From: Thiotrichales bacterium
GTDB lineage: Bacteria > Pseudomonadota > Gammaproteobacteria > HK1
Assembly: GCA_026709935.1 (NCBI GenBank)
Contig: JAPOSC010000034.1
Location: 1-64,000 of the forward strand
Direction of reading: 5' to 3'
Length of the DNA stretch: 64,000 bases
Part shown: positions 1 to 64,000 of the stretch, in pieces
How positions within the stretch are numbered: the stretch's first letter is position 1
Layout: each line of letters starts with the position of its first letter
Translations under genes and position numbers: made by a program
The notes under the pieces: generated by a model
What the model was told of the DNA's origin: nothing
Seen by the model: the letters and a program-made list of their open reading frames with translations, nothing else
Database searches by the model: none

Positions 1-93
1 CAGCGCGAAGCGTGAACGGGGCTCTTGAAGCCGTCCGGAGCGCGGATATATCTTTCCTTCCGAGACGCAGTCCGGTACTGCCCTCTTTCCGAG

Positions 94-120
94 GCCCGCG
101 CCCTGGCGCGGGCTTTCGTG
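94..120 (+). terminator. Rho-independent terminator of a gene left of the window
   Basis: A perfect 9-bp stem (GCCCGCGCC at 94-102, GGCGCGGGC at 105-113) with a two-base spacer is followed by TTTCGTGTTT. This is the usual shape of an intrinsic terminator on the plus strand. No plus-strand gene is visible in bases 1-90, so it should end a transcript that begins before the window. From here to 268 I see nothing else I can support. Confidence 0.6.
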
Positions 121-268
121 TTTCTGGGGGACTGTGGATGACGTATTCCGCCTATCTCGACGAGTTCAGGCATGTTGGTCCAGATGTCGCCCGGGGTCAC
201 CCCAAATGCCGGGAAAGCCCTGTGTAAAGCCAAATCCCCGCTTCTGGCGGAGGCGGCGATCGTCTTCC

Positions 269-1717
269 TCAGCGTAGTGGACACGCCGCCCACCTCGCCG
301 AGAGGACTTCGGCCTGTTGGAGAACGGTCTGCACGGCGGCGTCCTGCAGATCCGGTGGGTAGCCGTGCTTGCGGAGGATGCGCTTGACCAGAACCCGCAT
401 TCGGGCGCGGGCGGACTCGCGGTGCTGCCAGTCCACGGAGGCGTTGCTCTTCAGGCGGGTCAGCAGTTCGTGGGCGATGACGCGCAGGTGGTCGTTGCCC
501 ATCACCTCGACCGCGCTCTCGTTCCGGGCGAGCGCGTCGTAGAACGCGATTTCCTCCGGGCCGAGCCCTTCCTCCTCACCGCGCCGGTGGGCGGCGCGGA
601 TGTCCCGGGCCAGCCCGATCAGCTCCTGGAGGACTTCCGCCGTCGTGATGGCGTTGCCGTGGTAGCGCGCGACTGCTTTCTCCAGTCGCTCGGAGAAGGT
701 GCGGGTCTGCACGACGTTGATCCGGTTCCGCGAGCGAAGCTCCCCGTCGATGAGCTTGCGCAGCGCCTCCAGGGCGAGGTTCTTCTTCTCCATTCCCTGG
801 ATTTCGGCCAGGAACTCGTCGGAGAGGATGGAGATGTCCGGCGTCTCCAGGCCGGCGGCCTTGAGGATGTCCACGATTTCGGTCGAGACGACGGCGCGGC
901 TGACGATCTGCCGCACCGCGAGGTCCCGTTCGGCGGAGGACTTGCCGGCGCCGGGCGCGCGCTTGGCGAGCGCCGCGCGGACGGTCTGGAAGAAGCCCAC
1001 CTCGTCGCGGATCTCGAGCGCCGCGTCGCTGGCGGCGGCGAGCGCGAACGCTTTGGAGAGCGCGAGCACCGCGTCGTCGAAGCGGCGCCGGGCGCACTTC
1101 CGGCCGTCCTCGGTCGTCTCCCCGGCCGACTCGCGTTGCTGCAAGTCGAGGATCCACTCGATGGCCCCGGCCAGCGCCGCAAGCCGATCCTGCGCCGACC
1201 CGGCAAGCCCCCGGCGGAAGTCGAAGCCGTGGAACATTGCGCTCACGATCTCGTACTTCCCCCGCAGCACCGCTATGGCTTCGGCCGCGTCGATGCCGGC
1301 GTGCCTCCGGTCGTCGCGCGAGTACCGGCCGAGGGCGGACTTCAGGTTCTGCGTGATGCCGATGTAATCCACGATCAGGCCGGCCGGCTTGTCGCGGAAC
1401 ACGCGGTTGACGCGGGCGATGGCCTGCATGAGCCCGTGCCCCCGCATGGGTTTGTCGACGTACATCGTGTGCAGGCTCGGCGCGTCGAACCCGGTCAGCC
1501 ACATGTCCCGCACGATCACCAGCCTGAGGGCGTCGTCCGGGTCTCTGATGCGCTTCGCGAGCAGCTCCCGACGGGCCTTGCCTCCGACGTGGGGTTGCCA
1601 GTGCTCCGGATCCGACGCCGCGCCGGTCATGACGATCTTGATGACGCCGATGCGTCGGTCGCCCTTCCGGTTCGATGCCACCGAAGGCAGCTCGTACCGC
1701 CCCGGCGCCTCGCGCAC
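269..1717 (-). pseudogene. hsdR: Type I restriction enzyme R subunit, C-terminal fragment
   Basis: The 482 residues match the second RecA-like helicase domain and the C-terminal region of HsdR, the motor and nuclease subunit of type I restriction systems. Recognisable stretches are [37 protein letters not shown] and [13 protein letters not shown] (helicase motifs V and VI). Complete HsdR proteins are around 1000 residues. The N-terminal endonuclease domain and first helicase domain are missing, and the DNA just upstream (about 1740-1795) is a GC-rich tandem repeat with no homologous coding. The natural C-terminus seems present. No hsdM or hsdS accompanies it. I infer a decayed remnant that cannot restrict DNA by itself. 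The GTG at 1717 is only the first in-frame start after the break. Confidence 0.8.
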
Positions 1718-1740
1718 TTTCAGGGTGTGGCCAGACGGGG

Positions 1741-1795
1741 TGCGATCAGGCGGGGCGTGACTGGGCGGGGCGTGACCGGGCAGGGCGCGTAGGGT
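1741..1795. repeat. GC-rich imperfect tandem repeat at the hsdR break
   Basis: About three copies of a roughly 15-bp unit resembling GGGCGGGGCGTGACC lie exactly where hsdR homology stops. Similar short imperfect repeats recur elsewhere in the window. It may mark the recombination or deletion junction that truncated hsdR, but this is inference. Confidence 0.55.
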
Positions 1796-1941
1796 GGACG
1801 CGGATTATATGAACTCGCGGGCAAAGGTCGCGGGCGTCGGCATCGCGTAGCGCCCCGGCAATTCCCGACAGGCCGGGCTATGCTCGGGGGCCTTCGGGCG
1901 CGTTGGCGGGAACGGCCGGGACCGCACAGGGAGGTACGACC

Positions 1942-2328
1942 ATGTCGGAGAAGCAGGTGATCGGCGAGCCGGTGGTGATCGGGGAGCGGCGGCTCTCGCT
2001 GTCGCGGGCGGTGCGCGCCGGTGATTTCGTGTTCCTCACCGGGCAGGTGCCGCTTCGCGACGGGGTGCCGATGACGGACGGCACCATCGAAGAGCAGACC
2101 CATGCGGTGCTGCGTGACATCGAGAAGACCCTCGCCGCCGCGGGCTGCACGCTGGGCGACGTGGCGAAGGCCATGGTCTGGCTGACCGACCGGGCGGACT
2201 TCCCCGGCTTCAACGCCGTCTATGCCGAATACTTCCCCCACGACCCGCCCGCCCGCTCGGCGGTGGTGAACGATCTGCTCGTGGATGTGCGGGTGGAAGT
2301 GGAAGTGGTGGCTTACAAGCCGCAGTGA
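1942..2328 (+). CDS. RidA family (YjgF/YER057c/UK114) protein
   Basis: This 128-residue protein belongs to the RidA superfamily, small trimeric cytoplasmic enzymes, the best known of which hydrolyse reactive enamine/imine intermediates released by PLP enzymes. The family pattern is visible: AVRAGDFVFLTGQVP near the N-terminus, a central helix with EEQTHAVLRDIEKTLAAAG, and the C-terminal PARSAVVNDLL followed by a strand rich in V and E. The arginine of PARSAV corresponds to the substrate-binding arginine of deaminating members. I chose ATG 1942 because GGGAGGT lies seven bases upstream, although the frame stays open from 1903. It stands alone, convergent with the hydroxylase gene. The subfamily and substrate cannot be fixed from sequence alone. 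Confidence 0.85.
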   Translation: MSEKQVIGEPVVIGERRLSLSRAVRAGDFVFLTGQVPLRDGVPMTDGTIEEQTHAVLRDIEKTLAAAGCTLGDVAKAMVWLTDRADFPGFNAVYAEYFPHDPPARSAVVNDLLVDVRVEVEVVAYKPQ

Positions 2329-2343
2329 GGGACCACGTCCGGA

Positions 2344-3369
2344 TCAGCCCCGGCTCGTGGCGCGTCGGCGGGCCTGGACGGTCTCGGTCGCTTCCCGGGA
2401 GCCGTCGTGGCGGGTGTCGAGCCAGCGGTCGAGGGGGAACTCACCGCTGCCGTAGTTGCACTCGAAGAACCGGTGATGGAGGTGGTGGAAGAAGGGATCC
2501 AGCGCGAGCACCCGGCGTCCGGCGACGCTCACGGCGTCGAAGCCCGAGTGGCCGGAGGGGGCGCCCAGCAACTGCCAGAACAGGAGGAAGAGCATGTGCG
2601 CCGGATGGCTCGGCAGCACGAAAAAGACGGCCAGGGTCGAAAAGTAGAACAGGTGCTCCACCGGGTGCATCGAGAGCCCCGACCAGGAGGTGGGGGAGAC
2701 GCTGCGATGATGAACGGCGTGCACCCGCAGGTACAGCGGCTTCCAGTGCAACGCCCGGTGGATGACGAAGAAGTGCGCGCTTTGCCACATGGTGACGATC
2801 GGGAAGAGCAGCACGAACCAGACGGGATGGTCCGCAAAGTCGATCCGCACGAAGGCGCCTTGGGCGTACATCATGCGGGCCAGCGCCTCCCACGCCGTCG
2901 CGATGGGCAGGCCGAAGACCATCGTCCAGAAGATGTTGTCCCGGGTTTGATGGCCGAGGAAGAAGCGTGAGCCCCGGCGTTTCGCCGGGTCCGGTGGGTC
3001 GAACTCGAAGGCGCTGCCCTGGCACCGGAAGGTGTGAAACCACAGGTGCAAGCCCCCGGCGACCACCGCCAGCGCCAGGGCGTTGCGCAGCAGCACCGGA
3101 AGCAGCCAGTCGGCCGAGAGCGTTGCCTGGGTCTCGGTCACCGGCTGCATCCACAGACCGACCAGGAGCGCGAAGAGCAGGAAGAGCAGGCGATCCGAGG
3201 GTCTGACGAAGTAGGCCACCAGCCATTTCAGCATCGCGACCGGTCGGGGCGGCCAGTCCCACCAGGGCACACCCGTCAGCGGCAGGGGCGGATGCCAGCT
3301 CCAGGCCGGGGAGGCGGGGGAGGAGGCGGGCGCCACGGTGGCGCCCGCAGGGTCGATCTTCACCGTCAT
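2344..3369 (-). CDS. Sterol desaturase / fatty acid hydroxylase superfamily membrane enzyme
   Basis: A 341-residue integral membrane protein with the histidine clusters of the fatty acid hydroxylase superfamily, which bind a di-iron centre for O2-dependent hydroxylation or desaturation of lipids: HRALHW, HAVHH, HPVEHL and the C-terminal FFHHLHH. Hydrophobic segments precede the first cluster (around YFVRPSDRLLFLLFALLVGLW and LLRNALALAVVAGGLHLW) and separate the others. ATG 3369 (MTVKIDP) is preferred; the frame is open to 3471, but the extra residues are basic and unlike the family. The substrate is not determinable here. Bacterial homologues act on sterols, carotenoids, ornithine lipids or other lipids. 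It ends 15 bp from the RidA stop, convergently. Confidence 0.85.
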   Translation of the reverse strand: MTVKIDPAGATVAPASSPASPAWSWHPPLPLTGVPWWDWPPRPVAMLKWLVAYFVRPSDRLLFLLFALLVGLWMQPVTETQATLSADWLLPVLLRNALALAVVAGGLHLWFHTFRCQGSAFEFDPPDPAKRRGSRFFLGHQTRDNIFWTMVFGLPIATAWEALARMMYAQGAFVRIDFADHPVWFVLLFPIVTMWQSAHFFVIHRALHWKPLYLRVHAVHHRSVSPTSWSGLSMHPVEHLFYFSTLAVFFVLPSHPAHMLFLLFWQLLGAPSGHSGFDAVSVAGRRVLALDPFFHHLHHRFFECNYGSGEFPLDRWLDTRHDGSREATETVQARRRATSRG

Positions 3370-3834
3370 GATTCCGGTCCGACCCTTCGCCGCCGATCGG
3401 GCCGGGCGGCGAGGGGTGGCATGGAAAGGGCGCCTGACCCGGAAATTCGGTGAAACTCGCGAAATCTCCATAAGTCATTGTAGTAAAAGCGTTTCTCTGT
3501 CATTTTTGGATTCGTACCACATTCTGTACCACTTTTTCGATGTGCTGTACGCGCTTCCTCGAATTTTAAAACATTTGTATATGCCTGTTGTGCAGACGCG
3601 CTGAGCTGAATCCAGCGCTGGCGCGTTTCCGAATTTCCAGGTTCCCGTTGCATTCGCGTTGCCATTGCACCCAATGTCTCGACAACATGTCCGAATCTGG
3701 ACCTTTGCATGATGGTGTCGTCTTCGAAGGCATGTTACCTGGCAATGCGCGTGACTGTGGATTTCGCCGAGCATGCTGGCCGTTTGCGATAGAGACAATG
3801 CGGAGGGGTTCGTGCATGGCGAGGTCAAAGGCAG
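3370..3834. other. Intergenic stretch without a supported gene
   Basis: About 465 bp. The part from 3470 to 3600 is clearly AT-richer than its surroundings. Frames exist on the minus strand but their products are rich in R, H, S and T with no recognisable domain and no Shine-Dalgarno-led start. I call no gene here. It is the left edge of the lower-GC accessory block that runs to 8.2 kb. Confidence 0.5.
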
Positions 3835-4071
3835 TCAGAGAACGATGGCGGCAACGAAGATGATGCTGACGGGCAGAGCGACGAGCGCGAAACCGTAGAG
3901 CCAGACCAACAGGTTGCGGGTTTGGGGTTCGGATGACATGGGGGTGTGAGTCGCATCCAGGCGGTGTTGTTCGGCTGCGGCCAGTGGTTCGAGCCCGCGG
4001 ACGCAGGTGCGTGCTGCTTGGGTCAGCTCGGTAATGACGTGGGTGTTGAGGCTGGGGGTGTCGCTGTGCAT
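3835..4071 (-). CDS. Small single-span membrane protein, unknown
   Basis: A 78-residue frame beginning MHSDTPSLNTH with a soluble, partly charged N-terminal 50 residues and a C-terminal hydrophobic helix of about 25 residues (LLVWLYGFALVALPVSIIF onward), which would leave the N-terminus in the cytoplasm or periplasm with a C-terminal tail anchor. GGAG lies six bases before ATG 4071. I do not recognise a family. The hydrophobic C-terminus and the good ribosome site argue for a real gene, but coding evidence is modest because of its length. Confidence 0.45.
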   Translation of the reverse strand: MHSDTPSLNTHVITELTQAARTCVRGLEPLAAAEQHRLDATHTPMSSEPQTRNLLVWLYGFALVALPVSIIFVAAIVL

Positions 4072-4246
4072 GGGGGCTCCGGGGAATCTCGTTGGTTCGC
4101 CGATTCTGTCCGATGATTGTATACCGTGCGTGGGGCGTCACTGCGACGATAGTGATTGTGTCTGACAGATGATGGACTGGTGTTCGATATGCGATCGGGT
4201 CGGAACAGCGTGTCGCGTTTGCCGGATTCCTGGGTAGCCTGCCGGG

Positions 4247-5103
4247 TTACCGATGTGCCTCGTTTGCCGCTCCAAGAGCTTTCGTGCGGTCTATGGACGT
4301 GTCCTGAAAGCCATCTTCACGGCGGGCTTCGAAGTGGCGCTTCAGCGTCCACTCGCCTCGGTTGTTGTATTTCCGTCGGAAGTTGTCGATGTCGTCTTCG
4401 ACAGCGTGGAGCACCCAGGGGTCTTCGGTGCCCCACAGATTTGAATGGACTGAGTAGTTAGGGGCTGATGGGTCGGTCCCCGCCAGTCGCACGGACCGGC
4501 GGAAGCATGGCGGCCCGGGTCGAGCATGTCGAGGATGTCGCCGGCGACATACATGCCGTCATCGAGGTCGAGCACGGGGTGGTCGATGGCGCTCGGGAGC
4601 CGCACCGCGATGGTCGCATCGACCTCGCCGAATGAACACGGCGCGACGGCGGGCCCGACGGGGACGCGAAAGATGCGTTCGCTCGCGCTCCGAGACACCT
4701 CGATGAGAGTGTTCGGGCGTTTGCCCGGGGTCTTCGTACGGCCGATGCAGGTGCGGAGCACCTTGGCCGCACGGGCGGGGGTGAAGGGTTGGGGGGTCAT
4801 TGGGGTGGGCTCCTGATGAGGGGGAGTCTGCACACCCGCGATTCCCGGCCGGCCGGCGAGGGCGGCGTGTGCGTCGGCGCAGGTGTCGCTGTGTTGCAGC
4901 TCGAGGAGGTCTCCGAGGTCGTCTTCGCGGTCGTTGTCTTTCACGACACAGGTGATGGTGTCATCCCCCGCCGTGTGGATGGGTTCAATCGCCTCGCGTC
5001 TGTCGTGCCCGAAGTCGCGCCCCGGGGCCGCCGGTTGACCGGCGAGCGCTGGGATGTTCCGCGGGGCGAAGGCCGGTTGCGGGCAGGGTTCGGTGTGGGG
5101 CAT
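4247..5103 (-). pseudogene. Unknown gene, probably frameshifted near 4490
   Basis: A minus-strand frame opens at ATG 5103 (GGGAGG six bases upstream) and contains a second well-served ATG at 4800 (AGGAG nine bases upstream, product MTPQPFTPARAAKV). It reads plausible protein as far as LDDGMYVAGDILDMLD near 4510. After about 4490 this frame becomes S/T-rich and looks out of phase, while the neighbouring frame, entered at GTG 4492, reads convincing protein (LWGTEDPWVLHAVEDDIDNF, then WTLKRHFEARRED) to a stop at 4247. The simplest reading is one unknown protein interrupted by a frameshift; two overlapping small genes is the alternative. No domain is recognised. Confidence 0.4.
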
Positions 5104-5180
5104 GGAGGGCCTCCCGGGGGGTGTTGGGTAGGGGGCTCGTCTGCCTTTCAGAGCCGGTCTTTGGGCCGAACCGACCCATC

Positions 5181-5212
5181 AGCATTTCTTATCGCCCCGA
5201 TAGGAAAATGCT
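5181..5212. promoter_or_regulatory. Imperfect inverted repeat in the divergent intergenic region
   Basis: AGCATTT at 5181-5187 pairs with AAATGCT at 5206-5212, and TATC with GATA inside it, around a GCCCC centre. It lies between the minus-strand unknown gene and the plus-strand Calx-beta gene, just before the G-tract. It could be an operator or an RNA hairpin; no poly-T follows in either direction. Confidence 0.35.
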
Positions 5213-5219
5213 TCTGGAC

Positions 5220-5234
5220 GGGGGGGGGGGGGGG
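5220..5234. repeat. Homopolymeric G tract (15 G)
   Basis: Fifteen consecutive G at 5220-5234, 70 bases before the start of the secreted Calx-beta gene. Tracts of this length are prone to slipped-strand length changes. The position is where a promoter or 5' leader of the downstream gene would lie. Confidence 0.8.
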
Positions 5235-5304
5235 CGTGCAAGCATGTCTTGCCGGTCGCCCACCAGGGCGCTTCGGCGCATCATCACACTGACAGGAGCC
5301 ATCC

Positions 5305-5829
5305 ATGAAGATGCTCAAGATTGTTGCGTTGACCTTGGTCAGCGCTCTCTCGCTCATTCCCGCCCTTGCGACGGCCCAAGGCGTGACGACCGTCGGTTTC
5401 ACAAAGCTCTTACATAGCCACGCTTGGGAAGGCGAAACCTTTCGTGAAATAAAGGTCAGGAAGACTGGCCCGGCTGAGGTCAAGGTCCTTTGGATAGTCG
5501 GGGGGCCGGAGCATAAGGTGACTGTACATGGTCATGCCACGTTCGCGACGCCGAACGTCGATTACGCCGTGGATAAAGGTTCGCTGTACTTCGGACCGGG
5601 GAATGACACGAAAACGATTCCGGTCGAAATTCTTCAGGACGAAATCCCAGACGAACCGCTTGAAATGTTCTTCGTGGGGATTGCTCTTGACCCGAACCCG
5701 AATGCGCATTCTATGGGGCAAACCGTGACATTATCCGGGTCTCCCACTGCCTTCATGCGGATCTGGGCTCAAGGTAAATGTAATGAGGAGTTACCAGGAC
5801 ATGACCTTACACTCCCTGCGTGTCAGTAA
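5305..5829 (+). CDS. Secreted Calx-beta domain protein
   Basis: A 174-residue protein with a classical Sec signal peptide (MKMLKIV followed by a hydrophobic core and cleavage after ALATA) and a mature region holding one Calx-beta-like fold. The pattern is seen in VDYAVDKGSLYFGPGNDTKT, then IPVEILQDE, then EPLEMFFVGI, matching the family's DY...LxFxpGe..kxIxVxIxDD...E..ExFxVxL. Calx-beta domains bind Ca2+ and are common in bacterial adhesins and matrix proteins. Here the domain stands alone with two C-terminal cysteines (GKCNEE and PACQ). Two internal acidic positions could bind Ca2+. ACAGGAG lies six bases before ATG 5305. The G-tract upstream suggests variable expression. The role is unknown. 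Confidence 0.7.
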   Translation: MKMLKIVALTLVSALSLIPALATAQGVTTVGFTKLLHSHAWEGETFREIKVRKTGPAEVKVLWIVGGPEHKVTVHGHATFATPNVDYAVDKGSLYFGPGNDTKTIPVEILQDEIPDEPLEMFFVGIALDPNPNAHSMGQTVTLSGSPTAFMRIWAQGKCNEELPGHDLTLPACQ

Positions 5830-5948
5830 TCGTGTGAGTTTGAATTGATTTCGCGGGCAGTGCAGTCCACCATTTCCCCCGCCGCTCCGTGCGAGTGGGG
5901 GGGAATTGCCGATAGGTCGATCACGACACCGTGGAGCGTGTCGTGCAA

Positions 5949-6923
5949 TCAGCGCTCGTGCTCATTGGAGCCCCGCCTGCGGGAGTGCGCCATGTCGTGT
6001 TTCTTGTTGTCATCTTCCTTGGGGTCTTCCAATCCGAGAAAATCAGCGAGTGATTGGGCTCTCGTGTGGTTTTCAAGCGTGCCACTCCATTGAATTTCTC
6101 CCGACTTTGCGATCCATTGTGCTTTAACGCAGGATTCGTGTTGCGTTGTTCTCCATTCCCCCACGGGGGATTCGAACAAGACCTCTTCCATGGTTGCTAA
6201 CGCTTGCGATTGATTCAGCCATAGCCCCCTTCTTGCGCCATCGATGTGTCTGTGTGCTTCTGATACCGCTTCGCGGATTTGCTCTGCCAGAGAAATCGGC
6301 TCAATGGGTTCGAAGAGCGGGTCCTGGAGATGATTTTGGTGCCAGGGGTTCTGTGTGGAGTACAGTTGTCGTGCCAATGAGTCTGTGATTTGAAGTTGGC
6401 GCTCGGTCAAGTCTCCCGGGTAGTGTTCGGCGATGAATCCGAGGTCGTACAGGTCACGGATCTTGTGCCTTTTCCCATCGGCGACGTCGACTTTCATGGT
6501 GGCGAGTCGTGACATGGGCAATGTCCATATCTGATTCTGGAACCGTGCCAGCTCCAGTGTTGTCGCTGGCATCATCATGCCTCCATAGTGGAGCAGCATT
6601 CCGCTTACTTGATCGCCGATGTGCCAACCCGTCTCGTCGTCAGTTCGTACATGTTCTTTTGATTGCGGCCACCGTTCAGACATGATTCTTTTGATTGTTC
6701 GCCGGATCAAATCCATTTCGCTTGCGTCTTCGACGGCAAAATCAAGATCTGTGGACGGTCGAGTCAGTCCATAGGCGCGTCTGAGGGCTGTGCCGCCGAT
6801 CAGGACGGGGCGTTGAAATGTGCTTTGCCTCCGGTCGCTTTCTCTGTATAGATTGTTCAGCGTCCATCCCAGTCGGGTCTCGATCGTTTGAATTTCTTTG
6901 TCAGCATGGATCACGTCCATCAT
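5949..6923 (-). CDS. AbiEii/AbiGii-like nucleotidyltransferase toxin
   Basis: This 324-residue protein carries the nucleotidyltransferase signature of the AbiEii/AbiGii toxin family (formerly DUF1814): VLIGGTALRRAYGLTRPSTD followed by LDFAVED, i.e. GG-S/T-x9-12 then a D-x-D pair for metal and nucleotide binding. AbiEii proteins are the toxic half of type IV-type toxin-antitoxin and abortive phage infection systems, and some relatives transfer nucleotides onto tRNA. The middle region KVDVADGKRHKIRDLYDLGF also fits (the family has KxxAL..R.K.RDxxDL). ATG 6923 overlaps the upstream gene's stop as ATGA, so the two are translationally coupled. A C-terminal extension of about 100 residues after the core is basic and of unknown function. 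Confidence 0.8.
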   Translation of the reverse strand: MMDVIHADKEIQTIETRLGWTLNNLYRESDRRQSTFQRPVLIGGTALRRAYGLTRPSTDLDFAVEDASEMDLIRRTIKRIMSERWPQSKEHVRTDDETGWHIGDQVSGMLLHYGGMMMPATTLELARFQNQIWTLPMSRLATMKVDVADGKRHKIRDLYDLGFIAEHYPGDLTERQLQITDSLARQLYSTQNPWHQNHLQDPLFEPIEPISLAEQIREAVSEAHRHIDGARRGLWLNQSQALATMEEVLFESPVGEWRTTQHESCVKAQWIAKSGEIQWSGTLENHTRAQSLADFLGLEDPKEDDNKKHDMAHSRRRGSNEHER

Positions 6924-7507
6924 GCAGTCCTGTCGTCGAGGTCGAGCAGTGGGTTCTGATAGGTCTTCCCCATCCAGCAACGCAGTTCATTTTCTTGTTC
7001 GACTGAGAGTCCTTCTCTTGCTGCTTGCACGTAGGCTCTGAATTCCTCCATCTTTTCGTCGGATAACCATCTGACCACTGTTCTCGGGTCCGGACTGTAT
7101 ATTCTCTTGTCTGCAAAGAGACTGACCAGAACCATTTCCGCCACTGCGCGTTCGTGCCTTGCTGCCCATATCACCTTGTGCGAATTCCCTTGGGGATGGC
7201 CGATTTGTTGAAGAGCATCTCGCGCATCCACGAGTCCTTCGACTTCCCACAGTGCATTCCCAAGCGTGCAGCATGCGTCGCGACCGCGCGAGCGTGTGCT
7301 TAATGGATGTTCACAGCTTGTTTTCCATACGGTTGGATGCCAGTCTGCGACGGTGCCGAATGGGAGATTCAAACTGAGTTCTCCCGTGATATACCTTCCG
7401 GGGTAGGGACTGGTGTCGATGATTCTCCACCGCATCGGCATTGTAGGCACCGTTGCTGACTGGCGCGTTGGCCATCGGTTTCGATAGGGAAATTGGAGGG
7501 TTGACAT
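6920..7507 (-). CDS. Unknown protein coupled to the AbiEii-like toxin, candidate antitoxin
   Basis: A 195-residue protein whose stop overlaps the toxin start (ATGA). I do not recognise a domain. It is not an obvious AbiEi winged-helix antitoxin. Features visible are a short N-terminal part with YPGRYITGELSLNLPFG and a C-terminal helical region (ARHERAVAEMVLVSLF, then DEKMEEFRAYVQAAREGLS). By position and coupling it is the candidate partner or antitoxin. The start is uncertain: ATG 7507 and GTG 7516 lack a strong Shine-Dalgarno, and internal ATGs at 7441 and 7435 (MPMRWRII) are also possible. Confidence 0.55.
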   Translation of the reverse strand: MSTLQFPYRNRWPTRQSATVPTMPMRWRIIDTSPYPGRYITGELSLNLPFGTVADWHPTVWKTSCEHPLSTRSRGRDACCTLGNALWEVEGLVDARDALQQIGHPQGNSHKVIWAARHERAVAEMVLVSLFADKRIYSPDPRTVVRWLSDEKMEEFRAYVQAAREGLSVEQENELRCWMGKTYQNPLLDLDDRTA

Positions 7508-7630
7508 GGTTTTCACACTTCGTGAATTTGTTCATTGCCAGGCCGTCTTCTTCTGCTATAAACCGCTCGAAATCCCGCGTCTCCGTCGTGCAGAGCCGTC
7601 AGTCAGTCCACTCCATCACCAGGAGCACGC

Positions 7631-8241
7631 TCACCCGAACTGGTTATACCCAAGCCCCCGGACATGAGGTTCGCGATGCAGCAACTGCCGCCGTCCAGTC
7701 AGCCACTTCCTGTCCCACCCCAGAGCATCGGAGACCGCATTGTCCCATATGCGCCGGACCTCGCACTCGCCTTCACGGTATTGGGGGACTTCCATGTCTG
7801 CCGTAGTTTCCCAGCATCGCACCAAACGCTCGACGGTGTCCTTGTCGGACAGATCGGGCAGACGAATGGTTTTCAGGCCGGCGGGTCGGTATTTGGGAAA
7901 TTCCAGAGTCATTCCAGGATTCCGCATCAGTTGCAGTCGTCCTGCGGTCGAGTTGAGAAAGACGGAAGCCGCCCCAGCCTGCTTCAACGTGATTCCCGGG
8001 ACCGGAAGCCATTCCAAACCAAGGGATGGTTCGTCTCGCACCACTGATGCCAGACGACCGGTGCCGGTACGCTGCCCGGCTGTGACCAGTAGGTGAGCGG
8101 CGTGCCGCATGACTCTTGCGGTATCGGGGTGTAACGAACCGTCAGTGTCAGGCAGGTCCACCCACTGGTCCCGCCGAACTTCTCGCCGGGGCGCCCAATA
8201 CTCGTCGGGGGTACCGCGTATCTTTCGTTGAAATTTCCGGG
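7631..8241 (-). pseudogene. Probable DNA methylase, C-terminal remnant
   Basis: About 200 residues of coding that resemble the C-terminal target-recognition and tail region of an N6-adenine DNA methyltransferase: ASVFLNSTAGRLQLMRN, then TLEFPKYRPAGLKTIRLPDL and RQLLHREPHVRGLGYNQ before the stop. There is no upstream catalytic domain with an NPPY motif. The frame runs straight into the end of the neighbouring substrate-binding protein gene at 8242, and everything before that point in this frame is out of phase. I infer a gene truncated by a deletion or rearrangement. The family identification rests on overall resemblance and is moderate. Confidence 0.5.
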
Positions 8242-9861
8242 CTACGCGAACCACCAGCGCTCCATGTTCTTCGCGCCGTCCAGCGTCCAGTTGCCCGCCA
8301 CTTTCTCCGGGTGCCGGACGTTGTCCCGCAGACCGTGGAGGTAGTTGGTGAAGCCCCACACCAGGGAGCCGCCGTCTTCGTGCACGAGCCGCTGGCACTC
8401 CCAGTACATCTCCCGCCGCTTGTTATCGTCCAGCTCGGACCGCGCCGCGATGATCAGCGTGTTGAAGCGATCCGCCGCTTCGGTGCCCTTCCAGGCGGTG
8501 TCGTTCCAGTTCGATTCGGCCACGCAGCAGGTCGTGAACATCCAGTCGTTGGTCGGCCGGCCTCCCCAGTAGGAGGTCACGAAGCCCGTGCCGGGCTGAT
8601 TCCACACCGCGGACCAGAAACCGTCCGAGGGCACGCGCCGGACGGAGATGTCGATCCCCGCCGGGGCCGCCGATTCCTTCAGCAGCAGGGCGGCGTCGGC
8701 GGCGCCGTCGAGCGCGGCCTGCGATGCGAGCAGCTCGAGCTTGATGCCCTCCATGCCGGCCTTCCGGATGTGGAACCTCGCCTTGTCCGGGTCGTACTCG
8801 CGCTGCGGCAGCTCGGTGTTGAAGTACTGCTGCGCCGGCGAAATCTGGTGATCGTTGCCCACGATCCCGTGCCCTCCCTCGATCTTGTCGACCATCTCCT
8901 GCCGCTTGGCCGAGAGCTTGAGCGCCAGACGCAGGTCCAGGTTGTCGAAGGGCGGTGTATCGAGCCGCATGACCATGTTGCGGCTCTGGGTCCCGGTGAC
9001 CTCCTGGATCCGTACCCCCCCAACTCTCGCCATCAGGTGCGCGGTCTTCGGTTCGACTGCGTCGATCACGTCGACGGCGCCGGTGGTCAGGGCGTTCAGC
9101 CGCGCCGCGGCATCGAGAATCACCAGGTGCTCGATCTCGTCGAAATGCGCCCGGTCCGCCTTGAAGTAGTCGGGGTTGCGCTTGAAGAACGCCCGCACGC
9201 CGGGATCGAACGTCTCGATGACGTAGGGGCCGGTCCCGTTGCCGCTGGAGATATCGACATTGCCGTCCCCGTCGGAGGCCATGATGACCAGCCGGTAGTC
9301 GCTCAGCAGGAAGGGGAAGTCCGCGTTGGGGGCCTCCAGCCTGATCACCACCTGATCGTCGCCATCCCTGGAGATGTCCTCGATCGGCTCGAACAGCGAC
9401 TTGACGGGCGACGGGCTGTTCTCGGCGCGATGGCGGTTGATCGAGGCGATCACATCCTCCGGCGTCAGGGACTTGCCGTTGTGGAAGGTGACGTCCTTGC
9501 GCAGCTTGAACACCCAGGTCCGCGCCTTGTCGCTGGCCTCGATGCTCTCGGCCAGTTCGGGGGCGATCGAGCCGTCGGGCTGGACTTCGGTCAGGTTGCT
9601 GCCCCAGCACCAGTTGTTGCAGAGCTCGACGACCGCGCCGGTGCTTTTCAGCGCGTCCAGGCTCTCCGAGGTCGACCCCGCGGAGAAGCCCTGGCGCAGC
9701 CGCCCGCCCCTCTTCGGCGTCGCCGCCAGCACCGCACTGTGCATGGAGAGTGCGGCCGGCAGGGTCACGCCCGCGGCCACCGCGGAGGTGATGAACTGGC
9801 GGCGGTCGATCTTCCGACTCGTCAGCTTTGCTTTCAGATCAGCAAGATGCTCTGCTTTCAT
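8242..9861 (-). CDS. ABC transporter substrate-binding protein, family 5 (peptide/opine/nickel type)
   Basis: A 539-residue exported solute receptor of the SBP_bac_5 family. The N-terminus carries a twin-arginine signal (SRKIDRRQFITSAVAAG) with processing near AVLAA. The body shows the family features: KRGGRLRQGFSAGS at the mature start, WVFKLRKDVTFHNGKSLTPE and DDKRREMYWECQ replaced here by DNKRREMYWECQRLVHED near the C-terminus. AGAGGAGC lies a few bases upstream of ATG 9861. No permease or ATPase gene is adjacent, so it is an orphan here and must work with components elsewhere if functional. The ligand cannot be told; relatives bind di- and oligopeptides. Its 3' end abuts the truncated methylase remnant, marking the edge of the accessory block. 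Confidence 0.85.
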   Translation of the reverse strand: MKAEHLADLKAKLTSRKIDRRQFITSAVAAGVTLPAALSMHSAVLAATPKRGGRLRQGFSAGSTSESLDALKSTGAVVELCNNWCWGSNLTEVQPDGSIAPELAESIEASDKARTWVFKLRKDVTFHNGKSLTPEDVIASINRHRAENSPSPVKSLFEPIEDISRDGDDQVVIRLEAPNADFPFLLSDYRLVIMASDGDGNVDISSGNGTGPYVIETFDPGVRAFFKRNPDYFKADRAHFDEIEHLVILDAAARLNALTTGAVDVIDAVEPKTAHLMARVGGVRIQEVTGTQSRNMVMRLDTPPFDNLDLRLALKLSAKRQEMVDKIEGGHGIVGNDHQISPAQQYFNTELPQREYDPDKARFHIRKAGMEGIKLELLASQAALDGAADAALLLKESAAPAGIDISVRRVPSDGFWSAVWNQPGTGFVTSYWGGRPTNDWMFTTCCVAESNWNDTAWKGTEAADRFNTLIIAARSELDDNKRREMYWECQRLVHEDGGSLVWGFTNYLHGLRDNVRHPEKVAGNWTLDGAKNMERWWFA

Positions 9862-10009
9862 GGTGCTCCTCTCTTTGTCGGTCGTACAGGATGCACAAGC
9901 ATATCAGCGACGGGCGGAGCGCGACCTCGGTCGTGCAGTCCGGTACGGCCCTGGTGACCGCGAATCCCCGTCACTGCAAGCGCATGTCCGCGATCGGGCG
10001 GGGTGATGA

Positions 10010-12106
10010 CTACAGGTTGCGGATCTCCACCGGCGCCAGCGCATCGGCCGGTTCGAACCCGAAGACCCGGGCGTAGAACAGAAGCTCCGCCTCCAGGCAC
10101 CGGCGGACGGTGCCGGCCTGGCGGAAACCGTGCCCTTCGCCCTCGAACAGGAGACAGGCGACGGGCAGCCCCTGCCGGTCAAGGGCATCGACCATCCGCT
10201 CCGCCTGGTTGGGGGGAACCACCCGGTCGTCGAGCCCCTGAAAGAAGATGATCGGGCACCCGAGGCGCGAGGCGTGATGCAGCGGCGAGCGCGCCCGGTA
10301 CACGTCTCGCTCCGCCGGCCACGCGCCGACGAGCCGATCGAGGTAGCGCGCCTCGAACTTGTGGGTGTCCGCCGCCAGCACTTCGAGGTCGCTGATGCCG
10401 TAGTAGCTCGCGCCGGCCCGGAACACATCATGGAAGGTGAGGGCGGCGAGCGTGGTGTAGCCCCCGGCGCTGCCGCCGCGGATGGCGAGACGCGCCCGAT
10501 CGGCGCGGCCGGTGTCGGCCAGGTGCAAGGCCCCGGCCACGCAGTCCTCGACATCGGCCACGCCCCATTCGCGGTAGAGACGCTCGCGATAGGCACGGCC
10601 GTATCCGGTGCTGCCCCGATAGTCCACGTCGAGCACCGCGAAGCCGCGGCTCGTCCAGAACTGGGTAGCCGGATTCAGGGTGTCCGACGTCGCGCCGGTC
10701 GGACCCCCGTGGCTCATGACGATGAGTGGCGGCGATTCGCCGGCCGGCCCCCGGCAGGACGCGTTCCGTGGTGGATAGTAGTAGCCATGCGCGACCTCGG
10801 TTCCGCCGCCGGTCGGAAAGGTGAGAGCCTCCGGCCGGGACAGCATGTTGTCGTCGATGGAGAGCGCGCTCGACGTGCGGTGCACGTGCGATTGTCCGGA
10901 ATCCAGGTCGAGGCTCACCACGGCGGCGCTTCGGTCCGGAGCGCCGCCGATGAATGCGGCGGTCGGGCCCTCGACGATCAGTGAGTCGATGCTCGTCCAC
11001 GGCGAGGGGATTTCGGCCAGGGTGCCGTTCGATTCGAGCCGGCCCAGGCGCCACGCGCCGTCGCTTCGCCATGTGCACACCACGCAACCGTTGCCGTCGA
11101 AGCCGAAGGTGGTCGTGCCGAGCTGCCACAGAGGCTTCCCGAACTCGCTCCTGGCCCGATGCATGCAGCGAAGCTCGCCGTCATGCCAGCGGTGGAGGTT
11201 CCACCATCCCTCCGGGTCGGTGACGCACCACAGGGCGCCATCGGGGGCCCAGGCGGGCTGGAACGCGGAACATCCGGAGCCCCCCGCGATCCGGACCGGT
11301 TCACCGGGCACTCCGTCCCCGTCAAGCTCGGCCAGCCACAGTACCGCCGCGTCCCAGGGCATGTCCGGCTGGTCCCACGTGAGCCATGCGAGCTGCTTCC
11401 CGTCGGGGCTCGGCGTCGGCGCCGCATAAAAATCATGGCCCGAGGCAAGCACCCGCACCGAACCATCGTCGATGGATATCGCGACCAAGATGTTGCACGA
11501 GTCGTTGTTCGGGCTGTTGCTCGGGCTGTTGCCCGGGTCGTTGTTCGGGTCATCGCTTGGGTCGTTGCCCGGGTCATCGCCTGGGTCATTGCCCGAGTCA
11601 CTGCTCGGGTCGTTGGTTGGGGGGTTGGTCGCGGCGTTGCTCCGGTCGTCGATCGGAGCATTGCTCGGGTCATCGACCGGCAGGCCGTCGCCGGCATGCG
11701 TCTCGCGCACCGCGAGCAGGCGTCGTCGCCCGGGATCGAGGGTCAGATCCGCAAACCGGGCCGTGCCTTCGGCGGTCAGCGGCACGGGCCGCGCGGTGCC
11801 TGTCTGCACGTAGACCCGGCCGTCCTCGAAGTTCGAGAACCAGACCCGGTCGCCGGAGACGGCATAGGCGCCACCGCCGTATTCGTGCACCCGCGATCGC
11901 ACGTTGAAGGGCGAAGGGGTGATGTCCTCGGACCGTCCGGCGGCGTCGGTGCGGACCAGGACGTTGCGTCCTCCTTCACCCGGGCGTCCTTCCAGCCAGC
12001 CGATGCGACCCCCGCTCAGGCTGACCGACGCGAGCCGGACCGTCTCCGCGACGATGGCATCGGAGGTGATGGGAGAAGGCCACGTACCGAAGGGGAGTGT
12101 GTTCAT
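10010..12106 (-). CDS. S9 family prolyl oligopeptidase-like serine peptidase
   Basis: A 698-residue peptidase of the S9 family (acylaminoacyl/dipeptidyl peptidase type): an N-terminal beta-propeller that filters substrates, then an alpha/beta-hydrolase domain. The nucleophile sits in RGGSAGGYTTL (about residue 540), with the aspartate in GLDDRVVPP and the histidine in GEGHGF, completing the triad. No signal peptide is seen, so it should be cytoplasmic. It is about 50-60 residues longer than expected because the propeller carries an insertion of D/N/P/S/G-rich tetrapeptides (NDPG, DDPG, NDPS) encoded by a 12-bp tandem repeat at 11504-11623. The insertion probably forms a flexible loop between blades. 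It lies 155 bp downstream of the thiamine operon on the same strand, but I see no functional link. Confidence 0.85.
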   Translation of the reverse strand: MNTLPFGTWPSPITSDAIVAETVRLASVSLSGGRIGWLEGRPGEGGRNVLVRTDAAGRSEDITPSPFNVRSRVHEYGGGAYAVSGDRVWFSNFEDGRVYVQTGTARPVPLTAEGTARFADLTLDPGRRRLLAVRETHAGDGLPVDDPSNAPIDDRSNAATNPPTNDPSSDSGNDPGDDPGNDPSDDPNNDPGNSPSNSPNNDSCNILVAISIDDGSVRVLASGHDFYAAPTPSPDGKQLAWLTWDQPDMPWDAAVLWLAELDGDGVPGEPVRIAGGSGCSAFQPAWAPDGALWCVTDPEGWWNLHRWHDGELRCMHRARSEFGKPLWQLGTTTFGFDGNGCVVCTWRSDGAWRLGRLESNGTLAEIPSPWTSIDSLIVEGPTAAFIGGAPDRSAAVVSLDLDSGQSHVHRTSSALSIDDNMLSRPEALTFPTGGGTEVAHGYYYPPRNASCRGPAGESPPLIVMSHGGPTGATSDTLNPATQFWTSRGFAVLDVDYRGSTGYGRAYRERLYREWGVADVEDCVAGALHLADTGRADRARLAIRGGSAGGYTTLAALTFHDVFRAGASYYGISDLEVLAADTHKFEARYLDRLVGAWPAERDVYRARSPLHHASRLGCPIIFFQGLDDRVVPPNQAERMVDALDRQGLPVACLLFEGEGHGFRQAGTVRRCLEAELLFYARVFGFEPADALAPVEIRNL
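11504..11623. repeat. 12-bp minisatellite inside the S9 peptidase gene
   Basis: About ten imperfect 12-bp units (plus-strand forms GTTGTTCGGGCT, GTTGCCCGGGTC, ATCGCCTGGGTC), degenerating on to about 11690. The period is a multiple of three, so copy-number change would keep the reading frame and vary only the length of a D/N/P-rich loop. Confidence 0.85.
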
Positions 12107-12243
12107 TGCCGCAATTCCCGCCAGGTTGGAACATGCGTTCGAAATCGCCCCGAATGAATGCTTCGGAGGCTCGAATCTCGCCGTAATCGTACTGCGTGAC
12201 GGCCTGTGGGAGCGTCGGCGGGAATTCCGGTATCCATCGTCTT

Positions 12244-12261
12244 GACCCGGAATTTCCGGGT
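12244..12261 (-). terminator. Candidate terminator hairpin after the thiamine operon
   Basis: ACCCGGA and TCCGGGT flank AAT directly after the thiX stop. It has a perfect 7-bp stem but no T-run follows, so an intrinsic terminator is only possible. Confidence 0.35.
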
Positions 12262-13031
12262 TAACCGGGCGCCCGTGAGCGGAACGCCTCCTCCGAACCG
12301 TCGGTGAAGAATGCGCGGCGGGTCAGGAAGTCCGCGGTCAGATAGAGGCCGACCGACACCACTCCGAGCACCAGCATCGCGGCGAACATGAGATCGATCT
12401 TGGCCCGACCGTTGGCCAGGAGCATCAGGTAGCCGAGACCTCGCGAGGCGCCCACCCACTCTCCGATGACCGCTCCGATGGGGGCGTAGACCGCGGCCAG
12501 CTTCAGTCCCGTCCCCAGCGCGGGCAACGCGGCGGGGATGCGGATGCGGAACATGATCGCGGCCGGCCGAGCTCCCATCGTCCGGGCGAGATCCATGAAT
12601 CCATGCGGAGTCCGCATCAGGCCGTCGAAGAATGCGGAGGTCACGGGAAAGTAGATGATCAGGACCGCCATCGCGATCTTGGACCAGAGCCCGTACCCCA
12701 GCCACAACGTGAGGATCGGTGCGAGCGCGAAGACCGGGATGGCCTGCGAGAACACCAGCAGCGGTCGCAGCAACGCCTGGGCGGTGGCGGAGACGCTGAG
12801 GTGGATCGCGGTCGCGATCCCGAGCGCCGAGCCGATGGCGAGCCCGAGGAGGACTTCGACCAGCGTCACCCAGGCATGCTCGCCGATCAGCACCCGGTGC
12901 TTCCACATGGCGGCCAGCACCTGCCCCGGGCTCGGCAGGATGAAGTGCTGCACCCCCGTGGTCCACACCACGAGCTGCCATACGGCTCCAAGGAGCAGGG
13001 CCGCCAGTACCGCGCTGTGCCATCCCCTCAT
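12261..13031 (-). CDS. thiX: ABC transporter permease for thiamine pyrimidine precursor
   Basis: A 256-residue permease of the BPD_transp_1 family with about six membrane helices and the EAA-loop region (GARPAAIMFRIRIPAALPAL) that contacts the ATPase. Its position as last gene of the TPP-riboswitch operon beside thiY, tenA and thiZ identifies it as ThiX, the channel for N-formyl-4-amino-5-aminomethyl-2-methylpyrimidine (FAMP) or a related hydroxymethylpyrimidine precursor. ATG 13031 overlaps the thiZ stop (ATGA); upstream in-frame residues are shadow sequence. A C-terminal tail of about 15 residues follows the last helix. Substrate assignment is inferred from the operon, since permeases of this type are near-identical in motif to those for nitrate or taurine. 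Confidence 0.85.
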   Translation of the reverse strand: MRGWHSAVLAALLLGAVWQLVVWTTGVQHFILPSPGQVLAAMWKHRVLIGEHAWVTLVEVLLGLAIGSALGIATAIHLSVSATAQALLRPLLVFSQAIPVFALAPILTLWLGYGLWSKIAMAVLIIYFPVTSAFFDGLMRTPHGFMDLARTMGARPAAIMFRIRIPAALPALGTGLKLAAVYAPIGAVIGEWVGASRGLGYLMLLANGRAKIDLMFAAMLVLGVVSVGLYLTADFLTRRAFFTDGSEEAFRSRAPG

Positions 13032-13789
13032 GTCGCCGGCGCCCCGCGATTGCCGTCGGAGGAGGGGGCGCTGTCTCGAAGCAGCCGATGCAGAGCGCCC
13101 TGGCATGCAAGCATGGACGGGTCGTCCACGGGCCGGGGCGGCTCGCCCGTGGGCATCGGGATGCTCCGCAAACCCCTCGCCGTCATCACGTGGATGCGGT
13201 GGCCGAGCCGCGCCGCTTCTCCCGGATCGTGGGTTACCAGGAGCACCGTTCGTCCTTCCAGCAGCTCGAATGCGAGGTCCTGCATCTCCGACCGGGTGTG
13301 GGCGTCAAGCGCGGAGAACGGCTCGTCGAGGAGAATGACCGGCCGGTCCTCCGCCAGGGTTCGGGCCAGCGCCACGCGCTGGCGCTGCCCGCCCGACAGC
13401 GCCGCCGGTTTTCGATCCTCGAACTCGGCCAGACCCACCCGCGCAAGAAGCGTCCTGGCGCGTGCAAGGCAGGGCCGCTCCCCCCTCAGTCTCGCACCTG
13501 CCGTCACGTTGCCGAGCACGCTGCTCCACGGAAAGAGCAGATCGCTTTGCGCCATGTACGCAACGCGACCGGGAATGCGCTGTCCGTCGCTTGCCTCGAT
13601 TCGGCCCCGGAAGTCGGCATGCGTCTCCAGGCCGGCAATCAGCCGGAGAAGCGTGGATTTGCCGACCCCGGACACCCCGAGCAGGCATGTCCATTGCCCC
13701 TCCCCGAGGGTCAGTTCCAGAGCACGGAAGAGGGCGCCGGCGCTGGTCTCGGCGTTTCCGCGAACCGTTACGCCGATGGCGCCGGTCAC
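13028..13789 (-). CDS. thiZ: ABC transporter ATP-binding protein for thiamine pyrimidine precursor
   Basis: A 253-residue ABC ATPase that powers the ThiXYZ importer. Walker A is GVSGVGKSTLL, the signature is LSGGQRQRVALART, Walker B is VILLDEPFSALD, and the switch histidine is in LLVTHDPGEAARLG. The protein begins at a GTG that overlaps the tenA stop (GTGA) and ends overlapping thiX (ATGA), so the genes are translationally coupled in the order tenA, thiZ, thiX. The length is typical. ATPases of this group are interchangeable in motif, so the substrate is assigned from the neighbours. Confidence 0.88.
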   Translation of the reverse strand: MTGAIGVTVRGNAETSAGALFRALELTLGEGQWTCLLGVSGVGKSTLLRLIAGLETHADFRGRIEASDGQRIPGRVAYMAQSDLLFPWSSVLGNVTAGARLRGERPCLARARTLLARVGLAEFEDRKPAALSGGQRQRVALARTLAEDRPVILLDEPFSALDAHTRSEMQDLAFELLEGRTVLLVTHDPGEAARLGHRIHVMTARGLRSIPMPTGEPPRPVDDPSMLACQGALHRLLRDSAPSSDGNRGAPAT

Positions 13790-14472
13790 GCGCCTGCGAG
13801 ACCCATGTCCCAGAATCCCGCTTCCAGCTCGGCGGCGCTACGAAAGGTGCGGCACAGCGCATTCCAGGCCGGAACGTCCGGGAAATGGGGGCCGAGTCGT
13901 TGCTCCAGAGCGGCGTCGATCAGGGCGCCGATCTCGGCGCAGAGGTCCTGGTACTCCTGCCCCGCGTAGGTGTCGATCCAGGGTCGGTATGCATCGCTCG
14001 AGGTTTCGGACGCAAGTACAAGGCCGATTTCACCGTAACCCATCGCGCAGGGCGCAAGCGCCGCCATGAGGTCCAGAAAGCCGCCGGAATAGCCGGAGTC
14101 GAGGACGAAGCGCGTATAGGCCAGGTTCTGCGGCGCCTCGCGCACTTCGAAGAGCTGCGCCTCGGTGATGCCCTCGGCGGCGCACACCTCGACGTGGAGC
14201 CGCATTTCGTGGTTCACGAGCGCGTTCACGGTCGCGGCGGCGATCTTCATCTCCTTCAGACTGCCCGACTTCGCAACCGCGAGCGCCCAGGCGCGGGAGT
14301 AGTGCACGAGGAACACATAGTCCTGCTTCAGGTAGTGCAGGAAGGCGCTTCGGGGCAGGGAGCCGTCCCCGAGTGCCCGAACGAAGGGGTGGCGGGTGTA
14401 GGCCGCCCACGCTTCCGGGGCGGAATCTCGCCACCGGGCGAAGGCCCGTCCGTAGTCCGGTGGTGCGTTCAT
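13786..14472 (-). CDS. tenA: TenA family aminopyrimidine aminohydrolase (thiaminase II)
   Basis: A 228-residue TenA protein, which hydrolyses 4-amino-5-aminomethyl-2-methylpyrimidine to hydroxymethylpyrimidine during salvage of degraded thiamine. Family features are PFVRALGDGSLPRSAFLHYL, then QDYVFLVHYSRAWALAVAK, and LAPCAMGYGEIG carrying the catalytic cysteine of the TenA-C class. ATG 14472 overlaps the thiY stop (ATGA); the frame upstream is shadow. Placed between the receptor and the ATPase of the importer, it supports an import-then-deaminate route. An N-formyl-aminopyrimidine deformylase (YlmB type) is not seen in the window and would be needed if FAMP is the imported form. Confidence 0.9.
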   Translation of the reverse strand: MNAPPDYGRAFARWRDSAPEAWAAYTRHPFVRALGDGSLPRSAFLHYLKQDYVFLVHYSRAWALAVAKSGSLKEMKIAAATVNALVNHEMRLHVEVCAAEGITEAQLFEVREAPQNLAYTRFVLDSGYSGGFLDLMAALAPCAMGYGEIGLVLASETSSDAYRPWIDTYAGQEYQDLCAEIGALIDAALEQRLGPHFPDVPAWNALCRTFRSAAELEAGFWDMGLAGA

Positions 14473-15440
14473 TGCGCGGTCACATCCGTCGCGAGCACGG
14501 CGGCATCGTGCTCGAACGGCACAAGGCCGAACTCGTGGAGGAACGCCTCGAAGCGCCGGTAACGTCCGGCATCGAAGGCGGCGGGACGCAGTGCGAAGCG
14601 CGGCAGGGTGTCCCACCAGGCCCGCTCGTTCAGCTCGTCGCGCAGTTCCGCCGCGGTCGCGGAGAAGATCTGCCAGCTCGACTCCGGGTGATTCACGATG
14701 AACTGGGTGGCCTTCTCGGTGGCTGCGAGGAAGCGCCGGATCCGGTCCCGGTCCATGGTTTCGCGATTGGCGACGTAGATGAGCTCGTCGTACGAGGGCA
14801 GCCCTTCCTCCTCCAGATAGAAGCAGCGGCCCTCGACGCCTTCGATCTGCATCTGATTGAGCTCGAAGTTCCGAAATGCGCCGATGACGGCATCGACCTG
14901 TCCGGCCATCAGCGAGGGCGAAAGCGACCAGTTCACGTTCACGAGCTCGATATCCTCGAATCCGAGCCCGTGAGGCCGCAGGATGGCTCCGAGCAGCGCC
15001 TCCTCCACACCCGCGACGGAGAATCCGACCTTTCTTCCCTTGAGGTCGGCCGCGGACTTGATGGGGCCGTCCTCCAGCACCAGCAGGCAGTTGAGCGGAG
15101 TGGCGACCAGCGTCCCGACCCGAATCAGCGGCAGCCCTTCATGCACCTGCAGATGAAGCTGAGGCTGATAGGAGATCGCCAGATCGGCCTTCCCGGCCGC
15201 GACCAGTTTGGGAGGGTCGGCCGGATCCGCGGGCGGAATGATCTCGACTTCCAGCCCCGCGTCCGCGAAGTAGCCGTTTTCCTGCGCCACGATGATGGGT
15301 CCGTGATCCGGATTGACGAACCAGTCCAGGATCAGGGTCAGCCGATCCGCGGCCGGCGCAGCCGGCGCAACCAGAATGAGCAGGGTTGCAGCGGCCAGGA
15401 CCGCTCTGCACCGCCTGATGTATGCCCTTGGGCGAATCAT
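14469..15440 (-). CDS. thiY: Periplasmic thiamine-pyrimidine precursor-binding protein (NMT1/THI5-like)
   Basis: A 323-residue exported receptor with a Sec signal (MIRPRAYIRRCRAVLAAAT, cleavage after APAA). The mature start LTLILDWFVNPDHGPIIVAQ is the hallmark of the ThiY/THI5-like group that binds FAMP or hydroxymethylpyrimidine. Further family features are ISYQPQLHLQVHEGLPL and VGFSVAGVEEALL. It is separated from thiE by 21 bp and overlaps tenA (ATGA). It delivers the pyrimidine precursor to ThiX/ThiZ in the inner membrane. It could bind another pyrimidine derivative, but riboswitch and neighbours make a thiamine role strong. Confidence 0.9.
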   Translation of the reverse strand: MIRPRAYIRRCRAVLAAATLLILVAPAAPAADRLTLILDWFVNPDHGPIIVAQENGYFADAGLEVEIIPPADPADPPKLVAAGKADLAISYQPQLHLQVHEGLPLIRVGTLVATPLNCLLVLEDGPIKSAADLKGRKVGFSVAGVEEALLGAILRPHGLGFEDIELVNVNWSLSPSLMAGQVDAVIGAFRNFELNQMQIEGVEGRCFYLEEEGLPSYDELIYVANRETMDRDRIRRFLAATEKATQFIVNHPESSWQIFSATAAELRDELNERAWWDTLPRFALRPAAFDAGRYRRFEAFLHEFGLVPFEHDAAVLATDVTAQ

Positions 15441-15461
15441 CGGATTTCCTCTCGTTGCGAA

Positions 15462-16088
15462 TCAGCGAGTCGCTTGCACCCATTCCCGGGTCCGGCCTTC
15501 AGGGTCCGCATCGAGCGTGATGTCGGTCACCACCGAGATCACGTTCGCACCGGCCTCGAATGCGCCCTCGGCCCGCTCCACCGTCATGCCTCCGATTGCC
15601 ACCAGCGGCAGGTCGCCGATGCGTTGCTTCCACTGCGCAAGTCGGCCGAGCCCCTGCGAGTGCCACTTCATCTTTTTCAGAATGGTCGGGTACACCGGGC
15701 CCAGTGCCACGTAGTCGGGGTCCAGGGACAGGGCCCGGTCCAGCTCCGCCTCGTCGTGCGTGCTGATCCCGAGCCGCAGGCCTGCCTCGCGAATCGCGCC
15801 GACATCGGCGGTGTCCAGATCCTCCTGCCCGAGATGGACGAACTCGCAGCCGGCATCGATCGCTTCCCGCCAGTGATCGTTGACCACGAGCATCGCGCCG
15901 TGGTCTTCGCAAAGGCGTTTCCCCGCGCGTATCTCCCGCCCGATGACCTCCGCCGGCTGGTCCTTGATCCGCAACTGCACGAACTTGACACCGAGCGGAA
16001 GCATGCGCGCCAGCCATCCGGAGTCCTCGAAGATGGGGTAGAAGCGATCCAGGGCTATGCGATTCAGGGTCGTTCGATCCGGGGTCAT
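15462..16088 (-). CDS. thiE: Thiamine phosphate synthase
   Basis: ThiE joins hydroxymethylpyrimidine diphosphate to thiazole phosphate carboxylate to give thiamine phosphate. The 208-residue product shows KFVQLRIKD (diphosphate-binding region), [20 protein letters not shown] with the substrate-contacting ND pair, the [14 protein letters not shown] helix, [15 protein letters not shown] and [11 protein letters not shown] for the phosphate loop. ATG 16088 overlaps the thiG stop as ATGA, and earlier in-frame codons are shadow sequence. It sits in the middle of the operon between thiazole synthesis (thiOSG) and pyrimidine uptake (thiY-tenA-thiZX), which is exactly the coupling step. Confidence 0.93.
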
Positions 16089-16858
16089 CCGAGGAAGGCC
16101 TTTCCGATGAGTGGGGTCGAAGGCGAGGCCATGTCCCGGGGTTCGATCGGATCGGCCGTGACCGCCCCCCTGCCCGCAAGCGTCGCGAGGGCGAAGGCGC
16201 GCGCCATGGCCACCGGATCTCCCGCCCGCGCCACCGCGGTATTGACGAGCACCGCGTCGTAGCCGAGTTCCATGGCGCGGGCGGCATGGGACGGCAGTCC
16301 GATGCCCGCATCGACGACCAGCGCAAGATCGGGGAAGTGCGCCCGGAGGCTTCGCAGGCCATGCTCGTTGAGCAATCCGAGCCCGGAACCGATGGGAGAG
16401 CCCCAGGGCATGAGCACCTTGCATCCCGCTTCGACGAGGCGCTCGGCCACGGCAAGGCTGTCGGTCGTGTAGGGGAACACTTCGAAGCCGTCCTCGCAGA
16501 GTATCCGGGCGGCGTCGACGAGTCCGAAGACATCGGGCTCAAGGGTATCCGTATGGCCGATGACCTCGAGCTTGATCCAGGGAGTCTCGAAGATCTCCCG
16601 CGCCATCTGCGCCGTGGTCACCGCCTCCTTGACCGTGAAGCATCCGGCGGTGTTCGGCAGCACTGCGACGCCCAGCTCGCGGATCAGCTCCCAGAACGGC
16701 TGGCCGGCCCGAACGCCGCCGCTCTCGCGCCGCAGAGAGACCGTTGCCACCTCCGCGCCGGACTCTCGAAACGCGTCCGCGAGGATCGCGGGGGAGGGAT
16801 ACTGCGCCGTGCCCAGCATGAGCGGCGTGACCAGTTCCGTGCCGTAGAGGGTGCGCAT
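16085..16858 (-). CDS. thiG: Thiazole synthase
   Basis: ThiG forms the thiazole ring from deoxyxylulose 5-phosphate, dehydroglycine (supplied by ThiO) and sulfur carried on ThiS thiocarboxylate. The 257-residue protein has the early LGTAQYPSP strand, the Schiff-base lysine in [24 protein letters not shown] and [18 protein letters not shown] with the phosphate-binding loops, and [17 protein letters not shown]. Three bases separate it from thiS upstream, and it overlaps thiE downstream. A dedicated thiF adenylyltransferase is not in the operon, so ThiS activation must come from a gene elsewhere. Confidence 0.95.
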
Positions 16859-16861
16859 CCG

Positions 16862-17059
16862 TCATCCGCCCTGCATGGGCGCGACGATTTCCACCCGGTC
16901 CCCTTCCACGAGCTTGCGCGCGGAGCGCTCGGAGGCGGCGACGAACACCTCGTTCACCGCCGCCGCCACTCTCGTTCCGCCGAGGCCACGCTCATGCAGC
17001 AACTCCTCCAGAGTGGTCGCGCGCACTTCCACCCTCTCGCCGTTGAAGAACAGATTCAT
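16862..17059 (-). CDS. thiS: Sulfur carrier protein ThiS
   Basis: A 65-residue ubiquitin-like sulfur carrier ending in the required GlyGly (VEIVAPMQGG), the carboxylate of which is adenylated and converted to a thiocarboxylate that donates sulfur to ThiG. The N-terminus MNLFFNGERVEV and the ELLHERGL helix are standard. Its first 68 bases overlap the end of thiO in a different frame, an unusually long overlap, although the full ThiS length from ATG 17059 matches the family, so the start is secure. Confidence 0.93.
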   Translation of the reverse strand: MNLFFNGERVEVRATTLEELLHERGLGGTRVAAAVNEVFVAASERSARKLVEGDRVEIVAPMQGG

Positions 17060-18047
17060 CCATCACCTCCGGGGTGCGCCCGTCGAGCAGGAACTCGGCC
17101 ACCATGCGCGCCATCGCCGGCGCGAGAAGGTAGCCGTGACGGTAGAGGCCATTCACATGGATGGCGCCGTGCCGTTGCCGGATCCTCGGGAGATTGTCGG
17201 GAAAGGCCGGGCGCGCATCGACCCCGATTTCAAGCACTTCCGCTTCTCCGAACGCCGGGTGGAGCGCATAGGCGGCCGAGAGCAGTTCGAGCAGAGAGCG
17301 GGCCGTCACCCGGTCCCGCTCGGTGGCCTCGATCATGGTGGCGCCCAGCATGTAGATGCCGTCGCCGTGCGGCACCACGTACAGCGGAAACCGCGGATGC
17401 AGCAGCCGGATCGGACGCGACAGGGTCAGGTCGGGGCAGCGCAGCACCAGCATTTCCCCCTTGACGCCCCGGAGATCGGGCAGTGCATCACGGGCCGCCA
17501 GACCGCGGCAGTCGATATCCGTCACCGGGGCGGGAGCCCCTTGCGCCGCGGCGCCCTCGGCCGGGGTGCCGATGACGATTCCCTTCTCCCCGAGACGCCT
17601 GACGAGGGTGGCAAGCGCGGCGCGCGGGGCAAGATGCGCCTCTTGCGGAAAGAACAGACCGCGTCGAAACCGTCCCGCGAGGTCGGGTTCCAGCGATGCG
17701 ATGCCCGGTGCGTCGACTTCCTCGTGGTGCCGGGTTCGCCGCGCAAAGCGGCGCAGTTCCCCCGCATCGCGTGACAGTGCCAGCACGAGCGTGCCGTTGC
17801 GCTTCACCACGCCCGTTTTCTCCTCCCACCAGTCGGCGGATTCCTGGCCGAGCCGCACCACCGGCTCCTCCGCGGATTCGCCTTCACAGTGAGGTGCGAG
17901 CATGCCTCCCGCCCACCAGGAGCAGGAGTGCGGGCCCGGTCCGGCGTGAGTATCGACGATGGAGACCCGGCCGCCGCGCCCGGCGATCTCCGTCGCCACG
18001 CAAAGCCCGGCCACGCCGGCGCCGACGATTCGAGCGTCAATGGTCAT
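16992..18047 (-). CDS. thiO: Glycine oxidase ThiO (FAD-dependent)
   Basis: A 351-residue DAO-family flavoenzyme that oxidises glycine to dehydroglycine for ThiG. The dinucleotide fold is IVGAGVAGLCVATEIAGRG near the N-terminus, WWAGGMLAPHCEGE is the typical ThiO segment after it, and the C-terminal HVNGLYRHGYLLAPAMARMV binds FAD and substrate. ATG 18047 overlaps thiD by 11 bp. After the last family element the frame continues about 30 residues (LLDGRTPEVMDESV onward) across the beginning of thiS, an extension not expected in ThiO. Use of ThiO indicates the oxygen-dependent glycine route rather than the ThiH tyrosine lyase. Confidence 0.92.
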   Translation of the reverse strand: MTIDARIVGAGVAGLCVATEIAGRGGRVSIVDTHAGPGPHSCSWWAGGMLAPHCEGESAEEPVVRLGQESADWWEEKTGVVKRNGTLVLALSRDAGELRRFARRTRHHEEVDAPGIASLEPDLAGRFRRGLFFPQEAHLAPRAALATLVRRLGEKGIVIGTPAEGAAAQGAPAPVTDIDCRGLAARDALPDLRGVKGEMLVLRCPDLTLSRPIRLLHPRFPLYVVPHGDGIYMLGATMIEATERDRVTARSLLELLSAAYALHPAFGEAEVLEIGVDARPAFPDNLPRIRQRHGAIHVNGLYRHGYLLAPAMARMVAEFLLDGRTPEVMDESVLQRREGGSARDHSGGVAA

Positions 18048-18852
18048 GCCGGGTGTCCCAGTGGAAGTGGTGCACGGGACCGTGGCCGGAACCGAGATCG
18101 AGCCGGTCGGCCGCCCGGATTGCATGGTGGAGATAGGTGTGCGCCGCCTCCACAGCGGCCGGGAGAGGATGTCCGCGCGCGAGGGACGCAGCAATCGCCG
18201 AAGACAGCGTGCAACCCGTTCCGTGGGTATGACGGGTGTCGATGCGCGCGCTCGCGAACACTCGGGGCCGGGCGTCGCGCATCACGAGAACATCGTGGCA
18301 TTCGGTTCCCGCAGCGTGTCCGCCCTTCATCAGGACGGCGGACGGTCCCAGTTGGAGCAGCGCATTTCCCTGCTCCGTTCTCTCGGGGATGGAGTCGGCG
18401 GGCTCGCGTCCGAGCAACCGCGCGGCCTCCGGCAGGTTTGGCGTGAGGATGGTCGCCCGAGGCACCAGCTCGTCGGCCAGGGCGGCCACGGCGTCATCTC
18501 GCAGCAGGGAATCCCCGGACTTGGCGACCATGACCGGATCGAGGACCACCGCCCCACAGTACCCCGCAAGTCCCTTCGCGACCGCTCGAACAATGGGCGA
18601 GGAGGCGAGCATGCCGACCTTCACGGCCTTGATGTCGAAGTCGTCGAGCACGGCGGCGATCTGCGCTTCGACCACCTCCGGGCCGACTTCCTGAACCGCA
18701 GTCACGGCGACGGTATTCTGGGCGGTCACGGCGGTCAGCACGGAGGTCCCGTAGACGCCGAACGAGGCCATGGCCTTCAGATCCGCCTGGATCCCGGCTC
18801 CGCCTCCGCTGTCGGAGCCGGCGATCGTCAACGCCACGGGGAAATTCGCCAT
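18037..18852 (-). CDS. thiD: Hydroxymethylpyrimidine/phosphomethylpyrimidine kinase
   Basis: ThiD phosphorylates hydroxymethylpyrimidine twice to give the diphosphate used by ThiE. The 271-residue ribokinase-like protein shows [20 protein letters not shown] at the N-terminus, [15 protein letters not shown], the [13 protein letters not shown] segment and the C-terminal [17 protein letters not shown] anion hole with catalytic Asp/Cys loop. It is the first gene of the operon and follows a TPP riboswitch. ATG 18852 has GAAGGA seven bases upstream; the in-frame stretch back to 18900 lies inside the riboswitch expression platform. As first gene it receives the hydroxymethylpyrimidine made by TenA, which supports pyrimidine salvage. 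Confidence 0.95.
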
Positions 18853-18856
18853 GCCA

Positions 18857-18918
18857 CATCCTTCGGTTCCGGTCGGGGAAGCGGAACCCGGGGCGGGCAA
18901 GGCCGGGGAGGGTTCCGT
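18857..18918 (-). promoter_or_regulatory. Expression platform of the TPP riboswitch
   Basis: Three complementary segments follow the aptamer on the minus strand. ACGGAACCC (18910-18918) shares its first six bases with the 3' side of aptamer helix P1. GGGTTCCG (18882-18889) can pair perfectly with it. CGGAACC (18865-18871) can pair instead with the GGTTCCG part of the same middle segment and ends directly before the ribosome site GAAGGA (18857-18864). This gives two exclusive states and, with no T-run, suggests translational control of thiD. Confidence 0.6.
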
Positions 18919-19000
18919 TTCCTACGCCGGCATGATCCGGGTCAGGTTCGACGGGTCGATTTCGCAATCTCTCAGCTCCGGATGGAGCACCCCGACGGAA
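18913..19000 (-). ncRNA. TPP riboswitch (thi-box) aptamer
   Basis: The minus strand holds all conserved aptamer blocks in order: CGGGGTGC, then GCTGAGAG, then AACCTGA, then CCGGATCATGCCGGCG and TAGGAAA. The outer helix P1 can be formed by TTCCGT (19000-18995) with ACGGAA (18918-18913). TPP riboswitches lower expression of thiamine genes when TPP is plentiful. Here it precedes thiD by about 60 bases and should govern the whole nine-gene operon down to thiX. Confidence 0.95.
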
Positions 19001-19235
19001 GAACGAACTGTATCCCCAAGAGGACGATCCGGCAACGCTCGCTCGCGTGAAGTCGGTAGTGTCTCACCTTGACTCCTGAACTTTCGGGAAGGCCCGTGCA
19101 TGCACGCCGGAGACCCCGGGGCAGCATTTGAAAGTGAGGCCCTGACTATGAAGTCGGTCACATGAAGTCGGCGAGTAATGCCGAGGATTGCGGCGGCGAT
19201 CGAGGGGACCGTCGGCGGACAACGGGCTTTCTTGC

Positions 19236-19610
19236 TCAGAACTGCCGGGCTGCGACCATGCCGAGCCAGGCGCCGGCGAGACACAGCACGACGCTCAGCA
19301 CCACGTTCATCCCCGCTCTGGCGTGTTCACCCTGCTGGATCAGCAGAAGAGTGTCCATCGAGAACGTCGAGAACGTGGTGAATGCGCCCAGAAAGCCGAC
19401 GATGAGCGCGGCGCGCCATTCGGGCGGGATGTCGAACCGTTCGAAGCACAGGACGTAGACGACCCCCATCGCCAGCGAGCCGAGGACGTTCACGACCAGA
19501 GTGCCGAACGGAAAGCCGCGACCGAGCAGGGCGTGCACGCCCTGCGCGACCCACAGGCGCATCAGCGCGCCGAGCGCGCCTCCCATCGCTACCGCGACCA
19601 TCGTTCTCAA
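19236..19610 (-). CDS. crcB: Fluoride efflux channel CrcB/FluC
   Basis: A 124-residue four-helix membrane protein of the Fluc/CrcB family, which forms a dual-topology dimer exporting F-. All hallmarks are visible: GGALGALMRLWVAQ in helix 1, GTLVVNVLGSLAMGV in helix 2, and GFLGAFTTFSTFSMDTL in helix 3 with the phenylalanine box and the central Na+ site threonines. The start could be TTG 19610 (GGAG six bases upstream) or ATG 19601; E. coli CrcB supports a start close to the first helix. Only one copy is present, as expected for the dual-topology form. I looked upstream for a fluoride riboswitch and did not see one. Confidence 0.92.
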   Translation of the reverse strand: MRTMVAVAMGGALGALMRLWVAQGVHALLGRGFPFGTLVVNVLGSLAMGVVYVLCFERFDIPPEWRAALIVGFLGAFTTFSTFSMDTLLLIQQGEHARAGMNVVLSVVLCLAGAWLGMVAARQF

Positions 19611-19804
19611 GTGCCGCTCCGGCTTATCGGGACCGCGGGGGCACGACAGGTGCGGGACCCCCGAAGCGACACGCCCATGCCCGGTCGACGGCCACGGGTT
19701 CCGCCGAGCTCCATGCGATGCGCCTTCGCCGCCAGATCACGGTTGCGCAACCGCATCCGGTGTACTGCCGCGCGTCCCCGTGCATTGGCGGGCGCCAACG
19801 GCCC

Positions 19805-21049
19805 TCAGCCCCCGCACAACCGGAGCGGGTCGTGCATGAAGAATCCCGCCCGGGGCTTGGGGTCGAACCATGTGGACTTCGGCGGCATCACCTGCCCGGC
19901 GTCGGCGACCGCGACCAGTTCGGCCATGCTCGTCGGATGGAGGGCGAATGCGGCGCGCCAGCCCTCCCGGCATGCGCGTTCCAGCGCGCCGAGCCCTTCC
20001 GTCCCGATGCCGGCACCGGAGCCGGCTATGTAGCCGAGCCGTTCGTCGTTGCGGGGGTCGGAGATGCCGATCAGCGGCCCGATCACCCGCGCCTGGAGAA
20101 TCGCGGCGTCGATCGCTTGCGCCGGCCCCGGCGGAGGCACCTCGTCGCCGGCCGGTCGAAACCGGTGCCACCGGCCATCGACGTGGACCGTGAATTCGCC
20201 GCGCGCCCGCGGTTGCGCGGCGTCGGGGTCGCCGTCCGGAAGCGGCTCCACTTCGAAGTGCTCCGCGAGGCGGGCCAGGAACGATTCCGTGGTATGCCCG
20301 CCGAGATCGCGTACAACCCGGTGATACGGCAGGATGCGAAGCTCCTCGTCGGGGAAGAGCACCACGAGCAGACGGGCGCCCGCCCCGGCGGTGGAGAACC
20401 TGGCCGTGGCGGCGCACCGATGATGTCCGTCCGTGACATAAGCACTCGGCACCGACTCGAACGCATCGACGAGCGCGCCGGTATTCGCGCCTCCGACGAC
20501 CCAGATGTCGTGTTCGACCCCGTCCTCCGTGGTGAGGGAGATTGCGGGCGAACCCTGGGTCGCCATGTCCATCAGCGCCCCGATCCGGGCATCGGTGCGA
20601 TAACCGAGAGACACGGGGATCGAGGCGGTGCGGACCTGGTCGATGTACTGGGCGAGCGCATCTTCCCGCGTGACCCGGGTGAACTCGTGGCGCTTGATGC
20701 GGCCGTCCAGGTAAGCGCCGATCGACATCTCCGCCACCACGCCGCGCTGCACGTGACCGTCGACGGCGAGCCGGTACACGAAGACGCACGGCCTTCGGGC
20801 GACGAACCGCCCGGCCTCGATGTACCTGCGCACGAACCGCGCGTTGCGCTTGAGCAGCGCGGACAGGTCGGGGGCGTCGGAGGATGTGTACTCGTCGGCC
20901 GTGCGCATCGCGTTGAGGTAGTTCTCGGGATGCCGGTCCGCGTGCTGGCGCCGCTCCTCGGGGGTCAGGGAATCGTAGAGTGGCGCCACCACGGCACCGG
21001 CCCACTCGGGCGCGACGAGATGGCCCTCGAACGGATGGATGAATGCCAC
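19805..21049 (-). CDS. DUF1015 family protein
   Basis: A 414-residue cytoplasmic protein matching DUF1015, a conserved family of unknown biochemical function that often neighbours serine biosynthesis genes. Visible family features are VVAPLYDSLTPEERRQ near the N-terminus, then HPENYLNAMR, the RHEFTRVTREDALAQYIDQV block, and the invariant YVTDGHHRCAAT with histidines and arginine that suggest a catalytic or nucleotide-binding site. It starts 21 bp after serC, and with the serA-like gene it forms a serine-linked cluster. A kinase-like or regulatory role in serine metabolism has been proposed for relatives, which I treat as inference. Confidence 0.85.
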   Translation of the reverse strand: MAFIHPFEGHLVAPEWAGAVVAPLYDSLTPEERRQHADRHPENYLNAMRTADEYTSSDAPDLSALLKRNARFVRRYIEAGRFVARRPCVFVYRLAVDGHVQRGVVAEMSIGAYLDGRIKRHEFTRVTREDALAQYIDQVRTASIPVSLGYRTDARIGALMDMATQGSPAISLTTEDGVEHDIWVVGGANTGALVDAFESVPSAYVTDGHHRCAATARFSTAGAGARLLVVLFPDEELRILPYHRVVRDLGGHTTESFLARLAEHFEVEPLPDGDPDAAQPRARGEFTVHVDGRWHRFRPAGDEVPPPGPAQAIDAAILQARVIGPLIGISDPRNDERLGYIAGSGAGIGTEGLGALERACREGWRAAFALHPTSMAELVAVADAGQVMPPKSTWFDPKPRAGFFMHDPLRLCGG

Positions 21050-21070
21050 TGACGTTGCGCGCCGGCCGGA

Positions 21071-22156
21071 TCAACTGTGCTCGGCGCGGAACCGCTGCAT
21101 GAAGTCGGCGAGCGCCTCGACGCTTGCGCGGGGCATCGCGTTGTAGATGCTCGCCCGGCAGCCACCCACGCTGCGATGGCCCTTGAGGTTGAGCAGATCA
21201 GCGGACCTGGCATCCGCGAGGAACCGGGCTTCCAGCCCCTCGTTCGGCAGCCGGAACACCGCGTTCATGTGCGAGCGCGAGGCAGGGTGCACGGGACAGG
21301 CGTAGAAACCGCCGCTTTCGTCAATCCGTCGGTAGAGGATTGCCGCCTTCTCCGCCGCCTCACGCTCGATGACGTCGAGGCCGCCCTTCGCCTTCATCCA
21401 CTTCAGCACCTTGCCGACCATCGCGATGGTGAACATCGGCGGGGTGTTGAACAGCGACTCCTTGTCGAGATGAACGTCGTAGCGCAGGTAGCGGGCGAGG
21501 GATTCGCTGGCGGGTGTTGCGACGGACTTCCGGATGAAAACCATGGCCATGCCGGCGGGACCGAGGTTCTTCTGAACGCCGCCGTAGACGAGGTCGAACC
21601 GATCCCAGGGGATGGTCCGCGCCATCAGCTCCGACGACATGTCCGCGACGAGCGGCACGTCCACCGCCGGGAACTTCGGGAACCGAATCCCCCCGATGGT
21701 CTCGTTGGAGGTGATGTGGAGATAGCGGGTCCCGTCCTTCACCTCGATCTCGGAATCCTCGGGGGTGCGGGTGTATCCGTCGGCGGCGCCGTCCCAGGCG
21801 GTGTAGATCTCGCCGTAGTGTCGGGCGTCTGCGATGGCGCCCTTCGCCCATGTGCCCGTGTTCACGTAGCCCGCGCGTCGGCCCGGCGGCAGGAGGTTCA
21901 TCGCCACCATGGCGAATTGCAGAATCGCGCCGCCCTGGATGAACAGCACGTCGAAGTCCTCCGGCGCTCGGAACACCTCCAGCGCCAGGCGCCTCGCCTC
22001 CTGATGGACCGCGTCGTACTCCTCCGCACGGTGACTCATTTCGATGAGCGACAGGCCCGCGCCGTGGTAGTCGATGAATTCGTCGCGCATCTCTTCGAGC
22101 ACGCTGACGGGAAGGGTGCAGGGGCCGGCGCAGAAATTGTGCTTTCGGTTCGACAT
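21071..22156 (-). CDS. serC: Phosphoserine aminotransferase
   Basis: SerC transfers an amino group from glutamate to 3-phosphohydroxypyruvate, giving phosphoserine; it also acts in pyridoxal phosphate synthesis. The 361-residue fold-type I protein shows the family opening KHNFCAGPCTLPVSVLEEM, the EMSHRAEEYDAVHQEA helix, and the PLP lysine in YGGVQKNLGPAGMA. Length and motifs are standard. It lies 87 bp after the serA-like gene and 21 bp before DUF1015, all on the minus strand, forming a serine synthesis unit. The upstream spacer contains short GGGATGG-type repeats. Confidence 0.94.
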   Translation of the reverse strand: MSNRKHNFCAGPCTLPVSVLEEMRDEFIDYHGAGLSLIEMSHRAEEYDAVHQEARRLALEVFRAPEDFDVLFIQGGAILQFAMVAMNLLPPGRRAGYVNTGTWAKGAIADARHYGEIYTAWDGAADGYTRTPEDSEIEVKDGTRYLHITSNETIGGIRFPKFPAVDVPLVADMSSELMARTIPWDRFDLVYGGVQKNLGPAGMAMVFIRKSVATPASESLARYLRYDVHLDKESLFNTPPMFTIAMVGKVLKWMKAKGGLDVIEREAAEKAAILYRRIDESGGFYACPVHPASRSHMNAVFRLPNEGLEARFLADARSADLLNLKGHRSVGGCRASIYNAMPRASVEALADFMQRFRAEHS

Positions 22157-22164
22157 CGATTTCG

Positions 22165-22220
22165 TTCCAGTCTGGGATGGCTCGGGGTGACCCGGGATGG
22201 CTTGGGATGGCCCAGGATGG
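22165..22220. repeat. Short GGGATGG-type tandem repeats between serA-like gene and serC
   Basis: About four to five imperfect units resembling GGGATGGCTT / GGGATGGCCC in the spacer upstream of serC on its leader side. They belong to the same style of short imperfect repeat found at the other repeat sites in this window. Confidence 0.6.
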
Positions 22221-22243
22221 TGTGAGGCGGAGGGTCCGATGCT

Positions 22244-23221
22244 TCAGACCGCTTCGGGCGCAGGGTTCACGCAGTTGATGACCTGGCCATCGACGAAGGC
22301 GGCGATGATCCTCACCACGCCGTCCGCCACCGCACTCTGCGCCTGCTCGGTGGACGCGCCGATGTGGTGCGTCCCGTACACGTTCGGGTGCCGGGCGAGC
22401 GGGGAGTCGAACCGGGCTTCGCCGCTCGCCGGTTCGCCGTCGTACACATCGACGACCGCCCGGAGATCCCCCGTATCCAGCGCCTCGATCAGCGCCGCCT
22501 CGTCGACGACATCGGCGCGCGACGTGTTGACCAGCACCGCGCCGGGGGACATGCGCGCGAGGATGCCGCGATCGACGAGTCCCCGGGTCTGCGCGCCGCC
22601 CGGGACGTGCAGGGTGAGGTAGTCACTCTGCCCGGCAAGCTCGTCGAGCGAAGATACTTCCGTGGCCCCGACGGCGGCGAGACGCGCCCGCGCGGTGCCT
22701 CCGCGTCGCGGGCTCGCAAGCACCAGGATGCGCATTCCGAACGCCGCCGCGCGTTCCGCCACCGCCAGCCCGATGGCCCCGGCGCCCACGATGCCGAGCG
22801 AACATCCGAACAGACCGCGGGCCTTCGAATAGCGCTTCTTGTTCCACGCTCCGGCGCGGAGATCCGCGACGTTGTCGGGAATCCGGCGGTCCGCCGCAAG
22901 GATCAGCCCCAGTGTCAGCTCGGCCACGGCGAGCGCGTTCGCCCCCGGCACGTTGCAGACATCGATTCCGAGCGCCCGCGCCCGCGCGGTGTCAATCGTG
23001 TTGATGCCCGCGCCGGCCCGCACCACGAGCTTCAGCGAATCCGCGGCCTCCAGCGCCGCCGCTTCGACCCGGGTGCTGCGCACCACGAGCGCCTCGAATC
23101 CGGGGAGCGCCCCGGGGAGATCGTCGCCGGTGAGAGTCGGTGCGAACTCGCACCGGTGGCCTTCGCCGCGGAGCCGTTCGAGCTGCGACGGCGGAAATGC
23201 GTCTGCAATCAGAATGTTCAC
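22244..23221 (-). CDS. serA: D-3-phosphoglycerate dehydrogenase-like 2-hydroxyacid dehydrogenase
   Basis: A 325-residue NAD-dependent D-2-hydroxyacid dehydrogenase. The Rossmann motif is LGIVGAGAIGLAVAERA, the substrate arginine lies in LKLVVRAGAGINTID, the catalytic Glu/Asp pair region is VVDVYDGEP, and the catalytic histidine is in YGTHHIGASTEQAQ, the short GTHHIGAST motif being typical of phosphoglycerate dehydrogenases. It starts with GTG one base after the acyl-CoA dehydrogenase stop and precedes serC, supporting the serine role (oxidation of 3-phosphoglycerate). It lacks the C-terminal ACT regulatory domain of the E. coli enzyme, so it is probably not inhibited by serine in the same way. 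Confidence 0.82.
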   Translation of the reverse strand: MNILIADAFPPSQLERLRGEGHRCEFAPTLTGDDLPGALPGFEALVVRSTRVEAAALEAADSLKLVVRAGAGINTIDTARARALGIDVCNVPGANALAVAELTLGLILAADRRIPDNVADLRAGAWNKKRYSKARGLFGCSLGIVGAGAIGLAVAERAAAFGMRILVLASPRRGGTARARLAAVGATEVSSLDELAGQSDYLTLHVPGGAQTRGLVDRGILARMSPGAVLVNTSRADVVDEAALIEALDTGDLRAVVDVYDGEPASGEARFDSPLARHPNVYGTHHIGASTEQAQSAVADGVVRIIAAFVDGQVINCVNPAPEAV

Positions 23222-23222
23222 G

Positions 23223-25010
23223 TCAGAACGCCTCGGCCTCCAGTGCCATCACCGAATCCGCGCCCGCGCTGAGCGTCGCGAGCAGTGAGGCGGTATTCGG
23301 GAGGAGGCGCCGGACGAAGAACCGCGCGGTCGCGAGCTTGGCGCGGTAGAACCCGGTGTTGTCGCCCTCCTGGTTGGCGAGGGCGATCTCCGCGCTCTCG
23401 GCCCACATCCGCCCGAACGCGACGAGCCCGAGGAGCCGGAGATAGTCGTACGATGCGGCGCCGACTTCGTCCGGGTTCTCGGCCGCCGCCTCGCTCAGCC
23501 ACTGCGTGGCCTGCGTCAGCCGTGCGAGCGCCGCCCCGAGGGGTTCGACGAACTCTTCGAGCTCGGGCTTGCCCCGGCGCGCGGCGACGAACGTCGATAC
23601 CCCTTCGATGTACGACCGGATGGCCCGCCCGCCGTGCATCGGCAGCTTTCGCCCGGCGAGGTCGAGCGCGTGGATGCCGTTGGTGCCTTCGTAGATCTGG
23701 GCGATCCGGACATCGCGCACGAGCTGCTCCATGCCCCACTCCGAGATGTATCCGTGGCCTCCGAACACCTGCTGGCACAGGTGGCAGCTCTCGAAGCCGC
23801 AGTCGGTCAGGAACGCCTTGATGACCGGGGTGAACAGGGCGACGGCGTCGTCCGCCTGCTCGCGCACCGCCGGGTCCGGATGATGGGTGGAGCGGTCGAC
23901 CTGAAGGGAGACCCACCCGAGCAGCGCGCGCGCGGCTTCGTTGTAGGCACGGGTGGTGAGCAGCATGCGCCGCACGTCCGGGTGGACGATGATCGGGTCG
24001 GCGGGCAGATCCGGCGCCGCCGACCCCTTGAGGCTGCGGCCCTGCAGCCGCTCCCGGGCGTAGGCGGCGGCGTTCTGGTACGCGACCTCGGCGAGCGACA
24101 GCCCCTGCTGGCCGACCATGAGGCGTTCGTAGTTCATCATCGAGAACATGGCGCGCATCCCGCGATGCGGCTCGCCGACGAGATAGCCGATGGCGCCCTC
24201 GTAGTTCATCACGCAGGTACTAGCACCCTTGATGCCCATCTTGTGCTCGATGGAGCCGCAGTGAACGGTGTTGCGTTCGCCCCGCGAGCCGTCCTCCCCG
24301 ATCAGGAACTTGGGCACGAGGAACATGCTGATGCCCTTCACGCCCGGAGGGGCGTCCGGAAGACGGGCGAGGACGAAGTGGACGATGTTCTCGCTCAGAT
24401 CGTGCTCGCCGCCGGTGATGAAGATCTTGGTGCCGGTCACCCGGTAGCGCCCGTCGTCGGTCGGCTCGGCGCGGGTGCGCAGCAACCCGAGATCGGTGCC
24501 GCAGTGCGACTCCGTGAGGCACATGACGCCGGACCAGGTGCCATCGACGAGCTTCGGCAGGTAGCGCTGGCGCAGGTCGTCGCTGCCGTGCTTGTCGAGC
24601 GCGATGCAGGCGCCGTGGGTCAGCCCGGTGTAAAGGGCGAGCGCCATGTTCGACGATTGCAGCATCTCTTCGACGAACACGCCGAGGGTATGGGGCAGCC
24701 CTTGGCCGCCGAATTCCGGGTTGCAGGTCAGCCCGCCCCAGCCGCCACCGACATAGGCGCGGTAGGCGTCCCGGAACCCCGTCGGGGTACGCACCGCGCC
24801 GTCCTCGAAGGTGCAGCCTTCCTGGTCGCCGACCCGGCTGAGCGGAGACATCACGTTCTCGCAGAGCTTCGCGGCTTCTTCGAGCACCGGGTCGATCAGG
24901 TCCCGGGTCGTCTCCTCGTATCCGGGCAGCGCCGCGAACTCCCGCTCGGCGCCGAGAAGCTCGTGCAGCACGAACTGCATGTCCCGCAGCGGTGCCTGGT
25001 AAGTGGGCAT
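23223..25010 (-). CDS. Acyl-CoA dehydrogenase, DmdC/long-form type
   Basis: A 595-residue flavoenzyme of the long acyl-CoA dehydrogenase group that includes the 3-methylmercaptopropionyl-CoA dehydrogenase DmdC. It has the N-terminal extension typical of this group (MPTYQAPLRDMQFVLHELLG), the FAD/substrate signature CLTESHCGTDLGLLRTRAEP, the catalytic glutamate in QIYEGTNGIHALDLAGRK, and a C-terminal acyl-CoA dehydrogenase C2 extension of about 120 residues. Electrons would pass to the ETF encoded just upstream on the other strand and then to the ETF-QO encoded next to it. The acyl chain is not determinable; DmdC function would need the dmd partners, which are not in the window. Confidence 0.85.
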   Translation of the reverse strand: MPTYQAPLRDMQFVLHELLGAEREFAALPGYEETTRDLIDPVLEEAAKLCENVMSPLSRVGDQEGCTFEDGAVRTPTGFRDAYRAYVGGGWGGLTCNPEFGGQGLPHTLGVFVEEMLQSSNMALALYTGLTHGACIALDKHGSDDLRQRYLPKLVDGTWSGVMCLTESHCGTDLGLLRTRAEPTDDGRYRVTGTKIFITGGEHDLSENIVHFVLARLPDAPPGVKGISMFLVPKFLIGEDGSRGERNTVHCGSIEHKMGIKGASTCVMNYEGAIGYLVGEPHRGMRAMFSMMNYERLMVGQQGLSLAEVAYQNAAAYARERLQGRSLKGSAAPDLPADPIIVHPDVRRMLLTTRAYNEAARALLGWVSLQVDRSTHHPDPAVREQADDAVALFTPVIKAFLTDCGFESCHLCQQVFGGHGYISEWGMEQLVRDVRIAQIYEGTNGIHALDLAGRKLPMHGGRAIRSYIEGVSTFVAARRGKPELEEFVEPLGAALARLTQATQWLSEAAAENPDEVGAASYDYLRLLGLVAFGRMWAESAEIALANQEGDNTGFYRAKLATARFFVRRLLPNTASLLATLSAGADSVMALEAEAF

Positions 25011-25140
25011 GGGTCTCGATCTCCGATTGTGATGCGAAGGGGTCGGATTGCCGCTCCCGCACTTCCTCTCGGGGGGCGCACTCGTGTTCGGTCAAGGCCG
25101 CATGGACTCCCCGCCGGGCACGGATGCCGAGGGGCGCAGG

Positions 25141-26781
25141 CTACATGTTCGGATAGTTGGGTCCCCCCCCGCCCTCGGGGGTGATCCAGTGGATGTTCTG
25201 CGTCGGATCCTTGATGTCGCAGGTCTTGCAGTGTACGCAATTCTGCGCGTTGATTTGCAGCCTCGGCGCGCCCGATTCCCGGTCCACGATCTCGTATACG
25301 CCGGCCGGGCAGTAGCGCTGCTCCGGGGCGTCGTATTCGGCGAGATTGACCGCGATCGGCACCGCGTCATCCTTCAGGGTGAGGTGCACCGGCTGGTCTT
25401 CCTCGTGGTTCGTGTTCGAGAGGAAGACCGACGAGTTCCGGTCGAAGCTCACCACTCCGTCGGGCTTCGGGTACTCGATGCGCGGGCACTCGGACGCCTT
25501 CTTCAGTGCGGCATGGTCCGCATGGTGGTGCAGCGTCCACGGCGCCCTGCCCCGCAGCAGGTAGGTGTCGATCCCGGAGTAGAGCATCCCGCTCCACAGT
25601 CCCCAGCGAAACGATGGCCGCAGGTTGCGCACGCGGTGCAGTTCGTCCCACAGCCAGGTGCCTTCGAGCCGCGACCGGTAGTCAGCGACCTCCGTTGCCG
25701 AGGACGATTCGTCGCGCAGGGCGTCGAAGATCGCCTCCGCCGCGGTCATGCCGGACTTCATGGCGGTGTGCGTACCCTTGATCTTGGGCACGTTGAGGAA
25801 TCCGGCGGTATCGCCGACGAGCAGACCGCCCGGAAAGGTCAGCTTCGGAAGGGACTGGAGGCCGCCTTCGCTGATTGCGCGGGCGCCGTAGGCGATCCTC
25901 CGCCCGCCCTCGAAGGTGGGGCGGATCCGGGGGTGGGTCTTGAAGCGCTGGAACTCCTCGAACGGAGCGAGATGCGGGTTGGCGTAGTCGAGCCCGACCA
26001 CGAACCCCACCGCGACCTGGTGGTCCTCCAGGTGATAGAGGAACGAACCGCCGTAGGTGGAGCGGTCGAGCGGCCATCCAAGGGTGTGCACGACCAGCCC
26101 TTGCTCGTGCTTCGCAGGATCGACTTCCCACAGCTCCTTGATGCCGATCCCGTAGGTCTGCGGATCGACCCCGTGGCGGAGATCGAAGCGCTCGAACAGC
26201 GACTTGGTCAGGTGGCCGCGGCAGCCTTCGGCGAACACCGTGACCCGCGCGTGCAGCTCGACCCCCGGCTCGAAGCTCGGCTTCGGCTGCCCGTCGTTTC
26301 CTACTCCCATGTCCCGGGTGGCGACGCCCTTGACCGCGCCGTCTTCGTGGTAGAGCACCTCCGAGGCCGGAAAGCCCGGGAAGATCGAGACATCGAGCGC
26401 TTCGGCCTGCTCGCCGAGCCAGCGGCACAGGTTCCCGAGGCTGATGATGTAGTTGCCCTGGTTGTGCATCTGCGGTGGCGTCGGGAGCCGCACCGCGCCG
26501 CCCCGGGTCAGCAAGAAGAACCGGTCTTCACGCACGGGGGTGTGCAGGGGGGCGGGAGGGTCACGGTCCTTCCAGTCCGGGATCAGCTCGTCGAGCGAGC
26601 GCGGTTCCAGCACCGCGCCGGACAGGATGTGGGCGCCGACCTCGGAGCCTTTCTCGACGATGCAGATCGACAGGTCCGTGCCGTGCTCCTCGCAGAGCTG
26701 GCGGAGCCTGATCGCGGTCGCGAGTCCCGAAGGTCCCGCCCCGACGATGACCACATCGAACTCCATCGACTCGCGTTCCAT
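25141..26781 (-). CDS. etfD: Electron transfer flavoprotein-ubiquinone oxidoreductase
   Basis: A 546-residue membrane-associated iron-sulfur flavoprotein that reoxidises ETF and reduces ubiquinone. The FAD fold is [20 protein letters not shown], and [20 protein letters not shown] and SGMTAAEA belong to the flavin/quinone domain. The C-terminal 4Fe-4S ligands are in [10 protein letters not shown] and [22 protein letters not shown] 26781 follows GGGAGGAGC. It lies head-to-head with etfBA across 177 bp, and in line with the acyl-CoA dehydrogenase, so the complete route from acyl-CoA to quinone is assembled here. Length and motifs are complete. Confidence 0.95.
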
Positions 26782-26958
26782 GTCTGCTCCTCCCGACCGG
26801 ATCCGCGATGTCCCGGCGACATTGGGCATTTTCGTCGCGTCGTCGCGGGGGAGCAAGACGGCGCCGACGCCGCGCGTTGCGCGCCGTAGAGGTGGCCATT
26901 AAGCTTGCGCGTCTTTTTTCGGGTGCCCGAAACACTGGTGGCGCGAGGGACGTGGACG
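26782..26958. promoter_or_regulatory. Divergent promoter region between ETF-QO and etfBA
   Basis: A 177-bp spacer separates the divergently transcribed ETF-QO and etfB starts, so both promoters should lie here, giving coordinated expression. I cannot point to convincing -35/-10 pairs or an operator. Confidence 0.4.
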
Positions 26959-27708
26959 ATGAAGGTACTGGTCGCTGTCAAGCGGGTGATCGACTACAAC
27001 GTGAAGGTCCGAGTCAAGGCGGATCAGAGCGGTGTCGAACTCGCGAACGTGAAGATGTCGATGAACCCGTTCGACGAGATTGCGGTCGAGGAGGCGCTGC
27101 GGTTGCGGGAGGCGGGAAAGGCCGAGGAGGTGGTCGCGGTCTCGCTCGGGGCGCAGCCGTGCCAGGAGACGATCCGTACCGCCCTCGCCATGGGCGCCGA
27201 CCGCGGTATCCTCGTCCTCACCGAAGCGGCGCTCGAGCCGCTCGCCATCGCCAAGCTGATGAAGGCGCTCGTCGAGCGCGAGCAGCCCGGGCTGGTCATC
27301 ACCGGCAAGCAGTCGATCGACGGCGACAACACTCAGACCGGCCAGATGCTCGCCGCCCTGCTGGGCTGGCCGCAGGGAACGTTCGCATACCGGATTGAAA
27401 TCGACGACGGGGAGATGAACCTCACCCGCGAGATCGACGGGGGCCTGGAGACCGTTCGGCTCAGGATGCCCGCGGTGGTGACCACCGACCTGCGGCTCAA
27501 CGAGCCACGATTTGCATCCCTGCCCAATATCATGAAAGCGAAGAAGAAGCCCATCGACACCGTGACTCCGGAAGACCTCGGCGTCGATATCACCCCGCGG
27601 GTGAAGACGCTCCGGGTCACCGAGCCGCCGAAGCGGGATGCCGGCGTGCGGGTCGAGACAGTGGCCGATCTTGTCGATGTGCTGAAGAACGAAGCGAAGG
27701 TGATCTGA
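26959..27708 (+). CDS. etfB: Electron transfer flavoprotein subunit beta
   Basis: EtfB binds AMP and pairs with EtfA to carry electrons from acyl-CoA dehydrogenases to the quinone reductase. The 249-residue protein starts [20 protein letters not shown], contains [21 protein letters not shown] and [17 protein letters not shown] (AMP site), and carries the ETF beta signature around [20 protein letters not shown] then AKKKPI. ATG 26959 is preferred over the upstream in-frame start because the family begins there. The etfA start follows its stop without a gap. Confidence 0.95.
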
Positions 27709-28647
27709 ATGAGCGTCCTGGTTATCGCGGAACACGACAACGCCGCACTCGCTGCGGCCACCCTGAACACCATTGCCGCCGCCCGCGAGCTGGATGACGA
27801 CGTTCACGTGCTGGTCGCCGGCACCGGGTGCGCCGGGGCGGCGGACGCCGCGGCGAAGGTCGCCGGCGTTGGCAAGGTGCGTGTCGCGGACGACGCAGCT
27901 TATGCCAACCAGCTCGGGGAGAATCTTGCCGCCCTGATCGTGAGCATCGCGGGCGAGTACACCCATGTACTCGTCGCCGCTACCAAGGCCGGCAAGAACG
28001 TGCTCCCGCGAGCCGCGGCGTTGCTGGATGTGTCACCGATCTCGGACATCAGCGGCATCGAGTCGGCTGACACCTTCGTGCGCCCCATCTACGCCGGCAA
28101 CGCGATCGCCACCGTGCAGTCGAGCGATGCGATCAAGCTGCTCTCGGTCCGTGCGACTTCGTTCGAACCCGCCGCGGAGGAAGGCGGCGCCGCCGTGGTG
28201 GAGAACGTCGAAGCGGCGGGCGACAGCGGTCTGTCCACGTTCGTCGGGCAGGATCTCACGCAGTCCGAACGCCCCGAACTCACTTCCGCCCGCATCGTGA
28301 TCTCGGGCGGGCGCGGGATGCAGAACGGGGAGAACTTCGCGTTGCTGGAAGATGTCGCCGACAAGCTCGGGGCCGCGGTCGGCGCTTCCCGCGCCGCGGT
28401 CGACGCCGGATTCGTGCCCAACGACTATCAGGTCGGCCAGACCGGCAAGGTGGTGGCTCCCGACCTCTACATTGCGGTGGGGATCTCGGGCGCAATCCAG
28501 CATCTCGCCGGGATGAAGGAGAGCAAGGTGATCGTCGCCATCAACAAGGACGAGGAGGCGCCGATCTTTCAGGTCGCGGACTACGGCCTGGTGGCGGACC
28601 TGTTCGAAGCGGTGCCGGAGCTGAGCGCGGAGCTGTCGAAGTCCTGA
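27709..28647 (+). CDS. etfA: Electron transfer flavoprotein subunit alpha
   Basis: EtfA holds the redox-active FAD of the ETF heterodimer. The 312-residue protein shows the adenine nucleotide fold in the N-terminal domain and, in the C-terminal FAD domain, [40 protein letters not shown], then [26 protein letters not shown] and [20 protein letters not shown], which is the standard ETF alpha signature. It begins directly after etfB with no intervening base. The DNA after it is convergent with the peroxiredoxin gene. Confidence 0.95.
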
Positions 28648-28808
28648 CCGCGGTCCCGGCCCGAGTCCTTCAGGACGCCTCGGCCGGAGTCGAACATCAG
28701 CCTTTCCAGCCCCCTGTCGTGCCCGGCCCGCAAAATGGTGAAGTCTTGCGGGACGGGTTCCCCCGCGGCAGCCCGGTGCTGCCGCCACTCGGCTCGGGCT
28801 TCGGCTTG

Positions 28809-29288
28809 TCAGAGCAGGTCGAGCACCGATTCCGCGCCGGATTTTTCGAGCGGGAGGCCTTCGTCGAGAAGCAGGTGGGTGACCACGCCGTCCTCGACCA
28901 CCATCGCGTAGCGCCGGGAGCGCACGCCGATACCGTGGTTGACGAGATCGAAGTCGAGGCCCGCCGCCCGAGCGAACTCTGCGTTGCCGTCGGCGACCAT
29001 GTGGATGGCGTCAGCGTTCTGTGCCTTGCCCCACGCGTCCATCACGAAGGCATCGTTGACCGAGATGCACACGATGTCGTCGACCCCCGTGGCCTTGATC
29101 CTGTCGGCGTTGGCGACGAAGCCGGGCAGGTGCGCGGCCGAGCATGTCGGCGTGAATGCTCCGGGCACCGCGAACATCACGACCTTCTTTCCGGCGAACA
29201 GCTCATCGCTGGTGACCCCGCCGGGCCCGCTCTCCGTCATGTGGGCGAGATTCACGCTCGGAACCTTGTCTCCAACCTGGATCGTCAT
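28809..29288 (-). CDS. Peroxiredoxin, Prx5 (type II/AHP1) group
   Basis: A 159-residue thiol peroxidase. The peroxidatic cysteine lies in VPGAFTPTCSAAHLPGF, a motif typical of the Prx5 group, and the arginine that completes the active site lies in IGVRSRRYAMVVEDG. No second resolving cysteine is obvious in the tail, so it probably works with glutathione or glutaredoxin as a 1-Cys enzyme, which is known for several bacterial members. ATG 29288 (MTIQVGDKVP) matches the family; the frame upstream to 29363 is not homologous. It is a single gene convergent with etfA. Confidence 0.9.
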   Translation of the reverse strand: MTIQVGDKVPSVNLAHMTESGPGGVTSDELFAGKKVVMFAVPGAFTPTCSAAHLPGFVANADRIKATGVDDIVCISVNDAFVMDAWGKAQNADAIHMVADGNAEFARAAGLDFDLVNHGIGVRSRRYAMVVEDGVVTHLLLDEGLPLEKSGAESVLDLL

Positions 29289-29506
29289 TGTCGTTCGTCC
29301 TCGATTGTTTGCGGAGTAGGGGATTTTCGAAGAAATGGCTTCATGCTCGCGACCGGGTCGCACCAGCGCGGTGACCGAGGCGCAGTGACTGATTCGAGTC
29401 GTACATCACGCCACGGCCGACGGCGGACAATCTTCGCCCGGCGGTGCGAGCGCGACAAGTGCCGATCGTGACCCGTTGTGGCTTGCGACGGCCCGAGTTT
29501 GTGGAT

Positions 29507-30460
29507 TCAGCCGACGTAGCGGCCGAGCCGCACCGCCGACTCCCCGCGGCGTAGCCGTCGCGACGGCATGATGAGGACGCACTCCGGGTACGGAGTGCGG
29601 ACCGTGCGCTCTCCGTCCCAGCCGATGATGGTGCCCTCGTCGGGGATGACTTCCATGCCCTCGTAGTCCTCCACGAACCGGAAACGGTCGCTCTCGATGG
29701 TGACCGGCCCGCTGACCTCGATGATGCGCTGCACCGCCGGCGCCGCCCGCGGCAACCGTTCCGTCGCCCAATCCAACGCCACGACCCCGGTGCACGCCAG
29801 GAACCTCAATGCCACGTCGATGGCGACCTCTTCCGTCCCGCGTGTCCAGTGCTGCCCGCACTCGACGAGCAGGGCGTTGCCGGCGCTTTCCGGATTGCTG
29901 AACCGCGCGTAGTCGCGCATTCGGGTGCCGGCGGTGTGCCCCGCGTCGCATACCACAAGGGTCGGTGCTCCCACATCGAGGGCGAGCCGCCGGCCCTTGT
30001 CCAGAGGACCCGCGAGCATCAGCGGCGGGTTCGTGTGATGCATGGAATGGATGTCGAGCAGCAGGTCCACGGTGTCTATCAGGTGGCGGACCTCCCGCGC
30101 CCGGCGAAGCTCGACGCTGTCGCGAGGCCCATCGAGCACCTCGGCGGACCAGACTCGATTGAAGTCCTCGTCGACATGGCGGGAAGCGGCGGGGTTCGCG
30201 GGGTCGAACCGAGCGTATGCGGCCACGTTCATGAAGGCCAGGGTGAGCTTCCCTCGCTCGGGGCGGACTTCCTCGCGCACGAGGTAGTCGAGTGCATGCG
30301 CGCCGCACAGCTCGTTGCCGTGTACCAGCGCGCTCAGCATCACGTGCGGTCCGGGCGCTCCGCTGTCGAGCGTCGTCACGAAGTCGATGCCGGTGTTACT
30401 CCGACGATACGGCGTGATGTCGAGGGCGCTCAGCTCGACCGGGTACGAATTCGGGGTCAT
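29507..30460 (-). CDS. Succinylglutamate desuccinylase/aspartoacylase family hydrolase
   Basis: A 317-residue zinc hydrolase of the AstE/AspA (M14-like) family. Metal ligands are in MLSALVHGNELCGAHALDYL (HxxE) and LLDIHSMHHTN (the third ligand His), with the catalytic glutamate region near NALLVECGQHW. Members remove acyl groups from N-acylated amino acids or related compounds. It is divergent from the molybdenum oxidoreductase across 249 bp and is likely part of the same regulon: an N-acyl substrate could be imported by the TRAP system and trimmed. That link is inference from gene order. The lid and C-terminal barrel of aspartoacylases seem present. Confidence 0.8.
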   Translation of the reverse strand: MTPNSYPVELSALDITPYRRSNTGIDFVTTLDSGAPGPHVMLSALVHGNELCGAHALDYLVREEVRPERGKLTLAFMNVAAYARFDPANPAASRHVDEDFNRVWSAEVLDGPRDSVELRRAREVRHLIDTVDLLLDIHSMHHTNPPLMLAGPLDKGRRLALDVGAPTLVVCDAGHTAGTRMRDYARFSNPESAGNALLVECGQHWTRGTEEVAIDVALRFLACTGVVALDWATERLPRAAPAVQRIIEVSGPVTIESDRFRFVEDYEGMEVIPDEGTIIGWDGERTVRTPYPECVLIMPSRRLRRGESAVRLGRYVG

Positions 30461-30609
30461 GTCCGCGGCTCGATTCGATGGATTGTTCCGACGAACGGCC
30501 GCCGGGTGGGAAATACGCCATCATCGATACAACATGCAGAGTGCCAGTCGCACGCAATGCCATGCAATACCGGCGCCGCGGTTGCCAGCATGAATGTCCG
30601 CTCCGAATG

Positions 30610-30623
30610 TTGACGAATGTCAA
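30610..30623. promoter_or_regulatory. Candidate TetR-type operator
   Basis: TTGAC-GAAT-GTCAA is a perfect 5-bp inverted repeat with a four-base centre, in the AT-rich spacer between the divergent hydrolase and oxidoreductase genes. GAATGT occurs three times here (30592, 30605, 30615). The TetR regulator at the end of the downstream cluster is the natural candidate to bind it. Confidence 0.4.
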
Positions 30624-30709
30624 AGTAGTAAGTAAATTTTTCATTAACAACAGATGACGTTACGACGTTTTTCCGTGACGATACACAGCAACGGGGAGAA
30701 ATCCACGCA

Positions 30710-33517
30710 ATGAGTTTGGAAACGAGGAACGGCTGTCGATTGCTGGTAAACGGAGAAAGCGTCTCGGTGAATCCCGGTTCGGCGACGCTGCTCGACGTCC
30801 TGCGCGACGACCTCGATCTCACAGGCACGAAAAAAGCGTGTGACAACGGCGAGTGCGGTAGCTGCATCGTGCTCATGCGAGGCAAGCCGACCAAAGCATG
30901 TCTGCTCCCGGCTCGGCGTGCGGCAGACAAGGACATCGTGACCATCGAGGGGTTGGCGCCGGACGCACGCGTCTTGAAGGCCGAGGATGACCTGTCGGTG
31001 CTGCACCCGTTGCAGCAGGCATTCCTCGTCAAGGGTGCGACGCAGTGCGGCTTCTGCATTCCCGGCATGATTCTCAAGGCGCATTCGCTCCTGCGGAGCA
31101 AACCCGATCCGACTCGCGCCGAAATCGTCAAGAGCCTCTCGAAGAACCTGTGCCGTTGCACTGGCTACACCAAGATCATTGAGGCGGTCGAATACGCGGC
31201 CGAGCTCATCCGATCAGGCGAGTCGGCGGCCGAGCCTCCACGTGCCAACGGCCATGCAGTCGGTGTCAGCGTGGCGCGGTTCGACAGCCCGGCCACCGTG
31301 AACGGAGCGGCGAAGTACGGAGCCGACCTGAAGATGCAGGGGATGCTCCACGGGAAGCTGCTGCGCAGCCGTCACCATCACGCGCGCATTTTGTCCATCG
31401 ACGTGAGTGAGGCGGTCAGAATGCCGGGAGTGGAAGCGGTCGTGACGGCAGACGATATACCGGGAACTCCTTACCTGCCCAACTGTCAGCCGCAGGTCTT
31501 CGTGTTTCCACGCGACCGCATCCGCTTCAAGGGGGAAGCACTCGCCGGCGTGGCGGCCGTCTCGGAGGAGGTTGCGGCGGCTGCGCTGGAGAAGATTCGT
31601 GTCGAGGTGGAGGTGCTGCCGCATGCAGTGGAGATCGGCGAGGCCGCCGACCCTTCGGCGACACCCCTCTACGATCATTCGCCGCGCGTTTCTCCGTCCG
31701 AGGAAATTAGTTGCGGAGATATCGGGAAGGGCTTCGCCGAAGCAGATGTCATCGTCGACAACGAGTACACCGTACCCGTTCGCGAACATGCGGCGATGGA
31801 GCCCGAATCCGCGCTCGCCTGCGAAGAGAACGGCCAGGTCGTCATCAGGACCGGGCTCTATCATGCGTTCGTGCAGGGGACCGAATCCATAGCGAACAAC
31901 CTTGGGCTCTCACCCGGCGAAGTGCGCATCGTATGCCCGGCGATGGGCGGCAATTTCGGCACTCGCGGGGACACCCTGATCGCAGTCGCTTCCGCGATGC
32001 TTGCACGCAAGACCGGCCGGCCGGTGAGAATGGTGTTCTCCCGCGAGGAATCCATCCTCGGCTCGTGTAAGGCTCCCTCCGTCAACATGCGCTATCGCAC
32101 CGGTGCAACACGTGACGGACGCATCGTGGCGGTCGACGCGGAGGTCATGCACGGCGCGGGAAGCTGGGCACCATTTCTCGTCGATCGCACCACCCGCGGA
32201 GTCGAGCTCTGCTACTACGAGACTCTGGGGGCCCTGCTCTCACACGTCACCGGTCCCTACGAGATCGAGAACGTCCGAGCCCGCGCCTGGGACGTTCTGA
32301 CCAACGGCCCACGGTACGTGCCTCTTCGCGGCACCAATGCGAACTACCTGCCGCTGGCCTACGAATCGCAAGTCGATCTGGTCGCTGAGCGGCTCGGCCT
32401 CGATCCACTCGATGTTCGGTTACGTAACGCTATTCGTCCCGGATCCAGAACCCACTTCGGTCAACGGCTCACCGAGAGCGTCTCGATGGTGAAGGAACTC
32501 GAGACGCTGCGCCCGCACTACGAGGCGGCCCGGCAGCGGCTCGCACACCGCCGCGCCGCCGCGTGCGGAGCTTGGCGACCCGGACTCGGAATTGCCTGTG
32601 GGTGGCGCAACATCGGCTACTTCAAATCGCCCATTTCGGCCGGCTGCGAACTCGACCCCGAGGGCTCCGTGCACGTTATGGCAGGAACTGTCGAGCAGGG
32701 CCAGGGACCCACCACACAGTTCGCCCAGATTGCAGCCAACGCGGTCGGGGTTCCGATGAATGCAATGCGGGTCACTCTGGGCGACACCACCGCCGCGCCC
32801 TATCCGGTTCCGACATTCAGTTCGATCACGACGGTCGGTACCGGAAAGGCGGTGCAGATGGCGGCGGAGAAGCTCCGAGCCCAAATCTGTCGGGCTGCGG
32901 CCGAACTGCTCCAGTCGGATGCGGACCAGGTGACGATCAGTGGGTCAATGGCGCATCTCGTATCGGAGCCCGAAACAGGGGTCTCTCTCGAAGAGATCGC
33001 GAGACATTTCGCCGTGCACGGCCTCTCCAGCCTGTCGGAAGCTGCCCTTGAATGGAGCGGCGAGGCACCGACCATTCTGTACGGCTACAACGCCGGGCTG
33101 ATCGAACTGGAAGTGAACACCGACACCGGGCAGGTGCGGCTGCTCAATCACGTAAACGTCTGTGACCCCGGCACGCGAATCAATCCTCTCGCGGTTGAGG
33201 GGCAGATAGACGGCGCCATCGCGTTCGGGGTGGGGTTCGCTCTGTCCGAGCGGTTTCACCCGGACGTTCCGGCAACGCTCGAAGACTATGGACTGCCCTC
33301 GACCGTTGACGTACCGGATTCGACGACCCGTCTCTACATCGAAGACCCGCTGGAACGGGGGCCGTTCGGGGCAAAGAGCATGGCGGAGCACCCCGGAATA
33401 TCGGTAATTCCCGCCATCGTCAGCGCGATTGCCAGCGCTACCGGTGCCCGGGTACGCGACATCCCGGCGACGCCGGATCGAATCAGGGCCGCACTCGCGG
33501 CTCGGGAAACCGGCTGA
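30710..33517 (+). CDS. Fused 2Fe-2S / molybdopterin xanthine dehydrogenase-family oxidoreductase
   Basis: A 935-residue protein joining an N-terminal 2Fe-2S module to a large molybdenum module, without a separate FAD domain or FAD subunit gene nearby. The first cluster cysteines are in KKACDNGECGSC and PTKACLL, the second in ATQCGFCIPGM and NLCRCTGYTK. The molybdenum part begins about residue 195 (ATVNGAAKYGADLKMQGMLH), has NFGTRGD and EQGQGPTTQFAQIA, and ends with the region holding the active-site glutamate, RGPFGAKSMAEHPGISVI (usual form GAKGVGEP). It hydroxylates a purine, N-heteroaromatic or aldehyde substrate. The acceptor is unknown since FAD is absent. GGGGAG lies before ATG 30710. 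It is the head of a cluster with a TRAP transporter and TetR. Confidence 0.88.
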   Translation: MSLETRNGCRLLVNGESVSVNPGSATLLDVLRDDLDLTGTKKACDNGECGSCIVLMRGKPTKACLLPARRAADKDIVTIEGLAPDARVLKAEDDLSVLHPLQQAFLVKGATQCGFCIPGMILKAHSLLRSKPDPTRAEIVKSLSKNLCRCTGYTKIIEAVEYAAELIRSGESAAEPPRANGHAVGVSVARFDSPATVNGAAKYGADLKMQGMLHGKLLRSRHHHARILSIDVSEAVRMPGVEAVVTADDIPGTPYLPNCQPQVFVFPRDRIRFKGEALAGVAAVSEEVAAAALEKIRVEVEVLPHAVEIGEAADPSATPLYDHSPRVSPSEEISCGDIGKGFAEADVIVDNEYTVPVREHAAMEPESALACEENGQVVIRTGLYHAFVQGTESIANNLGLSPGEVRIVCPAMGGNFGTRGDTLIAVASAMLARKTGRPVRMVFSREESILGSCKAPSVNMRYRTGATRDGRIVAVDAEVMHGAGSWAPFLVDRTTRGVELCYYETLGALLSHVTGPYEIENVRARAWDVLTNGPRYVPLRGTNANYLPLAYESQVDLVAERLGLDPLDVRLRNAIRPGSRTHFGQRLTESVSMVKELETLRPHYEAARQRLAHRRAAACGAWRPGLGIACGWRNIGYFKSPISAGCELDPEGSVHVMAGTVEQGQGPTTQFAQIAANAVGVPMNAMRVTLGDTTAAPYPVPTFSSITTVGTGKAVQMAAEKLRAQICRAAAELLQSDADQVTISGSMAHLVSEPETGVSLEEIARHFAVHGLSSLSEAALEWSGEAPTILYGYNAGLIELEVNTDTGQVRLLNHVNVCDPGTRINPLAVEGQIDGAIAFGVGFALSERFHPDVPATLEDYGLPSTVDVPDSTTRLYIEDPLERGPFGAKSMAEHPGISVIPAIVSAIASATGARVRDIPATPDRIRAALAARETG

Positions 33518-33609
33518 AACACGCGCTGGCACGGCCTTCGTGTTACTCCAGCCATATCGGAGTACGCCTATGCGGGTGGGCACCGCAACTTCACATGGGG
33601 ATGACTGTC

Positions 33610-34635
33610 ATGAAGAAAATCCGCACGCAGAGAAAGCGCCTGAGTCGTCGTACTTTCGTCAAGCAAACCGGCGCTGTGACCGGGGCGGCCGCTCTTTTCG
33701 GGACGCGGGCGCCGGCGTTTGCCGCGGGCAAGCACAAGTTGCGCTACATCGCATTCATCAACCGAAACACGGTCTGGGGGAAACCTTATGACTTCCTCGC
33801 CCAGGAAGTTGATCGGATGTCGGGAGGCGAGCTGGAGATCGAGTACGCGGGTGGCTCGGACGTGATTGGTGGCTTCGACGCGCCGGAAGCGGTCGCAAAC
33901 GGTGTCTTCGACATGAGCCACTCGGCCAATGCGTACTTCGCAGGAGCCATGCCGTCGTCCATCTCTCTCGCGAGCGGATCCGCGTCGGTGGACGCACTGC
34001 GGGAATCCGGCGCCATCGATGCCTACGCGGACATTCTCATGAAGCAGCGCGGTGTGATGCTGCTCGGCATCCCGCTCACCGGCGTGGGCTACGTGTTTCA
34101 GGTACGCGGCCGCCCAGACTCGCTGGCTTACTTCAAAGGCAAGAAGATCCGCTCCATCCCGCTCTACGATCCGATTCTGCAGGCACTGGGAGCGACTCCC
34201 GTCACTACGTCGCCAGCCGAAGCCTACACCGCGATGGAGCGCGGGGTGGTCGACGGGCTAGGGTGGCCCGACATCGGACTGCTGGACTTCAAGTTCTACG
34301 AGCAGGCGAAGTACATCATGGCGCCGACCTTCTACTCGCTACGCACCGTCACCCTACTCAATCCGAACTCCTATCAGCGGCTACCCGCCCCGCTACAGGA
34401 CATCCTGATCAAGGCGTCGCATTCCGCCGATGCCATCGGTAATCAGTGGGCCAAGGAGAAACGGGCAGCGGAGCACGCGGAGATGGAGAGGCACGGTGTC
34501 GAAATCGTTTCTCTGTCCGAAGCGGAATCGAAGCAGTTCGTCGACCTCACCGAGGAGATGCTCTGGTCGAAGATTCACGAGCTTGCTCCGGAAGACGCGA
34601 ATCGCCTGAGACCCCTTTTCAAACAGGCAGGCTGA
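33610..34635 (+). CDS. dctP: TRAP transporter solute receptor, DctP family
   Basis: A 341-residue periplasmic receptor of a tripartite ATP-independent transporter. The N-terminus has a twin-arginine signal (KRLSRRTFVKQTGAVTG) with processing after AFAAG. The body shows the DctP-type strands LRYIAFINRNTVWGKPYDFL, then VANGVFDMSHSANAYFAGAM, and VTTSPAEAYTAMERGVVDGL, the usual pocket helix with the carboxylate-binding arginine nearby (KIRSIP). I prefer ATG 33610, which has GGGG spaced about eight bases upstream, over ATG 33595 or 33601. The ligand is probably an organic acid or the oxidoreductase substrate. A strong hairpin follows it before dctQ. Confidence 0.9.
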   Translation: MKKIRTQRKRLSRRTFVKQTGAVTGAAALFGTRAPAFAAGKHKLRYIAFINRNTVWGKPYDFLAQEVDRMSGGELEIEYAGGSDVIGGFDAPEAVANGVFDMSHSANAYFAGAMPSSISLASGSASVDALRESGAIDAYADILMKQRGVMLLGIPLTGVGYVFQVRGRPDSLAYFKGKKIRSIPLYDPILQALGATPVTTSPAEAYTAMERGVVDGLGWPDIGLLDFKFYEQAKYIMAPTFYSLRTVTLLNPNSYQRLPAPLQDILIKASHSADAIGNQWAKEKRAAEHAEMERHGVEIVSLSEAESKQFVDLTEEMLWSKIHELAPEDANRLRPLFKQAG

Positions 34636-34661
34636 GTCAGCGAACGCCCAGGTGCTCAATC

Positions 34662-34707
34662 GCCATACGGCGGGTCCGAACCGCACGGCTTGGACCCGCC
34701 GTATGGC
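34662..34707 (+). promoter_or_regulatory. 16-bp intercistronic hairpin between dctP and dctQ
   Basis: A perfect 16-bp inverted repeat (GCCATACGGCGGGTCC at 34662-34677 and its complement at 34692-34707) with a 14-base loop lies in the spacer between the receptor and the small membrane subunit. Such hairpins stabilise upstream mRNA or attenuate transcription, giving an excess of the receptor over the membrane subunits. No T-run follows, so it is not a simple terminator. Confidence 0.8.
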
Positions 34708-34741
34708 ATGAAGGACGGCAGCGGACGTCGAGAACGTGCCA

Positions 34742-35278
34742 ATGACGACAGCCACTCTGCTTCGCGGATTCGAGAGGGTGGCCGCCTTGCTCGCGGCGGT
34801 GGCCGGGGGGCTGATCCTGGTCATGAGCCTCTGGATTACGTATGACGTACTATCACGCTACCTCTTCGATGTGGCTTCGCCTTGGTCCTTCGATCTGTCC
34901 GAGTACTCGCTCGTGTGGATTACATTTCTCGGGGCTCCGTGGGTTCTGATGCAGGATCGGCATGTCCGCATCGAGATTCTGGTCGATGCCCTGCCGGTGC
35001 CGGCGCAACGAGCGCTCGGAGTCACAATGTCGATAATCGCAATCGGAGTGTGCGTGGTCCTTGCCTGGCGAACCGGCATCGCCGCCGTAGAATACTTCCG
35101 TAACGACATCATGATGCCGAGAATCTGGCGCATCCCCAGAATTTGGCCTTATGCGGTGGTACCGATCGGCAGCTTCCTTCTCGCATGCGCGTTCGTCGTT
35201 CGTCTCGGTCTCTACCTGGTCGACCCGGACCCGGAGAGCACGCTGCGCGCGCGCGCCACTGCCGTTTCCGGCCGCTGA
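34742..35278 (+). CDS. dctQ: TRAP transporter small permease subunit, DctQ family
   Basis: A 178-residue four-helix membrane protein forming the small subunit of the TRAP transporter. The family pattern is visible: a first helix (LLAAVAGGLILVMSLWITYDV), the conserved LSRYLFDVASPWSFDLSEYS with a W between helices, WVLMQDRHVRIEILVDAL in the cytoplasmic loop, and further helices to residue about 165. The frame begins at GTG 34736; ATG 34742 is my choice, with GAG nine bases before it. It couples DctP to the DctM channel and ends 12 bp before dctM. Confidence 0.85.
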   Translation: MTTATLLRGFERVAALLAAVAGGLILVMSLWITYDVLSRYLFDVASPWSFDLSEYSLVWITFLGAPWVLMQDRHVRIEILVDALPVPAQRALGVTMSIIAIGVCVVLAWRTGIAAVEYFRNDIMMPRIWRIPRIWPYAVVPIGSFLLACAFVVRLGLYLVDPDPESTLRARATAVSGR

Positions 35279-35290
35279 CGGGATCCGCTC

Positions 35291-36607
35291 GTGGAAGGGG
35301 AGTGGATCCAGACCCTGGGATTCTTCCTCGTCCTGCTGACGCTGATGATGCTCAGCGGTATGCCGGTCGCGCTCGGGTTCCTCACCCTCAACATCATCGG
35401 TCTCTACCTCTTTCTCGGCGGCGAAGGCGCGTTGTCCTTGCTTGCCACGAGCACCTTCTCGTCGGTCGGACAGTTCGCGCTCGTCCCGATCCCACTGTTC
35501 CTTCTGATGGGCGAGCTTCTGCTGAAGACCGGCCTCGCCGCCAGGACGGTCGAGGTGGTCGACCAGTGGATCGGACGCATCCCCGGTCGACTCTCCCTGT
35601 CGTCCGTCGGTGGGGGAACCCTTTTCGGTGCACTCAGCGGCGCCAGCATGGCGTCGGTCGCGATGCTCGGGTCGACTCTCGTGCCAGAGATGACGCGACA
35701 CGGCTACAAGCCGGCGATGTCGGTCAGTTCCATCCTCGCGGGGGGCGGGCTGGCGGTACTCATTCCTCCGAGCGCTCTTGGGGTCCTGCTTGGAGCGATG
35801 GCAAAGGTATCGATCGCCGAGCTCCTTCTCGGCGGCATCCTGCCCGGACTCGTGCTCGCCATCATGTACGTCGCCTATTTTGCGATTCGGGCCACCGTGC
35901 ATCCCGAGCTTGCACCCCGGTACGCAGCGCCGCCGGTGCCCCTTGGGGCGAAGCTGCGCGGACTCCTCGAAATCTCCCCGCTGCTCGTACTAGTACTGGT
36001 GGTGACCGGCTTCATCTTTTTCGGGATCGCCACACCGTCGGAGTCTGCCGCGATGGGGGTCGTGGCCACGCTCGTGCTCGCCGCTGGGTATCGCCGGTTG
36101 AGCTGGGCAGCGCTGAAATCGTCCGTGATGGCGGCCATGACCACGACTTCGATGATGCTGCTGGTCATCGTCGGTTCGTCGGGTTTCAGCCAGTTACTTG
36201 CTGCAACCGGCGCGACATCGGCCCTGGTCGCCGCAGTCGCGGCACTCGATATGTCGCCCATCGTCACCGTCATTGTCATGCAGCTCATCGTATTGATGTT
36301 GGGATGCTTCATCGACACGATCTCGATCATGCTCGTGGCCATACCGGTCTTCATGCCGGTGGTCCTGGCCATCGGTGTAGATCCCATCTGGTTCTGCATC
36401 CTGATCCTAGTGCAGCTCGAGCTCGCCGGCATCACGCCGCCGTTCGGAGTGCTGCTGTTCGTGATGAAGGGAGTGCAACAACAGCTTCGGATCGGCGAGA
36501 TCTACGGAGCGGCGCTGCCGATCGTGCTCATTCAAATCCTGCTGGTGACTCTTCTCATGACGTTCCCGTCGATCGTGCTTACTCTGCCCGGACTGATGTC
36601 GAGATAG
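35291..36607 (+). CDS. dctM: TRAP transporter large permease subunit, DctM family
   Basis: A 438-residue channel-forming subunit with about twelve membrane helices. It shows the DctM hallmarks: MMLSGMPVALGFLTLNIIGL near the start, LSGASMASVAMLGSTLVPEM (GASxAxxA..G), ILAGGGLAVLIPPSALGVLLG, and the C-terminal GCFIDTISIMLVAIPVFMPV and LAGITPPFGVLLFVMKG elements that line the Na+ and substrate sites. The start is GTG 35291. TRAP transporters use the Na+ gradient, not ATP. With dctP and dctQ it forms a complete importer that probably supplies the oxidoreductase. Confidence 0.93.
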   Translation: MEGEWIQTLGFFLVLLTLMMLSGMPVALGFLTLNIIGLYLFLGGEGALSLLATSTFSSVGQFALVPIPLFLLMGELLLKTGLAARTVEVVDQWIGRIPGRLSLSSVGGGTLFGALSGASMASVAMLGSTLVPEMTRHGYKPAMSVSSILAGGGLAVLIPPSALGVLLGAMAKVSIAELLLGGILPGLVLAIMYVAYFAIRATVHPELAPRYAAPPVPLGAKLRGLLEISPLLVLVLVVTGFIFFGIATPSESAAMGVVATLVLAAGYRRLSWAALKSSVMAAMTTTSMMLLVIVGSSGFSQLLAATGATSALVAAVAALDMSPIVTVIVMQLIVLMLGCFIDTISIMLVAIPVFMPVVLAIGVDPIWFCILILVQLELAGITPPFGVLLFVMKGVQQQLRIGEIYGAALPIVLIQILLVTLLMTFPSIVLTLPGLMSR

Positions 36608-36614
36608 CCACACG

Positions 36615-37253
36615 ATGCCTGCCCGACCCACCCGACCCACCAAGCGGGATGCTGCCGCCACCAAGGAGAAGATTCTGCGAGCCGGCCTCATCGAGTTCGG
36701 CACCAGAGGGTTCGGTGGCGCTCGCACCGAGACCATCGCGAAGCGCGCAAAGTGCAACATTCGCATGCTGTACCACTATTTCGAAAGTAAGGAAGGGCTC
36801 TATCTCGCATGTCTGGAGCGGGTGTACACCGAAATTCGGACCAGCGAGCGCGAACTCGACCTCCTCGACTGCTCTCCCGTCGAAGGCATCACGAAGCTCG
36901 TCGAATTCACGTTCGACCATATGCTGAGCCACCAGGACTTCGTGCGCATCGTCGTTGTGGAGAACATGCAGCGCAGCCGATTCCTGAAGAAGCTGGCGCC
37001 CCTGCCGAGCGCCGCCTCGGACCTCGTGGCCACGATTCGTGAAATCCTCGATCGCGGCAGCCGCGAAGGACGGTTCAGGACCGGCATCGATGCAGTGCAG
37101 CTTTATGTGTCGATCCTGTCACTGAGCTACCTGCACCTCTCCAATCGCTACACCCTTTCGTTCACCTACGAGACCGATCTCGCCGCCCGCGAATGGATCG
37201 TCCAACGTCGGGTCCACGTCACCGAGATGGTGCTTTCCTACTTGTCCGTATGA
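36615..37253 (+). CDS. TetR family transcriptional regulator
   Basis: A 212-residue TetR-type repressor: an N-terminal helix-turn-helix (KEKILRAGLIEFGTRGFGGA, then RTETIAKRAKCNIRMLYHYF with the typical YHYFESKEGLY) and a helical ligand-binding domain resembling the TetR_C_33 or RutR-like type in the C-terminal part. Seven bases separate it from dctM, so it is the last gene of the oxidoreductase and TRAP operon and most likely controls it by binding its own substrate. A matching operator candidate is the inverted repeat at 30610-30623. Confidence 0.9.
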   Translation: MPARPTRPTKRDAAATKEKILRAGLIEFGTRGFGGARTETIAKRAKCNIRMLYHYFESKEGLYLACLERVYTEIRTSERELDLLDCSPVEGITKLVEFTFDHMLSHQDFVRIVVVENMQRSRFLKKLAPLPSAASDLVATIREILDRGSREGRFRTGIDAVQLYVSILSLSYLHLSNRYTLSFTYETDLAAREWIVQRRVHVTEMVLSYLSV

Positions 37254-37455
37254 GGGATGGCCATCGAGCGTTCACCGTAAACGCTTGTCCTGGCGCCGCG
37301 TTGAACGGCGACAACATAACCGGGAGGTGACGCGAGTGCCGCACTGCACCAAGATTGAAATGACATCGCGTCGGCGGATTGGCGTCCGGGGCCGCGGGCG
37401 AACGCGTTCACCTCGGCTTGGCCGAGTGCAGGGCGAAGCAGTTGCCACCGAATCC

Positions 37456-37495
37456 TTGACATTCGTATCGGCCGCCCCTATGTTGCGACGCAACA
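37456..37495 (+). promoter_or_regulatory. Phasin promoter with overlapping palindrome
   Basis: TTGACA at 37456-37461, a spacer of 17 bases, and TATGTT at 37479-37484 give a good sigma-70 promoter. The palindrome TGTTGC-GAC-GCAACA at 37481-37495 overlaps the -10 box and start site. TTGC-N3-GCAA resembles the TGC-N-GCA sites bound by PhaR-type repressors of polyhydroxyalkanoate genes, so a repressor site is likely. The rest of 37254-37537 shows nothing further. Confidence 0.55.
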
Positions 37496-37537
37496 ATAGA
37501 GTCGATTCAGGCCACTGGACTACGGGAGATGGAAACC

Positions 37538-37891
37538 ATGAGCACGAAGAAGACAACGCAGGCATACAAGCAGCCGATCGAGTTCTACACCACGATGCTG
37601 GATCAGTCGATTCGTGCCAATCGAATCGTCGCGAAGGGTATCGGGCGCGCCATCGAAGAGCAGATCGGGTTGTTCGAGGCGGTCGTCGACTCCACGCGGC
37701 CTCTCGTCGTCGCGAAGAAGCCGGAGGAGATCCTGGCGGTGCAGATGGATGCGTGGAAGACGTTCGGCGAGAAGGTCGTGGCCGCCACCGGCAAGTTCGC
37801 GGAGATTCAGCGCGAGACCAGCGCCGAACTCAAGGACATCGTCGTCGACAGCTTCAAGGTCGCCAACGAAACGATGCCGAAGGCCGCCTGA
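37538..37891 (+). CDS. Phasin family protein
   Basis: A 117-residue amphipathic helical protein with the phasin pattern: QPIEFYTTMLDQSIRANRIV, then helical segments FEAVVDSTRPLVVAKKPEEI and KTFGEKVVAATGKFAEIQRE ending in ELKDIVVDSFKVANE. Phasins coat polyhydroxyalkanoate storage granules and control their size. ATG 37538 is nine bases after GGGAG, while ATG 37529 directly abuts it, so I choose the former. No phaC/phaA/phaB is in the window. A promoter with a palindromic operator precedes it, and three hairpin repeats follow. Confidence 0.85.
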   Translation: MSTKKTTQAYKQPIEFYTTMLDQSIRANRIVAKGIGRAIEEQIGLFEAVVDSTRPLVVAKKPEEILAVQMDAWKTFGEKVVAATGKFAEIQRETSAELKDIVVDSFKVANETMPKAA

Positions 37892-37932
37892 TTGCATCGG
37901 TCCCCGGGTTCCAGGGACGGAACCACGTCATA

Positions 37933-38215
<283 letters not shown>

Positions 38216-38398
38216 TGACGAGGAACGCAGGCTATTCGATCGAGCCACCGGCGGGCAAGGGAAGTTCTGCCTCACGCGGTTCATCACCGACACGCCGGAC
38301 GACTTCGAAGGGACGCACTCCGCGATTCGCACTTGTCCCGGACCGCGGCCTTCTGCAACCATACTCGCGTTTGCCGCACAAAGACTCCGGAGGCTCAA

Positions 38399-39016
38399 GT
38401 GAGCAAGGCTGATGATGTTTTCTGGCGCCAGTTCGGCGTAGTGCTGATTCTCCTCACCGTGTTCGGATTCGGCATGTACTTCGCTGCGAACTCGATCGCA
38501 GGGCAGGCGTACGCGGAGATGCACGACGACTCGGACGCCGTGCTCGCACGGATCGCCCCGATGGGCCAGTCACGCATCGGCGATCCCGCCGGGCAGACGG
38601 AGGCGGAGGCGGTTGCCATGACCGTCGCGACCCCTCCCGCCGCGTCCCCGGCGCAGACCGAGGAATCGACGGACGAGACAATGACGGCGGCGGCTTCGGA
38701 TGCCTCCGCGTCGGACTCCGGGGTGCAGATGGTCGCGGCTGCTGGGAGCGCCCTCGATCTCGCCGCGGGCGAACAGGTCTATCAGACCGCTTGCTTCGCG
38801 TGCCATGCCACCGGTGTGGCCGAGGCGCCGAAGCTCGACGATCCGGTCGCCTGGGAACCGCGGCTTGCGCAGGGCATGGCCGGACTCCTCCAGTCCTCCA
38901 TCAACGGGAAAGGGGCGATGCCCCCGAAGGGCGGCTTTGCCCATCTGACGGAAGACGATCTCCGCAACGCCATCGCATTCATGCTCGACAAGGCGGGCGT
39001 GTCGGCCGGCGGGTAG
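38399..39016 (+). CDS. Membrane-anchored monohaem cytochrome c (c5-like)
   Basis: A 205-residue cytochrome with an N-terminal membrane helix (QFGVVLILLTVFGFGMYFAA), a linker of about 85 residues rich in A, T, E and S (VAMTVATPPAASPAQTEEST), and one haem domain at the C-terminus with CFACH as haem-binding motif and the axial methionine in NGKGAMPPKGG. GTG 38399 is chosen for the GGAGG six bases upstream; the frame continues back to 38333 without a ribosome site. It should carry electrons in the periplasm on a flexible tether, for instance to a terminal oxidase. No oxidase genes are nearby. Confidence 0.85.
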   Translation: MSKADDVFWRQFGVVLILLTVFGFGMYFAANSIAGQAYAEMHDDSDAVLARIAPMGQSRIGDPAGQTEAEAVAMTVATPPAASPAQTEESTDETMTAAASDASASDSGVQMVAAAGSALDLAAGEQVYQTACFACHATGVAEAPKLDDPVAWEPRLAQGMAGLLQSSINGKGAMPPKGGFAHLTEDDLRNAIAFMLDKAGVSAGG

Positions 39017-39102
39017 CCGTCCCCGGCCGGCGCATAGCTGTCCCTGGTTGAGGCGAATAGCCATCTGTCTGCGGGCGCCCGCGATCCGCGCGGGGGCCCT
39101 CG

Positions 39103-39133
39103 CTCGCAACTCACTCGCAACTCACTCGCAACC
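39103..39133. repeat. Three 11-bp direct repeats
   Basis: CTCGCAACTCA occurs twice in full and once as CTCGCAACCCA just before the palindromic repeat family. No gene spans it. Confidence 0.6.
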
Positions 39134-39135
39134 CA

Positions 39136-39400
39136 GTGAGAAATGCGCATCAAGGCGCATGTGAAGGAAACGGACATTCGGCCGCATTTCTCACCGGCCC
39201 TCGAACCGAGGCCATCCAACGCCTGAACGGTTCTCCGGTCCTTGCCGAGAATCGGTGAGAAATGCGGGTCAAGTCGCATATGAAGAAGACGCGCATTCGG
39301 CCGCATTTCTCACAGACCCTCGAACCGGAACCATTCAGGCTTGAGCGGTTCTCCGGTCCTTGCCGAGAACAAGTGAGAAACGCGGGCTGGTCGCGCGCCG
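39136..39400. repeat. 59-bp palindrome-ended elements in a 118-119-bp tandem array
   Basis: Two full copies (39136-39194 and 39255-39313) and a partial third (from 39373). Each full copy has the perfect inverted termini GTGAGAAATGCG and CGCATTTCTCAC. Between copies a spacer containing GGTTCTCCGGTCCTTGCC is also repeated, giving a period of 119 and 118 bp. A diverged relative is at 45601. No gene lies here, so this intergenic span of about 390 bp is mostly repeat. Confidence 0.85.
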
Positions 39401-39403
39401 GGC

Positions 39404-41662
39404 TCAGACCGGAACGAGGTTCGCGTAGGCCACGACGAGCCACTTGCTGCCCGTCTTCTCGAAGTTGACCTGCACGCGGGCGTGGGCGCCCTGTCCTTCG
39501 TACGTCAACACCACCCCCTCGCCGAATTTCGGGTGCTGGACGCGCTGCCCGAGGCGAAGCCCGCTCGTCTCGCCCCCGGTCGGTTCCGAGCCCGCGCGAC
39601 GTCGGGGCGGGACCCGCAAGCCGGGTCGCGATACCGTGCCCCGCAAGCGTACCTCCGCCACCCGGTCAGGGGGCAGCTCCCGCAGGAAGCGCGACGGGGT
39701 CGAATACCGGTCCGAACCCCCGTACAGACGCCGGGATTCGGCGTATGACAGACAGAGCTTGCGTTCCGCGCGCGTCATTCCCACGTAGCACAGACGCCGT
39801 TCTTCCTCGAGTTTGGCGGAGTCCTCGCTGCTGCGGCTGTGCGGAAAGAGACCCTCTTCCATCCCGCTGATGAACACGCAGGGAAACTCCAGCCCCTTCG
39901 CTGCGTGCAGTGTCATCAGGCTGACCAGATCCTCGCCTTCCGCGGCCTGCTCCTCGCCCGATTCCAGGGCCGCGTGGGAGAGGAATGCGGTGAGAGGAGT
40001 CGGGACATTCCGGTCGGCGTCTTCCACCTGCGCTTCGTCTCCCTCGCGCGGCTTGTCGTCGGTGTCGTCGGTGTCTCGCGACCATCGGTCTTCGCCGCCG
40101 AAGTCGAACTGTCCCGCGGCGACAACCAGTTCCTGAAGATTCTCGATCCGCGTCTGGGCGCGATCGACCTTCTCCCGCCGGTAGTAGTCGAGCAGTCCGC
40201 TCCCCTCGACGGTCGACTCGACCAGCTCGTGCAGCGCGACCGCGTCGAGACCGCTCGCGAGCTCGTCGATCAGATCGAGGAAATTCCTCAGCGCCCCCGC
40301 CGCCCGGGGGCTCGCGGCGCCGTCCGCGATCATCCGGCGTGTCGCCGCCCACAGCGATTCGCCTCGTTCCCTCGCGCCGGTACGAAGGAGGTCCACGGTA
40401 CGGGCGCCGATCCCCCGCGGCGGCAGGTTAACGACCCGCTCGAACGCGGCGTCGTCGTCCCGATTGGCGATGAGGCGGCAGTAGGCGAGGGCGTTCTTGA
40501 TCTCGGCGCGTTCGTAGAAGCGAAGGCCACCGTAGACGCGGTAGGCGACGCCTTGCGCGAGGAGGGCTTCCTCCAGCACCCGCGACTGGGCGCTGACCCG
40601 GTACAGGATGGCGATGTCGTCGCGGCGGCCGCCGACTTCCACCCATTGCCGGATGCGCGACACGATGAACCGCGCCTCGTCGATGTCGTTGAATCCCGCG
40701 TAGACGTCGATGGGCTCCCCGTCGCCGTCCTCGGTCCAGAGATCCTTGCCCATCCGCCCCTGGTTGTTGGCGATGAGTGCGTTCGCGGCGGCGAGAATGT
40801 TGCCGCTCGACCGGTAGTTCCGTTCCAGACGCACCGTCTTCACGTCCGCGAAATCCCGGGAGAACTGCAGGATGTTCTCGATGCGCGCGCCCCGCCAGCC
40901 GTAGACCGACTGATCGTCGTCGCCCACGCAGCAGAGATGGCCTTCGCTTCCCGTGAGCAGCCTCAGCCATGCGTACTGGATGGTGTTGGTGTCCTGGAAC
41001 TCGTCGACGAGCACCTGGCGGAAGCGCGCCCGGTAGTGGGCGAGCACGTCGGCGCGGTCGCGCAACAGCTCGTGACACCGCAGCAGGAGTTCGGCGAAAT
41101 CGACGACCCCGGAGCGCTCGCACGTCTCCTGGTACGCCGCGTAGATACGCACCATGCGCTCCATCCACAGGTCGGCGGGCCGCTCCAGATGCTCGGCCCG
41201 CAGCCCCTCGTCCTTGCGCGCGTTGATGAACCCCTGCGCCTGCTTCGGTGGCCAGCGCTGCTCGTCGAGGTCGAGGTCGCGTATCACGCGGCGGATGCAG
41301 CGGAGCTGATCCTCGCTGTCGAGGATCTGGAAGTCCTCGCGCAGGTCCGCATCGCGCCAGTGGGCGCGCAACAGCCGATGGGCGAGCCCGTGAAACGTCC
41401 CTACCCACATGCCGCCCACCGGCCGGCCGAGCATCGATTCGATGCGGTTGCGCATCTCCGACGCCGCCTTGTTGGTGAACGTCACCGCGAGGATCCCGAA
41501 CGGCGTCGCCTCGCCGGTGGCGAGCAGCCACGCGATGCGGTGCACGAGCACCCGCGTCTTTCCGCTGCCGGCGCCGGCGAGTACGAGCATGTGTCCCGCC
41601 GGCGCGGTGACCGCCTCGCGCTGCGCGTCGTTCAAAGGTTCCAGAATATCGGTAACGTCCAT
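39404..41662 (-). CDS. uvrD: DNA helicase II UvrD/PcrA
   Basis: A 752-residue superfamily 1A 3'-5' helicase for nucleotide excision and mismatch repair. The start MDVTDILEPLNDAQREAV is nearly that of E. coli UvrD. Walker A is LVLAGAGSGKTRVL, motif II VLVDEFQDTNTIQY, motif III CVGDDDQSVYGWRGA, motif IV LERNYRSS, motif V SLMTLHAAKGLEFPCVFI and motif VI CYVGMTRAE. The C-terminal RNA polymerase-contacting Tudor-like domain (QRVQHPKFGEGVVL to the end) is present. ATG 41662 shares a base with the stop of the upstream AsmA-like gene (TGATG), so translation is coupled; earlier in-frame residues are the shadow of that gene's repeat tail. Confidence 0.95.
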   Translation of the reverse strand: MDVTDILEPLNDAQREAVTAPAGHMLVLAGAGSGKTRVLVHRIAWLLATGEATPFGILAVTFTNKAASEMRNRIESMLGRPVGGMWVGTFHGLAHRLLRAHWRDADLREDFQILDSEDQLRCIRRVIRDLDLDEQRWPPKQAQGFINARKDEGLRAEHLERPADLWMERMVRIYAAYQETCERSGVVDFAELLLRCHELLRDRADVLAHYRARFRQVLVDEFQDTNTIQYAWLRLLTGSEGHLCCVGDDDQSVYGWRGARIENILQFSRDFADVKTVRLERNYRSSGNILAAANALIANNQGRMGKDLWTEDGDGEPIDVYAGFNDIDEARFIVSRIRQWVEVGGRRDDIAILYRVSAQSRVLEEALLAQGVAYRVYGGLRFYERAEIKNALAYCRLIANRDDDAAFERVVNLPPRGIGARTVDLLRTGARERGESLWAATRRMIADGAASPRAAGALRNFLDLIDELASGLDAVALHELVESTVEGSGLLDYYRREKVDRAQTRIENLQELVVAAGQFDFGGEDRWSRDTDDTDDKPREGDEAQVEDADRNVPTPLTAFLSHAALESGEEQAAEGEDLVSLMTLHAAKGLEFPCVFISGMEEGLFPHSRSSEDSAKLEEERRLCYVGMTRAERKLCLSYAESRRLYGGSDRYSTPSRFLRELPPDRVAEVRLRGTVSRPGLRVPPRRRAGSEPTGGETSGLRLGQRVQHPKFGEGVVLTYEGQGAHARVQVNFEKTGSKWLVVAYANLVPV

Positions 41663-44600
41663 CACTCGTCCCTGAGTGGCCCGGATGACCCCGATGACCC
41701 CGATGGCCCGGGTAGCCCGGGTAGCCCCGGTGGCCCGGATGGCGGCGTCTCCATCAGCCATTCTCGCTGGCGCTCCGAGAGACCGTCACGCGGTTGCGAT
41801 TCCGGCGGGATTTCGATCTGCGCAACGTCCATTGCGGGCAATGTCGGGACCATGCTCCGGCCGGCCGGGAGTGGCTGCGCCTCCATCGCGGCCAGGATCG
41901 CCCTTGCAACCGCCCGCGCGACGAGCCCGTCGAGGTCGAAGCCGGGGGCATCGAGCCGGCCGCGCAGGGGAACCTCGATCGTGATGCTGCTCCCTTCGTC
42001 GGCGAGCGCTTCCAGAGCTGCTTCAAGCGCGGCCGTGTCTTCCATTCCCCCGGGCTCGGAGAGGCTCGCGGGCGGCCGGGACTCTGCCACTGCGACATCG
42101 CTCAGGGTGAGGTCCGCGACCGCCTCCAGGTCGGAGGTGCGCACCGTGGCATCGACCACCACGTCCGCGTGTCCGCGAGTGATGGACTGGCCGAGGTGCA
42201 AGCGCGTGTACGGGGAGAGCGCGGGGAGCGACAGACCGCGGACCGTCGCCTTCAGATCGAGATCGGTCCCGGTCAACGTCGGAACCAGCGCCCCGTCGGC
42301 GCGCAACGAGTCGAAGATGCCGGCGGTCGCTTCGACGGAGAAACGGGCCGACCCGCCGCTGGCACCTCCGATAGCAGTGCGGTCGAACCCGCGCAACGCG
42401 GCGTGTTCGATGACCAGCCTCTCCGCGAAGGCCGGCTCCGTCGTCCGGTCGGTGATGTGAACGATGAAGCCGGCATCCGTGGCGCTTGCTTCCCGCACCC
42501 GCACCGTGAAGGGGCCATCGCCATCGCTGCCACCATCGTCAGCGCCGATCGGCAGTGCCGGGAGCTCCCAGTCGCCGGTCTCGCTCACCGCGATGGTGCT
42601 CTCGACGCCGGAGAGGCTCAATGTCCCGATTTCCAAGCTGATGCCTGAGTCGGTGCCTGAGCTGATGCCTGAGCCGGTGCCCGGGCCGGAACCACGAATC
42701 GTCAACGGGCTCGCCCGCACCGCACGGGCCGAGGTGCCACCGTGGCCTCGCGGGCCGTGGACGGTGACGCCATCCAGGCCGGCGTCCGCGAATGTCGTTG
42801 CGCCCGAAGGCTCGACCCGCATTCCCCGGGCACTCGCGCGATCGGCGCGCATGCGGGTTTCATTCGCATTGCCCATCAGGTCGAGGTGCACCGCCTCGAC
42901 GGATTCGACCGTCGCCTCACCCGAAGCCGGCGCGCGGTAACCGCCCAGCGTCAGCGCACCGGTGGACCACTCGATCGCCGGCTCCACCCCGCCCCGAGCG
43001 GATTCGGAGTGCAGGGTCATGAATTCGTGCGCGCCGTCGGTGTCCATCCGGGCCGAGGTGAAGGCCACCCCGTCGAACGAGACCCGGTGCGCAGACGCCG
43101 CGATGCTCATCAACGGTGCCGCGCCTCGCTCCGCCACCAGCGTCTCGCCGTTCCACTCGACGGCCTCGGCCCGTACGCCGGAGAGATCGATGCCGGTGCT
43201 GTCGTGCGTGCGGTGATATGCCCTCTCCGCCCCGGCGTTGGCGGCGCGCACCACGGATGCACCGTCGAAGGACAGCGCACCGAACTCGACGCCGCGCACT
43301 CCGATCGTCGAATCGTCGGTGACGTTCAGCACGAGCGTTTCCAGCGATGCCGCGTCCGCCCCGGCGCGTCCGGATGCGGCCCTCTCGACGCCGGTCAAAC
43401 GCCATCCCTCGGAGTGCCAGCGGTGCCGCCGCCGGGTGTCGAGAGTGGTGGAAGCGGCTTCGATCGCCTGCGCGCCTATCGTCCCTTCGCGCCACGACGG
43501 TGAATCCACCGAAAGACTCTCCACCACCACGCGGTGACCGCCGGAGCCGATTTCGAGCGCCTCCGACTCCGCGAAGTGGGCGCTCACTTGCCCGTCGCCG
43601 CCGACGGTGTCCACCAGCGCGAGCCCGCGCACCGTCCAGCTTGCATCCGCCGTTCCGACATCGACGGTGTCGATCCGAACGGACTGCGCTCCCCAGGCAT
43701 CATCGGACACGGTGCCGCCGGCCAGATCGAACCCCCGGCCGACCATCGTCCACGTTCCGGTTCGGATGTGGTCCACGATGCGGGCTCGTGCGGATTCGAC
43801 GCTCACGGTGCCGACGGCGTCCCGCGTCACGCCGTCCAGACCGAGCCCCTCCAGGATCAGCGTGCTCGCGGCATCGGCAAGCCGTGCATCCGCAATCCGG
43901 GTGGCGCCGACGGAGATCGCGCCGGTCGGCGAGACCGCGGCCGATTCGAGCCCGACATCGTGCAATCGCAGGTCGGAGTCGTCATTCCTGCCCCCGACCG
44001 CTTCCGCCGAAACGAGAGAGGCCCGCAGGGCGCCGCTCCCCCGGCGTTCGAACTGTTCCACCGCCAGGCGAGTCGCGGTTCCGGTGCCCCGCGGACCGGC
44101 GAACCCGCGCCAGTCGATGCGCGCCGCTGTCCCTGCCGCCGCGGACACGACATCCGTGTCCCCCGCGAACACCCCACGTTCGAGTGTGATCTGCTGCGCA
44201 TCGATCGAGCGGTCGGCGGGGAGCTGCACGTCGAGCGCGCTGATGGTCAGCGTCTCGACCTCCGCCTCGACGACCTCGTCGAACGTCAGCACGATTCGCG
44301 AGGCCAGATTCGCGGCTTCGACGCCAACCGCCTCGAATGCGTCTCCCGTGCCATTGGCGCGCAGGGTGGGGATGCGGCCGTCCACCGTCACTCGGGTCTC
44401 CGGGGTGCGCGATGCGTCGATGTGCACCATCAGCTCCGTCGCCTCCAGGTCGAACCTCTCCTCGATCTCGACGCGAGGTTCGCGCAGCCCGAGTTCCCCG
44501 TCCACGCTGAGCCCTTCCACGGCATCCCCGGAGAATGTGAGGAACGCGGTTCCGTTCCAGTCCGCCCGCGCCACCGAGAGGTCGGCCCGCGTGGGTCCCG

Positions 44601-45498
44601 GCTCGGACTCCAATCCTGTTTCTGGGCCGATTCCCGGGCCGATTCCTGTATCGATTCCTGGGTCGAGCCCGAGGCCGAACCCCAGGCCGTCGACTGCCCA
44701 CCGCCCCCGGGTCGTGGTGCTGGACGCCCCGCTGGTCGGCGAGTAGACGACCCGTACCGGACCCGCTCCGCCGAGTCTTCCGCGCCACGATCCACGCGCG
44801 CCGAGCAGGGCCGAGAGCGCCTCGAACGGGATTTCTTGCGCACCGACCTCGCCATCGAGAATCCAGGCCGCGCCGTCGAGGCTGATCCGGCCCTGAAGTC
44901 TGGCACTCCCGGCCCCGACGGACAGACTCGCCTCGACCTCCGTCCCCTCCGGCCGCAGCGCCCGGTCCAGCGAGGCGACTCGCAGCCGGTCGATCGCGAC
45001 CGGGTGCCCGGCGGCTTCGGAGATGGCCCCGAGTTCGACATCGTCGATGACGAACTCGCCGATGCTCATGTCGCCGGGCAGTGCCCCGTCCATGCCCGCG
45101 ATCGACTCACCGACCGACAGCTCCGCCTCGCTCAGACGGAAATCGTCGAGCACGAGGCGGCCGGCCGCGAGCGCGGCGAGATCCACCCGCGCTGCGATGC
45201 TGGACCATCGGGTCGACGATTGGCCGGAGGTCGCGACCCCGACCCCGTACAGCCTGACCGTGGACTCGAACGGTTCGATCCGCGTCCGCTCGATCCGGAG
45301 ATGCACGCCGTGCCGGGCCGCAAGCTGGGGGATGTACCACGTCAGGCCGAGGGGAAGCACCACGTAGCTGGCAAATGTGACAACGAGCGCGCCCGACACG
45401 AGCCACATCACCAGCCGGCCGTATCTGAACGCTGCGTGTCGACGACGTCGCGCTGCGCTGTTCATCTCGACCGCGGCACCTTCTGGAGCGGACTGCAT
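41662..45498 (-). CDS. Giant AsmA-like / DUF748-type envelope protein with collagen-like tail
   Basis: A 1278-residue protein anchored by one N-terminal helix (LVMWLVSGALVVTFASYVVL). The next segment LGLTWYIPQLAARHGVHLRI then TRIEPFESTVRLYGVGVATS is typical of AsmA/DUF748 proteins, long beta-groove proteins that move lipids between membranes. Most of the rest is repetitive beta strands starting with D, S and T. The protein is interrupted by low-complexity G/S/P/T stretches (GLDPGIDTGIGPGIGPETGL near residue 270-300 and SGPGTGSGISSGTDSGISL near 940), encoded by short tandem repeats, and it ends with a run of Gly-X-Y triplets (PPGLPGLPGPSGSSGSSG). It overlaps uvrD by one base. The start may be ATG 45498 or ATG 45465. 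Its coupling to uvrD is unexpected. Confidence 0.65.
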   Translation of the reverse strand: MQSAPEGAAVEMNSAARRRRHAAFRYGRLVMWLVSGALVVTFASYVVLPLGLTWYIPQLAARHGVHLRIERTRIEPFESTVRLYGVGVATSGQSSTRWSSIAARVDLAALAAGRLVLDDFRLSEAELSVGESIAGMDGALPGDMSIGEFVIDDVELGAISEAAGHPVAIDRLRVASLDRALRPEGTEVEASLSVGAGSARLQGRISLDGAAWILDGEVGAQEIPFEALSALLGARGSWRGRLGGAGPVRVVYSPTSGASSTTTRGRWAVDGLGFGLGLDPGIDTGIGPGIGPETGLESEPGPTRADLSVARADWNGTAFLTFSGDAVEGLSVDGELGLREPRVEIEERFDLEATELMVHIDASRTPETRVTVDGRIPTLRANGTGDAFEAVGVEAANLASRIVLTFDEVVEAEVETLTISALDVQLPADRSIDAQQITLERGVFAGDTDVVSAAAGTAARIDWRGFAGPRGTGTATRLAVEQFERRGSGALRASLVSAEAVGGRNDDSDLRLHDVGLESAAVSPTGAISVGATRIADARLADAASTLILEGLGLDGVTRDAVGTVSVESARARIVDHIRTGTWTMVGRGFDLAGGTVSDDAWGAQSVRIDTVDVGTADASWTVRGLALVDTVGGDGQVSAHFAESEALEIGSGGHRVVVESLSVDSPSWREGTIGAQAIEAASTTLDTRRRHRWHSEGWRLTGVERAASGRAGADAASLETLVLNVTDDSTIGVRGVEFGALSFDGASVVRAANAGAERAYHRTHDSTGIDLSGVRAEAVEWNGETLVAERGAAPLMSIAASAHRVSFDGVAFTSARMDTDGAHEFMTLHSESARGGVEPAIEWSTGALTLGGYRAPASGEATVESVEAVHLDLMGNANETRMRADRASARGMRVEPSGATTFADAGLDGVTVHGPRGHGGTSARAVRASPLTIRGSGPGTGSGISSGTDSGISLEIGTLSLSGVESTIAVSETGDWELPALPIGADDGGSDGDGPFTVRVREASATDAGFIVHITDRTTEPAFAERLVIEHAALRGFDRTAIGGASGGSARFSVEATAGIFDSLRADGALVPTLTGTDLDLKATVRGLSLPALSPYTRLHLGQSITRGHADVVVDATVRTSDLEAVADLTLSDVAVAESRPPASLSEPGGMEDTAALEAALEALADEGSSITIEVPLRGRLDAPGFDLDGLVARAVARAILAAMEAQPLPAGRSMVPTLPAMDVAQIEIPPESQPRDGLSERQREWLMETPPSGPPGLPGLPGPSGSSGSSGPLRDE
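41681..41743. repeat. 9-bp tandem repeats encoding the Gly-X-Y tail
   Basis: Seven imperfect 9-bp units (plus-strand CCGGATGAC, CCCGATGGC, CCGGGTAGC, CCCGGTGGC) encode the collagen-like C-terminus of the AsmA-like protein. The multiple-of-three period preserves frame. Confidence 0.8.
42642..42690. repeat. Short tandem repeats in the AsmA-like gene
   Basis: Plus-strand units resembling TGATGCCTGAGTCGGTGCC / GAGCTGATGCCTGAGCCGG (a 9/18-bp period) encode a G/S/T-rich insertion near residue 940 of the AsmA-like protein. Confidence 0.65.
44628..44680. repeat. 12-bp tandem repeats in the AsmA-like gene
   Basis: Imperfect units such as CCGATTCCCGGG, CCGATTCCTGTA and TCGATTCCTGGG encode a GIGPGIG-type insertion around residues 270-300 of the AsmA-like protein. 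Confidence 0.7.
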
Positions 45499-45600
45499 CG
45501 TAGCACGCGCCCGCCGGGACGCCGGTGTCGCCCCGACCCGTCCGAGACCGTCCGAGATCGTCCCGGCCGCGAGGGACGTACGGGTGACGATTGGGAGTTG

Positions 45601-45660
45601 GTGAGAAGTGCGGTCAGGGCGTACGTGAAGGAGACGCGTATTCCGCGCGGCGTGTCCCCG
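45601..45660. repeat. Diverged copy of the 59-bp element
   Basis: GTGAGAAGTGCG with GTACGTGAAGGAGACGCGTA aligns with the second unit at 39255 (GTGAGAAATGCG, GCATATGAAGAAGACGCGCA). The right inverted arm is lost. Confidence 0.6.
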
Positions 45661-45765
45661 CCCGTGTCCCCGGGACTGGACCGAGTTTTCGGAGGAACAG
45701 CGCGTAAGTGACTGTAGATGCTCGAAAAAGAGCGATTTGGGGAGCAGCGAGGGACGGTGTGGGAA

Positions 45766-46334
45766 TCAGGTACAGTGGGTGTGACTGCATATAGCCCGAC
45801 GCGCAGCCAGGAAAAACCCACACACGAGCGGGAGGAAGCATACTGCTTCGGGTGTGTTGTCAAATATCATTGAACGACAGAAATGTCTTGAATACGACAT
45901 TCTTGCCGGTGAGCTTTTCAGGGATTCGGGGTCGGATTCTCTCCGGGACTGGGTGCTCTTTTGCTTGCGTTTACAACGACTTGGCGCAATACCGGGTCGG
46001 ACGCTGGAGACCTGTGAGGCCGTGACTGGCCGTCGCAGCGACGCGTTCGCTCGAAATTCGGGAATCGTCCCTCTCATCCTCTGAATTCGCCTCCGGCGGA
46101 GACTCCGCTCGGGACCGCTGGGGGTCTGATTTACTACATTGGGTAACAACTGGGGACACGCGGGTAACAAACGCAGCGGTCTGATTAGAGCCGGATGAGA
46201 AGCATTCGCATCTGCATTGAGTAGCACCTAATTCCCTGTTTTAATTCGCAATTCCTCTACCACGTATGCTCCTGAGCGGGCGCCTCCATGCTCGCCGGGA
46301 CCCGCGACCCCCCAATCACACCCACTGTACCTGA
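45766..46334. mobile_element. 569-bp segment bounded by perfect 19-bp inverted repeats
   Basis: TCAGGTACAGTGGGTGTGA at 45766-45784 is repeated exactly in inverted orientation at 46316-46334. The enclosed DNA has no convincing gene and is lower in GC than its surroundings. Size and ends suit a non-autonomous transposable element or a deleted insertion sequence. I could not identify a target-site duplication with certainty. Alternatively the repeats may be part of a dispersed palindromic repeat family. Confidence 0.5.
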
Positions 46335-46620
46335 CTCGACCCCGCCGGGGTCGGCCCCCGACAGACCGGGTGGGATCGCACTCTCGAACGGCCAGGAATC
46401 GCCCCCACCACACGCGCACAGAAGGCTTGAAGTGCTCCACTGCTTCAACGCCAGGAGACAGGCAAGTGTGCACGACAGGGCCCAACGGGTGGCGCGAACC
46501 ACACTCACCACAGACCCGGGTCGGGTTCTCGGCCTGATTGACGTCGATCGCGCGGCCGGCGTGAGGGCGGCGATCTCTTCAAGACATATCGAGCAGTCAA
46601 TTCTCACAGGAGCGCATGAA

Positions 46621-48648
46621 ATGAGAGCACGAACGAGCCTATGGGCGAGCATGGCCATCGCGGCCAGCCTCGGCCTCGCCGGGTGCGGCGGGTCGAGCGA
46701 TAACGACGAGGGGACGAATCCACCGGATTCCACTACCCCGACACCGGTAGATGCTACGGCGGATATCAAACTGTCGAAGGCACAAAGTGCCGCGCTGAAG
46801 GCCGACGGCATACTGCCCGACAACGGGGATTCCTTCACACTGGAAAACGTTGGTGAAGGTGACGATGGCGTGACTCGGGTAGGTGTGACGTTCACCTGCG
46901 CCAGTGCCTATCCCTGCTCAGTAAGAGTCGAGAACAGCGGTGGGACGATCGTCGCGACGGCGCATAGCCAGAGACTCCCGACTGGAACGGTAAGCGGCGC
47001 GGCCGCAGGACTCGCAAGGGATCGTGTTGATACGTTTGCGAGGCTGAATGACGGGAGCACACCCGCCATTCGTCGCGACGTAATTGGAGCGGCGGCGGAC
47101 AGCGGGACGGTTCCTCCCAACCTCACCCCCACGGAATTCACAGGAATGGGCATCGGTGGTCCCGGCGTTCTCCCCGAGGATGCGGAGGCTAAGGGCGGGC
47201 TGCGAAGTGACTTCCAGGCGAACGGCGGACGTTTCACTGATGATGCAGGTGCAGATCTAGATCCCCAGCCTGCGGCAGGAGCAGATCCAGGTGTTCTGCC
47301 AACTCTTAGGGGTGGCACTACGATCAGCGTCGCTGTAGCGCCGGACGGAGATCGAATCACTCCGAGCCCTGACATGGCTCCCGCGCCCGATGGGTGGAGC
47401 ATGAGGACGTTGTTCAGGGATTGGGGCGATACATCCGATGACAGCGATGGTGGCTTCGAGACGGGCGCTATCATAGTTACGAATCTGGGCGCAGGTACAC
47501 CGTATCCCTTCGATCGCAAGTTGTCCGGCAAGTACGTAAACGATGACGCGAAGGTGATGTTTGCATTGAGCATCCGAGCTGATGGAAGCGAACCTAACGT
47601 TGTTTCGCTTGCAACATCGGTAGATATCAATCCCACTGACTCAACGACTCCAGCCGAGCAGTGGGCAGCGATGGTCTTCGATAGCACATCTTTGGTTGCG
47701 GCCCAAGATCAAGATCTCAATGTCGATGCAAACGAAACGTTCACGGGCACGTATTTTGGAGCTCCAGGCAAGTTTCAGTGCCTCGGGGCTAATGGCGATC
47801 ATGGTTGCGGTCTAATGAGGAACGAGGACGGTGACGTAGTCGTCGTTGACCAAGATGCAGGCTCTGGTGATGATGCTACCGGGATTCAAAATGGAAGGTG
47901 GTCATTCACCCCTGACCCTGATGCCATGATCACGGTTCCGGATCAGGACTGGATCGCCTATGGCGCTTGGTTGACTACTCCTGATCAGACGCATGGCGAT
48001 CACAGACTTGGCGTGCTCTTCAATGGCATGGACCTCTACGCGCCCGCCGTCGTGAGAAATGCAGACAATGACGGTGATACGAACGCCTTCGACCCGGCCG
48101 CTCCGGACGGTCTGCGTGGCAGTGCAACCTACAAAGGTGGAGCGACTGGCATCTACGTGGATGGCGGTGATTCTGGCCTGTTCACTGCCAACGCATCACT
48201 GACGGCGCACTTCGATAAGGATTCTACTGGTACGAATGTCGAAGATACCGACTATCACATCTCTGGGCGCATCGATAACTTCCGGGGCACAGATGGTGCA
48301 TTCTTGGGAGACGATACGGAGGCTTCACCTAACGATCCAGAGGGTGGTGGTGAGAACGATTGGGTCGTATTGCTCACGTCAGCCGAATTTGATTCGAGCA
48401 CAGGTGACGATGTTGTTCCAGGAGTTATTCCGCAACATGCTACTGAAGGTTCAGCAGACGGCGTGCCTTGGGAAGGCATGTGGGACGGCAGGCTCTTTGG
48501 CCCATCCGTCGATGCGGATGGTGACCCAACTCCCCCGAGCGGTGTCGCTGGGCAGTTCTGGGCAGAGATTGATGACACTGCTGATACCGATGCGGACAGA
48601 GGTCCAACGACGGCTGTTGTCGGCTCGTTCGGCGCGAACAAGCAGTAA
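46621..48648 (+). CDS. Surface lipoprotein with TbpB-like C-terminal barrel
   Basis: A 675-residue lipoprotein. The signal peptide ends in a lipobox (ASLGLAGCGGSS) and an acidic, S/T/P-rich linker follows. The last 200 residues match the handle and barrel pattern of transferrin-binding-protein-B-like lipoproteins: LRGSATYKGGATGIYVDGGD, then FTANASLTAHFDKDS, ISGRIDNFRGTDGAF, NDWVVLLTSAEFD, and the closing GVAGQFWAEIDD with AVVGSFGANKQ. Family members reach the cell surface through Slam-type translocators and bind host proteins or metals. The N-terminal half holds no domain I recognise. AGGAG lies ten bases before ATG 46621. An intrinsic terminator follows. The codon use is less GC-rich than in flanking core genes. 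Confidence 0.65.
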   Translation: MRARTSLWASMAIAASLGLAGCGGSSDNDEGTNPPDSTTPTPVDATADIKLSKAQSAALKADGILPDNGDSFTLENVGEGDDGVTRVGVTFTCASAYPCSVRVENSGGTIVATAHSQRLPTGTVSGAAAGLARDRVDTFARLNDGSTPAIRRDVIGAAADSGTVPPNLTPTEFTGMGIGGPGVLPEDAEAKGGLRSDFQANGGRFTDDAGADLDPQPAAGADPGVLPTLRGGTTISVAVAPDGDRITPSPDMAPAPDGWSMRTLFRDWGDTSDDSDGGFETGAIIVTNLGAGTPYPFDRKLSGKYVNDDAKVMFALSIRADGSEPNVVSLATSVDINPTDSTTPAEQWAAMVFDSTSLVAAQDQDLNVDANETFTGTYFGAPGKFQCLGANGDHGCGLMRNEDGDVVVVDQDAGSGDDATGIQNGRWSFTPDPDAMITVPDQDWIAYGAWLTTPDQTHGDHRLGVLFNGMDLYAPAVVRNADNDGDTNAFDPAAPDGLRGSATYKGGATGIYVDGGDSGLFTANASLTAHFDKDSTGTNVEDTDYHISGRIDNFRGTDGAFLGDDTEASPNDPEGGGENDWVVLLTSAEFDSSTGDDVVPGVIPQHATEGSADGVPWEGMWDGRLFGPSVDADGDPTPPSGVAGQFWAEIDDTADTDADRGPTTAVVGSFGANKQ

Positions 48649-48672
48649 GCCAGACGCAATCACCTGAAGGTC

Positions 48673-48707
48673 AGAGCGGCCTTCATACGGAGGCCGCTCT
48701 CTCTTTA
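48673..48707 (+). terminator. Rho-independent terminator after the first lipoprotein gene
   Basis: AGAGCGGCCT (48673-48682) and AGGCCGCTCT (48691-48700) form a perfect 10-bp stem around an 8-base loop, followed by CTCTTTA. It separates the two lipoprotein transcripts. Confidence 0.85.
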
Positions 48708-48761
48708 GGGCACATCGACCCCTTCACAGTACCTATAATGCATCCCGAGGGAGACTGACTC

Positions 48762-50660
48762 ATGAAGTATTCTCACATTGGCCTAGTAGCTCTCGCAGCA
48801 GTCTTGATCGCGGGATGCGGCGGCGGGTCAGATACCCGAGAGAAGGAACTTGAGGAAAAGGTCACAGATCTGGAAAAGCAGGTAGAGGATCTTGAGAAGC
48901 GGCCGACGGAAAGCCAAGCCGCAACAAGAGAGCGAACTGCGCGGCAACAGGGAAGACAGGAAGGCGAGGCTGATGGCAATCGGCGCGCTGAGGCAGCCGA
49001 AGAGAAACAGCAAGAAGCTGAAGAAAAGCTACAGGTAGCTGAGCAGGAAGCTAGAGGCAAGGCAAATCAGCTCCGGCAGAATAATGCGCGGCAGGTGCTA
49101 GAGGGACTGAGTGCCCATGATGCTTCGAGTGAGTCTGGCCAAGCTGGAACCAGTACTCCAGCAGTCACGCCCCGCTACCAAGCGAGCGCGTTAGTCACGA
49201 CGGTTCCTCCGCTTTCAGCTCCTAAAGTGACTACTCCCGGACCACTAGGCGAATGGTTCAGAACATCGATCACGTCTCGGGACTTCGTGACTATCGACAG
49301 ATTCGATGTGTACTCTGATGTCGAGGCTCCCAAGCGAGTTTCGTTTAGAGAGAGCATCTACAACGATGGAACCGATGGTGACGGAATTCCTAATACGGGT
49401 AACCTGATTGTTGTCCCACTTTATACTCCAAGTAGCTCTGCTGCCTCTACTACTGAGGTCATCGATAGTACGAACGCAGTAGTCAGGTCGCTCGGAATCT
49501 CTGATGGTACCTCTGCCCATACGAACGTATCCGGTGTTGTCGCCTCCCCATTCCCGAAGTCTGGTGAACCTGAAAAAACATTCGCGGTAGTCGATCGAGG
49601 TGCCTACACTCGGACAGAGATTGATGCAGGGAGGGCGTGGTATAGGGCGAATAGTGCCGACAGTAACCAGACTGATGTGGCTCTGCCTATCCATTGTAGT
49701 ACCGCGTGTGACGCAAGCGGATTTCCAGATCGAACCGCCAATCCCGATATCACGTTACCTCGCACTATCAGAAACGATAAGCGTTATCCCCTTCGCTGGA
49801 CCTATGAGACGACCGGAAGCATCGCAGGAGCTTCTGGAACGTTCACTTGCGCATCCGGCGGCGTTGCAGCACCGGGGGCGAATCCGAAGCCAGGGGCGAA
49901 TGCGTGCGGCGTGACTAACCAGAATACCCACTTTGTCTTTAACGGGCCATGGGTGTTCACCCCTAACCGCGGCGCGACGATTCAAGTCGATGATGCCGAG
50001 TACATGTACTTTGGGTGGTGGGCGCGTCAGACAAATCCGAACAATAGTGCCGGGACGTGGACATTCCGCACCTTCCACGGTCCGGCAGCGAATGGCAATC
50101 GCTCGACTGTGACTGAGATCGCGCGACTGAGCGGCACGGTAACCTACAAGGGGACCGCAGCAGGGCAATACTCCTTCTTTCAGCCACTAGGCGGCGGACA
50201 TTCGCACTACGGTGAGTTCACTGCTAACGCGACTCTCACGGCGAACTTCACCGAAACTGGAAATTCACTTGGTGGCGATGAAACAGTCTCAGGCACCATC
50301 GACGGGTTCAAGACTTTAGTCGGTGAGTCTCAGATTCCTGTTGAACGCTCGGATTGGGTCGTGACTCTCAGGCAAAGGAACATTGCCGCCAACGGAAGGG
50401 TTCCGTCCGGTGAAACTGATGCTAATAACGCAGTGACTTGGTTGACTGACGACAACCCGACCGCCGCTCCAGCCGCCGGGACATGGGAGGCTGCATTCTA
50501 TTCCAACCTGCCTACCGCTAAACGGGGAGGGGGGACTTCCGGAGTAGACGCGGAAGACGCTACGCCTACCGGGATCGCCGGGACATTCGAGGCCGAGTAC
50601 CACAACGTTGGGAAGATGGTCGGTGCCTTCGGAGCGCACTGCGAGCGGCCCTGTCAGTAG
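48762..50660 (+). CDS. Surface lipoprotein with coiled-coil stalk and TbpB-like barrel
   Basis: A 632-residue lipoprotein: signal peptide with lipobox (LAAVLIAGCGGGS), then about 85 residues of charged heptad sequence (EKELEEKVTDLEKQVEDLEK, EEKQQEAEEKLQVAEQEARG) predicted to form a coiled coil, a linker, and a beta-rich body. The C-terminus repeats the TbpB-like pattern: LSGTVTYKGTAAGQYSFFQP, FTANATLTANFTETGN, VSGTIDGFKTL, RSDWVVTLRQRN, AAGTWEAAFYS and GIAGTFEAEYHNVGKMVGAF. GAGGGAG lies nine bases before ATG 48762. It is a paralogue-like neighbour of the lipoprotein upstream, sharing only the C-terminal module. The stalk suggests projection away from the membrane. Two C-terminal cysteines (HCERPCQ) are unusual. 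Confidence 0.65.
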   Translation: MKYSHIGLVALAAVLIAGCGGGSDTREKELEEKVTDLEKQVEDLEKRPTESQAATRERTARQQGRQEGEADGNRRAEAAEEKQQEAEEKLQVAEQEARGKANQLRQNNARQVLEGLSAHDASSESGQAGTSTPAVTPRYQASALVTTVPPLSAPKVTTPGPLGEWFRTSITSRDFVTIDRFDVYSDVEAPKRVSFRESIYNDGTDGDGIPNTGNLIVVPLYTPSSSAASTTEVIDSTNAVVRSLGISDGTSAHTNVSGVVASPFPKSGEPEKTFAVVDRGAYTRTEIDAGRAWYRANSADSNQTDVALPIHCSTACDASGFPDRTANPDITLPRTIRNDKRYPLRWTYETTGSIAGASGTFTCASGGVAAPGANPKPGANACGVTNQNTHFVFNGPWVFTPNRGATIQVDDAEYMYFGWWARQTNPNNSAGTWTFRTFHGPAANGNRSTVTEIARLSGTVTYKGTAAGQYSFFQPLGGGHSHYGEFTANATLTANFTETGNSLGGDETVSGTIDGFKTLVGESQIPVERSDWVVTLRQRNIAANGRVPSGETDANNAVTWLTDDNPTAAPAAGTWEAAFYSNLPTAKRGGGTSGVDAEDATPTGIAGTFEAEYHNVGKMVGAFGAHCERPCQ

Positions 50661-50679
50661 CATTCAGGAACGCACACCA

Positions 50680-50889
50680 ATGGCTACTGAACGCTTCCTG
50701 CACATGCGGCTCTCCCGCGAAGACTGCGCGGCTCTCGATGCGCTGGTCGAGCGGGTGAACCGCGGCGAGGCTCTGGGAACTACGAGAGACCCGCATGTCG
50801 GGAAGCCTCGGTACCGCCGCAGCCAGAGCGATGTCGTGCGGCTGGCGATTGCAGAAGCTCTACTCAGGCGGTTCGAGGAGCACGTGTAA
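50680..50889 (+). CDS. Small ribbon-helix-helix-like protein
   Basis: A 69-residue basic protein starting 19 bp after the second lipoprotein gene. The order of a short strand (ERFLHMRLSRED), a helix (CAALDALVERVNRG) and a helix bearing the SQSDVVRLAIAEALLRRFEE pattern resembles CopG/ParD-type ribbon-helix-helix DNA-binding proteins, in which the SxSDVVRxAL helix is typical. It may regulate the lipoprotein gene or be the stray antitoxin of a lost module. There is no toxin gene adjacent. ATG 50680 lacks a strong Shine-Dalgarno, so translation may be coupled to the gene upstream. Confidence 0.5.
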   Translation: MATERFLHMRLSREDCAALDALVERVNRGEALGTTRDPHVGKPRYRRSQSDVVRLAIAEALLRRFEEHV

Positions 50890-51334
50890 GCCGCCTGGCG
50901 GTCATGCACTACAGGGGCGCACAGGAAACGCAGAGCGGGTCAGTTTACGGAGAGGGTGGCGGCGTCGCCTCATAAGGATTCGTCGCCTCATCAGGATTCA
51001 GAGTCTTTCGAGGGCGCTCCCGGCGTCGTCATCCTCTCCACCTTCACCGCGTAGTCGGCAGCTCAGGGAGCGGTGTCGGTGTCCCGCGGGGATGTGTCAG
51101 GTGGTCCCCCGGGACGACTCCGACCGACATCGCTCCCCCTTCTCTCGCCGTTCCGGTGGCCTCGAACCCCATGGGAGATCAGAAGAAATCCGTCATGACT
51201 GACATCTGGTGGTGATTGCACCGGCCTCGGCGTGTCTCCCATCACGCCGGGGCCACCTCGCTCCTTCGGAGGGAATAATGGAGCAAAGTCCGCAATCCCG
51301 CCTGACCGACCCCGCCGGCCTCTGTCGTGACACT
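50890..51334. other. Intergenic region with an 18-bp duplication
   Basis: The only structure I see is a tandem duplication of an 18-bp unit (CGTCGCCTCATMAGGATT, one mismatch) at 50963-50998. The remainder contains no convincing gene; the last part runs into the transposase remnant. Confidence 0.5.
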
Positions 51335-51720
51335 GCCCGATCAGGGCGTTGCACTCTGATTTCATTCATGACAGCCCGGAAGGGTGTCTCCGCGATGCAG
51401 TCGTCGAAGGAAATTGGTTGTCAGTACCGGACGGCGTGGCATATGCTCCGCTGCGTTCGGGAAGCGTGCGCGGCGCGGCGATTTCGTCCTGAAGGACGTG
51501 GTGGAGATCGATGAGGCCTACATCGGTGGCAAGCGCGCCAGCATTTCGAACAGCGGGCGCAAGGCACTCACGGGCACGGGGAGGTGGCCGTGGGAAAGAT
51601 AGCGATAACGGGGATGCGTGAGTGGGGCGGGAAGATCATGGCCACTGTATGGGCCGTCCTCAACGATGGTGTAGACATGATCGCCCAGCGTAACGTCACG
51701 ATAAAGAGGATAAATCCATG
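51335..51720 (+). pseudogene. IS1595-family transposase remnant, frameshifted
   Basis: Three reading-frame pieces in a row match the IS1595 (ISXO2-like DDE) transposase: FMTARKGVSAMQSSKEIGCQ with YRTAWHMLRCVREACAARRF in the first, FVLKDVVEIDEAYIGGKRAS in the second (containing the first catalytic Asp), and VGKIAITGMREWGGKIMAT in the third. Frameshifts lie near 51480 and 51590. The zinc-finger N-terminus and the C-terminal catalytic residues are absent, and no terminal inverted repeats are seen. It is an inactive relic that indicates past insertion in this island. Confidence 0.75.
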
Positions 51721-51960
51721 GCAGCACTGAGCGACGAAATATCCGCCTATGAGCGGATGAAAAACGACTTGGAAACTGATTACTTCGGGCAATGGGTGCT
51801 TGTGCATCATGAAAAACTGATCGGTACATATGAGTCGTTCGAATCTGCGGCTGATAATGCTGTGCAGAGATTTGGGGAAGGTCCATATCTGATTCGGCAG
51901 ATCGGAATTCCTGCCCCTTCGCTCCCGGCGTCTGTGCTATATCGTTCTGTTCATGCGTGA
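51718..51960 (+). CDS. Small DUF5678-like protein
   Basis: An 80-residue protein with the pattern of DUF5678-type small proteins: a helix (DEISAYERMKNDLETDYFGQ), then WVLVHHEKLIGTYESFESAA, and a C-terminal strand FGEGPYLIRQIG. The function of this family is unknown. Its stop overlaps the start of the retropepsin-like gene by eight bases (ATGCGTGA), so the two are translationally coupled and probably act together. No clear Shine-Dalgarno other than AGAGG about ten bases before ATG 51718. Confidence 0.6.
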   Translation: MAALSDEISAYERMKNDLETDYFGQWVLVHHEKLIGTYESFESAADNAVQRFGEGPYLIRQIGIPAPSLPASVLYRSVHA

Positions 51961-52414
51961 AATCGAGTGCGGGTTTGCGTCTTTAACGCAAGGAAGCGGA
52001 GTCGATCTGCTTATTCGCTACGGCCCGACCGTGGCGGTTCAGGTTGGATTTGATCGGGAATACCGAAGTGGTAGTGGAGATATTCCGAATCTGCATGAGG
52101 CACAGCACCTGGCGCTTGTTGATACGGGCGCGACGTTGAGTTGTATCGACTCAACTTTAGCAGCAACTCTTCGTCTTCCGATCGTGGATCGGGAATCTGT
52201 ATCCGGAGTACATGGTTCTCAAGAGGTCAATGTGCACCTCGCGCAGATTTACGTCCCCTCTTTGGATTGGGTCATTTTCGGTCGATTTCACGGAGTGCAT
52301 CTTGTTCGTGGCAATCAGCCGCATCTCGCTCTACTAGGCAGGATATTTCTGCGCGACTTCACAATGACTTATGACGGTCGGACTGGATCGGTTAGGATTA
52401 GCAAGATTGAATAA
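51953..52414 (+). CDS. Retropepsin-like aspartic protease
   Basis: A 153-residue single-domain protein with the aspartic protease active-site motif in HLALVDTGATLSCIDSTLAA (DTGA) and the second family element near LALLGRIFLRDFTMTYDGR, where ILGR precedes a strand as in clan AA proteases. One DTGA per chain means the active enzyme would be a homodimer, as in retroviral proteases. No signal peptide or membrane helix is seen, so it should be cytoplasmic. It overlaps the DUF5678-like gene by eight bases. Targets are unknown; the small partner could be substrate, inhibitor or adaptor. It is convergent with folK-folP. Confidence 0.65.
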   Translation: MREIECGFASLTQGSGVDLLIRYGPTVAVQVGFDREYRSGSGDIPNLHEAQHLALVDTGATLSCIDSTLAATLRLPIVDRESVSGVHGSQEVNVHLAQIYVPSLDWVIFGRFHGVHLVRGNQPHLALLGRIFLRDFTMTYDGRTGSVRISKIE

Positions 52415-52492
52415 CAGCGTGAAGAATATCGCACTTGCACTCTGGCTCGTCTGCGCCGCATAGGCGGGAGCGGGCGCGCCAGTACGCCGGAT

Positions 52493-53770
52493 TCACCCGT
52501 TCAGATGCGACCAGCCCCGCCAGGCCGCGGTGTGCAGCGGCACGTTGTGGATCCTGATGATGTCCACCCCTTGGGCGCACAGATGGAGCGAGGCGCCGAG
52601 GGTCGTCAGATCTTTGGCAGCCTCGTCCTTGCCCGCGAAGCTCTTGATGAAAGACTTGCGCGAATGGCCCACCAGCACGCGCAGTCCGTGCCGGCGCAGC
52701 TCCCCCGCGCGTCGCAGCAGCCGCAACGACTGAAGCGAGTTCTTGCCGAAGCCGATCCCCGGGTCGAAGATGATCCGCTCCAGGTCGATTCCCTGCGCAT
52801 TCCACGCTTCCATCCGCTGCCGCAGCCACTGCTCGACGCCGTCGTACGGGTCGCGATCGACGGGCAGCACCACCCGCGGGTCGGCCGGCAAGGTGAGGTG
52901 GTGCATCGCGACCCAGTCCGTGCCGCTGTCTCTCGCCAGCGCGACCATGGCGGGGGAGGTCAGTCCGCCGACATCGTTGATGATGTCCACTCCGAGCGCC
53001 AGGCCCTTCTCCGCCACCTCGGGATGGCGGGTGTCGAGACTCAGCCGGGGACGCAGCCTGTGACCCGCCGATCGCTCGATCAGTTGCTCCAGCACCGGTC
53101 CGACCCGGGACCATTCGGTGTCGGGGTCCACCGGGGTGGCGCCGGGCCGCGTCGATTCTCCTCCGACATCGAGGATGTGGGCGCCGGCTTCGACCATGGC
53201 CGCGACATGGGGCTCGATCCGCGTCCGGTCGACGAACCGGCCGCCGTCGGAGAACGAGTCCGGCGTGATGTTCACGATGCCCATCCACAGCGGAATGCGG
53301 TTCTCGAGCGCCATCGACCATTCGAGCACCGTGCGTTCGCCGCGGCCCGGGATGGTGAGCCGAGGCGCGAGCGCCGCCAGTGGCGTCAGCACGAAGCTGC
53401 GGCACGTGAGATCGCGGTGGGGAATGGTCAGCCGCTGCGTTTCGATCCGTTCGCGACCCCACAGCAGGATGTCGATGTCGATGGGCCGGGGCGACCAGCG
53501 TGAAGTTCGGCGCCGCCCAAAGGTCCGCTCGATCTCGTCGATCCGGTCGCGGAGCGGCTCGGGTCCGCCGCGCACCGTGCATTCGAGCACGAGGTTGAGG
53601 TACGGCCGGTTCCACTCCGGGGGTGCCGAATCGGGGAGCAGGGCGGGCGATTCGACCACCGGCGAGACCCGCACGACGGTGGTCCCGTCCGCATCGAGCG
53701 CATCAATGGCCCGCGACAGGTGCTCGCGCCGATCCCCGAGGTTCGAGCCCAGCCCCAGATAGACTCGCAT
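52493..53770 (-). CDS. folKP: Bifunctional HPPK-DHPS (FolK-FolP fusion)
   Basis: A 425-residue protein performing two consecutive folate steps. Residues 1 to about 160 are 6-hydroxymethyl-7,8-dihydropterin pyrophosphokinase (LGLGSNLGDRREHLSRAIDA, FGRRRTSRWSPRPIDIDILL). Residues from about 165 on are dihydropteroate synthase (MGIVNITPDSFSDGGRFVD, ILDVGGESTRPGATP, IINDVGGLTSPAM, IIFDPGIGFGKN, RVLVGHSRKSFI). ATG 53770 begins the HPPK domain exactly. The same domain order is known from Francisella and from eukaryotes; most bacteria carry separate genes. The sulfonamide-target pterin and PABA sites look complete. Two hairpins lie upstream. Confidence 0.93.
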   Translation of the reverse strand: MRVYLGLGSNLGDRREHLSRAIDALDADGTTVVRVSPVVESPALLPDSAPPEWNRPYLNLVLECTVRGGPEPLRDRIDEIERTFGRRRTSRWSPRPIDIDILLWGRERIETQRLTIPHRDLTCRSFVLTPLAALAPRLTIPGRGERTVLEWSMALENRIPLWMGIVNITPDSFSDGGRFVDRTRIEPHVAAMVEAGAHILDVGGESTRPGATPVDPDTEWSRVGPVLEQLIERSAGHRLRPRLSLDTRHPEVAEKGLALGVDIINDVGGLTSPAMVALARDSGTDWVAMHHLTLPADPRVVLPVDRDPYDGVEQWLRQRMEAWNAQGIDLERIIFDPGIGFGKNSLQSLRLLRRAGELRRHGLRVLVGHSRKSFIKSFAGKDEAAKDLTTLGASLHLCAQGVDIIRIHNVPLHTAAWRGWSHLNG

Positions 53771-54246
53771 GGCCCCGATTCCGAACCTCGCAGCTCTCCG
53801 ATTCGTTGCGCGAGCCGGATACGCCGACGTATCCGGCTTGCCGGACGTTGGTCTGTCCGGCGGGCCGGAAGCTGCGCTTCCGACGTACTGAACGCTATCG
53901 CGTCCGATCAATGCGTCGATCGTGCGTCGCTCATTCCCGCGCCGTGGGCGTTGCCGCCATCCCGGCCAAGCCGGAGGCAGAGGGAGTGTACACGACACTC
54001 CAGCCCTTATTCGGAGTCCGAACCAAGGGTAATTTCACGCTGCGGATCAAGGTGGGCCTTTCAGAGACCGGCCGCGGGTAGACTCCTGATCATCACCGCG
54101 GCCCGAGTCCCGGAGAGCCCGGCGGCTGCGGCTGCTCGGGGGCCCGAACGTTGCTCCACTTCTCCGCTCACGGTGGTGGCGCGGGGTGGCGGCATCGCCA
54201 CCAGTCCGCTCGCCGCTCCACCGGCGCCGGTTCGGCCGAAGTGCGT
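53771..54246. other. Intergenic region with two hairpins
   Basis: The 476-bp spacer between the methyltransferase stop and folKP. AGCCGGATACG-CCGA-CGTATCCGGCT (53813-53838) is a perfect 11-bp hairpin, and GCCGGAC...GTCCGGC (about 53840-53861) is a second. They may be the 3' end of the methyltransferase mRNA or the folKP leader. The rest (53870-54246) shows no supported gene. Confidence 0.45.
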
Positions 54247-55761
54247 TCAGCCCCGGAGCAGGCCGTGATGCGCCAGCCCTGCGAGCACCGTCTCGATGCG
54301 GTGCTCCTCGACGGGTCCCACGTGCGGGTTCCGGCTCAACGCTTCCCGAAGTGCCGCGACATCGCGGGCTCCGTCGAGGAGCCCGAGCGCCGCGGCGGCG
54401 ATGGGGTCGTCGATCTCCACCTGGCGGTGGCGCAGGCTGGTGACCCGGGTTCCGCGCGTGATTTCGATGCGCGCCAATGCGCTTGCGAGAGGGCGAGGGC
54501 CGGGTGAAGTCGCCATCGGGGGCTCCCAGGTGTGGAGGTCGACAAAACCCATGGCGTGATTCGTGGCGAGAAATTCGGTGAACTCGCGTCTTTCGAACGG
54601 GGTAGGGTGGCCGGTGCGACCGGTGCGCCGGCGTGCATCCCGCAGCAGTGGTTCGACTCCGACGCTGGCGGGCCAACGTTCGGCCAGGAGCATGAGTGCC
54701 GCCTTGGCGGCCGAGTCGTCGAGGCGCGGGTCGGCGCCGTCGAGGGTGAGGAAGGTTGCGGTGACGCCGTCGGTGAGGTCCACGGGCGCGATGGCGGGAC
54801 GGACCGAAGATGCGACGCGCAGATCGCGCATCGCGTCGAAGTCCCGAATCGGGGTGAGGGTGGCGGCTTCGCGGCAAAAGAGCGGGCAGCGGTACATCTG
54901 GCCGACGAGGAAGTCGAAGCACTGCTCGCGCGCGATGCGGCCGCCGCCGAATCGGCGCAATGCGGCCCGGATCGGTTCCGGGTACCGGTCCGGGTGGACA
55001 TCCGCCGGCCGCGCCTCGCACAGGTACCGCAGACCGTGCCGGGCCGCATGCTCGACCACCGCGCGGAAGTGAAACGCCTGGTGGGCCGGTACGAGGTCGT
55101 CATGGAAGAGCACGCCGGGCGGGTTGCGCTCGATGCGACTCAGCTCGTCTTCCAGAATCCGCCGGTAGGGCGTCCCCTCGGGCTGCGCCCCGGTGACCTG
55201 CCGCACGAACCGCACTGCGTCCTCGCCATGGGCTTCGGGGTCGTCGAACACCGCGAGCCGGAAACGCATCATGTCGCGGACGAGATTCCTGAAATGGCCG
55301 CCGGGGAGGGCGTTGAAGTTCAGGTAGGCGATCCCGCCCGGCGCGAGATGGCGCGCGAAGGCCGACATCAGCGCGTCACGCACCGGGGCCGGGACCCACG
55401 AGTACACGCCGTGCGCGATGATGTAGTCGAACTCGCCGAGATCGGCGGGGAGATCGAGGATGTCGCCCCGCCGCAGCTCGATGTTGGCAAGCCCGAGCCC
55501 GGTGGCGAGCCTCCGCCCGGCCTCGATGGGTCGGGCCGCGATGTCGATCCCGAGAAATCGGGCGTCGGGAAGCCCGTAGGCCATGGGCACGATGTTGCCG
55601 CCGGCGCCGCACCCGAGTTCCAGCACCCGGCCGCGTTCGACCGGGGCGGGGCTCAGCCCGAGCATCCGGGCGTTGGCTGCCATGCGGTCCGGATGCGAGT
55701 GCTCCCACGCGCCGCCGGGATAGTGGATGCGGTCGTGCAGTGGCGAAGTCGGATCGGTCAT
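54247..55761 (-). CDS. SAM-dependent methyltransferase with methyltransferase regulatory domain
   Basis: A 504-residue protein. The N-terminal class I methyltransferase has [20 protein letters not shown] (motif I), [14 protein letters not shown] (motif II) and [14 protein letters not shown], with [18 protein letters not shown] after it. It is followed from about residue 210 by the helical methyltransferase regulatory domain (VGTAQ-like opening, PVHQAFHF-like segment here [20 protein letters not shown]), found in a group of bacterial methyltransferases of unknown substrate. The last 150 residues vary (C-terminal winged-helix-like elements). ATG 55761 is chosen at the family start [17 protein letters not shown]. 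The gene lies about 50 bp downstream of the glycosylase gene, inside a direct repeat. Confidence 0.8.
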
Positions 55762-55858
55762 TGCGGCCCGCGCCCGCTCCGTTGCGCGTCGCTTGCGGTC
55801 GTCGCGGTCATTGTGGCCCACGCCCGCTCCGTTGTGCGTCGCTCGCAGTCGTGGTCGG
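55758..55858. repeat. 50-bp direct duplication at the methyltransferase-glycosylase junction
   Basis: Two tandem copies of a 50-bp unit (beginning TCATTGCGGCCCGCGCCCGC and TCATTGTGGCCCACGCCCGC) with about 85% identity. The second copy holds the 3' end of the glycosylase gene and the first covers the spacer and the methyltransferase start. Confidence 0.75.
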
Positions 55859-56581
55859 TCGGATCGTGATTCCGGCGTCCGCGAGCGCGCGTTCGAATAC
55901 TGTGGCCCATCCCCGGTTGGCAAGCGGGCTCGCGGGACTCGGATGCGGGGCACTGCTCACGGTCACGTCCGTCTCTGCAAGCGCGATGCGGGCGCGATCC
56001 GCAGCGAACCGTCCGATTCCGACCACATGCCGCGCCCCGAGCGCCCGCACGACCTGCGTCAACGCCGCATCGCACGCCTCGTAGAGCGGTGCCCGCTCGG
56101 CCGCCGGCAGCTTGTCCGGGGTGCGGTTCCTCCCCGAATCCTCCATGAAGCAGAGCGGGCAGTAGTTCCAGACGAAGAAACGCTCGAAGAAGTGCTCGGG
56201 GACGCCGAATCGGCTTTGCGCCCACCCCCAGAGCCGGCGTCCGCTCACCTCCGCGCGCGCGCAGCCGAAGCCGGTGATCGGCCGCTTCGGATGTTCGACC
56301 TGCGGCCGTGCGACCCGGTCGCGAATTCCGAGCCAGTCGCGGGTGATCTCGACATCGCCGAACGGCACTCCGGTCTGCGCCATTCCGAACGGCCCCGGAT
56401 TCATTCCCAGCATCAGGATCGCGGGCGATCCCGCGCCGTAGCGCACGAGGTACGCTCGGTGCGGCGCCCAGGCGTACTGCAGGGGGTTGTAGACATGGGT
56501 GACCGGAGCCGCGAACGCGAGGGCATCCGTTCGGCGGGCGAGGGTCCTTGCGATGGAGACGATGCGGGGTCGGGAGGGCAT
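55808..56581 (-). CDS. SMUG-type uracil-DNA glycosylase
   Basis: A 257-residue glycosylase of the SMUG1 family within the uracil-DNA glycosylase superfamily; it removes uracil and oxidised pyrimidines from DNA for base excision repair. The catalytic-site motif is [20 protein letters not shown] (G-M-N-P-G-P-F-G in SMUG1), the base-recognition segment is [13 protein letters not shown] (asparagine), and motif 2 is [14 protein letters not shown] (H-P-S-P-A-S-P). The conserved internal segments fit well over about 230 residues. ATG 56581 is preferred (MPSRPRIVS). The last 15-20 residues lie in a duplicated 50-bp repeat and look non-native. Divergent from fumC. Confidence 0.85.
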
Positions 56582-56665
56582 GGTTCGATGGCTGGCGCTC
56601 CGCTCCGGCGCGGTACCATACGCCGCGACCCACGTCATCGCCACCGGGGCAGGGAGCAGCAGACC

Positions 56666-58057
<1,392 letters not shown>

Positions 58058-58166
58058 CTGACGCGATCGGTCACTGCCTTCGGTTGGTAAGCACTCGCAC
58101 TTCGACTCCCACTTCGACCATGGACTTGAAATGTGTCGGGCGGGACAAGCGGGATCGGGCCAGACC

Positions 58167-58184
58167 CGGCTCGGGCCCGAGCCG
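58167..58184. other. 18-bp perfect palindrome in the fumC-aminotransferase convergent gap
   Basis: CGGCTCGGGCCCGAGCCG reads the same on both strands. It sits between the convergent fumC and aminotransferase genes and may fold as a hairpin ending both transcripts. No clear T-run is next to it. Confidence 0.4.
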
Positions 58185-58207
58185 TTCTCCGACCCGATTT
58201 TGTCCGC

Positions 58208-59611
58208 CTACGCCGCGAATTCCAGCCCCTCGCGATCGAGCTCCGCCATGGTGTCCTCGATGGCGTCGCGCAGTATCGAGACGATCCGATCGATTTCGTC
58301 CCTGGACAGGGTGAGCGCGGGCGAGAGGACGTTCAGGTTGCCGATGGGTCGCACGATCAGGCCCCGTAACTGCGCATTGCGTGCAATGCGCGTCCCGATC
58401 CCGACATCTTCGCCGAAGGGTTCCTTCGTCGTCCGGTCCCGGACCGACTCCACGCAGAGCATGAAGTGGCTGCCGCGCACGTCCCCGACGATGGGAAGAT
58501 CGGCGAGCGTCCGCAAGCGTTCCTCGAACCAGGGACCGGTCGAGCGCACCTGCCCGCAGAGATCTTCGCGCTCCATGACGTCGATGTTCGCGAGCGCCAC
58601 CGCGCAGGCGACGGCGTGGCCGGAGTACGTGAATCCGTGCGTCAGCATCGCACCGTCGGGACGCCGGGCCATCGCCTCGTACATGCGGTCGGAGACCAGC
58701 GTCGCGGCGAGCGGCAGGTAACCGGAGGTAATGCCCTTGGCGGTCACGATCATGTCCGGCATCACGTCGAACCGGTCCTTGCTCGCAAAGAAGTGGCCCA
58801 GCCGGCCGAACGCGGTCACGACCTCGTCCGATACGTAGAGGATCTCGTTCGCCTCGCAGACCTCCTTCATCCGCCGGTGATAACCCTCGGGCGCGACCAG
58901 CACACCGCCCGCTCCCATGATGGGTTCGGCGAAGAAGCAGGCCACGTTCTCCGCCCCCAGCGCGGCGATCTTTCGTTCGAACTCGTCGACCAGGAAGTCG
59001 CAGTAGGAAGGCTCGTCGTCGACGCCGTCCGGCATGCGGTAGCAGTTGGCTTCGGAAATGTGATGTACGAGACCCTCGGGGAACTGGAACCCCTGCTTTT
59101 CGCTCGCCTTGCCCGAGAGTGCGGCGGAAAGATACGTGCTGCCGTGGTAGGCGTACCGGCGCGAGATGACCAGACGCTTCGACGGCTTGCCCAGCGCGCT
59201 CCAGTAGAAGTGCGCGAGCCGTACCGCGGTGTCGTTGGCGACCGAGCCGCCGTTGCTGTAGAAGACTCGGTTCAGATCGCCCGGCGCGAGTTCCGCGAGC
59301 TTCACCGCCAGCTCGGTCGCGGGGGGGTTGCCGATATCGGTGAAGTAGGAAAACTGCGGGAGAGTCGCAAGCTGCCGGGTGGCCGCATCGATCAGCTCCT
59401 GCCGGCCGAACCCGACGTTGGCGAACCACAGCCCGCCGATGCCGTCGATGAACTTCTCACCCTCCGCGTTCCATACATGGGCCCCTTCTCCACGCACCAT
59501 GATGGTGGAGCCGCTTCGGGGCCAGTCGGAGAAATCCGTCCACGGGTGGATGCAGTGGTCGAGGTCGGCCTGCCAGAGAGCCTTTGCGTCGTAGTTCCTG
59601 AGCGTTTGCAT
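58208..59611 (-). CDS. Class III omega-aminotransferase
   Basis: A 467-residue PLP-dependent aminotransferase of class III. The opening LDHCIHPWTDFSDW and GIGGLWFANVGFGRQELIDA, the FYSNGGSVANDTAVRLAHFY cofactor segment, the AYHGSTYLSAALSG loop, the PLP-ring aspartate region EILYVSDEVVTAFGR and the PLP lysine in MIVTAKGITSGYLPL fit omega-amino acid:pyruvate or taurine:pyruvate type enzymes. The amine substrate cannot be fixed. GGAGGAGAAG lies directly before ATG 59611. No second gene is cotranscribed; its downstream end faces fumC. Confidence 0.88.
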   Translation of the reverse strand: MQTLRNYDAKALWQADLDHCIHPWTDFSDWPRSGSTIMVRGEGAHVWNAEGEKFIDGIGGLWFANVGFGRQELIDAATRQLATLPQFSYFTDIGNPPATELAVKLAELAPGDLNRVFYSNGGSVANDTAVRLAHFYWSALGKPSKRLVISRRYAYHGSTYLSAALSGKASEKQGFQFPEGLVHHISEANCYRMPDGVDDEPSYCDFLVDEFERKIAALGAENVACFFAEPIMGAGGVLVAPEGYHRRMKEVCEANEILYVSDEVVTAFGRLGHFFASKDRFDVMPDMIVTAKGITSGYLPLAATLVSDRMYEAMARRPDGAMLTHGFTYSGHAVACAVALANIDVMEREDLCGQVRSTGPWFEERLRTLADLPIVGDVRGSHFMLCVESVRDRTTKEPFGEDVGIGTRIARNAQLRGLIVRPIGNLNVLSPALTLSRDEIDRIVSILRDAIEDTMAELDREGLEFAA

Positions 59612-59842
59612 CTTCTCCTCCGGGTGGGCTCGAACAGATGTCGCATTGGACCACACCTGCGCCGGGGGTTGATCGCTGCGAGTTGATCGCCGTGGGCCGG
59701 TTTCGGCGCGGAAGATTGCCGTGCCGAGGCGGGGAGAGCGGATGGGCCCGGAAGTGTCTATATTCGCTCGCGGACATTCAGTGCCGCCGGTGCCGCCGGT
59801 GCCGCCGGAGCGCATCTGGCCAGGAAGCACGACGGGGGATTC

Positions 59843-60616
59843 ATGCGCATCGTGAGCTGGAACGTCAACGGGCTTCGGGCCTGTACGAAGAAGGGGTTTC
59901 TCGACGTGCTCGAACGTTCGAAGGCGGACGTCGTGGGGGTGCAGGAGGTGCGGGCGTTCGAGCCCCAGCTTCCCGAAGGGGTGCGTGCGCCTGCGGGCTG
60001 GTGCACGCACTTTGTCGCGGCCGAACGGGCGGGCTACAGCGGCGTGGGACTCTACGCGAGGACGGCACCCGACCGGGTCGAGGGCTCGCTCGGTGATCCG
60101 CGCTTCGACGTCGAAGGCCGCTACCAGCTCGCGCGCTTCGGCAACGTCGTGGTGGTGAACGCCTACTTTCCCAAGGGGAGCGGCAAGGACCGCGACAACA
60201 GCCGTGTTCCCTACAAGCTCGATTTCTATCGGGCGGTGTTCGACCGGGTGGAGCGGCTGCGGCGCCGGTACCGCGTGTTCGTCATCGGGGACTGGAACAC
60301 CGCCCACACCGAGATCGATCTCGCCCGTCCCCGGGGGAACGTCAAGAGCAGCGGATTCCTCCCCGAGGAGCGGGCGGAGCTGGACCGCTGGATGGCGGCC
60401 GGGTGGATCGACACCTTCCGGGCACTCCACCCCGATGCACCGGGGCACTACACGTGGTGGCGCCAGTGGGGCGGGGCGCGCGAGAAGAACGTCGGATGGC
60501 GCATCGACTACGTGCTCGCCTCGCCCGGCGCGATGCGCCGGGTGCGCGATGCGTTCATCTGGCCCCACGAGACGGGATCGGACCACTGCCCGGTGGGCGT
60601 GGATACGGAGGACTGA
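59843..60616 (+). CDS. xthA: Exodeoxyribonuclease III
   Basis: A 257-residue AP endonuclease/3'-5' exonuclease of the Xth family for base excision repair. Motifs are MRIVSWNVNGLRACTKKGFL, the metal glutamate in VVGVQEVRAFE (most members have QETK), the catalytic tyrosine region NAYFPKGSGKDRDNSRVPYK, GDWNTAHTEIDLARP, and the C-terminal GWRIDYVLASPGAM and ETGSDHCPVGVD with the final catalytic histidine. Length is typical. It is a short distance from another repair gene, the SMUG-type glycosylase. A small repeat CCGCCGGTG lies before it. Confidence 0.93.
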   Translation: MRIVSWNVNGLRACTKKGFLDVLERSKADVVGVQEVRAFEPQLPEGVRAPAGWCTHFVAAERAGYSGVGLYARTAPDRVEGSLGDPRFDVEGRYQLARFGNVVVVNAYFPKGSGKDRDNSRVPYKLDFYRAVFDRVERLRRRYRVFVIGDWNTAHTEIDLARPRGNVKSSGFLPEERAELDRWMAAGWIDTFRALHPDAPGHYTWWRQWGGAREKNVGWRIDYVLASPGAMRRVRDAFIWPHETGSDHCPVGVDTED

Positions 60617-60765
60617 GAGTTCGGCTGGCGCGCATGCGACTCGACAAGATGGTTCCGGAGCGAAATTCGCCCGAGTCCGGATGAATCCGCATCTTCGTGC
60701 CGCGTGCTACGGGCCCGACACGGTGCCTGAGGAGTGGAACCTTGGGTACTCTGGTGCGCTCGCCG

Positions 60766-60966
60766 TCATCGCAGCCAGATCAGGCACGCGATACTCGCGA
60801 TCACCAGGCCTCCGCACCATACCGTCAGCCATATCTGCCGACCGCGCCAGCCGAGCCAGGTCAGGACTGCCCCGGCGACCAGGCCGATGACGGCGCTCAG
60901 GAGGATGAAGTCGTCCGTTGCCCCCCAGGCGGAGAGGGTCGGATCCTCGCCGATTCGGTATCGCAT
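60766..60966 (-). CDS. Small two-helix membrane protein, unknown
   Basis: A 66-residue frame from ATG 60966 with a short charged start (MRYRIGEDPTLSAWGATDD) and two predicted helices, FILLSAVIGLVAGAVLTWLG and IWLTVWCGGLVIASIACLIW, separated by a positive loop GRQ. No family is recognised. The clear helix pattern and lack of an overlapping better gene support it, but it is short. Confidence 0.5.
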   Translation of the reverse strand: MRYRIGEDPTLSAWGATDDFILLSAVIGLVAGAVLTWLGWRGRQIWLTVWCGGLVIASIACLIWLR

Positions 60967-61216
60967 GCGGGCGTGGCTCGTTCTGGAGAGATTGGGTGGG
61001 GGCGATCGTGACCGGTTCGCGGCGCTCGCGAAAGAGGCGTGCGATGGGTACCGCAATCGGAGGCCGAACTCGAACTCGAAGCCGCCCGAGTGGCATTGCA
61101 CGATGCGCGGGCGGAGGCGCGGCTCGACGGGAGCGCGCTCGATTGCCACAGAGAGATGAGGACCGTGGCGTGAACGCGATCCGAGGAAACGGTGTGTTCG
61201 CCCTGCAAGCGGCGCC

Positions 61217-61924
61217 TCAAGCCTCGGCCAGCCAGTCCAGGATGCCTCTCAGGTCCGGAATGGTACCGGTGCGGTTCGTCGTCGTGCCGCGGTCGACGAG
61301 GAGCGCTTCGAGCCCGGCCGCGCGGGCGCCGTCGTAGTCGTGCACGCGGCTGTCGCCGACGTGCAGCGCCTCGTGCGCATCGACTCCGAGCGTGGTGAGC
61401 GCATGGGCGAAGATCGCTCCGTCCGGTTTCGCCGCCCCCACCGCCCCCGAGCACACCACCGCATCGAAGAAGGGCGCGAGTCCGAGCGCGTCGAGCAGCG
61501 GCGGCAGCCGTGAATCGAAGTTGGATACCACCGCGAGCCCGACGCCGCGCCCGCGCAGCGCGGCGAGCACGCCCGGAGCCTCGTCGAAGGCGCGCCACGC
61601 CCGCGCGCTCGCGTAGTGCGCATACAGGCGATCGAAGTACGAGTCGAACTCCGGGACCCCTCCGGCCTCGCGCGTGACGCGCTCGACCACCGTGCGCCAC
61701 CAGCCGCGTTCGGCGCGATCGAGGTCTGCACCGTGCCGGCCGGGAAACGCCATCGGCGGGGCGTCGGCGAACGCACTCCGGAATCCTGCGGTCAGGGTGT
61801 CGGGGTCGAGGTTTCCGCCGAACTCGTCGGCGAGGCCCGAATAGGTATCCCCGAGCGGCCTCGCGAGATCGAAGAGCGTTCCCGCCGCGTCGAGCAGCAC
61901 CGCGCGCGTCGCCGGTCTGTTCAT
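61217..61924 (-). CDS. HAD-superfamily hydrolase, IA subfamily
   Basis: A 235-residue haloacid dehalogenase-like hydrolase, probably a phosphatase. Motif I reads VLLDAAGTLFDLARPLGDTY, with the usual second aspartate of DxDGT replaced by alanine, as in the HDHD3/REG-2-like branch of the family; motif II is VSNFDSRLPPLL, motif III lysine lies in GAAKPDGAIFAHAL and motif IV is LHVGDSRVHDYDGARAAG. The cap inserted after motif I is helical. ATG 61924 is the family start. It is divergent from hslO (start 62059), with about 130 bp between. Substrate unknown. Confidence 0.85.
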   Translation of the reverse strand: MNRPATRAVLLDAAGTLFDLARPLGDTYSGLADEFGGNLDPDTLTAGFRSAFADAPPMAFPGRHGADLDRAERGWWRTVVERVTREAGGVPEFDSYFDRLYAHYASARAWRAFDEAPGVLAALRGRGVGLAVVSNFDSRLPPLLDALGLAPFFDAVVCSGAVGAAKPDGAIFAHALTTLGVDAHEALHVGDSRVHDYDGARAAGLEALLVDRGTTTNRTGTIPDLRGILDWLAEA

Positions 61925-62058
61925 GGCCGGTGCCGTCGGGCCGGACGCTTCCGGTTCGAAAGGGATGGCCGGTTCTCCGGAGAGTGCGGGCAGTCCATTT
62001 TCCGATCCTACCTCGCACTGCCTGGACATTGCGGCGCGCCGCGTGCGATCGTCGCCCC

Positions 62059-62976
62059 ATGTCCGGCACTGTGGAACCACGACGCGACGGGCGCGATGCC
62101 CTGCACCGCTTCCTGCTCGAAGGTCTGGGGATTCGCGGCGAGCTCGTGCATCTGGACGCCACCTGGAGGAGCGTGCTGGCGCGCAGGAGTTACCCCGAGC
62201 CGCTGCGCAGCGTGCTCGGCGAATGCCTCGGCGCGACGGCCCTGCTCGCCGCGACCATCAAGTTCGACGGCACCCTCACCTTGCAGGCGCGCGGGGGGAA
62301 AGGTCCGGTCAGCCTGCTCGTGGTCGAAGCCACCGGCGCCCGCACCCTGCGGGGCCTCGCACGTTTCGGAGATCTCGGCGAGGCGTCGGTCCTGCCGGAG
62401 CTCATCGGCGATGCGTGTCTCGCGATCACTGTCGACTCGGGGGCGGATGCGAACCGCTATCAGGGTATCGTGGAGGTGGGGGAGACGACGCTCTCCGGGG
62501 TCATCGAGCAGTACTTCGCGCGCTCGGAGCAGCTCCCCACGAAACTCTGGCTGGCCTGCGATGGTGCCGCGGTCGCGGGCCTTCTGCTCCAGAAGCTGCC
62601 CGGGGACGGCGCGGTCGTGGTCGACGACGCCGAGCGCGCCGAAGCCTGGGAGCGCAGCATCATGCTCGCGGACACGGTGACCGAGCGCGAGCTGCTCGAT
62701 CTCGATGCCCACACGCTGCTGCGGCGCCTGTTCGTGACCGAGGGGTGCCGGGTGTTTCAGCCCGAACGCTGGGGCTTTGCGTGCACCTGCTCGCGCGAGC
62801 GGGTTCGCACCATGCTCCGGTCCCTCGGTCGGGGCGAGTGCGAATCGATCCTCGAAGATGAGGGCGCCGTCGATGTCACCTGCGAGTTCTGCGGGGCGCG
62901 CCATGCCTTCGATACCGTCGACGTGGCGGGACTGTTCATGGCCGGCGCGGTGGCGGGGCCCACGTGCACGATGTAG
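62059..62976 (+). CDS. hslO: Redox-regulated chaperone Hsp33
   Basis: Hsp33 is a cytoplasmic holdase that becomes active on oxidation. The 305-residue protein has the N-terminal domain (LHRFLLEGLGIRGELVHLDA, GECLGATALLAATIKFDGTL) and the C-terminal zinc redox switch with all four cysteines: FACTCSRERV (CxC) and VTCEFCGARHAF (CxxC). ATG 62059 fits the family start; the frame is open further upstream without a ribosome site. Length is slightly above E. coli Hsp33 (292). It stands alone, divergent from the HAD gene and convergent with glcB. Confidence 0.93.
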   Translation: MSGTVEPRRDGRDALHRFLLEGLGIRGELVHLDATWRSVLARRSYPEPLRSVLGECLGATALLAATIKFDGTLTLQARGGKGPVSLLVVEATGARTLRGLARFGDLGEASVLPELIGDACLAITVDSGADANRYQGIVEVGETTLSGVIEQYFARSEQLPTKLWLACDGAAVAGLLLQKLPGDGAVVVDDAERAEAWERSIMLADTVTERELLDLDAHTLLRRLFVTEGCRVFQPERWGFACTCSRERVRTMLRSLGRGECESILEDEGAVDVTCEFCGARHAFDTVDVAGLFMAGAVAGPTCTM

Positions 62977-63204
62977 CGTGGCGCCACTCCCGCCGCACCT
63001 GTGCGGTGCGAGTTTTCCGAAACACTTGCTCGCATCTCGCCGATTCCGATGCATGGCACCGGCAAGGACACGGCCGCAGGATGACGATCGCGATCATCGC
63101 TTGCCCCGACGCCGGCAGCCCCTCCACCTTCGTCGCGAAGACGGAGGTGCGAGGACCTCCGCTGCACCGGCGGCCCCGCCGGTCGAGAGGCTCCGCTTTC
63201 GGGC

Positions 63205-64000
63205 TCAGGCCGCTTTCGCCTCTCGCCGCCGGCGGTGCAGGATCCACTCTGTGTACCCGTTCGGCTGTGCGCGACCGGTGAGTACGAGGTCCAGCGCGGC
63301 CTGGAACTCGATGCTCGCCTCCGGGTCGGGCGCCATGGGCCGATAGTTCGGATCACCCGCGTTCTGCCGGTCCACCACCGCCGCCATCCGCTCGAAAGTG
63401 GCGCGCACCTGCGCTTCCCCGACCACACCGTGCCGGAGCCAGTTCGCGATATGCTGGCTCGAGATGCGCAGTGTCGCCCGATCCTCCATCAGGGCGATGT
63501 CGTCGATGTCGGGCACCTTCGAGCACCCCACGCCCTGGCCGACCCATCGCACCACGTAGCCGAGAATCCCCTGCGCGTTGTTGTCGAGTTCGTTCTGAAC
63601 CTCCTCCGGCGCAAGATTCCGGCCGGCGAGAAGCGGGATGGAAAGAATGTCGTCGAGCGATGCGCACGCGCGCCGGGCGATTTCCTGCTGGCGCTCCGCC
63701 ACGCTCACGCGATGGTAGTGCACCGCGTGCAAGGTGGCGGCGGTGGGGGAGGGGACCCAGGCGGTGTTCGCGCCGGCCTGCGGATGGCCAATCTTCTGTT
63801 CCATCATGTCCGCCATCGCATCGGGCGCCGCCCACATCCCCTTGCCGATCTGGGCGCGACCGGCGAGCCCCGCCGCGAGCCCGATGTCCACATTCCGGCC
63901 CTCGTACGCGGCGATCCAGCGTTCGGCCTTCATCTGCGTCTTCGGGACGACGGGTCCCGCCTCCATCGAGGTGTGGATCTCGTCGCCGGTGCGGTCGAGG
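63205..64000 (-). CDS. glcB: Malate synthase G, C-terminal part
   Basis: Malate synthase G condenses glyoxylate with acetyl-CoA to malate in the glyoxylate shunt or after glycolate oxidation. The window carries the last 265 residues; the frame stays open to base 64000, so the gene begins outside. Recognisable stretches are [18 protein letters not shown] at the edge, [19 protein letters not shown] and [20 protein letters not shown], then [40 protein letters not shown] and [20 protein letters not shown] near the catalytic aspartate loop, and [15 protein letters not shown] at the end. Codons and length of this part agree with the family. hslO is convergent across 228 bp, where I see no other gene. 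Confidence 0.95.

Follow-up and report, generated by a model that had tools for sequence, protein, structure and literature searches.

Positions 29,507–37,253 of a Thiotrichales contig encode a fused iron–sulfur/molybdenum oxidoreductase without an FAD partner, raising the question of which carrier this enzyme exchanges electrons with and which of its neighbours belong to the same functional unit. The DNA analysed, here called the window, comprised 64 kb (Thiotrichales bacterium, GCA_026709935.1, contig JAPOSC010000034.1, positions 1–64,000, forward strand). All seven genes of a first-pass annotation were re-found at their coordinates, and Pfam and NCBIfam profiles confirmed their family assignments (for the features of the region see Table 1).

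Table 1 Features of the region under study (window coordinates)
Feature	Position	Strand	Remarks
Aspartoacylase/AstE-like hydrolase	29507..30460	-	PF24827; neighbour, judged to lie outside the module
Sigma-70 promoter, predicted	30610..30638	+	TTGACG-17 nt-TAAATT; upstream of operon
TetR operator, probable	30629..30646	+	TAAGTAA-N4-TTACTTA, 2 mismatches; overlaps -10 box
Fused [2Fe-2S]2/molybdopterin oxidoreductase, 935 aa	30710..33517	+	Pfam/NCBIfam; no FAD domain
DctP, TRAP solute-binding protein	33595..34635	+	PF03480, 109.5 bits
DctQ, TRAP small permease	34736..35278	+	PF04290, 100 bits
DctM, TRAP large permease	35291..36607	+	PF06808, 239.6 bits
TetR-family regulator	36615..37253	+	TetR_N PF00440 + TetR_C_29 PF17938

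The fused enzyme contains the Pfam domains Fer2, Fer2_2, Ald_Xan_dh_C, MoCoBD_1 and MoCoBD_2. As in other members of the xanthine oxidase family, its molybdenum part matched PF02738, PF20256 and the a/b hammerhead PF01315, each above the cut-off, and eight cysteines for two [2Fe-2S] clusters (C44, C49, C52, C64, C113, C116, C148, C150) were invariant in the 12–13 orthologue rows covering each of them. Glu893, which aligns with the catalytic glutamate of the Desulfovibrio gigas aldehyde oxidoreductase MOP (Glu869) and of bovine XO (Glu1261), was kept in 14 of 14 orthologues. In the phylogenetic tree the orthologues formed a clade with a support of 100/100 and a stem of 1.63; the tree holds one long, approximate MOP row, and the node joining MOP is unresolved. 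Judged from its sequence, the fused enzyme belongs to an uncharacterised lineage that branches deeply within the xanthine oxidase family. Furthermore, DctP, DctQ, DctM and TetR all exceeded their Pfam cut-offs, and the operon's five genes were open and full length in the window. The profile matches thus bear out the annotated succession of a fused 2Fe-2S/molybdenum enzyme, a complete TRAP importer comprising all three components and a TetR regulator.

Thirteen orthologous loci were found (64–78% identity). They keep the gene order enzyme–DctP–DctQ–DctM–TetR up to the contig ends with two exceptions, TetR being located upstream at one locus and an extra gene following DctP at another. DctQ and DctM were each retained in 12 of the 12 relatives whose contigs reach that far, and TetR at 11 of the 13 loci; of the two contigs without it, one breaks off inside DctP and the other some 220 bases past DctM. 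Homologues scattered in other genomes, named beforehand as the finding that would speak against a module, were not what we observed, as the block stays together at all these loci. On gene content and synteny, molybdenum enzyme, TRAP importer and TetR represent a true conserved module, and the co-occurrence anticipated for all genes holds for these five. None of 16 further genomes from the genus or family held an orthologue, and a class-wide search gave one in 1 of 369 genomes, the window's own; judged from these surveys, its distribution is patchy and scattered across bacteria. The third-position GC content (GC3) of the five operon genes is foreign (0.73–0.80 versus 0.86–0.88 in the aspartoacylase-like gene AspA and four other neighbours), and we infer that the operon was acquired horizontally. 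In the open-licence literature, no paper on the module was found.

The divergent upstream gene had been assigned to the module as a zinc deacylase. The family match stood, since the protein belongs to the PF24827 superfamily (44.3 bits versus a cut-off of 25); its score in the curated aspartoacylase family was below the threshold (NF002601, 28.9 versus 180 bits). The partnership did not stand. None of the 13 relatives' loci, 10 of them with visible upstream sequence, had an AspA-like gene, homologues were present in just 2 of the 13 module genomes, on contigs other than the module's, and the AspA side of the intergenic region showed no operator, the best candidate having five mismatches. Because the gene is absent from these loci and its GC3 (0.858) matches host genes, unlike that of the operon, the AspA-like hydrolase is, on this sequence evidence, a neighbour outside the module. 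A full module, in which the divergent enzyme would remove an acyl group from the same compound and have the TetR control region in common with the operon, is suggested by the adjacent, divergent position in the window, but is largely refuted already by these observations, and we regard it as very improbable. In Pelagibius and Kiloniellaceae, AspA adjoins LysR and peptide-transporter-like genes (named from sequence).

A TetR-type inverted repeat had also been proposed in the shared promoter region. This repeat, TTGAC-GAAT-GTCAA, is indeed exact at 30610–30623, and repeats of the TTGAC-N4-GTCAA kind with up to one mismatch occurred four times in the window versus 1.08 expected. The predicted promoter, which matches the consensus at 9 of 12 positions (one found versus 0.3 expected in shuffles), uses the first arm of this repeat as its -35 box. 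In the 11 relatives bearing the conserved dyad TAAGTAA-N4-TTACTTA, a TTGAC box always lies 17–19 bases before the dyad, and the second arm GTCAA is kept in none. The TTGAC-N4-GTCAA repeat was therefore rejected as TetR operator; instead, the operator is most likely the conserved dyad. In the window, the dyad is the only match with up to three mismatches in 64 kb (0.01 expected). Of 12 relatives' regions, 11 have it ahead of the enzyme gene (0–2 mismatches, 10 of these 0–1), and with at most one mismatch it accompanies the module in 10 of 13 genomes; at this threshold none was found in G000 (the window's genome), G063 and G066. Because the near operator copy has two mismatches in 5 of 11 relatives too, that of the window shows no special degeneracy. 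Searches of 14 whole genomes at ≤1 mismatch gave 17 forward and 18 reversed-control matches, i.e. no enrichment, and 15 of the 17 forward matches fell within the module control region (positions compared for forward matches only). The other two were located on an HTCC2150 contig, 18 kb off, and in G058, where the match is not placeable at the module. Support for the dyad as an operator comes only from its place, not from its genome-wide count. The putative palindromic operator at the predicted operon promoter and the HTH (PF00440) and C-terminal (PF17938) domains are features of TetR regulators.

The annotated absence of an FAD partner was borne out. Neither the fused enzyme itself (Pfam/NCBIfam) nor the window's five-gene operon contains an FAD domain or FAD subunit gene, respectively, and none was found at 13 of 13 orthologous loci (upstream visible in 10). 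The same search was positive at eight other Mo-enzyme loci; locus L041 was also without a match, its contig piece stopping directly after the Mo gene. An FAD subunit encoded elsewhere for the same enzyme would have argued against this reading; no such partner was found in the window's genome. Six of its seven FAD_binding_5 places adjoin a Mo-subunit gene, and the one left, C55:149468, encodes the small subunit of a xanthine dehydrogenase (TIGR02963, 560.8 bits versus a cut-off of 467) and adjoins an HIUase gene. Of 12 MoCoBD_1 places in this genome, those on C17, C30, C34 and C63 are likewise without an FAD gene on the contig; the fused enzyme is not the sole FAD-less Mo-subunit gene of its genome.

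The relatives point to a different electron partner. A divergent FdxA-type ferredoxin gene was present in 8 of 11 upstream regions, and a ferredoxin-linked enzyme in 9 of 11 (KorAB in seven, an FNR-like protein in two), KorAB and the FNR-like protein substituting for each other at one divergent position. Upstream regions L036 and L038 showed no ferredoxin gene, and at the window site we found no ferredoxin, KorAB or FNR gene. The window's genome harbours a candidate ferredoxin gene at G000:C14:6281-6604 (62% identical, intact 107-aa frame); its KorA gene lies elsewhere (C70, 66%), and the 300 bases ahead of this KorA gene hold no dyad. No KorA match was obtained in the rhodobacterial module genomes G059, G061 and G065, two of which carry FNR. 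Judging from the relatives, the most likely electron partner of the fused enzyme is a small FdxA-type ferredoxin, so that the "unknown acceptor" deduced from the missing FAD module gives way to a named candidate. Ferredoxin genes are common, and the link of this one to the fused enzyme is gene neighbourhood alone.

Leads to the substrate came from the importer and from genes near the module. Arg186 of DctP, present in 14 of 14 orthologues, aligns with the KIR segment of 4mnc and by homology would be the carboxylate-binding arginine. Both sequence and Foldseek comparisons identified 4mnc/4mni as the closest solved relatives (27–30% identity to the nearest), while IseP and TeaA equalled them by VIA-align Z; the mean pLDDT of the DctP model was only 67.6. 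The ligand of 4mni is presumably benzoylformate, and we infer that the imported substrate is an organic carboxylate. Two genes of unassigned role occur near the module, C7 (~579 aa) at six loci and a DUF3726 protein at five. Both were also located on Sulfitobacter and Phaeobacter plasmids beside ALDH, dipeptidase and BCCT transporter genes, the plasmid ALDH and dipeptidase sharing 73–87% identity with genes in the module's vicinity at L037/L038. This context offers no more than a lead, towards betaine-like or N-heterocyclic carboxylates. C7 had no Pfam or NCBIfam match, one weak PHROG match (E 0.023) and a poor model (pLDDT 48.4), its best hit among solved structures (E 0.42) was unconvincing, and no mention of DUF3726 was found in the open-licence literature. 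Homarine was considered as a substrate as well; its pathway is cited in a passage of PMC13390433.

We propose a horizontally acquired, TetR-repressed uptake-and-oxidation operon, a reading to which we assign slightly less than an even chance. The TRAP importer would take up an organic carboxylate, and the fused enzyme would hydroxylate this compound or an intermediate at its Mo centre; the electrons would then leave via its pair of [2Fe-2S] clusters, with a soluble FdxA-type ferredoxin in place of a built-in FAD as acceptor. TetR would occupy the dyad over the -10 box and depart when the compound is present. In the relatives, the ferredoxin gene runs divergently from this operator region, alongside the gene or genes for the FNR-like protein or KorAB (2-oxoacid:ferredoxin oxidoreductase); since this partner operon is missing at the window site, a ferredoxin from elsewhere, the C14 candidate being the best, would have to serve. 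The earlier idea of uptake and oxidation of one compound sensed by the regulator thereby keeps its conserved module and loses the deacylation partner. The direction of electron flow might also be the reverse, with KorAB (from a 2-oxoacid) or FNR (from NADPH) reducing ferredoxin, ferredoxin feeding the [2Fe-2S] clusters and the Mo centre stripping oxygen or a hydroxyl group from the imported compound, like a 4-hydroxybenzoyl-CoA reductase minus its flavin subunit. KorAB in known systems makes reduced ferredoxin, and both KorAB and FNR normally reduce ferredoxin in heterotrophs. The two interchange at the same divergent position, and FNR is present in two of the three KorA-less rhodobacterial genomes. 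Ferredoxin reduced by KorAB would fit a reducing enzyme better than an oxidising one. According to a passage in PMC9973337, benzoyl-CoA reductase in Thauera accepts electrons from ferredoxin and is supplied by KorAB; a title in the reference list of that paper gives ferredoxin as donor for 4-hydroxybenzoyl-CoA reductase. The alpha subunit of 4-hydroxybenzoyl-CoA reductase scores comparatively high among the relatives (435 bits), but its curated score is not reached, the flavin subunit is absent, members of the family mostly oxidise and the host bacteria are probably aerobic. We consider it possible, though unlikely, that in Alphaproteobacteria an FAD-free Mo reductase, fed by ferredoxin that KorAB or an NADPH-ferredoxin reductase has reduced, deoxygenates an imported carboxylate; if true, it would be a ferredoxin-only counterpart of 4-hydroxybenzoyl-CoA reductase and a rare instance of the xanthine oxidase family working in reverse.

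Electrons might instead go to a different carrier such as a cytochrome, a quinone or the nearby ETF/ETF-QO pair, with ferredoxin, KorAB and FNR serving a different pathway step. The etfBA and ETF-QO genes at 25141–28647, 2.1–5.6 kb from the operon, and the two relatives lacking a local ferredoxin gene would fit this explanation, which we nevertheless hold to be rather improbable; a search of the 13 relatives' loci yielded neither EtfA, EtfB nor ETF-QO, and ETF was rejected as electron partner on this ground. Still less probable is that the window's genome carries a displaced, possibly non-working copy, as the missing partner operon and the remote, dyad-less KorA gene could suggest, because the two operator mismatches recur in relatives; moreover, all five reading frames, the Fe-S cysteines and the catalytic glutamate are intact. 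The locus offers a natural example in which ferredoxin together with FNR or KorAB may stand in, in trans, for the flavin module of a Mo enzyme. Because importer, regulator and operator come as a fixed set with this deep clade, both substrate and direction become testable.

An FAD-free fused enzyme is not unprecedented, because the Desulfovibrio gigas aldehyde oxidoreductase (MOP) lacks FAD, with flavodoxin proposed as its acceptor in a passage of PMC3877041. The best family score (NF045668, 507.3 bits) and the best solved relative of the fused enzyme were both MOP (1sij, 1vlb), likewise a single chain with two [2Fe-2S] clusters, a Mo domain and no FAD. The score remains far below the family cut-off of 1100, however, and the module enzymes sit in a deep clade of their own, their gene context comprising TRAP, TetR, FdxA and KorAB/FNR genes. 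4-Hydroxybenzoyl-CoA reductase (HcrABC; 1rm6) consists of three chains, one of them a flavin subunit. Its Mo subunit is related, but the alpha-subunit score was 435.4 versus a cut-off of 994.55 bits, and no flavin subunit gene was found at the 13 loci. With xanthine dehydrogenase the enzyme shares the Mo and Fe-S domains and the catalytic glutamate. However, Gly420 and Ala508 (14 of 14 orthologues; alignment with the human enzyme) take the places of Glu802 and Arg880 (bovine numbering), which we take to be the purine-binding residues, the FAD domain is absent, the genome has a separate xdhA, and the score for selenium-dependent xanthine dehydrogenase was 489.5 versus 830.45 bits (TIGR03311). 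The importer agrees with known TRAP DctPQM systems in its three components, the conserved arginine and the fold, DctP being nearest to Polaromonas Bpro_4736 (4mnc/4mni).

Gene calls and Pfam/NCBIfam profile matches bore out the genes and their placement as proposed in the first-pass annotation. The enzyme gene encodes a single chain of 935 aa with two [2Fe-2S] domains as well as xanthine oxidase family hammerhead and molybdopterin domains, and a domain profile search of this fused enzyme found no FAD domain. The genes for DctP, DctQ, DctM and the TetR protein lie 3' of it on the same strand, separated by intergenic gaps of 77, 100, 12 and 7 bases. A pattern-based orthologue scan, with one genome per species for 84,980 species, located enzyme orthologues at 13 loci (64-78% identity) and at an additional contig end (L048), which belongs to the genome that also holds locus L035. 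The relatives that came after these had at most 35% identity; in the genome of the window and those related to it, no full-length match exceeded 38%. The order enzyme then DctP was kept at all 13 loci, DctQ and DctM at all 12 with long enough contigs; locus L036 has one additional gene 3' of DctP. A TetR gene was seen at 11 of the 13, the contigs of the other two ending inside DctP (L035) or about 220 bases past DctM (L036), and in HTCC2150 (L038) it lies upstream and divergent instead of at the operon end. The expected co-occurrence in relatives was thus confirmed, the block being kept at 13 orthologous loci. The Mo-enzyme/TRAP/TetR set is a genuine, conserved and uncharacterised operon, and no published description of it was found among open-licence papers.

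Coordinates of the features discussed (window positions unless a locus or contig is named)
Feature	Location	Strand	Remark
Module overall	30710-37253
Fused [2Fe-2S]/molybdopterin enzyme	30710-33517	+
Aspartoacylase/AstE-like gene	29507-30460	-	upstream of enzyme gene, divergent
Predicted promoter	30610-30638		-10 box overlapped by dyad
Dyad	30629-30646
TTGAC-GAAT-GTCAA repeat	30610-30623
~579-aa/DUF3726 pair	L040:1554-3913	-	also L033, L037, L048
~579-aa/DUF3726 pair	L028:160-2552
~579-aa/DUF3726 pair	L038:14412-16768
Family-5 solute-binding protein	8245-9861	-
Roseovarius homologue of the preceding	L034:4821-6029
Tandem repeat	37933-38049
tRNA-Arg (CCG)	38052-38128
Second Mo hydroxylase cluster	L044:6727-14389
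xdhA	G000:C55:149468-149956 (L003)

The carrier records are mostly titled alphaproteobacterial MAGs, with a few isolates and one Planctomycetaceae. None of 16 further genomes from the same genus or family as the window yielded an enzyme orthologue, and an orthologous DctP occurred in one of 369 sampled genomes of its class, the window's own; in the order of Pelagibius, two of 61 genomes had one, both among the carriers already found. The module is rare and patchily spread. GC3 of the five operon genes is 0.73-0.80, that of the genes for the aspartoacylase-like protein, phasin, EtfB, ETF-QO and UvrD 0.86-0.88. From the patchy distribution and a GC3 below that of the neighbours, we infer that the operon has moved horizontally. 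In L036 (PBTE01000008.1), the locus labelled Planctomycetaceae, the individual module proteins show 61-71% identity and hydantoinase A/B genes lie upstream of the module; this reflects either cross-phylum transfer or a mis-binned contig.

Upstream of the enzyme gene, the dyad TAAGTAA-N4-TTACTTA was detected in 11 of 12 regions at 0-2 mismatches (ten at 0-1), twice in most relatives. When up to three mismatches are allowed, the 64 kb hold no match besides the window's copy, against an expectation of 0.01. In all 11 relatives with the dyad, a TTGAC box starts 17-19 bases 5' of the gene-proximal copy, which shows two mismatches in five of them, as in the window. The inverted repeat previously proposed as the TetR operator did not hold up, since it contains the -35 box of the predicted promoter and its second arm is kept in none of the 11 relatives; the operator is placed 19 bases away, at this putative TetR site. 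Genome-wide, the dyad is not commoner than a reversed control (17 vs 18 matches), but 15 of the 17 sit at the module, so that its case rests on placement, not on the count. It was not found in L036, and the two-mismatch match of locus L031 was equalled in 6 of 300 composition shuffles.

The aspartoacylase-like gene, earlier taken for a deacylase partner, is a bystander outside the module: it was found at none of the 13 loci (upstream sequence visible in ten, plus L048 as an eleventh), its GC3 is host-like (0.858), and its side of the intergenic region holds no operator (best match, five mismatches). Homologues (55-56%) exist in two of the 13 module genomes, on contigs different from the module's. 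Other neighbours recur. A small AhpD/carboxymuconolactone-decarboxylase-like protein is encoded on either flank at 7 of 13 loci (L032, L033, L034, L036, L037, L038, L040). Several relatives carry nearby genes for a ~579-aa protein without Pfam/NCBIfam match and a DUF3726 protein, a family of which open-licence papers yielded no mention; on roseobacter plasmids NZ_CP083567.1 and NZ_CP081222.1 this pair adjoins ALDH, dipeptidase and BCCT transporter genes. A family-5 solute-binding protein of the window is 73% identical to one of Roseovarius, whose gene lies ~2 kb from the module (20 kb in the window). After the phasin gene and immediately ahead of the tRNA-Arg gene, a GC-rich unit of 38 bases is repeated in tandem about three times (84% matches).

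A tree was built from 37 Mo subunits, among them 12 complete module enzymes and 7 of 11 paralogues from the window's genome. The 12 formed one clade (support 100/100), whose stem measures 1.63 changes per site and which excludes D. gigas MOP and Thauera HcrA (both represented by approximate rows) as well as the seven paralogues; the tree leaves the deeper branching order without resolution. The eight Fe-S cysteines are invariant among the alignment rows covering them, and the catalytic glutamate E893 is present in 14 of 14 module enzymes. At the positions that we take to be Glu802 and Arg880 of xanthine dehydrogenase, the alignment places Gly and Ala, and the enzyme is therefore unlikely to be a xanthine dehydrogenase. 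A Syntrophomonadaceae MAG has a distant second Mo hydroxylase cluster, with a split Mo subunit, an FAD subunit and the 2Fe-2S part encoded separately, arranged around a complete TRAP importer, so the pairing of Mo enzyme with TRAP may have arisen more than once. On contig C55 of the window's genome, xdhA (xanthine dehydrogenase small subunit) adjoins an HIUase gene, and no match to a Mo subunit lies close by on that contig; the large subunit of this dehydrogenase may lie on contig C30.

As anticipated for an enzyme without FAD partner, a search of the 13 module loci for a FAD_binding_5-type protein gave no hit; the same search was positive at eight other Mo-enzyme loci and negative at one (L041). 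Eleven upstream regions had at least 1.3 kb readable (L028-L030, L032-L034, L036-L038, L040, L048). An FdxA-type ferredoxin gene occurs in eight (L040: NF045490, 160.9 bits, cut-off 135); it is absent from those of L036 and L038, and the L030 contig stops short of where it could appear. Ferredoxin is the likeliest candidate electron partner, judging from gene content. KorAB lies on the ferredoxin's side in seven regions (L040: 2-oxoacid:acceptor oxidoreductase alpha, TIGR03710, 621.7 bits, cut-off 482.75), and an FNR-like flavoprotein, above two Pfam cut-offs and below the NCBIfam cut-off, in two (L032, L034). The latter belong to two of three rhodobacterial genomes (G059, G061, G065) in which no KorA match was found. 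In the window's genome, the best FdxA match (62%, intact 107-aa frame) is on contig C14 and KorAB (66% identity) on separate contig C70, with no dyad at the latter. Since same-genus genomes lacking the module (G001, G003) also carry KorAB, the C70 copy is probably housekeeping.

DctP R186, present in 14 of 14 orthologues, would correspond by homology to the arginine of TRAP binding proteins that part of PMC4646407 describes as restricting ligands to carboxylates. An organic carboxylate would be imported and then processed at the Mo centre, with electrons passing between the [2Fe-2S] clusters and ferredoxin, while TetR would repress until released by the imported compound or a product. The family base rate favours oxidation, and that the enzyme runs as an oxidase is close to an even bet. 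A ferredoxin-fed reductase, which we consider rather improbable, is indicated by the interchange of KorAB and FNR: their substituting for each other suggests one common task, and the usual role of both in heterotrophs is to reduce ferredoxin. Such a reductase would parallel 4-hydroxybenzoyl-CoA reductase, a known ferredoxin-fed case, and a section of PMC9973337 has benzoyl-CoA reductase of Thauera supplied by KorAB. FAD-free fused enzymes are already known, for example D. gigas aldehyde oxidoreductase, for which an excerpt of PMC3877041 reports that FAD is absent and flavodoxin the proposed partner. The best family score of the module enzyme is with the MOP family, at 507 less than half the cut-off of 1100; the two enzymes are alike in layout, but by score the module enzyme falls outside that family.

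What the first reader, a model, noticed from the sequence alone, without database searches (positions are those of the whole stretch)
46621..50660. Pair of TbpB-like surface lipoproteins, one on a coiled-coil stalk
Both proteins share the closing beta-barrel module of Slam-dependent lipoproteins but have unrelated N-terminal parts: one long unknown region, one 85-residue coiled coil that would hold the barrel away from the membrane. A terminator separates them and a small DNA-binding-like gene follows. A transferrin receptor partner is missing, so the ligand is probably different from transferrin. A two-component display system of this type would be new to me.
Basis: partly seen in the sequence, partly recalled or inferred. 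Interest (0 to 1): 0.6.

Follow-up and report, generated by a model that had tools for sequence, protein, structure and literature searches.

The report
Slam-displayed lipoprotein cassette of sponge symbionts
The two genes encode surface lipoproteins with the same barrel fold as meningococcal fHbp and TbpB, and they are one copy of a repeated cassette (13 loci in this genome) whose relatives sit next to their own export protein, Slam, in bacteria of several phyla, many of them recovered from marine sponges, including cyanobacteria.

Summary
Observation confirmed; interpretation mostly right but too narrow. Both genes encode lipoproteins. AlphaFold models end in an eight-stranded barrel whose best structural matches are Slam cargo (fHbp, NHBA, TbpB, HpuA, hemophilin). 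The Pfam TbpB model itself matches neither protein. Slam exists in the genome at two places; one intact copy has no family member beside it.

The pair is not unique. The genome holds about 20 related barrels. At 13 loci a conserved small RHH-like gene follows. Eight loci share a non-coding 5' flank with inverted repeats, and 11 share an almost invariant signal peptide, while most barrels are only 27-54% alike. Synonymous divergence is about ten times lower in the A signal peptide than in the barrel: constant front ends on variable bodies. A+B pairs occur five times, A alone six times, so two components are not obligatory.

Relatives lie directly upstream of Slam in 22 of 35 Slam hits, across Gamma-, Alpha- and 'Delta'-proteobacteria, Nitrospirota, Nitrospinota and Cyanobacteria, many of them sponge bins. 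Among 292 cyanobacterial genomes only the starting Synechococcus bin had Slam.

Likely role: type 11 secretion cargo binding host ligands, with a diversified repertoire. Ligand unknown.

The parts
45652..46464 (+). conserved non-coding 5' flank of the cassette (approximate limits)
   Evidence: 75-83% nt identity with 7 other cassette loci; all 8 full-length copies of its core in the genome lie upstream of such cassettes; no Rfam family
45763..45787 (+). left arm of a 25-nt inverted repeat, 525 nt from its partner
   Evidence: 92% complementary; 2 matches in the window, 0.08 expected
46313..46337 (-). right arm of the inverted repeat
46621..48648 (+). gene A, lipoprotein 675 aa
   Evidence: signal-peptide DNA 91-100% identical to the consensus at 11 loci
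46621..46698 (+). constant A signal peptide and lipobox (Cys22)
46777..46965 (+). small N-terminal beta module of A with two Cys (residues 53-115)
   Evidence: model (pLDDT about 50, low); similar stretches seen by eye in other members
48121..48642 (+). C-terminal eight-stranded barrel of A (residues 501-674)
   Evidence: AF2 (pLDDT 46-87); VIA Z 12.8 to fHbp; Foldseek best NHBA C-terminal domain, E 1.1e-4
48665..48707 (+). hairpin, terminator-like, between A and B
   Evidence: -26.6 kcal/mol, z -5.2; different hairpins lie in the same place at C15 and C34
48709..48827 (+). conserved 5' leader and signal peptide of B
   Evidence: 77-91% nt identity between B loci
48762..50660 (+). gene B, lipoprotein 632 aa (Cys19)
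   Evidence: closest paralogue B of contig C10, 58% identity
48831..49121 (+). helical stalk of B (residues 24-120); heptads only in 24-47
49254..50642 (+). handle plus barrel of B (residues 165-627; barrel 458-627)
   Evidence: AF2; VIA Z 15.6 fHbp, 14.4 NHBA, 13.4 TbpB and HpuA
50680..50889 (+). small RHH-like gene that ends the cassette
   Evidence: conserved directly after the last lipoprotein gene at 13 loci; alignment A7; RHH_1 only weakly
50890..51260 (+). conserved 3' flank (approximate end)
   Evidence: 80% nt identity with contig C68 up to +371

Best explanation
Genes A and B are cargo of the type 11 secretion system (Slam). Each is made as a lipoprotein, reaches the outer membrane and is flipped to the surface by Slam, probably the intact Slam on contig C26, acting in trans. 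The C-terminal barrel is the export and folding module; the N-terminal part (beta module in A, helical stalk in B) and the handle face outwards. The pair is one of 13 copies of a cassette: constant 5' flank, constant signal peptide, variable lipoprotein A, sometimes variable lipoprotein B, then an RHH-like gene. The constant parts are kept alike by recombination or constraint while the displayed bodies diversify, giving the cell a repertoire of surface binders, most likely for ligands of an animal (sponge) host. Shown by computation: lipoprotein genes, fold, family, cassette, Slam linkage in relatives. Inferred: export by C26 Slam, recombination between copies, host ligand, regulation by the RHH-like protein.
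For: Fold: models of both proteins match fHbp, NHBA, TbpB, HpuA and hemophilin above unrelated proteins. Sequence bridge: 3 of 18 family barrels hit Pfam TbpB_B_D, best 2e-10, and the A gene of contig C46 carries one of the PF01298 matches over the cut-off. Slam: two in this genome; found in 18 of the 19 genomes of the search that have barrel hits, and in 1 of 7 relatives without; barrel gene directly upstream of Slam on the same strand in 22 of 35 Slam hits. Cassette. Constant front, variable body: four-fold sites differ 6.5% in the A signal peptide against 68% in the barrel over 45 pairs; in one pair dS jumps from 0.07-0.20 in residues 1-160 to over 1.2 beyond. Host link: titles with PMC8163846 and PMC5649159.
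Against: Neither window protein reaches Pfam TbpB_B_D. The alignments used for folding had 14 rows and mean pLDDT was 54 and 48; only stalk and barrel are reliable. No Slam lies beside any cassette in this genome. Nucleotide-level constraint could also explain the invariant signal peptide. The origin of the window's own genome is not stated, and some relatives' origins are inferred from bin codes. No ligand evidence.
Confidence: 0.72

Rival explanations
1. Nutrient co-receptors: the lipoproteins capture iron, haem or a host iron protein and hand it to a TonB-dependent receptor, as TbpB, HpuA and hemophilin do.
For: Several of the nearest folds are such proteins; TonB genes often accompany cluster 1 Slam (PMC12282271, PMC8406197).
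Against: No TonB-dependent receptor among the neighbouring large ORFs that were scanned; about 20 divergent copies with swapped N-terminal parts are unusual for one receptor's partner.
Confidence: 0.15
2. Immune or phage escape: the cassettes are alternative coats whose variety itself is the function, with expression switched between copies by the RHH-like proteins or by recombination through the constant flanks.
For: Constant flanks with variable bodies; mosaic pair; a 7-G tract after the lipobox codon shifts the frame at C8.
Against: One genome only; no evidence of switching; each cassette seems to have its own 5' region, unlike single-expression-site systems; no test for positive selection (dN below dS in the two pairs computed).
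Confidence: 0.25
3. Ordinary periplasm-facing lipoproteins that happen to keep an old barrel; Slam plays no part for them.
For: No Slam next to any cassette of this genome.
Against: Family-wide linkage of the same barrel to Slam in relatives; an intact Slam is kept.
Confidence: 0.07
4. Mobile-element cargo: the inverted-repeat block and the RHH-like gene are parts of a transposable unit and the lipoproteins are passengers.
For: 25-nt inverted repeats, dispersed copies.
Against: The sequence outside the inverted repeats is also alike between copies, so they were not inserted independently; no transposase inside the unit.
Confidence: 0.12

Closest known systems
Type 11 secretion (Slam/DUF560) cargo with C-terminal TbpBBD barrel (PMC8406197, PMC12282271, PMC5449769)
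   Same: lipoprotein, variable N-terminal effector part, handle, C-terminal eight-stranded barrel, linkage of the family to Slam; long helical N-terminal regions before the handle are described there
   Different: window proteins miss the Pfam barrel model; about 20 copies in one genome; constant 5' flank, signal peptide and RHH-like gene; no Slam beside the cassettes; family also in Nitrospirota, Nitrospinota and Cyanobacteria, while those papers treat T11SS as proteobacterial and do not mention sponges
Factor H binding protein and NHBA of Neisseria
   Same: closest folds by structure comparison
   Different: 12-21% identity; no sequence match to solved chains with the family profile; ligand unknown
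TbpB
   Same: handle plus barrel lobe
   Different: one barrel, not two lobes; no TbpA-like partner seen nearby. A two-barrel PF01298 protein beside a divergent Slam exists elsewhere in this genome (C4)
Multigene surface-antigen families such as Mycoplasma vsa or Neisseria opa (from memory)
   Same: constant front, variable displayed body, many copies
   Different: no evidence of switching; different fold and export route

Membership tests
Slam (T11SS) cargo | signal peptide, lipobox | tested here: met
   read directly from the translations; no SignalP run
Slam (T11SS) cargo | C-terminal eight-stranded TbpB/fHbp-type barrel | tested here: met
   both models
Slam (T11SS) cargo | Slam gene in the genome | tested here: met
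Slam (T11SS) cargo | gene linked to Slam | tested here: not met
   not in this genome for the window pair; met for 22 relatives
Slam (T11SS) cargo | Slam-dependent surface exposure | not testable with these tools
   needs experiment
Pfam TbpB_B_D (PF01298) | score above the curated cut-off | tested here: not met
   no hit for the window proteins; met for 3 places of the genome besides one paralogue of the cassette family
TbpB | two lobes, transferrin binding, TbpA partner | tested here: not met
   single barrel in each model; binding and genome-wide TbpA not tested
RHH (CopG) regulators | match to RHH_1 | tested here: inconclusive
   E 0.096 at best, 3 of 12 members; pattern of conserved columns fits

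The most novel reading that the evidence does not exclude
A laterally spread, Slam-exported surface-display system shared by unrelated sponge symbionts (several phyla, including cyanobacteria), which in this gammaproteobacterium has become a set of expression cassettes that exchange variable binders behind a constant front end.
Probability: 0.4. Interest if true: 0.85.

Novelty: new variant of a known kind. Interest (0 to 1): 0.68.

Why it matters
How sponges tell symbionts from food, and how symbionts of many phyla hold on to the host, is open. A surface-binder family with its own exporter that recurs in symbionts of different phyla gives concrete candidates to test. It would also extend type 11 secretion beyond Proteobacteria, with Slam in a Synechococcus bin's own gene context and in no other of 291 cyanobacterial genomes sampled.

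Tried and rejected
Single-protein scan of named genomes with B: nothing. Alignments A1 and A2 too diverse to seed a scan. Family profile against PDB sequences: nothing. Rfam on the cassette: nothing credible. PHROGs, NCBIfam: nothing useful. Idea that C46 carries a Slam beside its barrel gene: the ORF is an M23 peptidase. Idea that the inverted-repeat block is an independent miniature transposon: flanks are alike between copies. Barrel tree by type: A and B barrels do not form two clean groups, and other phyla's barrels mix. Slam tree: phyla largely hold together, Nitrospirota, Cyanobacteria and Delta each one group, Gamma split, so transfer between phyla is plausible but recent swapping is not shown. 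Paper searches for bin origins found only some.

Full report
Check of the observation. Gene A (46621-48648) and gene B (48762-50660) are open, start with lipoprotein signal peptides and share a C-terminal module but nothing before it. A hairpin of -26.6 kcal/mol (z -5.2) lies between them and a 69-residue RHH-like gene follows. Pfam and NCBIfam name neither protein.

Fold. AlphaFold2 with 14 aligned window and related proteins gave low mean confidence (54 and 48), but the stalk of B (pLDDT mostly 65-85) and much of both barrels (pLDDT 70-87 in the strands) are usable. For B, the second-look aligner gives Z 15.6 to fHbp, 14.4 to NHBA and 13.4 to TbpB and HpuA; every row of the table is an fHbp, NHBA, TbpB, HpuA or hemophilin/HphA chain. 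For A the best rows are fHbp (Z 12.8) and NHBA, with small outer-membrane barrels such as Ail lower, and Foldseek ranks NHBA first. By sequence, 3 of 18 family barrels match TbpB_B_D, best 2e-10.

Slam. The genome has an intact Slam on C26 (531 aa, 51% identical to the Slam of relative G021) and a divergent one on C4 beside a two-barrel TbpB_B_D protein. No cassette has a Slam beside it.

Cassette. The family profile finds 20 barrels in this genome and 0-3 in 16 relatives of the family. The A signal peptide is 91-100% identical in DNA to the consensus at 11 loci, and its core occurs in none of 18 relatives. Eight loci share up to about 1 kb of non-coding 5' flank with a 25-nt inverted repeat pair 525 nt apart; its core has 13 matches in the genome, and the eight full-length ones all precede cassette genes. 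Thirteen loci carry the RHH-like gene just downstream. A and B occur together at five loci (window, C46, C34, C15, C10); A without B at C68 (two), C48, C2, C8 and C19, of which C2 and one C68 copy lie near contig ends.

Constant front, variable body. Over 45 pairs of A genes, four-fold degenerate sites differ at 6.5% in the signal peptide and 68% in the barrel. For B the figures are 35% and 64%. In one pair (C68b, C19) dS is 0.07-0.20 over residues 1-160 and above 1.2 beyond. Recombination fits best; constraint on the nucleotide sequence is not excluded. dN stays below dS in both pairs computed, so no positive selection is claimed.

Relatives elsewhere. A scan seeded with two relatives returned 18 loci. 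Their titles name Gamma-, Delta- and Alphaproteobacteria, Nitrospirales, Nitrospinota and Cyanobacteria. One (MPMV, bin56) is from the sponge Aplysina aerophoba (PMC5649159). Codes RHO, COS, STY, CAR and APA fit the sponge species of PMC8163846 (inferred from the codes). The origins of the jk18, p16, SB0668 and OY records were not established. Their whole genomes hold 1-19 barrels each. Across 369 genomes drawn from the window's own class only three, the window's own included, match. The scan was seeded, so it does not measure how common the family is outside sponges.

Slam linkage. All 13 named genomes tested have Slam; in 22 of 35 Slam hits a barrel gene lies directly upstream on the same strand. 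The Synechococcus bin has the pair next to thioredoxin, a glutamine amidotransferase and a conserved methylase-type gene, and another cyanobacterial bin next to GroEL; this argues against contamination but was not tested by phylogeny of the neighbours. Slam occurs in 1 of 292 cyanobacterial genomes, that same bin.

Mechanism. Sec export, lipidation, Slam flipping to the surface, barrel as export module, variable part outwards: the first steps follow from established Slam biology (PMC8406197, PMC9090332); application here is inference. Ligand: unknown; host ligand is the best guess from distribution and diversity.

Novelty. T11SS cargo with barrel, handle and helical N-terminal regions are known (PMC12282271). 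Not found in the papers searched: the cassette organisation, the expansion, the RHH-like partner, and Slam plus cargo in sponge symbionts outside Proteobacteria.

Noticed in passing
L039:5595-7634 (contig C4, minus strand): 680-aa lipoprotein with two TbpB_B_D stretches and an FHBP_C match, directly upstream of a very divergent Slam; a separate, more TbpB-like system in the same genome.
   Followed up: partly
L049:5991-6140 (contig C8): A gene whose frame breaks at a run of seven G just after the lipobox Cys codon; another copy (C48) has six and is in frame. Could be phase variation, decay or assembly error.
   Followed up: no
L105:2050-4560, L107:7398-9554: Cyanobacterial bins with the barrel followed by a long extra C-terminal region that looks autotransporter-like by eye.
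   Followed up: no
L136:8127-8735, L137:5217-5828: A DUF1036 gene follows Slam in two cyanobacterial bins (Pfam match tested for L136 only).
   Followed up: no
window 51953-52414: Small aspartyl-protease-like protein (gag-asp_proteas E 8.5e-6).
   Followed up: no
window 51280-51600: Short broken ORFs that recall an IS1595/ISXO2-type transposase from memory; no Pfam match for the 72-aa piece.
   Followed up: no
window 41665-45498: 1278-aa DUF748 protein upstream on the opposite strand.
   Followed up: no
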